This document shows, one piece after another, positions 1 through 49,223 of a stretch of DNA of 49,223 nucleotides. The translations under genes and the position numbers were made by a program. Source of the stretch: an uncultured Thiothrix sp. (GTDB lineage Bacteria; Pseudomonadota; Gammaproteobacteria; Poriferisulfidales; GCA-002705445); the NCBI GenBank assembly GCA_902595225.1, contig CACJPG010000007.1, positions 1-49,223 on the forward strand, written 5' to 3'. The notes under the pieces were generated by a model. That model had not been told where the DNA came from. It was given only the letters and a program-made list of their open reading frames with translations, and did no database searches. Numbering within the stretch: the stretch's first letter is position 1; every line of letters begins with the position of its first letter.

Positions 1-1
1 A

Positions 2-2254
2 ATTTTATTAGATAATATCTCAAAAGATATTCAAGAAAAAATCCAAGGAGTAAGCGAGGTGCTAACTATATTGGATGTACCATTATTAAATAGCCCGAAG
101 ATTAGTTTTTCTGATTTATCAAACGAACAGAGGACGTTGCGTGATAAAGATATTGATTTAAGTTTGGCAAAAGAGGAATTTGAATCTAGCCCGTTATACA
201 AAAATTTATTAATGAGTGAGGATTCAACAACAACTGTTATAGTTGTAAATTTTAAAAAGGACCAGAAATACTTTAACTTATTGAATGAAAGAAATAGATT
301 AAGAGAAATTAACCTATCAAGAGAATTAAGTAATGATGAAAAGTTATTATTAAAAAAATATGAAATCGATTTTAAAGACTATAGCTCTTTTCACGCTCTA
401 GAAGAAAAACAAAATATAAAAGAAATTAGAAAAATAATTAATAATTATAAATCTGAAGCTTCAATGTTTTTAGGTGGTGTTCCAATGATCACCTCAGATA
501 TGACTGATTTCATTGCGCAAGATGTAGAGAAATTTGGAGTTGGGGTTTTTTTATTTTTAATCTTGATTCTATTTTTAATATTTAGGTCTTTTAGATGGGT
601 GTTCATTCCACTATTCGGATGTATTGTTTCCGTATTATTTGTTAGTGGGTTAGCAGGATCTATAGATTGGAGAATAACAGTCATTTCTTCAAATTTTGCA
701 GCTATTCTATTAATAATCACTATGTCGATGACGATTCATTTAGCTGTCAGGTATAGAGAATTAAATTACCAAAAAAAAGATAAAGATAAGTTTGAAATAG
801 TGTCTGAAACTATACATTATATGTTTATTCCTTGTGTATATACATCCCTTACCACAATTGTAGCTTTTGTTTCATTATTTGTTAGTGGGATAAGACCCGT
901 GATTGATTTTGGTCATATGATGACTGTGGGAATAACATCTGCTTTTATAATAACCTTTATTGTCTTTCCCACAATATTAATGATCTTGCCAAGAGAATAT
1001 ATAAAAGAAAAAAATGATATTACGAAAAGCATAACTAAAAAATTCGCAGAATTTTCTATAAATAATTATATAAAAATTATATTTTTCTCAATAGTAGTTA
1101 TTATTATTAGTATTTATGGAATTTCTAAAGTAAAAGTCGAAAATCGCTTTATTGACTATTTTCATTCTGATACAGAAATACATCAAGGTATGTTGGAAAT
1201 TGACAAGAAATTGGGTGGCACTACTCCATTTGATATAATTATTGATAAGCCGCAGTTAAATAATAAAGAAGCTAACAACGATATATTTGAAGATGAATAC
1301 GATAATGAAGATTTAGATTTTGATAGTTTATCCGAAATTTTAGGTGATGATGATGAGGAGATCTCAGGATATTGGCTAAGCAACCCAAAATTTAAAGAAA
1401 TATTAAAAATTCATGATTATTTAGAAGCTCAACCAGAAACTGGAAAAGTTTTGTCCTTAGGAACTTTGTATAGGCTTGCAATCGGTCTGAATAATGACGA
1501 GCCATTATCAGATTTACAAGTTGGCGCTTTAAAAAAAGCATTGTCGCCAGATGTCAAAAAAGTTTTATTAGATCCATATTTATCAGAAGATGAAACCCAA
1601 ACTAGAATAACTTTGAGAATAATTGACTCCGATAAAAATCTTAATAGAAAAGAATTTATCGAGAGGGTAGAAAACTTTATGCATCAAGAAATGAATTATT
1701 CAAAAGATAGATTTAAGACAACAAATATGCTTGTTTTGTATAACAATATGCTTCAAAGTTTATTTTCCTCTCAAATACAAACAATTGGTTTTGTTTTTAT
1801 CTCAATAATGTTTATGTTCGTAATATTATTTCGTTCATTATTTTTGGCAATTATTGCGATAATTCCAAATATTCTTCCTGCAGCTTTAGTTCTTGGCTTT
1901 ATGGGTATTAAGTCAATTCCACTGGATTTAATGACAATTACTATTGCCGCAATAAGTGTGGGAATAGCGGTTGACAATACCATTCATTATATAATTAGGT
2001 TTAAAAGAGAATTTTCAAATAATCAAAATTATCTTGAAACTGTAAAAATCTGTCATGGCAGCATTGGTAAAGCGATGTATTATACTTCATCAATTATAGT
2101 CATAGGTTTTTCAATTTTATCTCTTTCAAACTTCATACCAACAATATATTTTGGACTTTTAACTGGTTTGGCTATGTTAACAGCTCTATTAGCTTCATTG
2201 ACATTATTGCCTTCTTTATTAATATTATTCCAGCCTCTTGGAAAACAAAAATAA
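2..2254 (+). CDS. RND/MMPL-family exporter, 5'-truncated by window edge
   Basis: An inner-membrane transporter of the RND/MMPL superfamily, which typically exports lipids or hydrophobic molecules. The frame stays open to the left edge, so the true start lies outside; the 19 codons before the first GTG (position 59) read as RND-like sequence. About 750 residues are visible. Two clusters of hydrophobic helices are seen, roughly nt 530-1010 and 1780-2230, each with the glycine- and proline-rich helices of this family, separated by a large soluble loop. The loop contains a very acidic stretch encoded near nt 1265-1360. The MlaC-like gene follows 53 bp downstream, a pairing reminiscent of the HpnN/HpnM hopanoid exporter and its periplasmic partner. 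A lipid-trafficking role is therefore likely, but the substrate is unknown. Confidence 0.8.
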   Translation: MLLDNISKDIQEKIQGVSEVLTILDVPLLNSPKISFSDLSNEQRTLRDKDIDLSLAKEEFESSPLYKNLLMSEDSTTTVIVVNFKKDQKYFNLLNERNRLREINLSRELSNDEKLLLKKYEIDFKDYSSFHALEEKQNIKEIRKIINNYKSEASMFLGGVPMITSDMTDFIAQDVEKFGVGVFLFLILILFLIFRSFRWVFIPLFGCIVSVLFVSGLAGSIDWRITVISSNFAAILLIITMSMTIHLAVRYRELNYQKKDKDKFEIVSETIHYMFIPCVYTSLTTIVAFVSLFVSGIRPVIDFGHMMTVGITSAFIITFIVFPTILMILPREYIKEKNDITKSITKKFAEFSINNYIKIIFFSIVVIIISIYGISKVKVENRFIDYFHSDTEIHQGMLEIDKKLGGTTPFDIIIDKPQLNNKEANNDIFEDEYDNEDLDFDSLSEILGDDDEEISGYWLSNPKFKEILKIHDYLEAQPETGKVLSLGTLYRLAIGLNNDEPLSDLQVGALKKALSPDVKKVLLDPYLSEDETQTRITLRIIDSDKNLNRKEFIERVENFMHQEMNYSKDRFKTTNMLVLYNNMLQSLFSSQIQTIGFVFISIMFMFVILFRSLFLAIIAIIPNILPAALVLGFMGIKSIPLDLMTITIAAISVGIAVDNTIHYIIRFKREFSNNQNYLETVKICHGSIGKAMYYTSSIIVIGFSILSLSNFIPTIYFGLLTGLAMLTALLASLTLLPSLLILFQPLGKQK

Positions 2255-2307
2255 TTATGATGTTTCTTGAAGAAACATATAATTGTATGAAATAATAATA
2301 CCTATAT

Positions 2308-4816
<2,509 letters not shown>

Positions 4817-4828
4817 AGATTTAAGTTT

Positions 4829-5875
4829 ATGGCACTCAAAACAGACGATTTAAGAATAATTGAAATGCAAGAATTAAGCACTCCAGAAGAAGTGAGAGGT
4901 GAACTACCAGTTACTGAGAGTGATGCAAAAAATATATTATCGTCAAGAAAGACTATAGAGAATATATTGGATGAAAAAGATGATAGAATTTTTGTGGTTG
5001 TCGGCCCATGTTCTATTCATGATCCAATTGCTGCAATGGATTATGCGAACCGATTGAAAAAAATTTCAGATAAGGTTTCAAGTAATCTTTTTATAGTTAT
5101 GAGAGTCTATTTTGAGAAACCAAGAACTACTATTGGTTGGAAAGGTCTCATTAACGATCCTATGCTTGATGGGAGTTTTAAAATTAATGAAGGAATTCGG
5201 ATAGGTCGAAAACTTCTTCTAGATATAGTTAATTTGGGTTTGCCAACAGGTACCGAATATTTAGATTTAATAAGCCCACAATATATTGCTGATATTATAA
5301 GTTGGGGCGCTATTGGTGCTAGAACAACAGAGAGCCAATGTCATAGAGAACTGGCATCAGGTTTGTCATGCCCAATAGGCTTTAAAAACGGTACTGATGG
5401 AAATCTTCAAATTACATTTGATGCAATAAAAGCAGCATCTGGGGCTCACCATTTTCTTTCGGTAACAAAAGAGGGAAATTCAGCAATTTTTTCTACAAGC
5501 GGAAACCCATATTGCCATACTATCTTAAGAGGTGGCAGCAAAGGAATTAATTATGACTCAAAAAGTATTGATGAAGTTTCAGCAAGATTAGACAAAGCTG
5601 GATTGCCTCAACAAATAATAGTTGATTGTAGTCATGCAAACAGCATGAAGGATCACAAAAAACAAATTACAGTTGTTGAAGACCTAGCTAAGCAGTTAAG
5701 TCATGGTGAAAAAAGAATTAAGGGTCTGATGATTGAAAGCAATATTACTGAGGGTAATCAAAATATTAATGACCCAAACCTTATTTATGGTAAGAGTGTT
5801 ACAGATGCTTGTATTGGATGGGAAGATACAGAAAAAGTTTTATACACCCTGTCTGAAGCAATAGAAAAAAGATAA
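4829..5875 (+). CDS. aroG: 3-deoxy-7-phosphoheptulonate (DAHP) synthase, class I AroFGH type
   Basis: Condenses PEP with erythrose-4-phosphate, the entry step of the shikimate pathway. The 348-residue length matches E. coli AroF/G/H. Motifs seen are 'VVVGPCSIHD' with the metal-ligand cysteine, 'RVYFEKPRTTIGWKGL', 'IGARTTESQCHRELASGLS' and 'IVDCSHANSMKDH'. The N-terminal 'DDLRI' region used for feedback inhibition in E. coli is present, so the enzyme may be regulated, but I cannot tell by which aromatic amino acid. I use the symbol aroG generically. Its insertion between hisG and hisD is unusual, with only 12 and 4 bp to its neighbours, which implies one operon. Confidence 0.93.
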   Translation: MALKTDDLRIIEMQELSTPEEVRGELPVTESDAKNILSSRKTIENILDEKDDRIFVVVGPCSIHDPIAAMDYANRLKKISDKVSSNLFIVMRVYFEKPRTTIGWKGLINDPMLDGSFKINEGIRIGRKLLLDIVNLGLPTGTEYLDLISPQYIADIISWGAIGARTTESQCHRELASGLSCPIGFKNGTDGNLQITFDAIKAASGAHHFLSVTKEGNSAIFSTSGNPYCHTILRGGSKGINYDSKSIDEVSARLDKAGLPQQIIVDCSHANSMKDHKKQITVVEDLAKQLSHGEKRIKGLMIESNITEGNQNINDPNLIYGKSVTDACIGWEDTEKVLYTLSEAIEKR

Positions 5876-5879
5876 TTTG

Positions 5880-7193
5880 ATGATAGAAATAAAAAAGATA
5901 AATTCTAACGAAAATGATTTTCTAAAAATATTAGAAAACCATACAAGAAAAAGGATTAAAAATACCTCTGGGGTTAAGGAAAGAGTTGAAAATATAATTT
6001 CTGAAGTGAGAAATTATGGAGATGACGCCTTATTAAGATTTTCAAAAGAATTTGATAATTTTGATGTTTCCGAACCAAAAGAGTTTGAAATATCTAAAAA
6101 AGAATTCTCAGAATCTCTTCCGAAAATTTCAAAAAAAGAATTTGATGCCCTTAGTTTTGCAAAGAAAAGAATTGAAGAATTTTCAAATCATCAAAAATCA
6201 GATTCATGGATGTATAGCAGTGATGGAATTCAATTAGGAGAAAAAGTAACACCAATAGAAAAAGTTGGTATATATGTTCCAGGTGGCTTGGCAGTTTATC
6301 CTTCAAGTGTTCTAATGAATTCAGTTCCAGCAAAAGTCGCAGGTGTTAAAGAGATTATTATGGTTGTCCCATCTCCTGGAGGACATGTAAGCAACTTGGT
6401 CTTAGCTGCTGCACACTTAGGCGGTGTTGATAGACTGTTTAAAATAGGCGGAGCTCAGGCTATTGCTGCTTTAGCAATAGGGACAAAAACAATACCAAAG
6501 GTTAATATGATTGTGGGGCCTGGTAATCAATATGTTGCAGAAGCTAAAAAAGAACTGTATGGCGAGGTTGGAATTGATAGCTTTGCAGGGCCTTCAGAAA
6601 TTTTAGTTATAGCGGACACCGATGCAAATCCGAAATGGATTGCTGCTGACTTATTTTCTCAGGCAGAGCATGATGAGCTTGCACAGGCTGTGCTTATATC
6701 ACCCGATCAAAATTTATTGGATAAGGTCGAAAAAATTATCAATGAAACAATTTCTGCGCAGAAAAGAAAGGAAATTATTAAGTCATCTTTAGAAAACTTC
6801 GGCTTATTAATAAAATCGAAAAATATTATGGATGCTATTGATATTTCAAATGAATTAGCACCAGAACACTTACAATTATCGATAAAAAATAGCGAAGACT
6901 ACCTTGATAAAATTACTAATGCAGGAGCAATTTTTTTAGGCGAATATACGCCTGAAGTTTTTGGAGATTACTGCGCAGGCTCAAATCATGTTTTACCCAC
7001 CGTTGGCACTGCAAAATTTTCTTCACCTTTGGGTGTTCAAGATTTTATAAAAAGATCTAATATAATAAAATGCTCCGAAAAATCTTCAAAGGTATTAGCT
7101 GAACACGCTTCTGTGATAGCAAATGCAGAAGGGCTTTTTTCTCATAAAGAATCAGCATCTTTTAGAAAATCTAAGGTAATAAGTGATGAATAA
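5880..7193 (+). CDS. hisD: Histidinol dehydrogenase
   Basis: Oxidises L-histidinol to L-histidine in two NAD-dependent steps. It has 437 residues from the ATG at 5880, preferred over the TTG one codon upstream. Zinc and catalytic regions are visible: 'FSQAEHDELAQAVL' (Gln and His ligands), 'APEHLQL', 'GDYCAGSNHVLPT' and the C-terminal 'EGLFSH'. The cofactor and substrate region 'KVGIYVPGG' to 'GPGNQYVAEAK' is intact. It starts 4 bp after the aroG stop, and hisC begins inside its 3' end. Confidence 0.96.
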   Translation: MIEIKKINSNENDFLKILENHTRKRIKNTSGVKERVENIISEVRNYGDDALLRFSKEFDNFDVSEPKEFEISKKEFSESLPKISKKEFDALSFAKKRIEEFSNHQKSDSWMYSSDGIQLGEKVTPIEKVGIYVPGGLAVYPSSVLMNSVPAKVAGVKEIIMVVPSPGGHVSNLVLAAAHLGGVDRLFKIGGAQAIAALAIGTKTIPKVNMIVGPGNQYVAEAKKELYGEVGIDSFAGPSEILVIADTDANPKWIAADLFSQAEHDELAQAVLISPDQNLLDKVEKIINETISAQKRKEIIKSSLENFGLLIKSKNIMDAIDISNELAPEHLQLSIKNSEDYLDKITNAGAIFLGEYTPEVFGDYCAGSNHVLPTVGTAKFSSPLGVQDFIKRSNIIKCSEKSSKVLAEHASVIANAEGLFSHKESASFRKSKVISDE

Positions 7194-8256
7194 TAAAATA
7201 AAGAATTTTTTTAGATCCGATATTGACGAAATAAAAGAATATGAAATATTGGATTCTAATGGCATGGTAAAACTAGACGCTATGGAAAATCCTTTTGATT
7301 TAGGGCTTGAATTTCAAACTAGTTTCATCCCATCAAGCGAAATTAATATAAATCGTTATCCTGACGGTTCTTGTAAAAATTTGATAAATAAACTTAAATC
7401 TAATTTAAGTGTAAGTGAAAAAGATAATATATTAATTGGGAATGGTTCTGATGAACTAATACAAATTATATGTATGGCCTTTCAAAAAGAAGGGAATGTA
7501 GTGCTTTGTCCTGAGCCTACATTTAGTATGTATAAAAATATAGCTAAATTTGTAGGATTAAAATTTGAATCGGTGTTTTTAAGAGAAGATTTTTCTCTGG
7601 ATGTAGATAATATGTGTGAGAGCATTGCTAGACATGATCCAGCAATAATTTTTCTAGCATATCCAAATAACCCCACTGGTAATATATGGCAAAAATCAGA
7701 TTTAAAAAAAATCATTGAAAGTACAAACGGTATTGTTGTAATAGATGAGGCATATAGGCCATTTTCTGGAGTATCTTTCATTGAAGAAATGAGAAATTAC
7801 GAAAATTTATTAATCATGGGCACACTTTCAAAAAATGGCTTAGCAGGCTTAAGACTAGGCTATTTAATTGGAAAACAAAATATTATTAGAAAAATAAATA
7901 AACTTCGATTGCCTTTCAATGTGAATTCAATATCACAAAGGGTCTCAGAACTTATGCTTGATAAAGGTGATTATTTAGCTTCTCAAGCAAAAGACATAAT
8001 AAAATTTAGAGAATTGATGATTGCAGAAATGCGAAAAATAGAGAAAATCGAGGTATACGATAGTAGTACAAATTTTGTTCTATTTAAAATCAAAGAAGGA
8101 TCGGCAAGTCATGTATTTGATGTGCTTTTGAAGAAAAAAATTCTCATAAAAGATATGTCTAGAAATAGCATGCTAGATAATTGTCTAAGAGTGACAGTTG
8201 GTACAGAAAAGGAGAACAAATTATTTATACAATCTTTGGAAAATGCTCTGAATTAA
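7186..8256 (+). CDS. hisC: Histidinol-phosphate aminotransferase
   Basis: A PLP-dependent class I/II aminotransferase that makes histidinol phosphate from imidazole acetol phosphate. It has 356 residues from the ATG at 7186; the adjacent in-frame GTG at 7183 is possible but less likely. Seen motifs are the N-terminal 'LDAMENP', 'GNGSDELI', 'AYPNNPTGNIW', 'VIDEAYRPFSG' and the PLP lysine in 'GTLSKNGLAGLRLGYL'. It overlaps hisD by 8 bp. Family members can also transaminate aromatic keto acids, which would fit the neighbouring DAHP synthase, but that is inference. It ends the mur/his/aro run. Confidence 0.93.
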   Translation: MNNKIKNFFRSDIDEIKEYEILDSNGMVKLDAMENPFDLGLEFQTSFIPSSEININRYPDGSCKNLINKLKSNLSVSEKDNILIGNGSDELIQIICMAFQKEGNVVLCPEPTFSMYKNIAKFVGLKFESVFLREDFSLDVDNMCESIARHDPAIIFLAYPNNPTGNIWQKSDLKKIIESTNGIVVIDEAYRPFSGVSFIEEMRNYENLLIMGTLSKNGLAGLRLGYLIGKQNIIRKINKLRLPFNVNSISQRVSELMLDKGDYLASQAKDIIKFRELMIAEMRKIEKIEVYDSSTNFVLFKIKEGSASHVFDVLLKKKILIKDMSRNSMLDNCLRVTVGTEKENKLFIQSLENALN

Positions 8257-8293
8257 CCTTTTTCTAACAAAAAAAAAATATTATGTGCTAAAA

Positions 8294-8299
8294 TATAAT
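8294..8299 (+). promoter_or_regulatory. Candidate -10 box (TATAAT) upstream of petA
   Basis: A perfect TATAAT lies in the 100-bp gap between hisC and the Rieske gene, 57 bp before the petA ATG. The expected -35 position falls in an A-run with no recognisable hexamer, so the promoter call rests on the -10 box and on the gap itself. The petA ribosome-binding site is AAGGAA, a few bases before the ATG. Confidence 0.35.
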
Positions 8300-8356
8300 T
8301 AATTAATAATAAAAACAATATAAATTAATTACAGTTATTTATAAGGAAATCAATCA

Positions 8357-8938
8357 ATGTCGAGTGACAATCCTGACAATAGCAGAAGAAAATTCTTGTC
8401 TGGAAGTTTAACCTTAGTTGGGGGAACTGGTGCTGCAGCGACCCTATGGCCTTTTTTATCCTCAATGGCACCAAGTGCAAAAGCAAAAGCTGCAGGTGCA
8501 CCTGTAAAAGTAGATATTAGTGAATTGAAAGATGGCGAAAAAATAGATCTAATTTGGAGAAAAAAACCTATATGGGTTGTTAAAAGAACTCAAAAAATGC
8601 TTGATAGTATTAATACAAACGAAACTAAGCATAAAGACCCATTATCTGAGAATACTGAACAACAGCCGAACTTTGCACAAAATAAGTTTAGATCAATTAG
8701 GCCTGAAGTATTAGTTTTAGAGGGTGTATGTACCCACCTTGGTTGTAACCCAGCATATAATCCAGATGAAAATAATTTTTTCTGTGCTTGTCATGGCTCT
8801 AAGTTTGATATGGCCGGTAAGGTATCTAACGGAAGTCCAGCAGGAGCAAACTTGAAAGTGCCCCCATACAGGTTTGAAAATGATAACACTATTATAGTTG
8901 GGGAAATGCCAGAAAAAGTTGATATTGATAAAGTTTAA
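8357..8938 (+). CDS. petA: Ubiquinol-cytochrome c reductase iron-sulfur (Rieske) subunit
   Basis: The [2Fe-2S] subunit of the cytochrome bc1 complex, accepting electrons from quinol at the outer face of the inner membrane. It has 193 residues. An N-terminal twin-arginine signal anchor ('SRRKFLSG' followed by a hydrophobic stretch to about residue 45) suggests Tat export. The cluster boxes are 'CTHLGC' (C125, H127, C130) and 'CACHGS' (C143, C145, H146): two Cys and two His ligands plus the structural disulfide pair. The linker at about residues 85-110 is polar. It is normally followed within a few bases by petB; here a 220-bp gap intervenes. Confidence 0.95.
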   Translation: MSSDNPDNSRRKFLSGSLTLVGGTGAAATLWPFLSSMAPSAKAKAAGAPVKVDISELKDGEKIDLIWRKKPIWVVKRTQKMLDSINTNETKHKDPLSENTEQQPNFAQNKFRSIRPEVLVLEGVCTHLGCNPAYNPDENNFFCACHGSKFDMAGKVSNGSPAGANLKVPPYRFENDNTIIVGEMPEKVDIDKV

Positions 8939-9021
8939 GGTCTTTAATAATTATTTATTATTAAATTTATGTTAAAGAATTTTAAGTTGCATTTGTTGTT
9001 AAATGGTGTAATATTTTGTTG

Positions 9022-9143
9022 CACACTTCTTACACACATTTGTGCGGACAGTTTTTTTAAAAAGTACTGAAAAACTGTCTTTTAAAAAGTTATAAGAAAG
9101 CTGATTTAACTGTGTTTTAAAAATAACACACTTTTACACACTA
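9022..9143 (+). repeat. Pair of imperfect ACAC-rich direct repeats upstream of petB
   Basis: Two similar 17-nt elements, CACACTTCTTACACACA (9022-9038) and CACACTTTTACACACTA (9127-9143), lie about 105 bp apart in the 220-bp gap between petA and petB. The second ends just before the petB ribosome-binding site. Because the downstream reading frame starts with an integrase-like segment, these may be remnants of recombinase binding or regulatory sequence. That is inference. The rest of the gap is AT-rich with two hairpins. Confidence 0.5.
9047..9079 (+). terminator. 10-bp hairpin followed by TTTT, possible terminator or attenuator
   Basis: GACAGTTTTT (9047-9056) and AAAAACTGTC (9070-9079) form a perfect 10-bp stem with a 13-nt loop, followed by four T. 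It lies 108 bp past petA and 80 bp before petB. The stem is half A/T and the T-tract is short, so termination would be partial at best. A second, weaker hairpin (TGTGTT 9111-9116 with AACACA 9125-9130) follows. Confidence 0.4.
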
Positions 9144-9158
9144 TTTTAGGAGAAAATT

Positions 9159-10739
9159 TTGGAAAAAGTACTTTTGAGGGATGGCGAGATAACACTCCAC
9201 ACTCGCGAAAGAAGTAATAAGTGGCAAATGTACATTAATATCAAGGGAACTGATGTTTTTGTAAGAAAGAGCACTGGAACGTCAAATTTGGATGACGCTG
9301 CACAAATTGCTACAAATTATTATGATAAATTAAAAGCAAATGCCAGCACAGCCTCAAATAGTGCAACTGGAGTCATTGGGTGGATTGATGAAAGGCTTCC
9401 GATATTAAGCTTTGTGAGAGATCATCTTACAAATTACTATGCTCCTAAAAACTTTAATTTTTGGTATTTCTTTGGTTCTTTGGCATTTTTGATTCTTTTC
9501 TTACAAATCTTTACTGGAATATTTCTAGCAATGCATTATAAACCAGATGCAAAGTTAGCTTTTGACTCTGTAGAGTTTATCATGCGGGATGTAAACTTGG
9601 GCTGGCTAATAAGATACATGCATTCAACGGGGGCTTCTGCTTTTTTTGTTGTGGTTTATCTACATATGTTTAGAGCTCTCATGTATGGATCATTCAAAAA
9701 GCCAAGAGAGCTTATATGGCTTTTTGGGGTTTTCATTTATTTAGCGCTAATGGCAGAGGCCTTCATGGGCTACCTTCTTCCATGGGGACAAATGTCTTAT
9801 TGGGGCGCACAGGTTATTATTAATCTTTTTACAACTATACCATTTATTGGACCAGAGCTTGGAGTTTGGATTAGGGGAGATTTCGCAATTTCAGATCCTA
9901 CATTAACAAGATTTTTTGCATTACATATTGTGGCAGTTCCAATGGTAATTTTACTTTTAGTAATTTTACATCTTGCAGCACTTCATACAGTTGGCTCAAA
10001 TAATCCTGACGGAGTAGAAATTAAGAAACACAAAGATGAAAATGGCATTCCATTAGATGGAGTTCCATTCCATCCTTACTATACTGTCAAAGATTTCGTG
10101 GGAATCGGGGTTTTCCTTTTCCTATTTTCATTAACTGTGTTTTTTATGCCAGAAATGGGAGGATATTTTTTAGAACACGCAAACTTTATCCCAGCAAATC
10201 CTTTGGTTACACCTGAACATATAGCACCGGTGTGGTACTTTACGCCATTCTATAGCATTTTGAGGGCAATTCCTGATCCTGCTTTTGGTGCACTAGCGAT
10301 GCTATTGTCTATTGTTGTTTTATTCTTTCTTCCTTGGATAGATAAAAACCCAATAAAATCCATAAGGTATAGAAGTATGTTATTTAGAGTAAATCTATTT
10401 GTATTTGTTACTGGATTTCTCATTCTTGGATATTTAGGGGTAAAAGCTCCAACGCCTCTGTATAGTGCATTAGCCCTAAGATTTAGTGAAATGTATTTTA
10501 TCTTCTTTGCACTCCTTTTCTTCTATAGTAAATCAAGGGGAAGTTTCTATAGTTTCTTTTATTCAGGGATAATTATATCTTTAATAACACTTTATGATAT
10601 TACAAGAATAAATCTCGAAAATTATATAATGGTAATTATTGGATTAGCTTTTGTATGTGCATTTGTATTATTTATGACAATTTCGCCACTTTATACTAAT
10701 TTGAATAGAGAAAAAGAAGTTCCAGAAAGGGTAACTTAA
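9159..10739 (+). CDS. petB: Cytochrome b of bc1 complex with integrase-like N-terminal extension
   Basis: The membrane subunit of the bc1 complex holding both b hemes and the quinone sites. The cytochrome b core runs from about residue 74 ('GWIDERLPI') to the C-terminus 'VPERVT'. Heme ligands are H155/H169 and H256/H271, and the Qo motif is 'PVWYFTPFYSILRA', the form common in beta/gammaproteobacteria. At 526 residues it is roughly 100 longer than usual. Residues 7-63 resemble the N-terminal arm-binding domain of tyrosine recombinases ('ITLHTRERSNKWQ', then 'VRKSTGTSNLDDAAQIA'). About 50 extra residues with two likely membrane helices occur near 457-508. The start is TTG with AGGAGA 5 nt upstream. 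No in-frame ATG or GTG occurs between residue 24 and the cytochrome b core, so the extension appears to be translated. Confidence 0.93.
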   Translation: MEKVLLRDGEITLHTRERSNKWQMYINIKGTDVFVRKSTGTSNLDDAAQIATNYYDKLKANASTASNSATGVIGWIDERLPILSFVRDHLTNYYAPKNFNFWYFFGSLAFLILFLQIFTGIFLAMHYKPDAKLAFDSVEFIMRDVNLGWLIRYMHSTGASAFFVVVYLHMFRALMYGSFKKPRELIWLFGVFIYLALMAEAFMGYLLPWGQMSYWGAQVIINLFTTIPFIGPELGVWIRGDFAISDPTLTRFFALHIVAVPMVILLLVILHLAALHTVGSNNPDGVEIKKHKDENGIPLDGVPFHPYYTVKDFVGIGVFLFLFSLTVFFMPEMGGYFLEHANFIPANPLVTPEHIAPVWYFTPFYSILRAIPDPAFGALAMLLSIVVLFFLPWIDKNPIKSIRYRSMLFRVNLFVFVTGFLILGYLGVKAPTPLYSALALRFSEMYFIFFALLFFYSKSRGSFYSFFYSGIIISLITLYDITRINLENYIMVIIGLAFVCAFVLFMTISPLYTNLNREKEVPERVT

Positions 10740-10746
10740 ATTAACT

Positions 10747-11472
10747 ATGAAAAAAAATCTAATTATTATTATCCTACTTGTGGTAAGCACTAATTCATTT
10801 GCAGCCAGCCAAAAAAGCGAGCTTGCTGAGAAGTACAAAGCTTTAAATAGTATAACTAACAAGGCATCTCTACAAAGAGGAGCAAAATATTATGTAAATT
10901 ACTGTAGTGGCTGTCATTCACTAAAATATATGAGAATGAACACTTTGGCCAATGATCTTGGAATTGATGAAGGTATTTTTTCAAAGAACCTAATATTTGC
11001 AAATAAAAAGATAGGTGAAACCATGACAATTCCTATGAAAGAGGAAGATGCGATACAGTGGTTTGGTGCGCTTCCACCTGATTTAAGTCTAACAGCTAGA
11101 TCTAAAGGGGCAGATTATATCTATGCGAAATTGAATACTTATTACGAGGATGATAATTCTGCCACTGGTTACAACAATATCGCTTATCCAAATACGTCAA
11201 TGCCACATATACTGGCTGACTTACAGGGTGGGCAAAAACTAGTTTTAGATTCTAAAAATAACCCTGTTAGCTTCAGTAAGACTTCTGAAGGCTCTTTCAG
11301 TGACGACGAGTACAGACAATTAACGAACGACATAACAAATTTTTTAGTATATGTTTCAGAGCCTGCAAAACTTAAAAGACAATCTATTGGTTTTTGGGTC
11401 TTAATGTTCCTATTTATTTTTACCATTTTAGCGTATTATACAAAGAAAGAGTTTTGGAAAGACGTCCACTAA
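10747..11472 (+). CDS. petC: Cytochrome c1
   Basis: The membrane-anchored c-type cytochrome of the bc1 complex, passing electrons from the Rieske centre to soluble cytochrome c. It has 241 residues. A signal peptide (residues 1-20, 'NSFAA') is followed by the heme site CSGCH (C53, C56, H57). The axial Met is in 'NTSMPHIL' (M152). One C-terminal membrane helix (about 214-234) ends in a charged tail. The start is 7 bp after the petB stop, so petB and petC are clearly co-transcribed. Confidence 0.96.
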   Translation: MKKNLIIIILLVVSTNSFAASQKSELAEKYKALNSITNKASLQRGAKYYVNYCSGCHSLKYMRMNTLANDLGIDEGIFSKNLIFANKKIGETMTIPMKEEDAIQWFGALPPDLSLTARSKGADYIYAKLNTYYEDDNSATGYNNIAYPNTSMPHILADLQGGQKLVLDSKNNPVSFSKTSEGSFSDDEYRQLTNDITNFLVYVSEPAKLKRQSIGFWVLMFLFIFTILAYYTKKEFWKDVH

Positions 11473-11488
11473 TTCATAGGAAAAAAAT

Positions 11489-12100
11489 ATGCATACTATG
11501 ACACTCTATTCGGATCCAAACAATGCACAATCTCATAGAGTAAGAATTGTTCTCGGCGAGAAAGATTTAGTTTTTAAGATTGAGGAAGTCTTAAGCGGCC
11601 AGAACAATGAGGATCTTATAGCTTTGAATCCAAATAATACTACACCTACATTTGTTGATAGAAATTTAGTTTTATATGAGTCTAGAGTTATTATGGAGTA
11701 TTTGGATGAGAGATTCCCCCACCCACCATTAATGCCAGTTGACCCAGTAATACGAGCTAAAACTAGAATGGTATTACATTATATTGAGAAAGATCTTTAT
11801 GGATTACTTGATGATGTTAAATCAAGCGGCGAAAAAAAATCCTCCACTGCAAAACAAAAATTAAAAGAAAATCTTTTACTTTCTCTAGATTTTATTCAAG
11901 GAAAAAAATATTTTTTAAGTGACGATTTTAGCATTATAGACTGTAGCATGGCTCCAATATTATGGCGATTACCGGAATTTGGCATTGAATTACCTAAGAG
12001 CGCAAAACCAATTATTAAATATTCAGAAAGGTTATTTGAGAGAAGCTCTTTTCTCGAGAATTTATCTGAGCAAGAAGAAGAGATAAGAAGTAATTACTAA
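11489..12100 (+). CDS. sspA: Stringent starvation protein A (GST-fold RNA polymerase-associated)
   Basis: A glutathione-transferase-fold protein of 203 residues with an N-terminal thioredoxin-like part ('MTLYSDPNNAQSHRVRIVLGEK', shortened here to its key pattern YSDP..SHRVRI) and a helical C-terminal domain. In gammaproteobacteria SspA binds RNA polymerase and affects stress transcription, and petABC-sspA is a conserved arrangement, which supports the call. The usual downstream partner sspB is absent. The preceding AGGA supports the ATG at 11489; a second ATG at 11498 is also possible. The stop overlaps the convergent oxidase gene by 4 nt. Confidence 0.88.
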   Translation: MHTMTLYSDPNNAQSHRVRIVLGEKDLVFKIEEVLSGQNNEDLIALNPNNTTPTFVDRNLVLYESRVIMEYLDERFPHPPLMPVDPVIRAKTRMVLHYIEKDLYGLLDDVKSSGEKKSSTAKQKLKENLLLSLDFIQGKKYFLSDDFSIIDCSMAPILWRLPEFGIELPKSAKPIIKYSERLFERSSFLENLSEQEEEIRSNY

Positions 12101-13470
12101 ATTGACTTATTCGGATTAAGAATTTTCTTTGGATCGAACTGTTTTTTTATATTATTCATTAGATCTAAAGTTATTTTATCTACTTCCTTCTCCAAAAAAC
12201 TTTTCTTTATAATTCCAATTCCGTGCTCTCCGGAAATTGTGCCATTTAAATCTAAGACTGAATCAAAGATTTCCTCTAAACAATTTTTAGAGTTTTCTGA
12301 ATTCTTTTCTTTAATAGTGTCGAATATTAAATTAACGTGTATATTTCCATTTCCTGCATGACCAAAATTAACAATTCGCACTCCATATTTTTTTGAGATA
12401 GCACTTAAATTATTTAGTAATCTAGTTAAATTAGATATAGGCACTGCAATGTCTTCGTTAATTTTATAACCTCCAATTTCTTTTAGAGCAGGAGATAATG
12501 ATTTTCTAGCCTTCCAAAGTTCTGCAATTTCTGTTTTATTTTCTGCAATTGTAATTTTTTTGTGTTCTTTGCTTTGCATCAATTTTAGCAATTTTTTAGA
12601 TTGAATATCTATAAAATCAACGTCACCATCAATTTCCAAAAGCACTGCAGATTTTGTATTAATTTCAAAATGATTTTTTTTAATGGAATTGATTAATTTT
12701 ACTGATTGTTCGTCAACAAATTCAAGTTTATATGGAGTTATAGGTTGCGTCATCAACATAATTATCATGTCTGAAGCACTTTTTAATGTTTCAAAAGTAA
12801 TCTCAAAGGTTTTTACGCTATTATTTAAAGGTAGTATTTTTAAGGTTGCTTCAGAGAGAATTCCAAGTACACCCTCAGACCCAACAAATAATCTTGTTAA
12901 ATCTAGTCCCACAACACCTTTAGATGTTTTAACTCCCGTTTTATGGATTTCCCCAGTTCCAGATATGAATTCTAATCCCAAAATATTATCCCTAGGAGTT
13001 CCATATTTAATTGCTCTTGGACCTGCGGAATTATTTGCAATATTACCTCCAATTGTTGAGTAATCTTGACTAGATGGATCAGGCCCCCAGAAGAAATTTT
13101 CTTTTTGTAATTCATCTTGCAAAGTTTTATTTATTACTCCTGGCTGAACTACGGCAAGTCTGTTGCTTATATCAATATCAATAATCTTGTTCATTTTTTC
13201 TAAAGATAGAACAACAGAATTTTCTATCGGCACCGAACCACCTGTATTACCAGTTCCGCGACCTCTTGTCGTAATTGGGATAGTATTTTCGAAGCAGTAT
13301 CGAACAATATCCTTAATCTGGGCTTTAGAATCTGCAAATAAAACACATTCAGGCATTACATGCATTTTGCTATTATCATAACCATAAGCCCAACAGTCAC
13401 CTTCCTCACTTAAAACAAAATCTACTGGTAATATTTTTTTAAAGTATTTTATGTGTTTTTTATCTAACAT
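12097..13470 (-). CDS. FAD-linked oxidase, GlcD / D-lactate dehydrogenase family
   Basis: A 457-residue flavoenzyme of the VAO/PCMH family. The FAD-binding half has 'RGRGTGNTGGSVP', 'VVQPGV' and 'GGNIANNSAGPRAIKYGT'. The C-terminal substrate half carries 'NFGHAGNGNIHVN' and 'ISGEHGIG', both typical of GlcD, D-lactate and D-2-hydroxyglutarate dehydrogenases. It has no signal peptide or Fe-S domain. Relatives oxidise D-2-hydroxyacids and pass electrons to quinone or another carrier; the exact substrate cannot be read from the sequence. It lies 1 bp after lpoA on the minus strand and its stop overlaps sspA. Confidence 0.88.
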   Translation of the reverse strand: MLDKKHIKYFKKILPVDFVLSEEGDCWAYGYDNSKMHVMPECVLFADSKAQIKDIVRYCFENTIPITTRGRGTGNTGGSVPIENSVVLSLEKMNKIIDIDISNRLAVVQPGVINKTLQDELQKENFFWGPDPSSQDYSTIGGNIANNSAGPRAIKYGTPRDNILGLEFISGTGEIHKTGVKTSKGVVGLDLTRLFVGSEGVLGILSEATLKILPLNNSVKTFEITFETLKSASDMIIMLMTQPITPYKLEFVDEQSVKLINSIKKNHFEINTKSAVLLEIDGDVDFIDIQSKKLLKLMQSKEHKKITIAENKTEIAELWKARKSLSPALKEIGGYKINEDIAVPISNLTRLLNNLSAISKKYGVRIVNFGHAGNGNIHVNLIFDTIKEKNSENSKNCLEEIFDSVLDLNGTISGEHGIGIIKKSFLEKEVDKITLDLMNNIKKQFDPKKILNPNKSI

Positions 13471-13471
13471 T

Positions 13472-14755
13472 TTAAAAAGAAATTTCCCTTGCTATACCAT
13501 TCTTAAATCTTACAATTTTTAAATTTCTTCTTAATTTATTAAAATCATCAAGCTGAAGGTAGCCTGTATTTCCATCAAGGTATTTATTTTTTAAAGTTTT
13601 TAGTTTTTCTAAATTATAAATTATTTTTATAGAATCCATACCAAGAGCAACAAAACGTAATAGCTTATTTTTCTCGACATTTTCCAGCATTTTTTTCTTT
13701 ATAGAAATATTTTTGTCATTATATAACCAAGGTATATCGCAAAATTTAATTTCGTTTAAATCTTTATTATTTTCTTGATCAAATAAACCGTTATAAATAT
13801 GAGAGGTAGAATAAAAAGGTATATTCTCAGCAAAATTAAAATTAAATTGAGGTTTTATAATCTTCATATCTTTTGAAGTTCCAACCGCAAAAATTGTATT
13901 TAAATCATTTGCAATATAAGGTTCAAATTGTAATTTGACATTTAGTAGATTTTGAATCTTATTTTTTCTTTTTATGCTTTCTTCAATTTTTAATAAGCTT
14001 CTTACAGATCTATTAATTTTATTCATGTCTTTTTCATAAACAACCTCATCAATAATATTGCCACCTAGCTCAATATATCTTAGCGAAAAAGCATCGGCTA
14101 TTCTTTTACCCCAAGCATTTTTTGGATATATTATTGATGCATTATTATTTCCATCAATAATTGATTTTTCCGCTATACAAATTGCTTCATCTTCCGGCAG
14201 TAATCCAAACTGATAGAATTCCTTTTTAAATTTATCTAAATTTGAGGGGTAATTCATTGTTAGAACGGGTAAAGATTCAGAACTATATAAGATAAGCTTG
14301 TTAATTAACTCCTTCCTTAATGGACCAATTACAAAATCATAGCTATCTAATGCTAATTTATTATAAACATTTCTTATATTAAAGTCCTTATCACCGCTAT
14401 CGATAATAACAATTTCGGGAATTGAATTCTCTGGATAATTTTTTAGCTGAATCTCTAATCCTTCAATTATTGCTCTACCAACTTTTGAATATCTACCGGT
14501 CACAGGTAAAATAACAGCGACCTTCTTAAGAGGTAAAAGATCTACGATTTCAAAAGTTTCCTTTGGAATTAATAGCTCATCAATATTAATTTGTTTTTTT
14601 TCAATGTTCTCTGATTCAGTTTTCATAAGATCCGAGACATCGTCTGATAAAGTAGAATTAAGATTCGTATCGCAATTGACAAGGAATATGCTTCCAACTA
14701 TCAACATAATAAGTTTATAATAAATTTTTAATTTTAAAGGTTTTAAATTTTGCAT
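13472..14755 (-). CDS. lpoA: LpoA-like outer-membrane lipoprotein, penicillin-binding protein activator (short)
   Basis: A 427-residue lipoprotein with lipobox 'FLVNC' (C28). The mature part matches the LpoA (YraM) periplasmic-binding-fold domain: 'KVAVILPVTGRYSKVGRAIIEGL' in pattern (VAVILPVTG near residue 80) and 'ASIIYPKNAWGKRIADAF'. LpoA activates PBP1a from the outer membrane. The N-terminal TPR-like domain of enteric LpoA (about 600+ residues in total) is missing, as in many other gammaproteobacteria. Divergence from rsmI is the standard gammaproteobacterial context. The two start codons overlap by 6 bp, leaving no intergenic space. Confidence 0.85.
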   Translation of the reverse strand: MQNLKPLKLKIYYKLIMLIVGSIFLVNCDTNLNSTLSDDVSDLMKTESENIEKKQINIDELLIPKETFEIVDLLPLKKVAVILPVTGRYSKVGRAIIEGLEIQLKNYPENSIPEIVIIDSGDKDFNIRNVYNKLALDSYDFVIGPLRKELINKLILYSSESLPVLTMNYPSNLDKFKKEFYQFGLLPEDEAICIAEKSIIDGNNNASIIYPKNAWGKRIADAFSLRYIELGGNIIDEVVYEKDMNKINRSVRSLLKIEESIKRKNKIQNLLNVKLQFEPYIANDLNTIFAVGTSKDMKIIKPQFNFNFAENIPFYSTSHIYNGLFDQENNKDLNEIKFCDIPWLYNDKNISIKKKMLENVEKNKLLRFVALGMDSIKIIYNLEKLKTLKNKYLDGNTGYLQLDDFNKLRRNLKIVRFKNGIAREISF

Positions 14756-15640
14756 AACTTTAGTAAAAAAAAACAGCCTTATTATGGTTCATTATATGTC
14801 GTTGCCACGCCAATTGGCAATATTAATGACATTTCAAAAAGAGCTATTGATATTTTATCAGGCGTTGATTTGATTGCCTCAGAGGATACAAGGCATAGTA
14901 AAAAACTTCTCAATTCCATTGGCATTAAAGCAAAACAAATCAGCTATAATAAACATAATGAAGCAAAAATAAGTGATAAATTAATTCAGCTATTGATAGA
15001 CGGAAAAAACATAGCATTAATATCTGATGCTGGCACACCAACATTATCTGATCCAGGTGATAACTTAATACGTAAATCAATTCAAAAGGGAATAACTGTC
15101 TCTCCAATTCCTGGTCCATCTGCAATTACAACCGCATTATCTGTAAGTGGGCATGGTTCAGAAAATTTCCTATTCATAGGTTTTTTACCGAGAAAACTCT
15201 CAAATAAAGAAGAAATATTTCGTGAGCATAAAAAAAATAATAACTATACGTTAGTATTTTTTGAATCACCAAATAGAGTCTTAAAAACCTTGAAAGATAT
15301 AAAAAATATTTACTCCGATGAAAAAAATCTCATTATTACAAGAGAGTTAACAAAAATATATGAAGAAGTTAATGACCATAGTGTAGAGGGACATATAAAA
15401 AATTTGATATCAAATAATAGTGAAAAAATAAAGGGCGAACATGTTTTTATCATACCAGCGACGTTAAAGAAAAAAGAAAATAAAGATTACTTTGAAATTG
15501 AACAATTTATTATCACTCTTTTGGAAAATGATATTCCCTATAGTAAAGCTATAAAAGTTGCCTCCACTATATATAAAGTAAATAAAAGCCAAATTTATAA
15601 AAAATATATTAAACTTGCAAAAAAACTCGATAAGGATTAA
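14750..15640 (+). CDS. rsmI: 16S rRNA (cytidine1402-2'-O)-methyltransferase RsmI
   Basis: Methylates the ribose of C1402 in 16S rRNA. It has 296 residues with the tetrapyrrole-methylase fold: 'YVVATPIGNINDIS', 'ASEDTRHSKKLL' and 'LISDAGTPTLSDPG'. The start is TTG at 14750: the frame is closed by a TAA two codons upstream, no in-frame ATG precedes the conserved core, and AAAGG sits 9 nt upstream. The gene start overlaps the divergent lpoA start, so its promoter must lie inside lpoA. rnpB follows directly. Confidence 0.94.
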   Translation: MHNFSKKKQPYYGSLYVVATPIGNINDISKRAIDILSGVDLIASEDTRHSKKLLNSIGIKAKQISYNKHNEAKISDKLIQLLIDGKNIALISDAGTPTLSDPGDNLIRKSIQKGITVSPIPGPSAITTALSVSGHGSENFLFIGFLPRKLSNKEEIFREHKKNNNYTLVFFESPNRVLKTLKDIKNIYSDEKNLIITRELTKIYEEVNDHSVEGHIKNLISNNSEKIKGEHVFIIPATLKKKENKDYFEIEQFIITLLENDIPYSKAIKVASTIYKVNKSQIYKKYIKLAKKLDKD

Positions 15641-15650
15641 ATTCACATGC

Positions 15651-15980
15651 GAGTCAGCTGTGTAATCGCTTTGTTTAATCAAAGAGGAAAGTCTGGGCTC
15701 CATAGAGTAGAGTGCCAGGTAACACCTGGGAAGTGTGAACTTACGGAAAGTGCAACAGAAAAAATACCGCAATTTTTATTGTAAGGGTGAAATGGTGTGG
15801 TAAAAGCGCACCGCAGATGTAGTAATACTTCTGGCAAGGCAAACCCCACTCGGAGCAAGGCCAAATAGAAAAGCTATAGCGTTACTCGCGCTGCTTTTGG
15901 GTAGGCTGCTAGATGTACTTGGTGACAAGTGCACAAGATTAATGATTACAATCTACAGAACCCAGCTTATAGGCTGACTC
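15651..15980 (+). ncRNA. rnpB: RNase P RNA (type A)
   Basis: The catalytic RNA that matures tRNA 5' ends. The closing P1 stem pairs GAGTCAGCT (15651-15659) with GGCTGACTC (15972-15980), one G-U included. Universally conserved cores are present: GAGGAAAGTC at 15684-15693, GCAAACCCCAC followed by GGAGCAAGGCCAAATAG in the 15838-15868 region, and ACAGAACCC near 15955-15963. The length of about 330 nt is slightly short for gammaproteobacterial type A. It lies 10 bp after rsmI. The ends are inferred from P1 and could be off by a few bases. Confidence 0.95.
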
Positions 15981-16033
15981 ACCATCTTAAAGAAATATTC
16001 AAACTTAAAGTTATTTGTGAACTTATTATTATA

Positions 16034-16059
16034 GCTCACTGATTTTGAGCATACTTTTT
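16034..16059 (+). terminator. Weak hairpin plus T-run downstream of rnpB
   Basis: GCTCA (16034-16038) and TGAGC (16046-16050) form a 5-bp stem, followed after four bases by TTTTT (16055-16059). The stem is short, but the position, between rnpB and the mraZ promoter, suits a terminator. Confidence 0.35.
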
Positions 16060-16103
16060 ACATTCAATCATTTTTGTAAGTTATTGACTAATAATGAAAA
16101 ATC

Positions 16104-16131
16104 TTGACATTCAGTATAATTATTGCATTAT
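16104..16131 (+). promoter_or_regulatory. Candidate sigma-70 promoter of the dcw cluster
   Basis: TTGACA (16104-16109) is a perfect -35 hexamer. With a 16-nt spacer it is followed by CATTAT (16126-16131), a 4/6 match to the -10 consensus. It immediately precedes the MraZ-box repeats, the arrangement expected for the autoregulated mraZ promoter. Confidence 0.5.
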
Positions 16132-16132
16132 T

Positions 16133-16157
16133 GTGGCTAAATGTGGGAAATAGTGGG
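16133..16157 (+). promoter_or_regulatory. MraZ-box operator: three GTGG(G/C) repeats at 10-bp spacing
   Basis: GTGGC (16133-16137), GTGGG (16143-16147) and GTGGG (16153-16157) are separated by exactly 5-nt spacers. MraZ is known to bind tandem TGGG-type repeats with this spacing in front of mraZ and repress the dcw operon. The repeats lie between the predicted promoter and the mraZ ATG at 16171, so autoregulation of the cluster is likely. Confidence 0.8.
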
Positions 16158-16170
16158 AAAATTAATTTGT

Positions 16171-16623
16171 ATGTTTAAAGGAAGAAGTAATCTGAGTATT
16201 GACTCAAAAGGTAGGACATCTATGCCGCAAAGGTATAGAGGCGTTTTTTGCGCAAATAAAAAATGTAAATTAGTTGTAACGGCAGATAAAGATAAATGCT
16301 TACTAATTTTTACTCTGAAAAATTGGGAAAATATAGAAAAACAATTATCAAATTTACCTTCATACAATGATGAAGCTAGATTTATTCAAAGACTTCTAAT
16401 TGGTCATGCAACAGAATCAGAAATTGACAGTCAGGGCAGATTTCTAATTCCAAATCCACTAAGAGAATATGCAGGTATTCAAAAAAAAGTAATACTTTTA
16501 GGTCAAGGTAGTAAGTTTGAACTATGGGCGGAGAATATTTGGAATAAAAATATGAAAAGCTGGCTAGATAATAACAATAGCTCAGAATTTAATAATAACG
16601 CACTAAGCGATCTTAAGTTATAA
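16171..16623 (+). CDS. mraZ: Transcriptional regulator MraZ
   Basis: The first gene of the division/cell-wall cluster: a 150-residue AbrB/SpoVT-fold DNA-binding protein that represses its own operon. The two MraZ half-domains are seen as 'LSIDSKGRTSMPQRYR' near the N-terminus and 'EIDSQGRFLIPNPLREYAG' in the second half. The start is set at the ATG encoding 'MFKGRSNLS', because that matches the family. An in-frame ATG at 16141 would add ten residues translated from the MraZ operator repeats. Confidence 0.94.
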   Translation: MFKGRSNLSIDSKGRTSMPQRYRGVFCANKKCKLVVTADKDKCLLIFTLKNWENIEKQLSNLPSYNDEARFIQRLLIGHATESEIDSQGRFLIPNPLREYAGIQKKVILLGQGSKFELWAENIWNKNMKSWLDNNNSSEFNNNALSDLKL

Positions 16624-16628
16624 GAATA

Positions 16629-17558
16629 ATGAATTATTTACATAATCCAGTAATGATAGAAAAAGTTATTCAAGGTCTGAATATCATATCAGGTGGAACA
16701 TATGTAGATTGCACGTTTGGCAGAGGCGGCCACTCAAAAAATATTTTAGATTTAATTGGTGAAAATGGAAAGCTTATTGCTATAGATAAAGATTCTGAAG
16801 CAGAAAATCATGCAAGAACATATTTTGCAAATGATAATAGATTTTCTTTTGAAAGAAATAATTTTAGTCAGATTACAAAAATTTTAGAAAAATATAATAA
16901 ATCTCAAAAAATAAATGGAGTCTTGCTAGATCTAGGTGTATCGTCACCACAAATTGATAATCCTGAGCGTGGTTTTAGTTTTCAAAAGTCTGGTCCTCTA
17001 GATATGAGGATGGATACGAATATAAATATGACTGCACTTTCTTGGCTTAAAAAAGCAAATATCGATGAGATAAAAGATGTATTAAAAACATATGGTGAAG
17101 AAAAATATGCATTTAAAATTGCGAATTCTATAAAAGAAGCTATAGATAGGAATATGCTATCAACAACTATAGACCTTGCCAAACTTATTCAAAACTGTTA
17201 TCCAAAAAATAATAAATCCAAAAAGAATCCAGCTACAAAAAGTTTTCAAGCAATTAGAATATTCATAAATAAAGAGCTTGACGAGCTAGAGAAAATCTTG
17301 GAAGCGTGTTTAAAAATAATCGTGAGTGGTGGAAGGATTGTTGTTATAAGTTTTCATTCACTTGAAGACAGAATGGTGAAAAAGTTTATAAATAAATACT
17401 CAATTGGAGACGACGTCCCAAGCAAAATACCTATTTTGAATAATTCCCGTAACTTGTTATTAAAAAAAATTAAGATTCCTGTTAAAGCATCTGAAGATGA
17501 AATAAATGCAAATATTCGGGCCAGAAGTGCGAGATTGCGGGTTGCGGAGATAATATGA
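16629..17558 (+). CDS. rsmH: 16S rRNA (cytosine1402-N4)-methyltransferase RsmH
   Basis: Also called MraW; it methylates N4 of C1402 in 16S rRNA, the same nucleotide modified by RsmI upstream. It has 309 residues with the SAM-binding 'YVDCTFGRGGHS', the signature 'GVLLDLGVSSPQID..ERGFSF', 'DMRMD' and the C-terminal 'ISFHSLEDRMVKKF'. It overlaps ftsL by 4 bp (ATGA). Confidence 0.96.
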   Translation: MNYLHNPVMIEKVIQGLNIISGGTYVDCTFGRGGHSKNILDLIGENGKLIAIDKDSEAENHARTYFANDNRFSFERNNFSQITKILEKYNKSQKINGVLLDLGVSSPQIDNPERGFSFQKSGPLDMRMDTNINMTALSWLKKANIDEIKDVLKTYGEEKYAFKIANSIKEAIDRNMLSTTIDLAKLIQNCYPKNNKSKKNPATKSFQAIRIFINKELDELEKILEACLKIIVSGGRIVVISFHSLEDRMVKKFINKYSIGDDVPSKIPILNNSRNLLLKKIKIPVKASEDEINANIRARSARLRVAEII

Positions 17559-17827
17559 GTAATATCAAAATTTATACAATTTTATTTTTGATACTTGCAA
17601 ATATGGGGCTTGCCTTTGGGATCATATGGATTGAACACCTTACAAGGTCACAGTTTAGAGATATGCAACTTTACTCAAATAAGAATATGGATTTAAAAAA
17701 TGAATGGAAAAAATTATCAATTGAGGAAAGTAAATATGCTTCACAAAGCCGAATAGAAAAAGAGGCAAAAAGGAAACTAGGTATGAAAATACCATTAAAG
17801 AAGGAGAATTTAAAAATTAATGATTAA
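17555..17827 (+). CDS. ftsL: Cell division protein FtsL
   Basis: A 90-residue bitopic membrane protein with a short N-terminus, one transmembrane helix at about residues 4-26 and a periplasmic coiled-coil-prone part ending in 'RIEKEAKRKLGMKIP', the typical FtsL tail. It works with FtsB and FtsQ to activate FtsW-FtsI at the septum. The call leans on position between rsmH and ftsI as well as on topology, since FtsL sequences are poorly conserved. It overlaps ftsI by 8 bp. Confidence 0.88.
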   Translation: MSNIKIYTILFLILANMGLAFGIIWIEHLTRSQFRDMQLYSNKNMDLKNEWKKLSIEESKYASQSRIEKEAKRKLGMKIPLKKENLKIND

Positions 17828-19568
17828 TTTTATAAAAATTTTTCGAAGACAGGAATTTATATCTTTTTTAATATTGATAAGTATTTCTATTATTTTATAT
17901 AGGTGCTTTAGCTTGCAATATATTGAGAGTAAAAACTATTCAAGTGAGATTGAAAAAAGAGAAATAAGAAAAGAGATTATTAAAGCTAGTAGAGGAAGCA
18001 TCGTTGATAGGAATAATATTATTTTAGCTGAAAGTATTCTTTTAGATACATTATCAGTTACAAACGCAGATTTGTTCTTGAAAAATAATAGTAAAGATAT
18101 TCAAGATCTGTGTGTAATTCTAAATAAAAACTGTAATGAATTAAAGAAAGATATACAAAGAAAAAGAAATAAAAAGCAATTTCATATAAAAAGACAATTA
18201 TCGGCATCTACTGTTAAACAAATTAACAGCTTAAAACTAAATGGAATAATATATGAAAAGGAGTTTCAAAGATTTTACCCCAGAGGCGAGGAGATGGCGC
18301 CATTAATTGGTAAAACTAATATTGATCATGTTGGACATATGTGTCTTGAAAAATCTTACGATAGTTTTCTCAAGGGTGTCGACGGCGAGAGAATTGTCAG
18401 AAAAGATAAAGATGGAAAAGTAGTGAAAAATATTAGATTAGTTTCTCCAGCGAAGGACGGAGAAAAGCTTATTCTAACTATTGACTCAAGATTACAATAT
18501 GTTGCTTACAGAGAACTAAAAAAGAAGATTGAAGAAGTAAATGCTAAATCAGGATCAGTGGTAATTTTAGATACATCGAATGGGGATATATTGGCTGCGG
18601 CGAGCTACCCATCATATGATCCAAATAATAAAAACGCTTATACATCCGAAGGTGAAAGAAATAGGGCAATTATTGATTCAATTGAACCAGGATCTACAAT
18701 AAAACCTTTTTTATTTGCTGCTGCCGTTGATTCAGGAAGTGTAAAACTAGGCGAAACTTTCGATACAAGCCCTGGATATATAAAATTTGGAAAAAAAATT
18801 TATAAGGATTTTAAAGATTATGGATTGTTGTCTTCAGAGGGTGTAATAATTAAATCAAGCAATGTTGGCAGCATAAAGATCTCTCAAAAATTAGATAAAA
18901 AAACCTACCATGACTTATTAGAATATTTAGGAATTGGTGAAATGGTTAATATAAAGTTTCCCTCTGAGATATCAGGAAAATTAAAACATTTTAGTGAATG
19001 GAGCGAATCAGACATTAGGTCGCATGCCCTTGGGTATGCTTTACAAGTTACTCCTTTGCAACTTGCAAAGGCGTATAGCGTAATAGCAAATGATGGATTG
19101 GTAATTAATCCAAGAATAAATTTAAAGTCTTTCATACAGAAAGAAAATAAACAGAGATATAAGAACGGTTTTATCCAAACGAAAAATGTAATAAAACAAG
19201 TTGTTGAAGAAGGCACTGGAAAAAATGCATTTGTAGATGGATATACTATTGGCGGTAAAACTGGAACAGCAGAAGTTTTTGACAAAAAATATAATAAGAA
19301 AAAACATACATCATTATTTGCTGGGATAACTTTTACAAATCCAAAGTTAGTGATCGTAGTGGTAATTAACGAGCCAAATACAAAACCAGATCAATTTTAT
19401 GGAGCATACGTTGCTGCCCCTGTATTTAAAACTGTAGCTTCAGATACTTTAAGAATATTAAATATTAGTCCGAATATTGTCTTAGAGAAAAAAGAAAAAG
19501 TTTCAAGTAAAACTGAAAAAATGGATGTCACTATTTTTAAAAACCCGGAGGATAAATATGTCTTTTGA
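17820..19568 (+). CDS. ftsI: Peptidoglycan transpeptidase FtsI (PBP3)
   Basis: The septal class B penicillin-binding protein that cross-links peptidoglycan together with FtsW. It has 582 residues: an N-terminal membrane anchor (about 12-30), a pedestal domain with 'RGSIVDRNN', then the transpeptidase domain. Active-site motifs are intact: STIK (S292-K295), SSN (346-348) and KTGT (480-483). The next gene, ftsZ, begins inside its 3' end (11-bp overlap); murE is the usual neighbour. Confidence 0.96.
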   Translation: MINFIKIFRRQEFISFLILISISIILYRCFSLQYIESKNYSSEIEKREIRKEIIKASRGSIVDRNNIILAESILLDTLSVTNADLFLKNNSKDIQDLCVILNKNCNELKKDIQRKRNKKQFHIKRQLSASTVKQINSLKLNGIIYEKEFQRFYPRGEEMAPLIGKTNIDHVGHMCLEKSYDSFLKGVDGERIVRKDKDGKVVKNIRLVSPAKDGEKLILTIDSRLQYVAYRELKKKIEEVNAKSGSVVILDTSNGDILAAASYPSYDPNNKNAYTSEGERNRAIIDSIEPGSTIKPFLFAAAVDSGSVKLGETFDTSPGYIKFGKKIYKDFKDYGLLSSEGVIIKSSNVGSIKISQKLDKKTYHDLLEYLGIGEMVNIKFPSEISGKLKHFSEWSESDIRSHALGYALQVTPLQLAKAYSVIANDGLVINPRINLKSFIQKENKQRYKNGFIQTKNVIKQVVEEGTGKNAFVDGYTIGGKTGTAEVFDKKYNKKKHTSLFAGITFTNPKLVIVVVINEPNTKPDQFYGAYVAAPVFKTVASDTLRILNISPNIVLEKKEKVSSKTEKMDVTIFKNPEDKYVF

Positions 19569-20883
19569 ATTAAATGATACCAGAGAGCAAAAAGCTGACA
19601 TTAAAGTAGTCGGTGTTGGTGGATGTGGAAATAATGCAATTGAGTATATGATAAGAAATAAAATTGATGATGTTGATTTTATTTGTGTAAATACTGATGC
19701 TCAAGATCTAAAAAATAACCCAGTAAGTGAAAATCGTAAGTGTAATATCGGATATAACATTACAAAGGGTCTTGGCGCTGGTGCTAATCCTGACATTGGG
19801 AAACAGGCTGCAATTGAAGACAGAGATAAAATTAAAGAAGCCATTGAGAATTGTGACATGCTATTCATAACCGCTGGAATGGGAGGAGGTACTGGCACTG
19901 GGGCGTCCCCCGTTATAGCAGAACTTGCAAAAGAAATGGGTATTTTAACAGTTGCAGTTGTTACAAAACCATGGGAGTACGAAAAAAAGAAGAGAATGGA
20001 AAATGCAAAAGTTGGTATAGAGGAACTTCGAGGAAGGGTGGATTCATTAATAGTAATTCCAAATGATAAGTTATGTGATGATGACAACATGAAATTATCT
20101 GAAGCTAAAAATCAATCAAATATGGTTTTAGAAAGAGCTGTAAGTGGAATTGCTGAGCTAATAACCAAGCCAGGCGAAATAAACCTAGACTTTGCTGATG
20201 TTAAGAGTGTTATGTCGAATGCTGGCTCAACAATGATGGGTAGCGGAATAGCAGAAGGCATAGATCGAGCTGAAGATGCAACGCAACAAGCAATAGACAG
20301 TCCATTATTAGATAATATTGATGTGAAAGATGCAAAAGGGTTATTGATCAATATCACCTCAGATGGAAGTTTAACAAGTGGTGAATTTAAGACCATTGGT
20401 AAATATATAGGTGATTTAGTTGATGAAGATGAAGGTGATGTTTTTGTTGGAACATCAATAGATGAGTCTTTAGGTGAAAAGCTGAAAGTAACTATAGTTG
20501 CAACTGGAATGAATAATGCACAGTCTGATGGGAATATTATAAAATCAACTGTAGATATTGTTCTTGAGACAAAGAATGAAGAAATAGAAGAGGAGTTAGA
20601 GATTATTCCCGAACCTACTTGCGCTCTAGAAGATGCAGATTTAATAAGCGAAAATGAAGTGCTTATCGATAATGAGTATGATCAACAGGAAGAATTTCAC
20701 GAAGAAATTGAATTACCAAATTATACAAAGCAAGATGAGTATGTCGCAAAACTAGATACAAATACAAATGAAATCAATAGTCAAAAACCAAGGAAAAAAG
20801 TAGAGCAGATAAAAGATAGCAATGGTGAATTAGATTATGATTTATTAGATATCCCTGCTTTTTTGAGAAAACAGTTAGATTAA
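19558..20883 (+). CDS. ftsZ: Cell division tubulin homologue FtsZ (relocated within dcw cluster)
   Basis: Forms the GTP-dependent Z-ring. It has 441 residues from the ATG at 19558, chosen because GGAGG lies just upstream and 'MSFELND' fits family starts; an upstream in-frame ATG at 19525 lies inside ftsI. The GTPase core has 'VVGVGGCGNNAI', 'VNTDAQ' and the tubulin signature GGGTGTG (109-115). An acidic linker of about 100 residues leads to the conserved C-terminal peptide 'DIPAFLRKQLD', which binds FtsA, ZipA and ZapD-type partners. It sits between ftsI and a small lipoprotein gene instead of after ftsA. Confidence 0.97.
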   Translation: MSFELNDTREQKADIKVVGVGGCGNNAIEYMIRNKIDDVDFICVNTDAQDLKNNPVSENRKCNIGYNITKGLGAGANPDIGKQAAIEDRDKIKEAIENCDMLFITAGMGGGTGTGASPVIAELAKEMGILTVAVVTKPWEYEKKKRMENAKVGIEELRGRVDSLIVIPNDKLCDDDNMKLSEAKNQSNMVLERAVSGIAELITKPGEINLDFADVKSVMSNAGSTMMGSGIAEGIDRAEDATQQAIDSPLLDNIDVKDAKGLLINITSDGSLTSGEFKTIGKYIGDLVDEDEGDVFVGTSIDESLGEKLKVTIVATGMNNAQSDGNIIKSTVDIVLETKNEEIEEELEIIPEPTCALEDADLISENEVLIDNEYDQQEEFHEEIELPNYTKQDEYVAKLDTNTNEINSQKPRKKVEQIKDSNGELDYDLLDIPAFLRKQLD

Positions 20884-20905
20884 TTTGATTATAAAGGAGA
20901 TTGAT

Positions 20906-21040
20906 ATGAGAAATATTATATTTTATGGAATGATTTTTATTGGATTTACATTATTAATCGGGTGTAATACATTTGATGGCATTGGAAGAGATATTTCTGC
21001 AGCAGCAGAATGGGTCAGTGGTGCTGTTAACGAAGAATAA
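20906..21040 (+). CDS. Entericidin-like small lipoprotein
   Basis: A 44-residue open frame with a strong ribosome-binding site (AAAGGAGA, 5 nt before the ATG). A hydrophobic signal ends in the lipobox 'LLIGC' (C20), and the short mature part reads 'NTFDGIGRDISAAAEWVSGA'. This closely follows the entericidin EcnA/EcnB pattern (C-N-T-x-x-G-x-G-x-D-I-S, then small residues and a final SGA). Entericidins are tiny membrane lipoproteins linked to stress or programmed lysis in enterobacteria, but their function elsewhere is unclear. It lies 22 bp after ftsZ and 16 bp before murE, inside the dcw operon. Confidence 0.8.
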   Translation: MRNIIFYGMIFIGFTLLIGCNTFDGIGRDISAAAEWVSGAVNEE

Positions 21041-21056
21041 CTTTTAGAAATATTTG

Positions 21057-22520
21057 ATGTACTTATCAGGCCTTATCAGGGATAAAAAATTATCCCAAAT
21101 AAAAATCAAAATCACGGGTTTGAGTGAGGATAGCAGAGAGGTTAAGAGAGGATATATTTTTTTTTTAAAAAATATAAGCAGCAAAGCCAAAGAGTATGTT
21201 TCCGAGGCAACAAAAAATGGAGCAATATTAATAATTCACGATAAAGATATAGTTTTTGATATAAAAGAATATTGCGGCTCTTGCAAAACATATAGTGTAA
21301 AGAATGTTGAACGAACAATGGCACTATTGTCCAAAAAATATTTTGGTGTTAAAACAAAAAATTTTAAAATATATGGTGTTACAGGAACAAATGGAAAAAG
21401 CTCTGTGACAAACTACATCGCCCAACTACAAAATCTTAATAAAAAAAAATGTGCTTTGATTGGCACTCTCGGCAACGGAATATATCCAAATTTAAAATAC
21501 TCTACTCATACAACACCAAATATAATAAAAGTAAATGAGCAAATATCAAATTTCCAGAAAAAAAAAGTTAAAAACCTATCTCTTGAGGTCTCATCTCATG
21601 GCTTAAAGCAAAACAGAATATTAGGTATTGAATTTGATACTACAATTTTTACAAACTTATCTCAAGACCATCTAGACTACCATAAAAATATGAAAAATTA
21701 TTTTATTGAAAAACTAAAGCTTTTTTCTGAGTATAGAAGTAGGAAAAATGTAATCTGCATTGATGATAGTTATGGTAAGAAAATTTTAAAAACTCTTGCG
21801 AATAAAAATTCTGTCAATACAGTTTCAATTAAAAATGCGAATGCAGATTTTTATGCAAACAAAATTAAATTTTCTAAAAATGGTGTTAACTTTTTCTTAA
21901 ACTCAAAGTACGGTAAAAAAAATATACAAGCAAAAGCATATGGTATTTTTTCAATCATTAATATAATAACTGCGATTGCTGCACTCACAAATAATAAAAA
22001 AGATTTTAATTTATATAGTAATTATGCTTCAAAACTTAAATCTGTAAATGGTAGAATGAACAATTACATAAAGAAAAATTATCCTCAAGTTTTTGTTGAT
22101 TATGCTCATACTCCAGATTCTATAAAAAAGGTTTTAAAATCTATTAGGCTTCATTTTCCTAAAAAAGAAATTATTACTGTTTTTGGTTGCGGAGGAGATA
22201 GGGATAAAACAAAAAGAAAAATTATGGGAAAAACTGTTTCAAATTATTCAAATCAAATTATAATCACAAATGATAATCCAAGAAAAGAAGACCCAAACTT
22301 AATTGTGAAGGATATAATATCGGGAATTTCTATAAAAGCAAATTATCAAATAATTCTTAACAGAAAAAAAGCAATACAAACTGCATTAAAAAAAAATAAT
22401 AAAGATAAAATTGTATTAATATTTGGCAAAGGTCATGAAAATTATCAGATTTTTTCAGATAAAAAAAGAGCTTTTAACGACAATAACGAGGTTAAAAAAA
22501 TATTAAACTTAAAAAAATGA
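21057..22520 (+). CDS. murE: UDP-MurNAc-L-Ala-D-Glu:meso-diaminopimelate ligase MurE
   Basis: Adds the third residue to the peptidoglycan stem peptide. It has 487 residues from the ATG at 21057; a TTG codon directly before it is less likely. The ATP loop is 'GVTGTNGKSSVTNYI', the family motif 'EVSSHGL' is present, and 'DNPRKEDP' contains the DNPR sequence that selects meso-diaminopimelate rather than lysine, so the cell wall is Gram-negative type. It overlaps murF by 4 bp. Confidence 0.96.
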   Translation: MYLSGLIRDKKLSQIKIKITGLSEDSREVKRGYIFFLKNISSKAKEYVSEATKNGAILIIHDKDIVFDIKEYCGSCKTYSVKNVERTMALLSKKYFGVKTKNFKIYGVTGTNGKSSVTNYIAQLQNLNKKKCALIGTLGNGIYPNLKYSTHTTPNIIKVNEQISNFQKKKVKNLSLEVSSHGLKQNRILGIEFDTTIFTNLSQDHLDYHKNMKNYFIEKLKLFSEYRSRKNVICIDDSYGKKILKTLANKNSVNTVSIKNANADFYANKIKFSKNGVNFFLNSKYGKKNIQAKAYGIFSIINIITAIAALTNNKKDFNLYSNYASKLKSVNGRMNNYIKKNYPQVFVDYAHTPDSIKKVLKSIRLHFPKKEIITVFGCGGDRDKTKRKIMGKTVSNYSNQIIITNDNPRKEDPNLIVKDIISGISIKANYQIILNRKKAIQTALKKNNKDKIVLIFGKGHENYQIFSDKKRAFNDNNEVKKILNLKK

Positions 22521-23893
22521 ATACTTATTCTTTAAAAGATATTTCTAACTATATTGGTGGTAACCTAATTGGAGAGGATCGAAGAGTATCAAATTTTTCA
22601 ATTGATTCGAGAACAATTGATGAAAATGAAGTATTTATATGTATTAAAGGAAATAAGTATGATGGACATCAATTTATAGAAGATTCCCTAAAAAAAGCTT
22701 CTTGTATTGTTAGCTCTCGTGACATCCCTAAAATAAACTTACAGAATAAATCATATATTAAAGTTAAGGATACCTATAAATCATTACACATGATTACTGA
22801 GTATATTAGGCAAAAAAGCAAAGCTAAATTCATTGCTATTACAGGGTCTAATGGTAAAACAACTGTAAAAGAAATGCTCGCACATGTTCTTTCAGATTTC
22901 CAGATTACATTCACAAAAGGTAATTTAAATAACCATATTGGTGTTCCTCTTACAATATTTTCAACAAATCAAAATGATGATTATGTAATTGTAGAAATTG
23001 GGGCAAATGGTTTAAATGAAATTGGTCCATTAGCAAAAATTATAAAGCCAGATATCGCAGCAGTAACAAACATTGGCTATGCTCATATTGAAGGGTTTGG
23101 ATCATTGGACAACACAGCCAAAGAAAAATACAGCATATTTGAATATCTTCAAAATGACGGAATTGCAGTAATTAACAATGACGATAATTACACGAAGTAC
23201 ATTAGTAAGAAAAATAAGATTTTCTTTGGAAATAATATTAATTTTAAAAAAAAATTAATACAGAGAGCAAAAAATTTTCCCTATAAAACTTATTTTTCGG
23301 ATATTTCAAAAATTAAAGAGAAAGAATTTAAGATTAGACATAAAGAAATAAATGAGATTTTTACCTTAAGACTTAATGGTGATCACAACTTCTTAAATGC
23401 GGCATGCGTTATATCAATATCATTAGCCTTAGGGTTAGATATAGATTTTATTAAAAAAAAGATTGAATCATTCGAGTCAGTTTCATCTAGATTAAAAATT
23501 CACAGTATTCAAAATAATATAACTTTAATTGATGATTGTTATAATGCAAATCCAAGTTCTTTCAAGGCAGCTTTATCATTTCTCTCTGATAGGAATCAAA
23601 AAAAATTGGTTTTAATGGGCGATATGGTAGAGTTGGGAGAAGATACAGAAAACTTTCATACTGAAATTGGCAATTATGCAAAAGAAATGGGGATAGATGA
23701 GTTCTTGAGTATTGGAAAAAATAGTGAAGCCGCCTCAAGTGTTTTTGGTAAAAATGGACATCATTTCAATGATGCTGAAAGTTTAAAGTCCTATTTGAAC
23801 AATAATATAGAATCTTCATCATGTATTCTTATAAAAGGCTCTAGAAAAGCGAAACTAGAAGAATATGTAGATTTTTTGAAAAAGAGGAAATAA
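22517..23893 (+). CDS. murF: UDP-MurNAc-tripeptide:D-Ala-D-Ala ligase MurF
   Basis: Adds D-alanyl-D-alanine to complete the UDP-MurNAc pentapeptide. It has 458 residues, with the N-terminal substrate-binding domain containing 'FSIDSRTIDENEVFICIKGNKYDG' in pattern (IDSRT near residue 29), the ATP loop 'AITGSNGKTTVKEML', 'NNHIGVPLT' and 'DDCYNANPSS'. It sits in the standard murE-murF-mraY order, with 3 bp to mraY. Confidence 0.96.
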   Translation: MNTYSLKDISNYIGGNLIGEDRRVSNFSIDSRTIDENEVFICIKGNKYDGHQFIEDSLKKASCIVSSRDIPKINLQNKSYIKVKDTYKSLHMITEYIRQKSKAKFIAITGSNGKTTVKEMLAHVLSDFQITFTKGNLNNHIGVPLTIFSTNQNDDYVIVEIGANGLNEIGPLAKIIKPDIAAVTNIGYAHIEGFGSLDNTAKEKYSIFEYLQNDGIAVINNDDNYTKYISKKNKIFFGNNINFKKKLIQRAKNFPYKTYFSDISKIKEKEFKIRHKEINEIFTLRLNGDHNFLNAACVISISLALGLDIDFIKKKIESFESVSSRLKIHSIQNNITLIDDCYNANPSSFKAALSFLSDRNQKKLVLMGDMVELGEDTENFHTEIGNYAKEMGIDEFLSIGKNSEAASSVFGKNGHHFNDAESLKSYLNNNIESSSCILIKGSRKAKLEEYVDFLKKRK

Positions 23894-23896
23894 AAA

Positions 23897-24976
23897 ATGT
23901 TCCTATATTTAATCGATTATTTAGGAAGTATTAGTTCAAGTTTTTATGTTTTTGAATACATAACTTTGAGAGCTATTTTAAGTATTATAACAGCTTTGGC
24001 AATATCATTATTAATAGGTCCTATATTAATTAAAAAGTTTTCTCTAGTTAACATATCTGAAGTAATTCGTAGTGATGGACCAGAATCTCACCAAAAAAAA
24101 TCTGGGACTCCAACAATGGGCGGTTTATTGATAATCTTTTCTTTGTTGGTAAGTACATTAATTTGGTCAGATTTAAATAATAAGTATATTCTATACCTTA
24201 TATTTGCTTCAGTATCTTTTGCTATAATTGGCTTAGTTGATGATTATCGAAAATTAAAAAAAGATAAAAAAGGAATATCTGCGAAAACAAAGATTTTTCT
24301 ACAGATTATCTCAGCAGGAACGCTCGCGATCGTTATGTACAATTTCTTAGAGAGTCCTCAAGAACAACAATTAATAATTCCTTTTTTTAAAGATGTAATA
24401 ATTGATTTAGGCATATTTTTTATTCCTTTTGTTATTTTGGTAATAATATCTACGAGTAATGCCGTCAACCTAACAGATGGCTTAGATGGACTTGCAATAA
24501 TGCCTATTGTTCTTGTTAGTGGAGCTTTTGGTATCTTTGCCTATTTGAGTGGAAATATTAATTTTTCTGAGTATTTATTAATACCTTACATTAAAAATGC
24601 AGGTGAAATTACCATATTTATAGGCGCCGTTGTAGGTTCAGGGCTTGGTTTTTTATGGTTTAATACCTATCCAGCGCAAGTTTTCATGGGTGACGTTGGA
24701 GCATTATCATTGGGCGCCGCTCTAGGGCTTATGTCTATAATTGTCCGGCAAGAAATAGTACTAATTATTATGGGAGGAATTTTTGTATTGGAGGCTCTGT
24801 CAGTAATTATTCAAGTTTCTTCATTTAAATTTAGAGGAAAAAGAGTTTTTCTAATGGCACCATTTCACCATCATTTTGAGCAGAAAGGCTGGGCAGAGCC
24901 AAAGGTTGTAGTACGATTCTGGATAATTAGTTTTATTTTAATACTAATTGGCCTAGCAACTTTAAAGATAAGATAG
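23897..24976 (+). CDS. mraY: Phospho-MurNAc-pentapeptide transferase MraY
   Basis: The integral membrane enzyme that makes lipid I by moving phospho-MurNAc-pentapeptide onto undecaprenyl phosphate. It has 359 residues and about ten hydrophobic helices. Family signatures are 'SHQKKSGTPTMGG', 'LVDDYRK', 'NAVNLTDGLDGLA', 'FMGDVGALSLG' and 'MAPFHHHFEQKGW'. It is complete and ordinary. Confidence 0.97.
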   Translation: MFLYLIDYLGSISSSFYVFEYITLRAILSIITALAISLLIGPILIKKFSLVNISEVIRSDGPESHQKKSGTPTMGGLLIIFSLLVSTLIWSDLNNKYILYLIFASVSFAIIGLVDDYRKLKKDKKGISAKTKIFLQIISAGTLAIVMYNFLESPQEQQLIIPFFKDVIIDLGIFFIPFVILVIISTSNAVNLTDGLDGLAIMPIVLVSGAFGIFAYLSGNINFSEYLLIPYIKNAGEITIFIGAVVGSGLGFLWFNTYPAQVFMGDVGALSLGAALGLMSIIVRQEIVLIIMGGIFVLEALSVIIQVSSFKFRGKRVFLMAPFHHHFEQKGWAEPKVVVRFWIISFILILIGLATLKIR

Positions 24977-24989
24977 AGATAATAATATA

Positions 24990-26339
24990 ATGATATTAAG
25001 CAAATTACCTACAGCAATAATTGGTCTTGGAAAAACTGGGATATCAATAGCAAAGTATTTTGATAAAAATAAAGTTGATTACCATATTTACGACACAAGA
25101 AGCAACTTAATAATCTCAAAAAAAATACTAAATCAAATCGGTACAAAAAAAATAACCTTGGGTCCAATATCAATTGAGTCCATCAATGATCATGATAACT
25201 TTATAGTAAGCCCAGGAATTTCATTAGAACATAATTTTATTACTAAAATAAAAAGCGCAAATAAGAATATACAGACAGATATAGATTTATTCGACCAAGA
25301 AAAAAGAAAAAATGTTCTATGTATAACAGGATCTAATGGAAAAACCACGGTAACATTATTACTTGAACATATTCTTAATTCTTTAGGTAAAAAAGCCAAA
25401 GCAGGAGGAAATATAGGTTTGCCGGCGCTTGAATTACTTGAAACAAATCTTGAATACAATATTTTAGAGCTATCAAGTTTTCAGCTAGAAATGACAAAGA
25501 AAATATCTTGCTTAGCTTCTTTGATAACTAATATAACTCCAGACCATTTAGATCGCCACAAAAGTTTTGAGAATTATAAGTATATTAAGCATAAGATATT
25601 TGAAAACTCAGAAAAGCAAATCTTAAATCGATCAGATCAAAATATTTATAAAACTGGGAAAAATATTACATTTTCATTTGGAAGTGATAAGCCACCAAAT
25701 AATTCAAGTTTCGGGATTGAATTTTCTAAAGGCCTGAATTATGTAATTAAAGGCAAGGAAAGAATTTTATGTGAAAATGAAATAAAGTTATTAGGAAGGC
25801 ATAATTTAGAAAATATATGTGCTTCTCTTGCAATAATAAATTTCCTTGGCCTTGATATTAATAAAGCACTTGAAAGTATAAAAGATTTTAATTGTGTTGA
25901 GCATAGAATGGAAAAATTTCATGAGAAAAGAAATGTGCATTGGATAAATGATTCGAAATCAACAAACAAAGATTCGACAATTTCCGCAGTAAATGCTTTA
26001 AAGGGTAATATAATTCTTATTCTAGGGGGTAGGTCTAAAACAAACAACTACACTGATTTAGAAAAAATTGTAAATAAAAAATCTATTTATTTAATATTAT
26101 ATGGAGAGTGTAATCAATTACTTAACAAAAATATCAAAACTGACAATGATAAGATTGTTGTTGAAAATATTGATGATGCAGTAACTGAAGCATATAAGGT
26201 TGCCAATTTTCTTCTTAAGAAAAATAAAGATAAAATTAGCATATTACTTTCCCCCGCATGTTCAAGCTATGATATGTATGATTCTTACGAGGAGAGAGGG
26301 AGGCACTTTAAATCAAAAGTAATAAAAGAGTATAGGTAA
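24990..26339 (+). CDS. murD: UDP-MurNAc-L-alanine:D-glutamate ligase MurD
   Basis: Adds D-glutamate to UDP-MurNAc-L-Ala. It has 449 residues with the N-terminal Rossmann-like 'IIGLGKTGISIAKYF', the ATP loop 'ITGSNGKTTVTLLLE', 'ELSSFQLE', 'NITPDHLDRH' and the ribose/phosphate region 'WINDSKSTN'. The C-terminal motif 'LLSPACSSYDMYDSYEERG' is clear. It lies between mraY and ftsW. Confidence 0.96.
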   Translation: MILSKLPTAIIGLGKTGISIAKYFDKNKVDYHIYDTRSNLIISKKILNQIGTKKITLGPISIESINDHDNFIVSPGISLEHNFITKIKSANKNIQTDIDLFDQEKRKNVLCITGSNGKTTVTLLLEHILNSLGKKAKAGGNIGLPALELLETNLEYNILELSSFQLEMTKKISCLASLITNITPDHLDRHKSFENYKYIKHKIFENSEKQILNRSDQNIYKTGKNITFSFGSDKPPNNSSFGIEFSKGLNYVIKGKERILCENEIKLLGRHNLENICASLAIINFLGLDINKALESIKDFNCVEHRMEKFHEKRNVHWINDSKSTNKDSTISAVNALKGNIILILGGRSKTNNYTDLEKIVNKKSIYLILYGECNQLLNKNIKTDNDKIVVENIDDAVTEAYKVANFLLKKNKDKISILLSPACSSYDMYDSYEERGRHFKSKVIKEYR

Positions 26340-26343
26340 TTAA

Positions 26344-27495
26344 ATGGAAAATTCTAAAAAAAATAACATAAATAATATAATCAAACCTTTTTTAGACTTA
26401 AAATTATTTTTTTTAGTGATTACAATTATTTTTTTTGGATTATTAGCTTTGACATCTGCTTCAATTGAATTTTCTGCAAAAAAATTCGAAGGCGCTTCAT
26501 TTTATTTACTTTTACGCCAATTAGCCTACTTAGTTTTTAGCATTATTGTATGCGCGATTTTTATAAATATAAACTCAGAGAGTTTAAAGAAAAATCATAA
26601 AGTATTTTTTCTATTTTTTCTCTTCCTATTATTATTAGTTTATTTAGTCGGAACAACAGTCGGAGGAAGTACAAGATGGCTAAGATTCGGTTTTCTAAAC
26701 ATGCAGCCATCAGAATTCTATAAATTATTTTATATCGTCTGGCTTTGTGCATATATTGATATTAACAAAAAAAGAATTCGAGATATAAAGATATTCTTTA
26801 TTCCCTTTATTTGGTTTTCAATTGGGGCAATTTTACTTTTATCACAACCTGATTTCGGTACAATATTTATTTTGTTTCTTATGACTATTTTGATGCTTTT
26901 TATAGCAAGAGCAAAATTTATTCATTTATTTTTGGTAGGAACAATTGGAACTCTATCAGCAGCTTTAATAATATATCTCCATCCATATATGCAGAAAAGA
27001 CTAGCTTTTTTTGATCCATGCCAGAATGCTACTCAAGAAGGCTATCAATTATGTTACTCTTTAATGGCAATAGGCAGTGGGAGTATTTTTGGCAAAGGGC
27101 TGGGTGCAAGCACCTCTAAGTTACATTTTTTACCTGAAGTTCATACAGACTTTATTTTTGCCGTAATAGGAGAGGAACTTGGAATATTTGGCATTTTATT
27201 TTTAATATTTTTATTTTATTTATTATACAAAAAATGTTTTTTATTAGGTGATAAAGCACTAAGAGTTAATCTCAATTTTCAAGGTATGCTGGCATATGCA
27301 ATAGGTTTATATTTGATAATACAAGTGCTTCTCAATCTTTCAGTTAACTTAGGTTTAGTACCAACAAAAGGTATGGCGTTACCTTTTTTTAGTTACGGCG
27401 GAAGTAATTACTTAGCATCTTTACTAGCAATTACAATAATATTTAGAATTTATAGAGATGTTTATAAGAAAACAATGAACAGCTCGATAAGATAA
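26344..27495 (+). CDS. ftsW: Septal peptidoglycan glycosyltransferase FtsW (SEDS family)
   Basis: A polytopic membrane enzyme that polymerises lipid II at the septum together with FtsI. It has 383 residues and about ten hydrophobic segments. SEDS signatures are 'GGSTRWLRFGFLNMQPSEFYK', given by its pattern (RWL..G....QPSE near residue 117), 'SQPDFGT', and a late 'MALPFFSYGGSN'. The stop overlaps the murG ATG by one base (TAATG). Confidence 0.95.
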   Translation: MENSKKNNINNIIKPFLDLKLFFLVITIIFFGLLALTSASIEFSAKKFEGASFYLLLRQLAYLVFSIIVCAIFININSESLKKNHKVFFLFFLFLLLLVYLVGTTVGGSTRWLRFGFLNMQPSEFYKLFYIVWLCAYIDINKKRIRDIKIFFIPFIWFSIGAILLLSQPDFGTIFILFLMTILMLFIARAKFIHLFLVGTIGTLSAALIIYLHPYMQKRLAFFDPCQNATQEGYQLCYSLMAIGSGSIFGKGLGASTSKLHFLPEVHTDFIFAVIGEELGIFGILFLIFLFYLLYKKCFLLGDKALRVNLNFQGMLAYAIGLYLIIQVLLNLSVNLGLVPTKGMALPFFSYGGSNYLASLLAITIIFRIYRDVYKKTMNSSIR

Positions 27496-28586
27496 TGTCA
27501 GAAAAAATGAAAAGAAAATTAGCAATATTTGCTGCTGGAACAGGAGGCCACGTATACCCTGGTTTATCAATAGCGAATCAGCTCATAGCTGAAAATATAG
27601 ATATTACATGGATAGGAACTAAAAAAGGTATTGAAAAAAAACTGATCGAAAAGGAAAAAATACATATAGACTTTATTGATTTTTCTGGAGTTAGAGGTAA
27701 GGGTTTGTTTATAATTATTAAGCTACCAATAAAATTAATTCGTGCAACATATCAAGCTTTTAAAATTTTACAAAAAACCAAACCAAATGCTGTGCTTTCA
27801 ATGGGAGGCTATGTAAGCGTTCCTTGTGTCATTGCTTCAAAAATTCTTGGTTTACCAATAATAATTCATGAGCAAAATATTATATTTGGAATGGCTAATA
27901 AAATTTCAAAGTTTTTTGCAAATTCTGTCATAACTGGATTTCCGATGGACCTAGCTTCCAAAAAATATAAGTTTTTAGGAAATCCAACCCGATATGAGAA
28001 AATAAAAACTAATAAAAATTTTCAAATTAAAAAAGAGATTAATATCGCAGTCATTGGAGGAAGTTTAGGTGCAAAAATTTTCAATGAAATCTTTCCTAAA
28101 ACATTATTTGAAGTTTTGAAGAAAACGAGTTTGAAAATAAATGTAATTCATCAAACAGGTAAAACCTACAAAATTGCAGAATTACAATATAAATCTTTTT
28201 TTACTGATATAGATTTGCGAGAATACATTGATAATATGGGTCAAGTCTATGACTGGTGTGATATTTTAATTTGCAGGGGTGGTGCAATCACATTAACTGA
28301 AATAATGAATTTAGGGATACCAGCAGTCGTTATTCCTTACCCTTATGCTGTTGATAATCACCAAATGAAAAATTGTATCTATCTAGAGGAAAATGATTCT
28401 ATAATACTAATTGATCAGAAAAATTTATCAGAGACTAATCTTGCAAATATAATTTTGAAACTTACAGATAATCAAGATTTATTGAAGACCCTCTCAGAGA
28501 ATTTATTAAAATTAAATAAGAAGAATGCTACCAAAGAAATATGTAATCACATAAAAATTGTATTAGGGATATATAATGAAAAATGA
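27495..28586 (+). CDS. murG: UDP-GlcNAc:lipid I N-acetylglucosaminyltransferase MurG
   Basis: Converts lipid I to lipid II at the inner face of the membrane. It has 363 residues with the GT28 N-terminal loop 'AAGTGGHVYPGLSIA', 'SMGGYVSVPCVIASK', the linker 'IIHEQN', and the UDP-GlcNAc site 'CRGGAITLTEIMNLGIPAVVIPYP' in pattern. It overlaps both neighbours by a few bases. Nothing atypical is seen. Confidence 0.95.
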   Translation: MSEKMKRKLAIFAAGTGGHVYPGLSIANQLIAENIDITWIGTKKGIEKKLIEKEKIHIDFIDFSGVRGKGLFIIIKLPIKLIRATYQAFKILQKTKPNAVLSMGGYVSVPCVIASKILGLPIIIHEQNIIFGMANKISKFFANSVITGFPMDLASKKYKFLGNPTRYEKIKTNKNFQIKKEINIAVIGGSLGAKIFNEIFPKTLFEVLKKTSLKINVIHQTGKTYKIAELQYKSFFTDIDLREYIDNMGQVYDWCDILICRGGAITLTEIMNLGIPAVVIPYPYAVDNHQMKNCIYLEENDSIILIDQKNLSETNLANIILKLTDNQDLLKTLSENLLKLNKKNATKEICNHIKIVLGIYNEK

Positions 28587-29976
28587 ATTAAAAAAAACAG
28601 TAATGTTTAATGTTAAAAGAATTCATTTTATTGGTATTGGCGGCAGCGGTATGTCAGGAATAGCTTCAATTCTATGTGATCTTGGCTATGAAGTCTCAGG
28701 TTCGGATATTAATTCTTCACCAACTACAGAATCATTAACACAAAAAAAAATAAAAATTTATATAGGGCACAATAAGGATAATATACTTTCAAAGGATGTT
28801 GTTGTTGTCTCAAGTGCAATAGATAAAAAAAATGTAGAATTGTCATATGCAAAACAACTAAATATACCAATAATAAAAAGAGCAGAAATGCTAGCTGAAC
28901 TAATGAGATTTAGTTTTGGTATTGCAATAGCCGGTACTCATGGAAAAACAACAACAACTTCAATACTCTCACATATATTAAATGAAGCTGGTTATGATCC
29001 TACCTATATCATTGGTGGAAAAATAATAGATTCAAGTAATGCTAAACTTGGAAAAAGTGAGTATCTCATTGCAGAAGCAGACGAAAGTGACGCATCCTTC
29101 TTACATCTTCAGCCTCTAATGTCTGTTATTACGAACATCGATAAAGATCATTTAGAAAATCATAAAAATAGTTTCGATGTTTTGAAAAAAAACTTTAAAG
29201 AATTTGTGAACAATTTACCCTTCTATGGATTATGTATACTTAATATATCCGACATTAATACAAATTCTATAATTAATAAAATATCTAGACCTATAAAAAC
29301 TTTTGGATTTGACGAGAATGCAGATTATAGAGTAATTTCTAAAAATCTTGATAGCATACCTGTAATTTTTGATTACAAGGAAAATGATAAGGTGTATGAA
29401 ATGCAAATTAATCTTCCTGGCGAACATAATATATTAAATTGTTTAGCAGCATTAGCTGTTTCAAGGGAGTTATCCGTTCCTATAAAAGATATCCAAAAAT
29501 CACTCAAAAGCTTTCCAGGAATTAAAAGAAGGTATGAAATAATTGGTGAATTCAGAATCAAAAATAAGAAATTTACATGGATAGATGATTACGGTCATCA
29601 CCCAACAGAAATCAAAGAGGTTTTAAGGTCTGTAAAGCAAGTCTGGAAAGATAAAAACATAACCATGATATTCCAGCCGCATAGATATTCTAGAACAGAA
29701 GAGCATTTTAATTACTTTATAGATGTTTTAAAAGGAGTGGATAATCTTATTTTAATGGACATTTATTCTGCAAATGAAAAGCGAATAGAAAATATTTCTT
29801 CATCAGTCATGGCAGATCAAATTAAGAAATATAATAATAATGTTTCTTTAATAAACGACCATCAAGAAATTGAAAAATTCATACAAAAGAATATAGTGAA
29901 TGATGGTATTTTGCTAACTATGGGTGCTGGGGATATTTCAAAATTTATAAATTCCTATAAAAAAAGCTTAATTTAA
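28576..29976 (+). CDS. murC: UDP-MurNAc:L-alanine ligase MurC
   Basis: Adds the first amino acid to UDP-MurNAc. It has 466 residues with the N-terminal 'HFIGIGGSGMSGIA', the ATP loop 'IAGTHGKTTTTSILSHIL', 'AEADESDASFL', 'NIDKDHLENH' and the C-terminal 'WIDDYGHHPTEIKEVL' with 'FQPHRYSRT'. It begins inside the murG 3' end, with murB 7 bp downstream. Confidence 0.96.
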   Translation: MKNELKKTVMFNVKRIHFIGIGGSGMSGIASILCDLGYEVSGSDINSSPTTESLTQKKIKIYIGHNKDNILSKDVVVVSSAIDKKNVELSYAKQLNIPIIKRAEMLAELMRFSFGIAIAGTHGKTTTTSILSHILNEAGYDPTYIIGGKIIDSSNAKLGKSEYLIAEADESDASFLHLQPLMSVITNIDKDHLENHKNSFDVLKKNFKEFVNNLPFYGLCILNISDINTNSIINKISRPIKTFGFDENADYRVISKNLDSIPVIFDYKENDKVYEMQINLPGEHNILNCLAALAVSRELSVPIKDIQKSLKSFPGIKRRYEIIGEFRIKNKKFTWIDDYGHHPTEIKEVLRSVKQVWKDKNITMIFQPHRYSRTEEHFNYFIDVLKGVDNLILMDIYSANEKRIENISSSVMADQIKKYNNNVSLINDHQEIEKFIQKNIVNDGILLTMGAGDISKFINSYKKSLI

Positions 29977-29983
29977 ATATAAA

Positions 29984-30880
29984 ATGAACTTTGAACATAT
30001 AAAGAAAAATATTAGAGGTAAGATTAGGGAAAATGTATCACTCAAAAACTATAATACATGGAAAGTAGGGGGGGAAGCAGAATATTTTTTTGAGCCATAT
30101 GATTTAAATGATCTTAAGTTCTTTCTAGCTAATTTTCAAAAAACAAATATTACTTTTTTAGGGAATGGGAGTAATGTACTCATAAGAGATGGTGGAATAC
30201 AGGGTTGCGTTATTTGTCTAAAAAACACTCTTAAAGATTATGAGGTCTTAAAAGATGGTGAAATATCTTTTGAAGCAGGATTTTCTTGCATGAAAATAGC
30301 TCAAATTACAGCGAGAAACAACCTTAGTGGGCTTGAATTTTTATGTGGGGTTCCCGGCTCATTAGGTGGTGCGCTGGCAATGAATGCAGGATGTTATGGA
30401 GGTAATGTATGGGAGAAAGTTACGAAAGTTGTTTTAATTAATGAACAAGGCATATTAAGAGAAAGGAATAAGAAAGAATTTAAAATTGGATATAGAAATG
30501 TTGAATTAGAAAAGGGTAGTTTTTTTGTAAAAGCAATTTTTAAATTGGACCAAAATTTACTTAATAATTCTCAGGAGATTATAAAAAATTTTTTGGAAGA
30601 CAGAAGGAAAAAACAGCCAACTGGATTACCAAGCTGTGGATCGGTATTTAAAAACCCAGATCATCATCACGCTGCGAATCTAATTGACTCATTAGGTTTG
30701 AAGGGATTTAAAATTGGTGGAGCTCATATATCAACAAAACATGCTAACTTTATAATTTCAGATAAAAGCGCATCGTCTAATGATATAGAAAAGCTCATTG
30801 AATATATACAAAAAAAAGTTTATGAAGAAAAAAATATTTTTTTAGAAACAGAAGTAAAATTTGTTGGAAATAATATATGA
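29984..30880 (+). CDS. murB: UDP-N-acetylenolpyruvoylglucosamine reductase MurB (type II)
   Basis: The FAD/NADPH enzyme that reduces the enolpyruvyl group made by MurA. It has 298 residues. Seen are 'NTWKVGGEAEYFFEP', the FAD loop 'LGNGSNVLIRDGGIQG', 'GVPGSLGGALAMNAGCYGG' and the catalytic-serine region 'PSCGSVFKNPDHHHAANLID'. The short length and the GSVFKNP form are of type II MurB, unlike the longer type I of E. coli. It overlaps ddl by 4 bp. Confidence 0.95.
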   Translation: MNFEHIKKNIRGKIRENVSLKNYNTWKVGGEAEYFFEPYDLNDLKFFLANFQKTNITFLGNGSNVLIRDGGIQGCVICLKNTLKDYEVLKDGEISFEAGFSCMKIAQITARNNLSGLEFLCGVPGSLGGALAMNAGCYGGNVWEKVTKVVLINEQGILRERNKKEFKIGYRNVELEKGSFFVKAIFKLDQNLLNNSQEIIKNFLEDRRKKQPTGLPSCGSVFKNPDHHHAANLIDSLGLKGFKIGGAHISTKHANFIISDKSASSNDIEKLIEYIQKKVYEEKNIFLETEVKFVGNNI

Positions 30881-31782
30881 TGAAAAAATACGGAAAAGTT
30901 TTGGTTCTTATGGGTGGTTGGTCAAATGAGAGAGAGATATCCCTTGTGTCAGGAAGCTATGTATATGATTCTTTAATAAAATCAGGGGTTAACACTATAA
31001 AACTTGATTTAACAAAAAATAATTTAAATGAAATAGAAAATATCAGCCCTGACAGAGTATTCATTATTTTACATGGAAAAGGAGGGGAGGATGGCGAAAT
31101 ACAAAAATATTTAGACTCCTTAAATATTCCTTATACCGGAAGTAATAGTGAATCTTCAAAATTATGTATGAATAAAAGAAGTACAAAAGAAATATTATTA
31201 TCTAATGATATTTTAACACCAAATTATGAAAAGATTTCAGAAATGGAAATATCATCAATAAAAAAAAGATTTCAATATCCATTTATAGTTAAGCCTTCTG
31301 CTGAAGGTTCAAGTATTGGTGTTTATATTGTTGAAAATGATGGGGATTTAGAAAGAGCTATATCCGCCAACGAAAAAATAAGTTCAGATTTTATAGCTGA
31401 AGATTATATTGAAGGGCTGGAATATACAGTAGGAATCCTAGGTGATAGTGCATTACCAGTTATAAAGCTTTTGCCTCCAGGGAAATTCTATGATTTTAAC
31501 GCTAAGTATGAATCAGATAAGATGCAGTACATTTGTCCTTCACAACTCGATGATTCTATGGAATATGAATTAAAAAAGATTTCACTTAATTGCTTTAAGG
31601 CCTGTGGATGCAAAGGTTGGGGAAGAGTTGATATTATTATTGATGAAAAGGGAAATCCTTGGGTGATTGAGTTGAATACCGTACCTGGCATGACTTCTCA
31701 CAGTTTAGTACCGCTTGCAGCCAAACAAAGAGATATAGATTTTGAAAATTTGGTATTAAAGATTCTAGATTCGTCATTATAA
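30877..31782 (+). CDS. ddl: D-alanine:D-alanine ligase
   Basis: An ATP-grasp enzyme making the D-Ala-D-Ala dipeptide used by MurF. It has 301 residues, of DdlB size. Motifs are 'VLMGGWSNEREISLVSG', 'LHGKGGEDGEIQ', 'PYTGS', 'VKPSAEGSSIGV' and 'VIELNTVPGMTSHSL'. The family usually reads GGxSxER; Trp in the variable position is tolerated. A second in-frame ATG one codon later is possible. ftsQ follows after 5 bp. Confidence 0.95.
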   Translation: MMKKYGKVLVLMGGWSNEREISLVSGSYVYDSLIKSGVNTIKLDLTKNNLNEIENISPDRVFIILHGKGGEDGEIQKYLDSLNIPYTGSNSESSKLCMNKRSTKEILLSNDILTPNYEKISEMEISSIKKRFQYPFIVKPSAEGSSIGVYIVENDGDLERAISANEKISSDFIAEDYIEGLEYTVGILGDSALPVIKLLPPGKFYDFNAKYESDKMQYICPSQLDDSMEYELKKISLNCFKACGCKGWGRVDIIIDEKGNPWVIELNTVPGMTSHSLVPLAAKQRDIDFENLVLKILDSSL

Positions 31783-31787
31783 AAATT

Positions 31788-32468
31788 ATGATTTTGAAAA
31801 AAAAATATATTATAACTTTCATTACACTGTTAATAATATCAATAATAATAAAAACTAATAATAGCGAAAACCTCTATTTCCCTATAAAAAACGTAACATC
31901 TTCAGAATTAATAAATGTTAATAAAGATGATATATCTGAAGCTGTAAAATACCTCTATTCCAAATCTTTTTTTGATATTGATTTAAATTATTTAAAAAAC
32001 AAACTAGAAAAAATTGAATGGGTCAGGAAAATCAATGTAAGAAGATCATATCCAAATGAAATTATAATAGATATCGAGGAACACACTCCAATTCTGATAT
32101 GGAACAATAAAATGTATATTAACACATATGGTGAAAAATTTAATGTAAGTAAAATTGATAAAAATATTCCTATACTGATTTCAGATGAATCAAGAATCAA
32201 CGAAGTATTTACTTATTTTGAGTTATTCAACGATAAACTTAGTTCAAGAAAACTGGATTTCAAAATAACTAAAATTGTAGAAAATGAAATTAGATCACTT
32301 ACAATTAGCTTATCATCAGGAATCAATATTCAATTAGGCTCAAAAGATGTCAATCACAAGATAACCCTTTTCTTTGAAATTTATAAATCACTTAATACTA
32401 GAGATTTGGATAAAATAAGGTATATTGACATGAGATATTCAAATGGTTTTTCGGTGGGCTGGAATTAA
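31788..32468 (+). CDS. ftsQ: Cell division protein FtsQ
   Basis: A bitopic inner-membrane protein with a POTRA domain that scaffolds FtsB/FtsL in the divisome. It has 226 residues, a membrane helix at about 5-22, and a POTRA-like stretch with 'LEKIEWVRKINVRRSYPNEI' in pattern (EWV..V.V.R.YPN near residue 76-88). The final part 'KIRYIDMRYSNGFSVGW' is the usual FtsQ end. Its place between ddl and ftsA supports the call. Confidence 0.92.
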   Translation: MILKKKYIITFITLLIISIIIKTNNSENLYFPIKNVTSSELINVNKDDISEAVKYLYSKSFFDIDLNYLKNKLEKIEWVRKINVRRSYPNEIIIDIEEHTPILIWNNKMYINTYGEKFNVSKIDKNIPILISDESRINEVFTYFELFNDKLSSRKLDFKITKIVENEIRSLTISLSSGINIQLGSKDVNHKITLFFEIYKSLNTRDLDKIRYIDMRYSNGFSVGWN

Positions 32469-32472
32469 GCAA

Positions 32473-33699
32473 ATGGCAAAAAATAATAAAAATTTGATTG
32501 TTGGTTTAGATATTGGAACGTCTTCGGTTAAGACGATTATTGCCTCAATTAATGAGGATAATGAAATAGATTTTTTAGGCAAAGGTAGCGCAAAATCTCT
32601 TGGAATGAAAAGAGGAATGGTTGTAGACATTCACTCAACAGTTCAATCAATAAAAAAATCAGTTGAGGAGGCTGAATTAATTGCAGAAGAGGAAATAAAA
32701 TCAGTATACGCTTCTATTTCAGGTAACCATATTCAAAGTTACGACGCAAATGGTCGTGCAGCCATTTCAGATAACAAAGAAGTCACGCAGGATGATCTGA
32801 GTTCTGTTGAAGAATCTGCAAAAGCAATAACTTTATCAAATGATCAAGAAATTATACATGTTCTTCCAAAGGATTACGAAATAGATGGACAAGACGGCAT
32901 TAAAGTCCCTTTAGGAATGTCTGGTATTGCTATTGATGGTAGATATCATCTTGTCACTGGCGCAAAAAATGCAAGAGACAATATTGAGAAGTGTATAAAA
33001 AAATGTTTTATTAAGCCAGACGGAATTGTTTTGGAGCAATTGGCTTCAAGTATTTCTGTTTTAACTGACGATGAAAGAGACTTAGGAGTTTGTCTTGTTG
33101 ATATTGGAGGTGGAACTACAGATATTGCTGTTTATAATAACGGATCAATTGAATATACATCATCAGTTTCTCTAGGTGGAGACCAAGTAACAAATGATTT
33201 AGCGCAAGCTTTGAAAACTTCTACAAACAATGCTGAGGAATTAAAAATTAGATATGGCTGTGTTACATCTGTATTTGAAAATGATGATGTTATAGAAGTG
33301 CCTGGTGTAGGCGATAGACCAGCAAGGTCAGTAAGAAAAAAAACTATCGACCAGGTAATGAGTGATCGATACCAAGAAATATTTACTTTTGTAAAAGAAA
33401 AAATACAACAAAGTGGATTTGAAGATAGAATCCCTGCAGGAATAGTTTTAACAGGGGGGAGTTCAAAAACCGAAGGTATTGAGGATTTAGCAGAAGAGGT
33501 TTTTCATGCACAAGTCCGTGTTGGAATACCTGAGCATATTTATGGTGGCTCTGAAGACATTATTAAGAATCCAGAATACGCTACATGTGTAGGGCTTTTA
33601 ATATATGCAAAAGAAAAGGAAAGCACTAAATTTGTGCAATCAGACAACGATTTTCAGTCCTCAATAAAGAAATTACTAAAAAAAATTTTTTACGAGTAG
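32473..33699 (+). CDS. ftsA: Cell division protein FtsA
   Basis: An actin-like ATPase that tethers FtsZ to the membrane. It has 408 residues from the ATG at 32473, where 'KNLIVGLDIGTSSVKTII' follows within 6 residues as in relatives; an in-frame ATG at 32443 lies inside ftsQ. The 1C domain region 'GRAAISDNKEVTQDD', the phosphate loop 'VCLVDIGGGTTDIAVY' and the C-terminal amphipathic end 'SIKKLLKKIFYE' (membrane targeting) are present. The gene is followed by a 119-bp noncoding stretch and then lpxC; ftsZ is not here. Confidence 0.95.
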   Translation: MAKNNKNLIVGLDIGTSSVKTIIASINEDNEIDFLGKGSAKSLGMKRGMVVDIHSTVQSIKKSVEEAELIAEEEIKSVYASISGNHIQSYDANGRAAISDNKEVTQDDLSSVEESAKAITLSNDQEIIHVLPKDYEIDGQDGIKVPLGMSGIAIDGRYHLVTGAKNARDNIEKCIKKCFIKPDGIVLEQLASSISVLTDDERDLGVCLVDIGGGTTDIAVYNNGSIEYTSSVSLGGDQVTNDLAQALKTSTNNAEELKIRYGCVTSVFENDDVIEVPGVGDRPARSVRKKTIDQVMSDRYQEIFTFVKEKIQQSGFEDRIPAGIVLTGGSSKTEGIEDLAEEVFHAQVRVGIPEHIYGGSEDIIKNPEYATCVGLLIYAKEKESTKFVQSDNDFQSSIKKLLKKIFYE

Positions 33700-33745
33700 A
33701 AAATATCGAATAAAAACAATAAGAAAGAAAATATGGCATATATAT

Positions 33746-33766
33746 TGCACAGTCATAATATGTGCA
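33746..33766. promoter_or_regulatory. Perfect inverted repeat TGCACA-N9-TGTGCA upstream of lpxC
   Basis: Six-base arms TGCACA (33746-33751) and TGTGCA (33761-33766) flank a 9-nt AT-rich spacer in the gap between ftsA and lpxC. A TATAAT box lies just downstream (33785-33790), 29 bp before the lpxC ATG, so the palindrome could be an operator for a dimeric regulator. No regulator is identified. The remaining sequence of this 119-bp gap shows nothing coding. Confidence 0.4.
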
Positions 33767-33784
33767 TAATTAATTCATTTTGGA

Positions 33785-33790
33785 TATAAT
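33785..33790 (+). promoter_or_regulatory. Candidate -10 box (TATAAT) for lpxC
   Basis: A perfect TATAAT 29 bp before the lpxC ATG. The -35 region at the normal spacing (GTGCAT, overlapping the right arm of the inverted repeat) is a poor match, which would fit activator dependence, but that is speculative. Confidence 0.4.
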
Positions 33791-33818
33791 ACTGAATTCT
33801 ATATGTTGATAAAATAAA

Positions 33819-34742
33819 ATGATTAATCAAAGAACAATAAAAAACACAATAAAAGCCACTGGAATTGGCCTACATACAGGAAAAAAAATAACATTAACCT
33901 TGATACCTGCTCCTGCGGGAACTGGAATTACATTCACAAGGACAGATGTTGATCCTTCAGTTGAAATTAAAGCCTGTCCAGAAAACGTCGGTGATACAAC
34001 TTTATCTACCACTTTAATTGCTAGTAATGTAAAAGTTTCAACCGTTGAACATCTTTTGTCAGCTATTGCAGGATTAGGGATCGATAACCTTTTTGTCCAT
34101 CTTGATGGGCCAGAAGTACCAATTATGGATGGTAGCGCTGGACCGTTTGTTTTTCTATTACAATCTGCAGGTATAGAAGAACAAAACAAATCAAAAAAAT
34201 TTATTAGAATTTTAAAACCTATAGAAGTAAAGGATGAAGAAACAGGAAAATGGGTTAAATTTGCTCCTTTTGAGGGTTTTAAAGTAGCTTTTACAATAGG
34301 ATTTGATCATCCGGTTTTTAATGATAAAACCCACAGTGCAGTTTTAGATTTTTCAACAGTGTCTTTTGTGAAAGAAGTTAGTAGAGCAAGAACTTTTGGC
34401 TTTATGAGGGACGTCGAATTACTGAGGTCAAAAAACCTTGCATTAGGAGGAAGTTTAGATAACGCTGTTGTTGTAGATGATCATCGAGTTTTAAATGAAG
34501 ATGGTTTAAGATATGAAGACGAGTTTGTAAAACATAAAATCCTAGATGCAGTTGGAGATCTCTACCTACTAGGCAAAAGTCTAATTGGCTCTTTTGAAGG
34601 GTATAAGTCTGGACATGACCTAAATAATAAGTTACTCAGAAAATTATTATTAAATACCGACGCTTGGGAAGAAGTAGGTTATAAATCAACTAAAGAGCTG
34701 CCTATAAATTATATGGATGCATATAGATACGTAGACAATTAA
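33819..34742 (+). CDS. lpxC: UDP-3-O-acyl-N-acetylglucosamine deacetylase LpxC
   Basis: The zinc enzyme at the committed step of lipid A synthesis, confirming a Gram-negative outer membrane with LPS. It has 307 residues. Seen are the N-terminal '[19 protein letters not shown]' pattern, the zinc site '[17 protein letters not shown]' (first His), 'DGSAGPFV', 'ARTFGF' and '[15 protein letters not shown]' (second His and Asp). Its stop overlaps the convergent dciA stop by 4 nt. Confidence 0.97.
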
Positions 34743-35026
34743 ACTGTTGGATTTTGTATTATCTTAAGTTTAATTTTATAAATCTTCTTCTTAATAAATC
34801 TATTAAATTCTGAATTGATATCCTTTATTATATCTCTTTGAAAATTTCTAAGCACACTTAAACTTGAGCTATCTGTAGACCCAAGGGTTAAAACCCCATC
34901 TTCTAAATTGCACGCGTAGCAAATTGATTCAGATGAGGAATATTTATTTAAGTATTCGGTCATCATCTGAAGTACTTTAGCTTTCTCTAATATACGAATA
35001 TCAATGTGGCTATCAAGTTTTTTCAT
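34739..35026 (-). CDS. dciA: DciA-like DUF721 protein
   Basis: A 95-residue protein in the position (between lpxC and the M23 peptidase/secA) where gammaproteobacteria often carry DUF721/DciA. The region '[29 protein letters not shown]' (seen as '[20 protein letters not shown]') and '[13 protein letters not shown]' follow the DUF721 pattern of a short beta-strand unit and a following helix. DciA loads or recruits the replicative helicase DnaB in bacteria lacking DnaC. The start is put at the ATG at 35026; an upstream ATG at 35095 would add a non-conserved hydrophobic segment and overlap the divergent gene. Sequence similarity is weak; context carries part of the call. Confidence 0.65.
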
Positions 35027-35089
35027 GTATATAATATAATTTAAATATTTTATCTGTATAATATCAATCTTTATAAAAATAAAAGTAAA

Positions 35090-36022
35090 ATGCAAATAGT
35101 AGTTTTCAAATCTGGGAAAAATAGGTCATCTTCATATAAATTAAACGGATATCTTTTTATTTTTATTTTAGCCTCATTGGTTATTTTCGCTAGCTTTCTC
35201 TTTAGTTCTGCAACTTTCTTTTACGGATATAAGAAAGGATATTCGGAATTGAATGAGGATAGAATCCAAGATATTCAAAGATATCAATACGAAATTAAAC
35301 TAATTAAAGAGGAAAATAAGGCTAAAATGGAATTTTTTAATCAAAAATTAATTGGAATTTCGTCACAAATTCAAACTTTAAACTCCTTAGGCAATAAAAT
35401 ATCAAATATTGCGAAATTAGACAAAAAAGATTTTTCTTTTAAAAATCCTAAGCATGTTGGTGGAACTAATAAAATAAATATAGAATTTGAATACGATTCT
35501 GCTTTCGAAAAATATCTTGACGAAATGGCAAATAATCTCAATAAAAAAGAGCAAGACTTGAATTATATAAATAAAATTATCAGAAATATGGAAATGAAAG
35601 AGCAATTCTACCCCTCAGGCTTACCATCAAAGAAAGGATATCTCTCTTCTGACTATGGAGAAAGAATTCATCCATTTTTTAAAGAGAAACATTTTCATAA
35701 AGGTGTCGATATAGCCCACAAGACTGAGACAGATATAAGATCACTTGCGGCTGGAGAAGTAACATTTTCAGGAAAAAAATACGGTTATGGTAACCTAGTT
35801 GAGATTTCCCACCTCAATGGATATGTCACAAGATATGCTCATAATAATAGAAACTTGGTAAAAAAAGGAGATCTAATAAAAAAAGGCCAGATAATTGCAA
35901 AAATGGGTTCAACTGGTCACTCTACAGGCCCTCATGTTCACCTTGAAGTTCTTAAAAATAAAAAGCATATAAACCCAAATAAATTTATTCATTACAGAAA
36001 CAAATTCTCTAATGACAATTAG
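35090..36022 (+). CDS. M23 family (LytM-type) peptidase, membrane-anchored
   Basis: A 310-residue protein with an N-terminal membrane helix (about 18-45), a coiled-coil-prone region (about 50-180) and a C-terminal M23 domain. Zinc-ligand motifs are complete: 'HKGVDIA' (HxxxD) and 'HVHLEVL' (HxH), so it may be an active endopeptidase rather than an EnvC-like activator. The topology resembles the M23 protein found upstream of secA in other gammaproteobacteria. Its role is cell-wall remodelling or activation of amidases; the exact cut bond cannot be deduced. It lies 17 bp before secA. Confidence 0.9.
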   Translation: MQIVVFKSGKNRSSSYKLNGYLFIFILASLVIFASFLFSSATFFYGYKKGYSELNEDRIQDIQRYQYEIKLIKEENKAKMEFFNQKLIGISSQIQTLNSLGNKISNIAKLDKKDFSFKNPKHVGGTNKINIEFEYDSAFEKYLDEMANNLNKKEQDLNYINKIIRNMEMKEQFYPSGLPSKKGYLSSDYGERIHPFFKEKHFHKGVDIAHKTETDIRSLAAGEVTFSGKKYGYGNLVEISHLNGYVTRYAHNNRNLVKKGDLIKKGQIIAKMGSTGHSTGPHVHLEVLKNKKHINPNKFIHYRNKFSNDN

Positions 36023-36039
36023 TTCGTAAAGGATTTTCT

Positions 36040-38610
36040 ATGGGTTTTTTAAAAAAAATTGTTGGCAGTAGAAACGACAGGATACTTAAGAGCTATCAAA
36101 AAATTTTAAATGAAATTAATTCAATTGGAGACGAATTAAAATCATTAACTCTTGAGGATTTTCCTAAAATTACAGAAAAACTGAAAAAAGAACATCAGTC
36201 TGGCAAGAGTTTAGACGATATTCTTCCTTACGCTTTTGCTATTGTTAGAGAAGTTTCTGAAAGAGTTATGAAAATGAGACATTTTGATGAGCAAATTTTA
36301 GGTGGAATAGCACTTCACTTTGGCAAAATAGCTGAAATGAAGACAGGCGAAGGTAAAACGCTTGTTGCAACTTTGCCAGCTTACCTTAATTGTTTAAGCA
36401 ATAATGGTGTGCATATAATAACCGTAAATGATTACTTGGCAAAAAGAGATTGCGTCTGGATGTCTAAGCTATATGAAGCGCTAGGCTTATCAACTGGTGT
36501 AATACTATCTGGCCAAAGTTTTGATGAAAAAAAAGCAGCATACAATTCAGATATTATATACGGAACTAATAATGAATTTGGATTTGATTACTTGAGAGAT
36601 AATATGGTTTTCTCTCTTAAAGAAAAAGTTCAAGGCAAACTAAATTTCGCTATTGTAGATGAAGTTGATTCTATCTTAATAGATGAAGCTAGAACACCTT
36701 TAATAATATCAGGTGCAACCGACGAAAGCTCAAAGATTTACAAACAAATAAATAAATTTGTAAGTAGTATGAAACAGGGATTAGAAGATGATGAAAACTC
36801 AGATTTTTTCTTAGATGAGAAATCAAAGCAAGCTTTTCTTACAGAGAAAGGCCATGAAACTTACGAAAACCTTCTTATTAAAAATAAATTAATTAGTGAG
36901 GGAACTAGTCTATATGATGCAAATAATATAAATCTTCTTCACTATATTGGAACAGCTTTAAGAGCTCATTTCCTATTTTCAAAGAATGTTGATTATATCG
37001 TAGAAAATTCTAAAGTCATAATAATAGATGAGTTTACTGGAAGAAAAATGCCTGGAAGAAGATGGGGTGATGGCTTACACCAAGCTATTGAAGCAAAAGA
37101 ATACCTTACAATTGAAAATGAAAATCAAACTTTAGCCTCAATTACATTTCAAAATTATTTTAGATTGTATGAAAAGCTTTCAGGAATGACTGGAACAGCA
37201 GATACAGAGTCACAAGAATTTCAAGAAATATATGACCTTGAAGTTATTATTGTTCCAACCAATAAGAAAATGATTAGAAATGACTTTGGAGATCTTGTTT
37301 ATTTAACCATGAAAGAAAAATATGATGCAATTATTGAAGATGTTAAGGAATGTAATACCAAACAACAACCAGTATTGATTGGTACAGCTTCTATTGATTC
37401 TTCAGAATATTTATCAAAGTCTCTAACTAGAGCAGGTATAAGTCATAATGTTTTGAATGCAAAACAGCATGAAAAAGAGTCCTTGATAATAGAAAATGCA
37501 GGCGCTTTAGGTACAGTCACAATTGCAACAAATATGGCAGGGAGAGGGACGGATATAGTTCTTGGAGGAAAAAACATTCAGAGCGATCCAGACAAATGGA
37601 TTGATCAAAATAAAAAAGTTAAAGATGCCGGTGGTCTTCATGTAATTGGAACCGAAAGACACGAATCTAGAAGAGTTGATAATCAACTCAGGGGTAGATC
37701 AGGAAGGCAAGGAGATCCTGGCTCATCAAGATTCTACTTGTCGCTTGAAGACAACTTAATGAGAATATTTGCTTCAGACAAAGTCAGCGCTTTCATGAAA
37801 AAAATGGGAATGGATGAAGGCGAATCTATAGAACACGCATGGGTAACGAAAGCAATCGAAAACGCTCAAAAAAAAGTTGAAGGGCATAATTTTGATATAA
37901 GAAAACATCTCTTAGATTACGATGATGTTGCTAATGAGCAAAGAAAATTTATATATTCGCAAAGAGATGATTTTTTGAACGAAGATAAAAGATTAGATAT
38001 TGTTAACTACATAATAGAGGATGTTTTCACAAAACTCATTACTTCTTATATTAGTGAGGAGGAGAATAATATTGAAGAGTTTAATGAAATATTAAAAAGA
38101 GACTTTAATATAGAAATAGATATTTCCTCGATTATAAGAAATTCAGATAAAAAAGAAGATGCTATTGAGAAATTTATAAAAGAGATACATAGTCAATTTG
38201 AAAGCGTAATCAGTAATGTTCCTGATGAAATTTACATTCAAATTATAAAAGATATATATATTAATATTGCAGATAAAAATTGGATAGAACATATCCAATC
38301 TATGGAATTCTTAAGACAAGGAATAGGACTTAGAAGCTATGCTCAAAAAAATCCAAAGCAGGAATATAAAAGAGAAGCATTTGATATGTTTTCGCTAATG
38401 CAAGATAATTTGCATTACGCTTTTGTCAGTTTAATATTTAGACTTGATTATAGTGTCACCTTTGAAAGAAAGGATTCAAATAGGAATGTAAGTTTTTCAC
38501 ATGAAGAAGCTAATTCTATGAAAAGCAATAACGAATCTAACAAAAAGCCAAATAATGTTAAAAATAAAAGAAAAAAAAGTAAAAAGCAAAGAAGAAAAAA
38601 GAAGAAATAA
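36040..38610 (+). CDS. secA: Preprotein translocase ATPase SecA
   Basis: The motor that pushes unfolded preproteins through SecYEG. It has 856 residues. Walker A is 'TGEGKT' (102-107), the DEAD-type box is 'VDEVDSILIDEARTPLIISG' in pattern, and the second motor domain has 'ATNMAGRGTDI', 'GTERHESRRVDNQLRGRSGR' in pattern and 'GDPGSSRFYLSLEDNLMR'. The usual C-terminal zinc finger (CxCxSGKKxKxCHG) that contacts SecB and lipids is absent. The protein ends in a lysine/arginine-rich tail instead ('KNKRKKSKKQRRKKKK'). Confidence 0.97.
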   Translation: MGFLKKIVGSRNDRILKSYQKILNEINSIGDELKSLTLEDFPKITEKLKKEHQSGKSLDDILPYAFAIVREVSERVMKMRHFDEQILGGIALHFGKIAEMKTGEGKTLVATLPAYLNCLSNNGVHIITVNDYLAKRDCVWMSKLYEALGLSTGVILSGQSFDEKKAAYNSDIIYGTNNEFGFDYLRDNMVFSLKEKVQGKLNFAIVDEVDSILIDEARTPLIISGATDESSKIYKQINKFVSSMKQGLEDDENSDFFLDEKSKQAFLTEKGHETYENLLIKNKLISEGTSLYDANNINLLHYIGTALRAHFLFSKNVDYIVENSKVIIIDEFTGRKMPGRRWGDGLHQAIEAKEYLTIENENQTLASITFQNYFRLYEKLSGMTGTADTESQEFQEIYDLEVIIVPTNKKMIRNDFGDLVYLTMKEKYDAIIEDVKECNTKQQPVLIGTASIDSSEYLSKSLTRAGISHNVLNAKQHEKESLIIENAGALGTVTIATNMAGRGTDIVLGGKNIQSDPDKWIDQNKKVKDAGGLHVIGTERHESRRVDNQLRGRSGRQGDPGSSRFYLSLEDNLMRIFASDKVSAFMKKMGMDEGESIEHAWVTKAIENAQKKVEGHNFDIRKHLLDYDDVANEQRKFIYSQRDDFLNEDKRLDIVNYIIEDVFTKLITSYISEEENNIEEFNEILKRDFNIEIDISSIIRNSDKKEDAIEKFIKEIHSQFESVISNVPDEIYIQIIKDIYINIADKNWIEHIQSMEFLRQGIGLRSYAQKNPKQEYKREAFDMFSLMQDNLHYAFVSLIFRLDYSVTFERKDSNRNVSFSHEEANSMKSNNESNKKPNNVKNKRKKSKKQRRKKKK

Positions 38611-38630
38611 TAACTAGGATTAATGAACGA

Positions 38631-39824
38631 ATGAAAATATATCCAATAAAAGGAATTGAAATATCATCTATCCACTCTGGCATGTATGAGAAAAAAAGAT
38701 TAGATCTTTCCTTAGTAAAACTTTCAAGTAATTGTCTTGTATCCTCTGCTTTCACGAAGAATAAAGCTAAGTCTAGTTGTATTATATTTAACGAAAAAAA
38801 TCTTAAAAAAAGTAATCCAAAATACTTAATCATAAATTCTGGAAACGCGAATGCGGGAACCGGAAAATATGGAATGCTTGATATTAATGACTATTGCAGT
38901 GTACTTAAAAAAATTTCAAATTGTAAGATGAGCGAGATTTTAGTTTTTTCGACAGGAGTTATTGGTGAAAGAATAAAGTATAAAAATATTTGTGAATCTA
39001 TTCCGAAGTTATATAGATCTCTTAAAGAAGACAATTGGGTAAATTTTTCAAAATCAATAATGACAACTGACACACAAGCGAAAATAATAAGCAATAAAAT
39101 AAAAATAAAAAATGAATACATTACCATAACGGGTGTCGCAAAGGGCTCAGGTATGATAAAGCCTAATATGGCCACAATGCTTTCATTCGTAGCTACAAAT
39201 TTAAGTATTGATAAAAAAACAATCAAAAGTTTACATAAAAAAGCAATCGAAGATTCTTTCAACATGATAACTGTAGATGGAGAGACTTCCACAAATGATG
39301 CAAGTTTATTAATATCTTCTAGAACCTCGATTATAGATTATAAGCAACTTTCAACTAATGATAAGAAAAGATTTTATAACGCGATTCTTGATATTTATAA
39401 AGATCTGGCAAGAAAAATTATCAAAGATGGAGAAGGAGCAACAAAGTTTATTTCTATCAATATTAAAAATGCATCATCTTTTAAAGAAGCAAAAAATGTT
39501 GGAATGCATATTGGTAATTCACTTTTAGTAAAAACAGCGCTATTTGCAGAAGATGCAAATTGGGGAAGAATTCTTAGCGCCATAGGTAACTCTGAAATAA
39601 AGAGCAAAGATTTGTCTAGTGTAGAAATCTCTTTTGGCAAATTCAAAGTTTTTAAAAATAATGAAAAAGCAAAATCTTACAACGAAAAAAAATTATCAAG
39701 ATATTTAAAAAATAAGGAAATAGAAATCAATGTTAATTTAAATTCCGGAAAGAGTTTAGCCACAGTATGGACAAATGATTTATCATATGAGTATATTAGA
39801 ATAAATGCAGAATATAGAACCTAA
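38631..39824 (+). CDS. argJ: Bifunctional ornithine acetyltransferase / N-acetylglutamate synthase
   Basis: Recycles the acetyl group from N-acetylornithine to glutamate in arginine synthesis. It has 397 residues. The autocleavage site is in 'KPNMATMLSFVATN', with the new N-terminal nucleophile T182. Also seen are 'NSGNANAGTG', 'STGVIGERI', 'GVAKGSGMIKPNMA', 'TVDGETSTND' and 'EDANWGRI'. secA-argJ is a conserved neighbourhood. It overlaps the downstream ThiE-like gene by 20 bp. Confidence 0.95.
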   Translation: MKIYPIKGIEISSIHSGMYEKKRLDLSLVKLSSNCLVSSAFTKNKAKSSCIIFNEKNLKKSNPKYLIINSGNANAGTGKYGMLDINDYCSVLKKISNCKMSEILVFSTGVIGERIKYKNICESIPKLYRSLKEDNWVNFSKSIMTTDTQAKIISNKIKIKNEYITITGVAKGSGMIKPNMATMLSFVATNLSIDKKTIKSLHKKAIEDSFNMITVDGETSTNDASLLISSRTSIIDYKQLSTNDKKRFYNAILDIYKDLARKIIKDGEGATKFISINIKNASSFKEAKNVGMHIGNSLLVKTALFAEDANWGRILSAIGNSEIKSKDLSSVEISFGKFKVFKNNEKAKSYNEKKLSRYLKNKEIEINVNLNSGKSLATVWTNDLSYEYIRINAEYRT

Positions 39825-40401
39825 GCTGAAAGGAATTGATAAATACTTTATTACACCCGAGTATAATAATCAAAACAAAAAAACGTATCTAGATATAATT
39901 GAGAACATTCTTATTCTTGGTGTGAAGATAATTCAATTTAGATCAAAAAATCTTGATGAAGAATCTTATAATAAACTTGCTTTAAGTATTTCGGATAAAT
40001 GTAAGCAGTATAATTCATTATTTATAATAAATGATTTCAAAAATTATAGAAAAAATAATTTTTGTGATGGTATTCAATTTACGTCTAAAAATATTACAAA
40101 TAAAGACTTTAGTAAAATTAATAAGGAAGTACTCTTTTTTGGTTCATGCCATAATAAAAGCGAGATAAGTTTATGCAATGATGGTGATTTTGATCTAATT
40201 TTAATATCACCAGTAAAGGATACAAGTGGGAAAAAAGGAATTGGCTGGAATAATTTTCATGCTTTATGTTTAACTTCAAAATCACCCGTTTTTGGTTTAG
40301 GTGGTCTTAATTTTGAAGAAGATATAAATTTAATAAAAGAATATGGCGGTTGTGGAATTGCTGGCACTAAATACTTTTATGGTTTAGGTCAAAATAGATA
40401 A
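39805..40401 (+). CDS. ThiE/TenI-like domain protein (MutT-fusion type, Nudix half missing)
   Basis: A 198-residue TIM-barrel protein of the thiamine-phosphate synthase superfamily. Its motifs are those of the C-terminal half of the MutT-ThiE fusion proteins found after argJ in gammaproteobacteria: 'KIIQFRSKNLDEE', 'DGIQFTSKN', 'FGSCHNKSEI', 'LILISPVKDT..KKGIGWNNF', 'VFGLGGLN' and 'GCGIAGTKYF'. These differ from true ThiE, where the corresponding motifs are typically of the forms HLGQxD, GxSxH and GPxFxTxTK, so thiamine synthesis activity is doubtful. No Nudix domain precedes it; the start lies inside argJ. Its convergent end overlaps zapD by 18 nt. Confidence 0.75.
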   Translation: MQNIEPKLKGIDKYFITPEYNNQNKKTYLDIIENILILGVKIIQFRSKNLDEESYNKLALSISDKCKQYNSLFIINDFKNYRKNNFCDGIQFTSKNITNKDFSKINKEVLFFGSCHNKSEISLCNDGDFDLILISPVKDTSGKKGIGWNNFHALCLTSKSPVFGLGGLNFEEDINLIKEYGGCGIAGTKYFYGLGQNR

Positions 40402-41157
40402 AGAAAGTTCAAATTCAATATCATCAACTATAGTTTTAGCAACTCTATTATCTCCATAAGCTGTCTTAAAGACTGCGTTAATATTTTGTCTATTAACACT
40501 AATATCAGGATAAATATTCAATTCTTTTTCAATTCTTATTCTTACTAAATCAATTCTTACATTTTTATCAAGTTTTTTTTCAAAATATGACTTGTTTGAC
40601 TTGTATTTATTAAACTTAGAGGATCTTCTTTTAAAATCAAGGACTAACTTTGATGAATCAAAAAAACATGAGAAAGGACTACTCCAAATATTTATATTTT
40701 CGATTATATGATTTTTTTTTGACGTAAGAAAATTTAAATAACTAGGCATATCAAAAAAATTATCCCCTGCTGGAATATGTAATTTACTTTTAACCAACAT
40801 TAAGAAATCATTATCGAGAATAGTTTTAGAGGGATTATCATTAATATCATTTAAATTAGCTAAACATCTTTCAACTTCAGTCTTATAAGCATCAAATTTT
40901 GATAGCTCAATTTCATTATCTTCATTTAATTTTTGTAAAGTAAAACCAATCTTTTCAAGTTCCTTTAGAAGTTCAACTTTTAAGTTTATTCTTTGAGAAA
41001 AATCAGACATTTCGAGAAGTGCTGATATACTTGATTTGATACTCCAAATACTTTCAAGAGATAATGATGAATTAATTTTTTCGTGAAGATATTCACATTT
41101 AAGAAAGCTTCTAATATTCTCTGCAACAGGTTGTTCATATACTACAAAGTTATTCAT
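40384..41157 (-). CDS. zapD: Z-ring-associated protein ZapD
   Basis: A cytoplasmic protein (YacF, DUF1342) that cross-links FtsZ filaments through the FtsZ C-terminal peptide. Its 257 residues start 'VVYEQPVAENIRSFLKCEYL', the family's typical 'YEQPLNERIRxxLRLE' form. Helical segments and the later 'IHSPFSCFFDSSK..LDFKRRSS' like region ('SCFFDSSKLVLDFKRRS') fit. It follows coaE with a 4-bp overlap, the standard coaE-zapD order. Together with the intact FtsZ tail this suggests a working Z-ring bundling system. Confidence 0.92.
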   Translation of the reverse strand: MNNFVVYEQPVAENIRSFLKCEYLHEKINSSLSLESIWSIKSSISALLEMSDFSQRINLKVELLKELEKIGFTLQKLNEDNEIELSKFDAYKTEVERCLANLNDINDNPSKTILDNDFLMLVKSKLHIPAGDNFFDMPSYLNFLTSKKNHIIENINIWSSPFSCFFDSSKLVLDFKRRSSKFNKYKSNKSYFEKKLDKNVRIDLVRIRIEKELNIYPDISVNRQNINAVFKTAYGDNRVAKTIVDDIEFELSLSILT

Positions 41158-41720
41158 ATTAATTGTATTATTTTTTCAATTTGAATTTTTAATTTTTCTA
41201 TTGTTTGATTATTTTCAACTACAAAATCGGATTTTTCTTTATATTTATCAATAGATTCTTGAAATTTTATAATTTTTTTACATAAATTAATATCAAAAAA
41301 TTTTCTTTTTCTGATTCTATCAATTCTCAGATTTTTTTCTGAATCAATATATATACTTTTATATTTTTTTAAAAACTCATTCCTTTCAATAATAGGGAAT
41401 ATAAAGAAAATTTTTGTTTTTTCACAACTATCAATTTTTTCTTTAAAATAATTTATTACTTTTGGGTGTATAAAATTCTCTAGTTTCTTTCTTTTATTAT
41501 TATCTTCAAATATAATATTTCTAATCGCATTTGTATTAACTTTATTATTTAATACGAATTCGGGTATTAAGTTATGCATGTCTTTTATTACGTTTTCTTG
41601 TGAATACAAGAGATTTACCGTAGCATCGGCACAATAACATTCATATCCTAAAGATTCTAAGATATTTTGGACTTCAGTTTTTCCCGAGCCAATGGGCCCG
41701 ATTATTGTATATATATCCAA
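41154..41720 (-). CDS. coaE: Dephospho-CoA kinase
   Basis: Phosphorylates dephospho-CoA, the last step of coenzyme A synthesis. It has 188 residues. The P-loop is 'IGPIGSGKT', somewhat diverged from the common GLTGGIGSGKS, and 'CYCADATVNLLYS' corresponds to the DAD motif region. 'FIHPKVINYF' and 'RIDRIRKRKFFD' match the family's 'HPxV' and lid arginine region. The genomic pair with zapD supports the call. The gene is unusually lysine- and isoleucine-rich but in frame throughout. Confidence 0.88.
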   Translation of the reverse strand: MDIYTIIGPIGSGKTEVQNILESLGYECYCADATVNLLYSQENVIKDMHNLIPEFVLNNKVNTNAIRNIIFEDNNKRKKLENFIHPKVINYFKEKIDSCEKTKIFFIFPIIERNEFLKKYKSIYIDSEKNLRIDRIRKRKFFDINLCKKIIKFQESIDKYKEKSDFVVENNQTIEKLKIQIEKIIQLI

Positions 41721-41796
41721 TCTAAATTCCTTAACAATGATATTAAATATATGTTATATATCATATATTAATAGTTATTTATTTGATATTTATATT

Positions 41797-43428
41797 ATGA
41801 AAGAGAAAGTCGAAGTTTTAATTGCCCAATTTAATTCTGTTGTAGGTGATCTTGAAGGAAATACAAATAGAATAATCGATATTATTAAGCAAAATAGGTC
41901 ACTAAACTCAAAAAAAATTATAATTTTCCCAGAATTAGCTCTGTGCGGCTATTCACCAGAGGATCTTCTCTTGAGAAAAGACTTTTCTCAAGCAATTGAA
42001 AATTTCATAAATACTATCAAAGATAATATTGAAAGTAACGAATATTTAGTTTTAGGCGCTCCAAATTATTCAAAAAATATGGAAAAAATTTGGAATAGTG
42101 CTTACGTATTCAATAATAAAGAGATTTTACATATTTATAATAAACAATTTCTGCCAAATTATGGCGTATTTGATGAAAAAAGATATTTTTCAAAGGGAGA
42201 TAAAAATTTCGTAACTGATATCAATGGGAACAAGATATGTATTCTTGTTTGTGAGGACTTATGGAATTTTGAGAATCTGTATAAAAAAGAACTTAATAAT
42301 ATTGATTTTCTAATATCTATCAATGCATCACCCTTTGAATATTCAAAAGATACCAAAAGAGTAGATTTTTTCAAAAAAATTGTAAAAAAATATAAATTTA
42401 ATTTGATTTATTTGAATTCAGTTGGTGGGCAAGATGAAATTGTTTTTGATGGATCATCTTTTTTAATGGATAGAGAAGGAAGTGTTAAGCATAAATGTAA
42501 AACATTTTTTGAAGAAAATTTTTCATTTTCCCTTTGTGAAAAGGAATTTTCAAGTACAAATACCTATGATGTACAAAATCAATCAAATGATTATGAAAAT
42601 TTATATGAAGCTATAAAAGTTGGTACATATGATTATATTAAAAAAAGTAATCTTAAAGGAGTTTTGCTAGGATTATCTGGAGGAATTGATTCTGCTTTGA
42701 CCTTAGCTATTGCTGCCGATATATTTGATAAAAAAGATATAGAAGCTGTTCTACTGCCATCGAAATATACCTCAAATTTGAGTTTACAGCTTGCGAAAGA
42801 GCAGTGTGAGCTACTTGGTATAAACTATTCAACCATAAGTATTAAAGAGATTGATAATGTAGTGAACCAATCATTAAAAGTAAGGTTTAATGGATACTCA
42901 AAGGATATTACCGAAGAAAATATTCAATCAAGAGCAAGGGGTTTATTATTGATGTCGATTTCAAATAAAACAGGTAAGATTTTACTAACTACTGGCAATA
43001 AAAGTGAATTAGCAGTGGGTTACTCTACTTTATATGGAGATATGTCAGGAAGCTTTGCCCCATTAAAAGATATATACAAAACTGATGTTTACAATCTTGC
43101 GCGGTTTAGAAATAAAATTTCAAAAGTGATCCCAGAAGGAGTTATAGATAGATTGCCAACTGCAGAATTAGCACCAGACCAATATGATATTGACACACTG
43201 CCTCAATATGACGTTCTTGATATCATTCTGAAATCTTTTATTGAGGAGAAAAAGTCTTTGAATGAAATATGTGATTTAGGCTTTGAAAAAGACCTAGTTT
43301 CAAACGTAATTAATATGGTCATTCGAAATGAATACAAAAGAAGACAATACGCACCGGGAGTGAAAGTTTCTGAAAAGTCTTTTGGAAGAGATAGAAGATT
43401 CCCAATTGTATCTAGATTTCAATACTAA
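41797..43428 (+). CDS. nadE: Glutamine-dependent NAD+ synthetase
   Basis: Converts deamido-NAD to NAD using glutamine. It has 543 residues from the ATG at 41797; an upstream in-frame ATG at 41692 would add unconserved residues overlapping coaE. The N-terminal nitrilase domain has the Glu-Lys-Cys triad (E46 in 'FPELALCGY', K116 in 'NKQFLPNYGVFDE', C152 in 'LVCEDLWN'). The synthetase domain has the PP-loop 'GLSGGIDSALTLA' and 'TTGNKSELAVGYSTLYGD'. It should therefore use glutamine-derived ammonia. Its stop overlaps convergent bamD by 4 nt. Confidence 0.96.
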   Translation: MKEKVEVLIAQFNSVVGDLEGNTNRIIDIIKQNRSLNSKKIIIFPELALCGYSPEDLLLRKDFSQAIENFINTIKDNIESNEYLVLGAPNYSKNMEKIWNSAYVFNNKEILHIYNKQFLPNYGVFDEKRYFSKGDKNFVTDINGNKICILVCEDLWNFENLYKKELNNIDFLISINASPFEYSKDTKRVDFFKKIVKKYKFNLIYLNSVGGQDEIVFDGSSFLMDREGSVKHKCKTFFEENFSFSLCEKEFSSTNTYDVQNQSNDYENLYEAIKVGTYDYIKKSNLKGVLLGLSGGIDSALTLAIAADIFDKKDIEAVLLPSKYTSNLSLQLAKEQCELLGINYSTISIKEIDNVVNQSLKVRFNGYSKDITEENIQSRARGLLLMSISNKTGKILLTTGNKSELAVGYSTLYGDMSGSFAPLKDIYKTDVYNLARFRNKISKVIPEGVIDRLPTAELAPDQYDIDTLPQYDVLDIILKSFIEEKKSLNEICDLGFEKDLVSNVINMVIRNEYKRRQYAPGVKVSEKSFGRDRRFPIVSRFQY

Positions 43429-44657
43429 TCATCCATAAGCTCAATTCTAATTTCTTCTGACTCAATAACCTCTATTTCTTCGGATTCTTCTTTTTCATCA
43501 TTTTTAGTTTCTAATTTATTATCTATATTTGTTTCACCAACAATTATATCCTTTGCTATTACATCTGAAGTATCGTCAGGCGAAAAATACTCAATAATTG
43601 TACTACTACTTTCTTTAATCTCTTCAACAACTTCTTCTATATCGATTATTTTGTTAGATTCTTTATGGACTATTGTATATTTTTTTGGCTTTATATTTCT
43701 TGGAATTTCTATCAAATCTTTATTTGTAAAATATTCAATACTATATACACCAGAAAAATCATCAAATTTTTGATCCTCAATATCAAAACCAAGCCCAATA
43801 GCAATATCATCTGCTGTTTCGCTTAAGGCGAGAATGTTTCTTTTAATATTATTATCTAACACATCTTGAAAAAATTTTGATTGATAATTTGGATAATTTA
43901 TTTCAATAATTTTTTCAATATCTCTTGCACTGTCAGTCATCAGAAGTTGATTATATGAATTTCTAAGGAAATAAAGTGCGTCAATATTTGCAGGGGCATT
44001 TGGATATTTCTCAATTAAATAATTACATCTATTTATTACAGCAATGAATGCTTTTCTTTTGTAATAGAAATTTGCTACATGTAGTTCATAAGACGCCAGT
44101 GTGTTTCTAAGGTATATCATTCTTTTATATGAATCTTCGACATAATCTGATTTTTTATAATTTTTAAAAACAAAACTAAAGTCGTCAAATGCTGTCCTTA
44201 GATTTACAGGATCTTTATCTATTTGAACATGTGGCAGTGCGAAATTAAAAAATGTTTTTCCTCTATTAAAATTTGTCAGCCCTCTAAGATAATATGCATA
44301 TGGTAATAGTTGGCTTGTATTGTTCATTGATATAAATCTATCAATTATTGATATCGCTTCATCCCAACGTGACAGTTTGTAGACCGAGAAAGCAAGTTCA
44401 ATATGACTTTGTTCCGCATACTCCGAAAAAGGATAATTTGCTTCAATTTTTCTATACTCTTCAGCAGCCTCATCATATTGCTCTCTTCTAAGCGCACTCT
44501 TTGCTCTTGCATAAATAGCTTTTGCAGTTTGAGGTTCGCCGCTTGTATCAATTATATTCCCTCTACTGTCGATCTTTGTGCCTTCTTCTTTAGCTTGAAA
44601 GCTCGTGCAACTAGTTAGGAAAATTATAAAAAGTACATATAAGTATAATTTTGTCAT
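43425..44657 (-). CDS. bamD: Outer-membrane assembly lipoprotein BamD with long acidic C-terminal extension
   Basis: The essential lipoprotein of the BAM complex that inserts outer-membrane beta-barrels. The lipobox is 'FLTSC' (C17). TPR-like repeats cover about residues 40-265 ('YARAKSALRREQYDEAAEEYRKI', pattern given in part, and 'YPFSEYAEQSHIELAF'). E. coli BamD is about 245 residues; this one has 410. The extra 145 residues are strongly acidic and low-complexity in places ('EEVVEEIKESSSTI', 'NDEKEESEEIEVIESEEI') and resemble nothing I recognise. The bamD/rluD divergent pair is the standard context, which supports the identity. Confidence 0.92.
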   Translation of the reverse strand: MTKLYLYVLFIIFLTSCTSFQAKEEGTKIDSRGNIIDTSGEPQTAKAIYARAKSALRREQYDEAAEEYRKIEANYPFSEYAEQSHIELAFSVYKLSRWDEAISIIDRFISMNNTSQLLPYAYYLRGLTNFNRGKTFFNFALPHVQIDKDPVNLRTAFDDFSFVFKNYKKSDYVEDSYKRMIYLRNTLASYELHVANFYYKRKAFIAVINRCNYLIEKYPNAPANIDALYFLRNSYNQLLMTDSARDIEKIIEINYPNYQSKFFQDVLDNNIKRNILALSETADDIAIGLGFDIEDQKFDDFSGVYSIEYFTNKDLIEIPRNIKPKKYTIVHKESNKIIDIEEVVEEIKESSSTIIEYFSPDDTSDVIAKDIIVGETNIDNKLETKNDEKEESEEIEVIESEEIRIELMDD

Positions 44658-44698
44658 ATTCTTTCTATGGTTACATTTTTGAAATATAATATTTGTTC

Positions 44699-45649
44699 AT
44701 GAAAAAAAATAGTAAAAATAATAACTTTATAGAATATATAATATCTGAAGAAAGTAAAGGTCTTCGGCTAGACTTGGCCATTTCAAATGAGTATGATCAA
44801 TATTCAAGAAGCCTTATACAGAAATGGATTAAGAAAGAGAAAATTTTACTTAATGGTAAAATTACGAAGGCTAAAGAGATTCTTAATACTAATGATAAGG
44901 TAACTATATTTCCCGAAGAAAATATAAATGCAGACGTTATAATTCCTGAGAATATTGAAATAAATGTAAATTATGAAGACGATGATATTTTAGTCATAAA
45001 CAAAAATAGCGGAATTGTTGTACACCCAGCAGAGAGTGTTAAGAAGGGAACAATAGCAAATGGACTTGTGTTTAAATATCCTGAGTTAGTTAATTTACCA
45101 AGATCAGGCTTAATTCATAGGCTTGATAAAGATACATCAGGGTTACTAATAATTGCAAAAAACCTTAAAAGTTTCACCTTTTTAACAAAAATTTTGCAAG
45201 AAAGAAAAATCTTTAAGCAGTATATTGCCTTTGTTCACGGCCGAGTAATGAAAAATGATACCATATCAAAACCAATATCAAGACATAGGACGAATAGAAA
45301 AAAAATGTCTGTAAATATTGATGGTAAAGAAGCAATAACAGAATATGAAGTGATAAAAAATTATAACTCATACACAAAACTAAAAATTAATTTGATTACT
45401 GGGAGAACGCACCAAATAAGAGTCCATATGTCATATTTAGGATATCCTTTGGTTGGCGACCAAACTTATGGAATCAACTCAAACAAAATAGGCGATCAGG
45501 ATTCTATTATAAAAAACTTTCCTAGGCAGGCTTTACATGCTCAGAAGATAAAATTTAATCATCCAATCACAGGAGAATATATTACTTTAGAATCAGAACT
45601 ACCTAAAGATATACTAATTTTAGAGAAGGAAATAATTCAAAGTGAGTAA
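44699..45649 (+). CDS. rluD: 23S rRNA pseudouridine synthase RluD
   Basis: Makes pseudouridines in helix 69 of 23S rRNA (1911, 1915 and 1917 in E. coli). It has 316 residues from the ATG at 44699; an upstream TTG two codons earlier is less likely. The N-terminal S4 domain ('GLRLDLAISNEYDQYSRSLI' in pattern) is followed by the catalytic motif 'LIHRLDKDTSGLLIIAKN' and 'GRTHQIRVHMSYLGYPLVGD' in pattern. It is divergent from bamD with only 41 bp between starts, and overlaps pgeF by 8 bp. Confidence 0.95.
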   Translation: MKKNSKNNNFIEYIISEESKGLRLDLAISNEYDQYSRSLIQKWIKKEKILLNGKITKAKEILNTNDKVTIFPEENINADVIIPENIEINVNYEDDDILVINKNSGIVVHPAESVKKGTIANGLVFKYPELVNLPRSGLIHRLDKDTSGLLIIAKNLKSFTFLTKILQERKIFKQYIAFVHGRVMKNDTISKPISRHRTNRKKMSVNIDGKEAITEYEVIKNYNSYTKLKINLITGRTHQIRVHMSYLGYPLVGDQTYGINSNKIGDQDSIIKNFPRQALHAQKIKFNHPITGEYITLESELPKDILILEKEIIQSE

Positions 45650-46349
45650 ATTTAATAACGTTTTTAAAATATCTAAAACCATAAGGATACTAACAACCAC
45701 GAAAAAATTTGGTAATAAAGATAACTTTAATCTTTCCTATGATCAAGAGCAGCCTGCAGGTGTGAAAGAAAATTTACAGTATTTATGTAAAAATTTCTTA
45801 CCAGCTTATCCTTATTTTGTAAAACAAGTTCATGGAAATAAAATATCAAATGTAGATATAAAAAACTATTCTTATGTAGCTGATGGAATAATAACAAGAG
45901 AGAAAAATAAAGTTATCGCAATAAAAACTGCTGACTGCATTCCAATAGTTATTTATAGTACTTGCAGCAGTATAGTATGTATATTACACGCTGGAAGAAA
46001 AGGTATTGAATATAATATTATTAAAAATGCATTTAAGATATTAGGTAATTTTGGATTTACATATGGAGCTTGGATTGGTCCATGTATTTCAAAAAATAAT
46101 TATATAGTCGGACAGGATGTTAAGAATACTTTTATCAATATAGACAAAAGATTTTCAAAATATTTTTTAAAAAAAAATGACAAATACTATATGGATATTA
46201 CTGGAATAGCAAAATTACAATTAAATGATTGTAATATTTCAAATATATCTTTAGCTGGACTATGTACTTTTGAAAACAGTGATTTATTTTATTCATATAG
46301 AAGAGGCTTAGATAAGGGAAGGTTTGGTACCTTTTGCTGGATAGAGTAA
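45642..46349 (+). CDS. pgeF: PgeF/YfiH multicopper-like peptidoglycan editing factor (polyphenol oxidase family)
   Basis: A 235-residue member of the YfiH/LACC1 family. The metal-binding Cys/His set is seen in 'TADCIPIVIYS', 'HAGRKGI' and 'GPCISKNNYIVGQDV'. The family is credited with removing wrongly incorporated residues from peptidoglycan precursors and with purine nucleoside phosphorylase-type activity. rluD-pgeF is a conserved pair. The start is GTG inside rluD. A strong hairpin lies just after the stop. Confidence 0.92.
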   Translation: MSKFNNVFKISKTIRILTTTKKFGNKDNFNLSYDQEQPAGVKENLQYLCKNFLPAYPYFVKQVHGNKISNVDIKNYSYVADGIITREKNKVIAIKTADCIPIVIYSTCSSIVCILHAGRKGIEYNIIKNAFKILGNFGFTYGAWIGPCISKNNYIVGQDVKNTFINIDKRFSKYFLKKNDKYYMDITGIAKLQLNDCNISNISLAGLCTFENSDLFYSYRRGLDKGRFGTFCWIE

Positions 46350-46352
46350 AAA

Positions 46353-46378
46353 AAAGGCGGTAAATACATACCGCCTTT
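46353..46378 (-). terminator. Rho-independent terminator of the substrate-binding protein gene, possibly bidirectional
   Basis: AAAGGCGGTA (46353-46362) and TACCGCCTTT (46369-46378) form a perfect 10-bp GC-containing stem with a 6-nt loop. On the minus strand the stem runs directly into eight U, a strong terminator 20 nt after the binding-protein gene. On the plus strand only three U follow, so it is weaker for pgeF. Confidence 0.9.
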
Positions 46379-46398
46379 AATCTAAAAAACTTTAAAGA

Positions 46399-47751
46399 TT
46401 ATAAGTCGAAGTTATCTCTGTCATCTTCGTTGTTACAATCACGTTTCTTAATACCATTATCCGCAGCGTACTTTTCAGCACCTTCGTCAATAATAGCTTG
46501 TGATAATGCTACGTCACCTTCAATCCAGTCACTAGCAACAGACCATTGACGTTTCCCGCTAGACCATTGTTGGAATTTAGCAAGATGTCCACCCACGTGG
46601 TCTAGACATGTGATGTTGATTTCAGGAACAAGTCCAGTTGCACCAAGTGCATCTAGATCAGACTTGTTTAAACGTAAGTTCTCAAAACCCCAACGTACTT
46701 GCGCACTGTTGACTTTTGGTCCAAAACGTTCTTGAGCTGTTTTTAAAGCTTCAGTATGGAATACTCCAGCTAATACACCTAGGTTCCAGTATACAGAACC
46801 AATACGGCTTTTATCAGCTAGGTCACCTTTACCAGCTTTGTAAACTGTGTCAACGATATCATCGATAACTTTAGCAACTCTTCCAGCTGGATGAGTTGTA
46901 ATAGCGTAATATCCGTCAGCAGCGTCACCAGCAGGAATAACGTCACCATCTGAGTTACTCCAGATGTTTCCGATTAAGTTTCCAACTGAGAAACCAGTTC
47001 TTACAGCTGTTTGCATAGCTACAGGGTTCATTACCCCCCATCCTCTTAATAGAACATAATCAGGTTTCATCTTACGAATTTTTAACCATTGTGATTGTTG
47101 TTCATTACCAGGATGTGGAACTTCGATAGCTGTATGTTCACAACCATGCTTTTTACACATCATGTCCATAAACATAATAGCTTCACGACCATATGGTGAA
47201 CCGTGGAATAACATAGCGATTTTTTTGCCTTTCAACTTAGCTCTATCTCCTTCAAGTACATCACCGATGAAGTGCATCATAATTGAGTGCTCATCATATG
47301 TGTTAATACCAGGCATAAAGTAGTAAGGGAAAACGTCACCACGTTGTCCAGCTGTTTTTCCATGGTTTACAGCAATGATTGGCATTTTGTCTTTACGACC
47401 TGTTTCAATCAAAGCAGTAGAGATACCCACACTTAATGGGTCAAAGAAAACAGCTCCACCTTCTTTATCTTTTAAACGTTTATAGCATTCAACGCCACGT
47501 TCTACAGAATATTCTGTTTCACACTCTGACCAAACTAACTTCATTCCATTAACACCACCATCACGCATGTTTAATAGATTGTAGTAGTCTAAGATTCCAC
47601 CAAAGTAACCTGTACCACCAACAGCATAAGGGCCTACACGGTAACTTGGGATTGGAACATAAAGTGTATCATCAGCAGCCTGAACTACAGGTGCTGTGAA
47701 AGACATTGAAGCTAAAAGCGCTATACTAGTAATTATTGCTTTTATTTTCAT
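46399..47751 (-). CDS. Periplasmic substrate-binding protein, branched-chain amino acid/amide/urea ABC type
   Basis: A 450-residue secreted binding protein of the Peripla_BP_6 (LivJ-like) family. It has a clear signal peptide cut after 'PVVQA' (about residue 25). The first half has 'GGTGYFGGILDYYNLLNMRDGG' in pattern and an inter-lobe region 'AMLFHGSPYGREAIMFM'. The C-terminus is acidic. No permease or ATPase gene is in the window, so it stands alone. Its base composition is visibly richer in G+C than its neighbours and its codons favour GCT, GGT and AAC, which suggests very high expression or different ancestry. It has a long structured leader and its own promoter and terminator. The substrate is unknown. 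Confidence 0.85.
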   Translation of the reverse strand: MKIKAIITSIALLASMSFTAPVVQAADDTLYVPIPSYRVGPYAVGGTGYFGGILDYYNLLNMRDGGVNGMKLVWSECETEYSVERGVECYKRLKDKEGGAVFFDPLSVGISTALIETGRKDKMPIIAVNHGKTAGQRGDVFPYYFMPGINTYDEHSIMMHFIGDVLEGDRAKLKGKKIAMLFHGSPYGREAIMFMDMMCKKHGCEHTAIEVPHPGNEQQSQWLKIRKMKPDYVLLRGWGVMNPVAMQTAVRTGFSVGNLIGNIWSNSDGDVIPAGDAADGYYAITTHPAGRVAKVIDDIVDTVYKAGKGDLADKSRIGSVYWNLGVLAGVFHTEALKTAQERFGPKVNSAQVRWGFENLRLNKSDLDALGATGLVPEINITCLDHVGGHLAKFQQWSSGKRQWSVASDWIEGDVALSQAIIDEGAEKYAADNGIKKRDCNNEDDRDNFDL

Positions 47752-47919
47752 TTGTACTCCTCCTTAAGAGGTTCATGTTGCAGTTAACTGCAGAATGAAC
47801 AATTTTTATTATTGTTTTCATCCTACTTACTAAAACTCAGGCCTATTTCAAAACGCAGAAATTTATCTGATCCTCCTGATTTTACCTGAGTCCCAACCAG
47901 TCATTAGACTAGTAGGGAA
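47752..47919 (-). other. Structured 5' leader of the substrate-binding protein mRNA, candidate regulatory RNA
   Basis: About 168 nt between the predicted transcription start and the ATG. Reading the minus strand: a hairpin at 47920-47890 (7 bp plus 4 bp around UAAU); a long-range pairing of ACUCAGG (47891-47885) with CCUGAGU (47841-47835) enclosing a small CAGA/UCUG hairpin; a hairpin at 47800-47771 with GUUCAU/AUGAAC arms and the 14-nt palindrome TGCAGTTAACTGCA (47779-47792); and CCUC-UUAAG-GAGG (47771-47759) that covers the Shine-Dalgarno AAGGAGG. The layout looks like a cis-regulatory RNA controlling translation. I do not recognise it as a known riboswitch class. Confidence 0.5.
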
Positions 47920-47925
47920 CTTTCT

Positions 47926-47953
47926 AATTTACTAGAAATATAGGGTTGGTCAA
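47926..47953 (-). promoter_or_regulatory. Candidate sigma-70 promoter of the substrate-binding protein gene
   Basis: On the minus strand TTGACC (47953-47948) is followed by a 16-nt spacer and TAAATT (47931-47926). The -35 matches 5 of 6 consensus bases and the -10 matches 4 of 6. It lies in the gap after proS, so the gene has its own promoter. The rest of the 47954-48019 gap is AT-rich with nothing recognised. Confidence 0.55.
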
Positions 47954-48019
47954 GTGTTATATGAATATTTAAGTATTTGATTATATAATGATATTAGTAG
48001 AATATGTTATTTATATACC

Positions 48020-49222
48020 TTATTGATTTTTCTTTAGTAATGCATCTTTTATCATATTAATCGTATCTTTTGAGACTTGTACAGAGTCTGATTTTTCATG
48101 AATTGTAAAGGTTTTTGACGAAATTCTCTCTTTTAACTCCAAAGAACCGTTTTCAAGATATTGATTTCCTATAATTATCTTGAATGGTACTCCAATTAAA
48201 TCACTATCTGAAAACATTATTCCAGGACTAATATCTCTGTCATCCAACAAAACGTCAAAGTTTAATTTGATAAGTTCTTTATATATGTTGTTAGCATACT
48301 CTCGTATTTTTTCGTTTTTTAAGTAGCCAATAGGAATTAATACAATATCAAAAGGTGAAATACTTTTAGGCCAAATAATTCCATTTTTATCGTTAGATTG
48401 TTCTATTGCAGCCGCAGCAATTCTAGAAACTCCAATTCCATAACAACCCATTGTCATTGTAATGTTTTCATTATTTTTATTCGAAATCATTGCATTCATT
48501 GACTTTGAATAACTTGTGCCAAGCTTAAAAATATGCCCAACCTCAATTCCTCTTTTTATTTGCACTTTACCTGAACCATCTGGTGAAACATCACCCTCAT
48601 TAGGTGGTTCTGAAAATAATTCTGCGTTAATTGCATAGTCAGATTTATCAGAGAAAATTAATTCATCTTCACCGTTTTCTGCGATCACATGAAATTCATG
48701 AGATTCGCTTCCACCAATTTGTCCATTGTCTGCAACGACAACTTTATATTCAAACCCAATATTCTCAAAAATTTTTTTATAAGCATTAAACATAATATCG
48801 TAGGTTTGATTTAAACAGGTGTCATTCTCATGAAATGAATACGCGTCTTTCATGAGAAATTCTCTTGCTCTCATTACACCAAATCTCGGTCTTATTTCAT
48901 CTCTAAATTTTGTTTGAATTTGATAATAAATTATAGGCAATTGTTTATAGCTTTTAACTCCATTACGAACAATGTCAGTAATTATTTCTTCATGAGTGGG
49001 GCCAAAACAGAAATCTCTATCATGCCTATCAGAAATTCTCAGTAATTCTGGACCATACTTATCCCATCTTCCCGATTCTTTCCAAAGTTCAGCGGGCTGA
49101 ATAGCAGGCATAAGAATTTCTAATGCTCCAACTCGCTTCATTTCCTTTCTTATAATGTTTTCAATTCTTTTTAGAATTTTCAATCCCAATGGCATCCAAG
49201 TATAAAGTCCAGACGCTAATTT
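48020..49222 (-). CDS. proS: Prolyl-tRNA synthetase, lacking the INS editing domain (5' end beyond window)
   Basis: Charges tRNA-Pro with proline. The frame is open to the right edge ('[15 protein letters not shown]' spans it), so the first few dozen residues are missing and the ATG at 49195 is internal. Class II motifs are visible: motif 2 region '[26 protein letters not shown]' in pattern, and motif 3 '[21 protein letters not shown]'. The anticodon-binding domain follows ('[18 protein letters not shown]'). Between '[14 protein letters not shown]' and '[23 protein letters not shown]' (in pattern) only a few residues remain, where standard bacterial ProRS has an insertion domain of about 180 residues that edits Ala-tRNA-Pro. 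Confidence 0.95.
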
Positions 49223-49223
49223 T

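Follow-up and report, generated by a model that had tools for sequence, protein, structure and literature searches.

Upstream of an ABC substrate-binding protein gene in an uncultured Thiothrix sp. lies what comparison across related genomes indicates is a genuine cis-acting structured leader. We draw this conclusion because the leader is conserved, its 5' hairpin carries compensatory changes, it matches no known Rfam class, and a promoter lies approximately 170 nt upstream of the gene. In these comparisons, the leader is tied to one gene. Our preferred reading, to which we assign a probability of about one half, is that it resembles the leader of Escherichia coli ompA and would combine a stabilizing hairpin at the 5' end with a module that tunes translation. 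The stretch of DNA analyzed, referred to here as the window, comprises 49,223 nt of contig CACJPG010000007.1.

The binding-protein gene occupies positions 46399-47751 on the minus strand and encodes a 450-aa protein with a Peripla_BP_6 domain (PF13458, Pfam E 5e-31). Its closest solved relative is PDB 4ru0, a putative branched-chain amino acid binding protein (E 1e-114), and the predicted product is a periplasmic substrate-binding protein of the branched-chain amino acid type. An intrinsic terminator, AAAGGCGGUA-UGUAUU-UACCGCCUUU followed by a U run, is located directly 3' of the gene (46353-46378, minus strand), so the mRNA is probably monocistronic. Within the genus, the binding protein is ~97% identical, compared with 64-78% for the proteins of four neighboring genes, and its gene differs by 0.20 at 4-fold sites. 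The fraction of NNY codons ending in C is 0.54 in this gene versus 0.08-0.32 across all other open reading frames in the window. We read this codon bias and conservation as signs of extreme expression, which makes the binding protein a candidate for the most highly expressed protein of the organism.

The host appears to be a streamlined, uncultured marine gammaproteobacterium with a genome of ~1.0-1.1 Mb, and the window also carries a bacterial RNase P RNA of class A (RF00010, 316 bits) at 15650-15985. In five assemblies (G007, G009, G113, G120, and G123), a contig ends inside or right beside the binding-protein gene or its leader, a pattern that assembly confused by strain variants or by nearly identical copies might leave. 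Another assembly, G114, contains two copies (L170 and L181).

A predicted sigma-70-type promoter spans 47926-47953 on the minus strand, with TTGACC at 47953-47948, a 16-nt spacer, and TAAATT at 47931-47926. Both hexamers are retained in 9/9 genus leaders inspected and in the sister genus; the spacer, by comparison, has mostly drifted. The promoter was also detected by a consensus scan, but that scan by itself does not rise above chance. Based on the position of the conserved hexamers, transcription is predicted to start at A47921 or G47920, 4-5 nt past the -10 hexamer, and the AGU at this point is conserved across 11 genomes. We therefore infer a leader of ~170 nt with a transcript start around 47920. 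An earlier reading of the window from sequence only had proposed ~168 nt of transcript before the ATG; the conserved promoter agrees with that length and places the start well away from the ATG. The Shine-Dalgarno sequence, AAGGAGG, is 7 nt from the AUG.

The window leader folds with a predicted minimum free energy of -57.2 kcal/mol, compared with -36.8 ± 4.1 kcal/mol in shuffled sequences (z -4.98). When nine leaders were re-tested, eight from the genus and one from the sister genus, their z scores ranged from -2.35 to -4.63, whereas 38 control regions of equal length upstream of other window genes had a median z of 0.05 and a minimum of -2.47. The predicted elements follow one another from 5' to 3' as P1, P2, P3, a palindrome, and a ribosome-binding-site (RBS) hairpin. 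The four ordered elements of the sequence-only reading were all present in place on the minus strand; its list lacked P3, an AU-rich hairpin at 47826-47790 between the second and third of them. Of the checks which that reading proposed, the search for conservation and covariation returned a conserved leader with compensatory changes in P1, and the search of Rfam returned no known class.

P1, the 5'-terminal hairpin (47891-47918, minus strand), drifts in sequence while its pairing is kept between species. Arms taken from the same species pair at -8.9 kcal/mol compared with -5.9 kcal/mol when swapped between species, a difference reached in 0/20000 permutations (phylogeny uncorrected), and two P1 pairs show two-sided changes. 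By these measures, P1 is the best-supported predicted helix of the leader. In 11 genomes, ~3 nt lie between the predicted start and P1, which keeps a short and constant distance from the -10 box. The drift seen in P1 and in the promoter spacer speaks against the locus having recently undergone a sweep or a transfer.

P2 (47836-47890, minus strand) is a predicted 7-bp helix, CUCAGGU/GCCUGAG, closed around a small inner hairpin. It is genus-specific and near-invariant (UCAGGAGGAUCAGA ... UUUUGAAAUAGG), with CUCAGG...CCUGAG differing at only a few positions among the 11 genomes compared. The inner hairpin varies, and the internal-loop sequences are near-invariant. All changes in the helix are one-sided (G-C to G-U and U-G to C-G), and no two-sided covariation was found in the P2 helices of the 11 genus genomes; the changes are consistent with pairing, without proving it. 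The sister genus (L009) has a plain hairpin where P2 would be and retains P1, a (G)GUAGGAUGAA stretch, the palindrome, and the RBS hairpin. Taken with the f2 sequences described below, this shows that the 3' module is old, and P2 appears to be a genus-level addition.

The middle element had also been likened to glycine riboswitches through the short string CUCAGGUAAAA. This likeness proved to be chance, resting on a 2-base insertion in the window genome; at that spot, the sequence in the ten remaining members of the genus is CUCAGGUAAUCAGG or CUCAGGC(A/G)UCAGG. We rejected a glycine riboswitch (RF00504), for which cmscan yielded no match even at E up to 10 and whose shared string is not conserved.

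P3, the AU-rich hairpin GUAGGAUGAA.../...UUCAUUCUGC (47790-47826, minus strand), is kept in nine genus leaders, and covariance model R2, described below, finds its site in the sister genus. An (AAN)5 run lies within it at 47816-47802. Runs of (AAN)4-5 occur in 8/9 leaders tested from family f1, including the diverged sister genus, and arise in mostly 0-1% of shuffles; in the predicted fold the run falls mostly within P3, and it is absent from a second family, f2. Next in order is the palindromic core UGCAGUUAACUGCA (47779-47792, minus strand), which is invariant in the genus and sister genus and reads GCAGTTAACTGCAA in the second family. The core, GCAGUUAACUGCAA, is 14 nt long and present in one copy per genome. 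P3 and the palindrome are conserved too strongly for a covariation test.

An alternative helix, GUUCAU/AUGAAC, can form around the palindrome (47771-47800, minus strand). It is mutually exclusive with P3 and is predicted to be ~1.6-3.2 kcal/mol less stable than P3 in the genus leaders. The Shine-Dalgarno sequence is paired in both competing folds, so no ON/OFF switch can be derived from them. A predicted 5-bp RBS hairpin, CCUCU-UAA-GGAGG (47759-47771, minus strand), covers the AAGGAGG and is retained in families f1 and f2. The pairing probability of the Shine-Dalgarno sequence is 0.76 in the genus and 0.73 in f2, compared with 0.41 in 14 control genes. We rejected the idea that this hairpin is ancestral to all orthologs, as the mean in family f46 (0.56) was indistinguishable from that of paralogs (0.55) and other homologs (0.50), and we restrict the claim to f1 and f2. 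Over its final ~60 nt, the leader hardly varies within the genus. A scan for terminator-like sites inside the leader found none. A leader peptide from an ATG at P3 (AUGAAAACAAUAAU...) was also rejected, since its frame is not conserved and is broken by indels between species.

To gauge selection, we used as a neutral reference four genes near the locus (rluD, nadE, proS, and comL; names assigned from translations). Their 4-fold sites differ by ~0.6 within the genus, which, together with the 64-78% identity of their proteins, places neutral sites near saturation. Compared with this divergence, the leader is, as judged from the alignments, under strong purifying selection.

We compared about a dozen leaders from family f1 and six from family f2, which consists of Porisulfidus-type sponge symbionts with a binding protein that is ~67% identical. 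Searched with a covariance model of P1 and P2 (R1), every one of the 11 genus members gave a single site, and no convincing site came from 102 other relatives or from 369 genomes sampled across the class. A model of P3, the palindrome, and the RBS hairpin (R2) matched this locus in 9/11 genus members and gave one site in the sister genus. The two genus members without an R2 match, G007 and G009, lack it because the rest of the leader is absent from their assemblies: the contig carrying P1 and P2 breaks off directly after P2, and the gene is picked up in mid-frame on another contig. R1 and R2 confidently match this locus only and thus reveal no regulon. In f2, GCAGTTAACTGCAA followed by CCTCTTA recurs once per genome and always ahead of the same gene. 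No leader matched Rfam at the gathering score, and relaxing the threshold to E up to 10 returned only eukaryotic RNAs and rli43, far below threshold. The P2 pattern was absent from viral contigs; a single palindrome match there was judged to be chance, as it sits in apparently repeated coding sequence. A literature search on structured RNAs of marine SUP05 found nothing.

The genomic arrangement of the gene differs between the two families. In f2, the order is AMP-binding protein, ATPase, permease, permease, a structured gap, binding protein, and ATPase. In the window genome, the same operon, minus the binding protein, is located at ~200-206 kb of G000:C1 (L137, 6315-11792) and comprises the two matching permeases, two ATPases, and the AMP-binding protein, while the binding-protein gene and its leader adjoin proS. 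The description of the gene as an orphan thus holds locally and fails genome-wide. Because the leader core sits between the permease and binding-protein genes in f2, and the gene is detached from the operon here, the comparison indicates that the core traveled with the binding-protein gene when it left the transporter operon. The AMP-binding protein of L137 seems to lack the usual TSGTTG-type motif, reading YLFDEHEDKI where f2 reads TILLTSGTGR. The f2 sequences (L014-L018) also have another long hairpin, UACUCCCAAAUCUCUCU...AGGGGAGUUUGGGUGUA, which lies ~100 nt before the binding-protein gene, in the gap that separates it from the permease gene. A promoter-like sequence, TTGCT[AT]-17-TA[AC]AA[ACG], overlaps this hairpin in 6/6 f2 sequences; we do not rely on it as an internal promoter, as transcription from it would begin at the hairpin or within it.

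The ompA-like reading is drawn from the match between this locus and the ompA stabilizer: a hairpin at the 5' end, a strong Shine-Dalgarno sequence, very high expression, and a monocistronic mRNA. In ompA, a 5'-terminal stem-loop is an established mRNA stabilizer, and the message, provided it has a strong Shine-Dalgarno sequence, is stable even without a start codon; it is also a target of MicA and Hfq (PMC7509114, which also summarizes the 5' UTR stabilizer work of Emory, Bouvet, and Belasco, 1992, and Arnold et al., 1998). The present leader likewise has a stem-loop at the very 5' end, as judged from the predicted start, followed by further structure and a strong Shine-Dalgarno sequence, and it precedes a monocistronic gene for an envelope-targeted protein that codon bias suggests is very highly expressed. 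Unlike ompA, with which it shares no sequence homology, it holds the Shine-Dalgarno sequence in a hairpin and has invariant internal-loop and palindromic sequences. By analogy, P1 would deny the 5' end to RppH and RNase E and so stabilize the message, and the conserved middle and palindromic parts would form a translation-tuning module at the Shine-Dalgarno sequence, to which Hfq with an sRNA, or else CsrA, might bind; both proteins are encoded, and the AAN runs resemble Hfq sites. The leader would thereby keep the binding protein in large excess, open to adjustment, over the permease encoded elsewhere. In Clostridia, RNA stem-loops beside the substrate-binding protein gene are associated with an excess of that protein over the permease (PMC9045158). 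The stem-loops between the permease and binding-protein genes in f2 and f46 are similar in position; unlike the clostridial structures, which are internal terminators downstream of the gene, those described here are upstream, with no terminator-like site in the leader. Against the ompA-like reading, a stabilizer role leaves the near-invariant internal loops of P2 unexplained, and a hairpin over the Shine-Dalgarno sequence would lower, not raise, translation unless opened. The weak support for CsrA binding, the placement of the AAN run mostly inside P3, and its absence from f2 also count against it.

A metabolite riboswitch is a rival reading. The sequence-only reading had suggested that the RNA might sense the substrate of the transporter. 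In such a model, P2 would be an aptamer for the transported substrate or product, and the ligand would shift the pairing of P3 and the palindrome and change access to the Shine-Dalgarno sequence. As is typical of aptamers, P2 has a closed helix, near-invariant internal loops, and a variable inner hairpin. Downstream of it lie helices that exclude each other, the gene encodes a transporter subunit, and Rfam offers no match. Like metabolite riboswitches ahead of transporter genes, such as the glycine class, the leader is a compact fold with invariant loop bases in a 5' UTR. Unlike them, it precedes a single gene and has no evident expression platform, and its P2 part was found in one genus only. 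P2 shows no two-sided change, gives way to a simple hairpin in the sister genus, and occurs once per genome with no regulon, and both alternative folds keep the Shine-Dalgarno sequence paired. The claim of a structured, conserved leader stands, and the step to a riboswitch is unsupported. We consider it rather unlikely that this leader is a metabolite riboswitch, and we hold the same doubt about a version in which P2 serves as a new aptamer, specific to this genus, and the older palindrome and RBS module shared across the order relays its state to translation. The drift of P1, the RBS hairpin, and the extreme expression fit a stabilizing and tuning leader at least as well as a riboswitch.

Control in trans could also be the main function, with an Hfq-dependent sRNA or CsrA binding the P3, palindrome, and RBS region to control translation and P1 being secondary. 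Hfq and CsrA genes are found throughout the order, and the invariant 14-nt core lies beside the Shine-Dalgarno hairpin. (ARN)x Hfq sites occur in mRNA leaders such as rpoS and fhlA (PMC2946933), and the AAN runs of most family leaders, including that of the diverged sister genus, similarly lie upstream of a structured RBS region. In contrast to those leaders, the repeat here is mostly inside a predicted stem-loop, is not kept in f2, and has no known sRNA partner; such runs are also frequent by chance in A-rich RNA. The AGGAUG of the leader resembles the CsrA core motif ruACArGGAugu (PMC5694010), but GGA motifs (4-6 per leader) are not clearly above shuffles, which leaves CsrA binding weakly supported. 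We regard trans control as the main function as improbable, to about the same degree as a riboswitch. A DNA operator is less probable still. In that reading, TGCAGTTAACTGCA, a perfect 14-bp palindrome invariant across the family, would be a transcription-factor site with the RNA fold there as a by-product. However, it lies ~130 bp downstream of the start and has one exact copy per genome; even with 2 mismatches, it is the only site in 4/6 f2 genomes, and sites found elsewhere do not recur as a second target. A one-sided flank (...AA) is conserved as well, and P1 and the RBS hairpin stand as RNA features in their own right. Least probable, to the point that we give it hardly any weight, is that the structure in this AT-rich 5' UTR arose by chance or without selection. 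Any single short stem or AAN run is nothing unusual in such sequence, but the fold z scores, the compensation in P1, and the conservation relative to saturated neutral divergence refute this explanation.

Streamlined marine bacteria often rely on a few very abundant binding proteins, and to our knowledge, how they set the levels of these proteins is poorly known. Here, a conserved leader absent from Rfam appears tied to a single gene for a binding protein of this abundant type, and its core seems to have been carried along with the gene. Should P2 turn out to be an aptamer, knowing what it binds would give a lead to what an uncharacterized transporter carries. Were the riboswitch reading true, this RNA would sense the substrate or product of a major uptake system in a streamlined marine bacterium.
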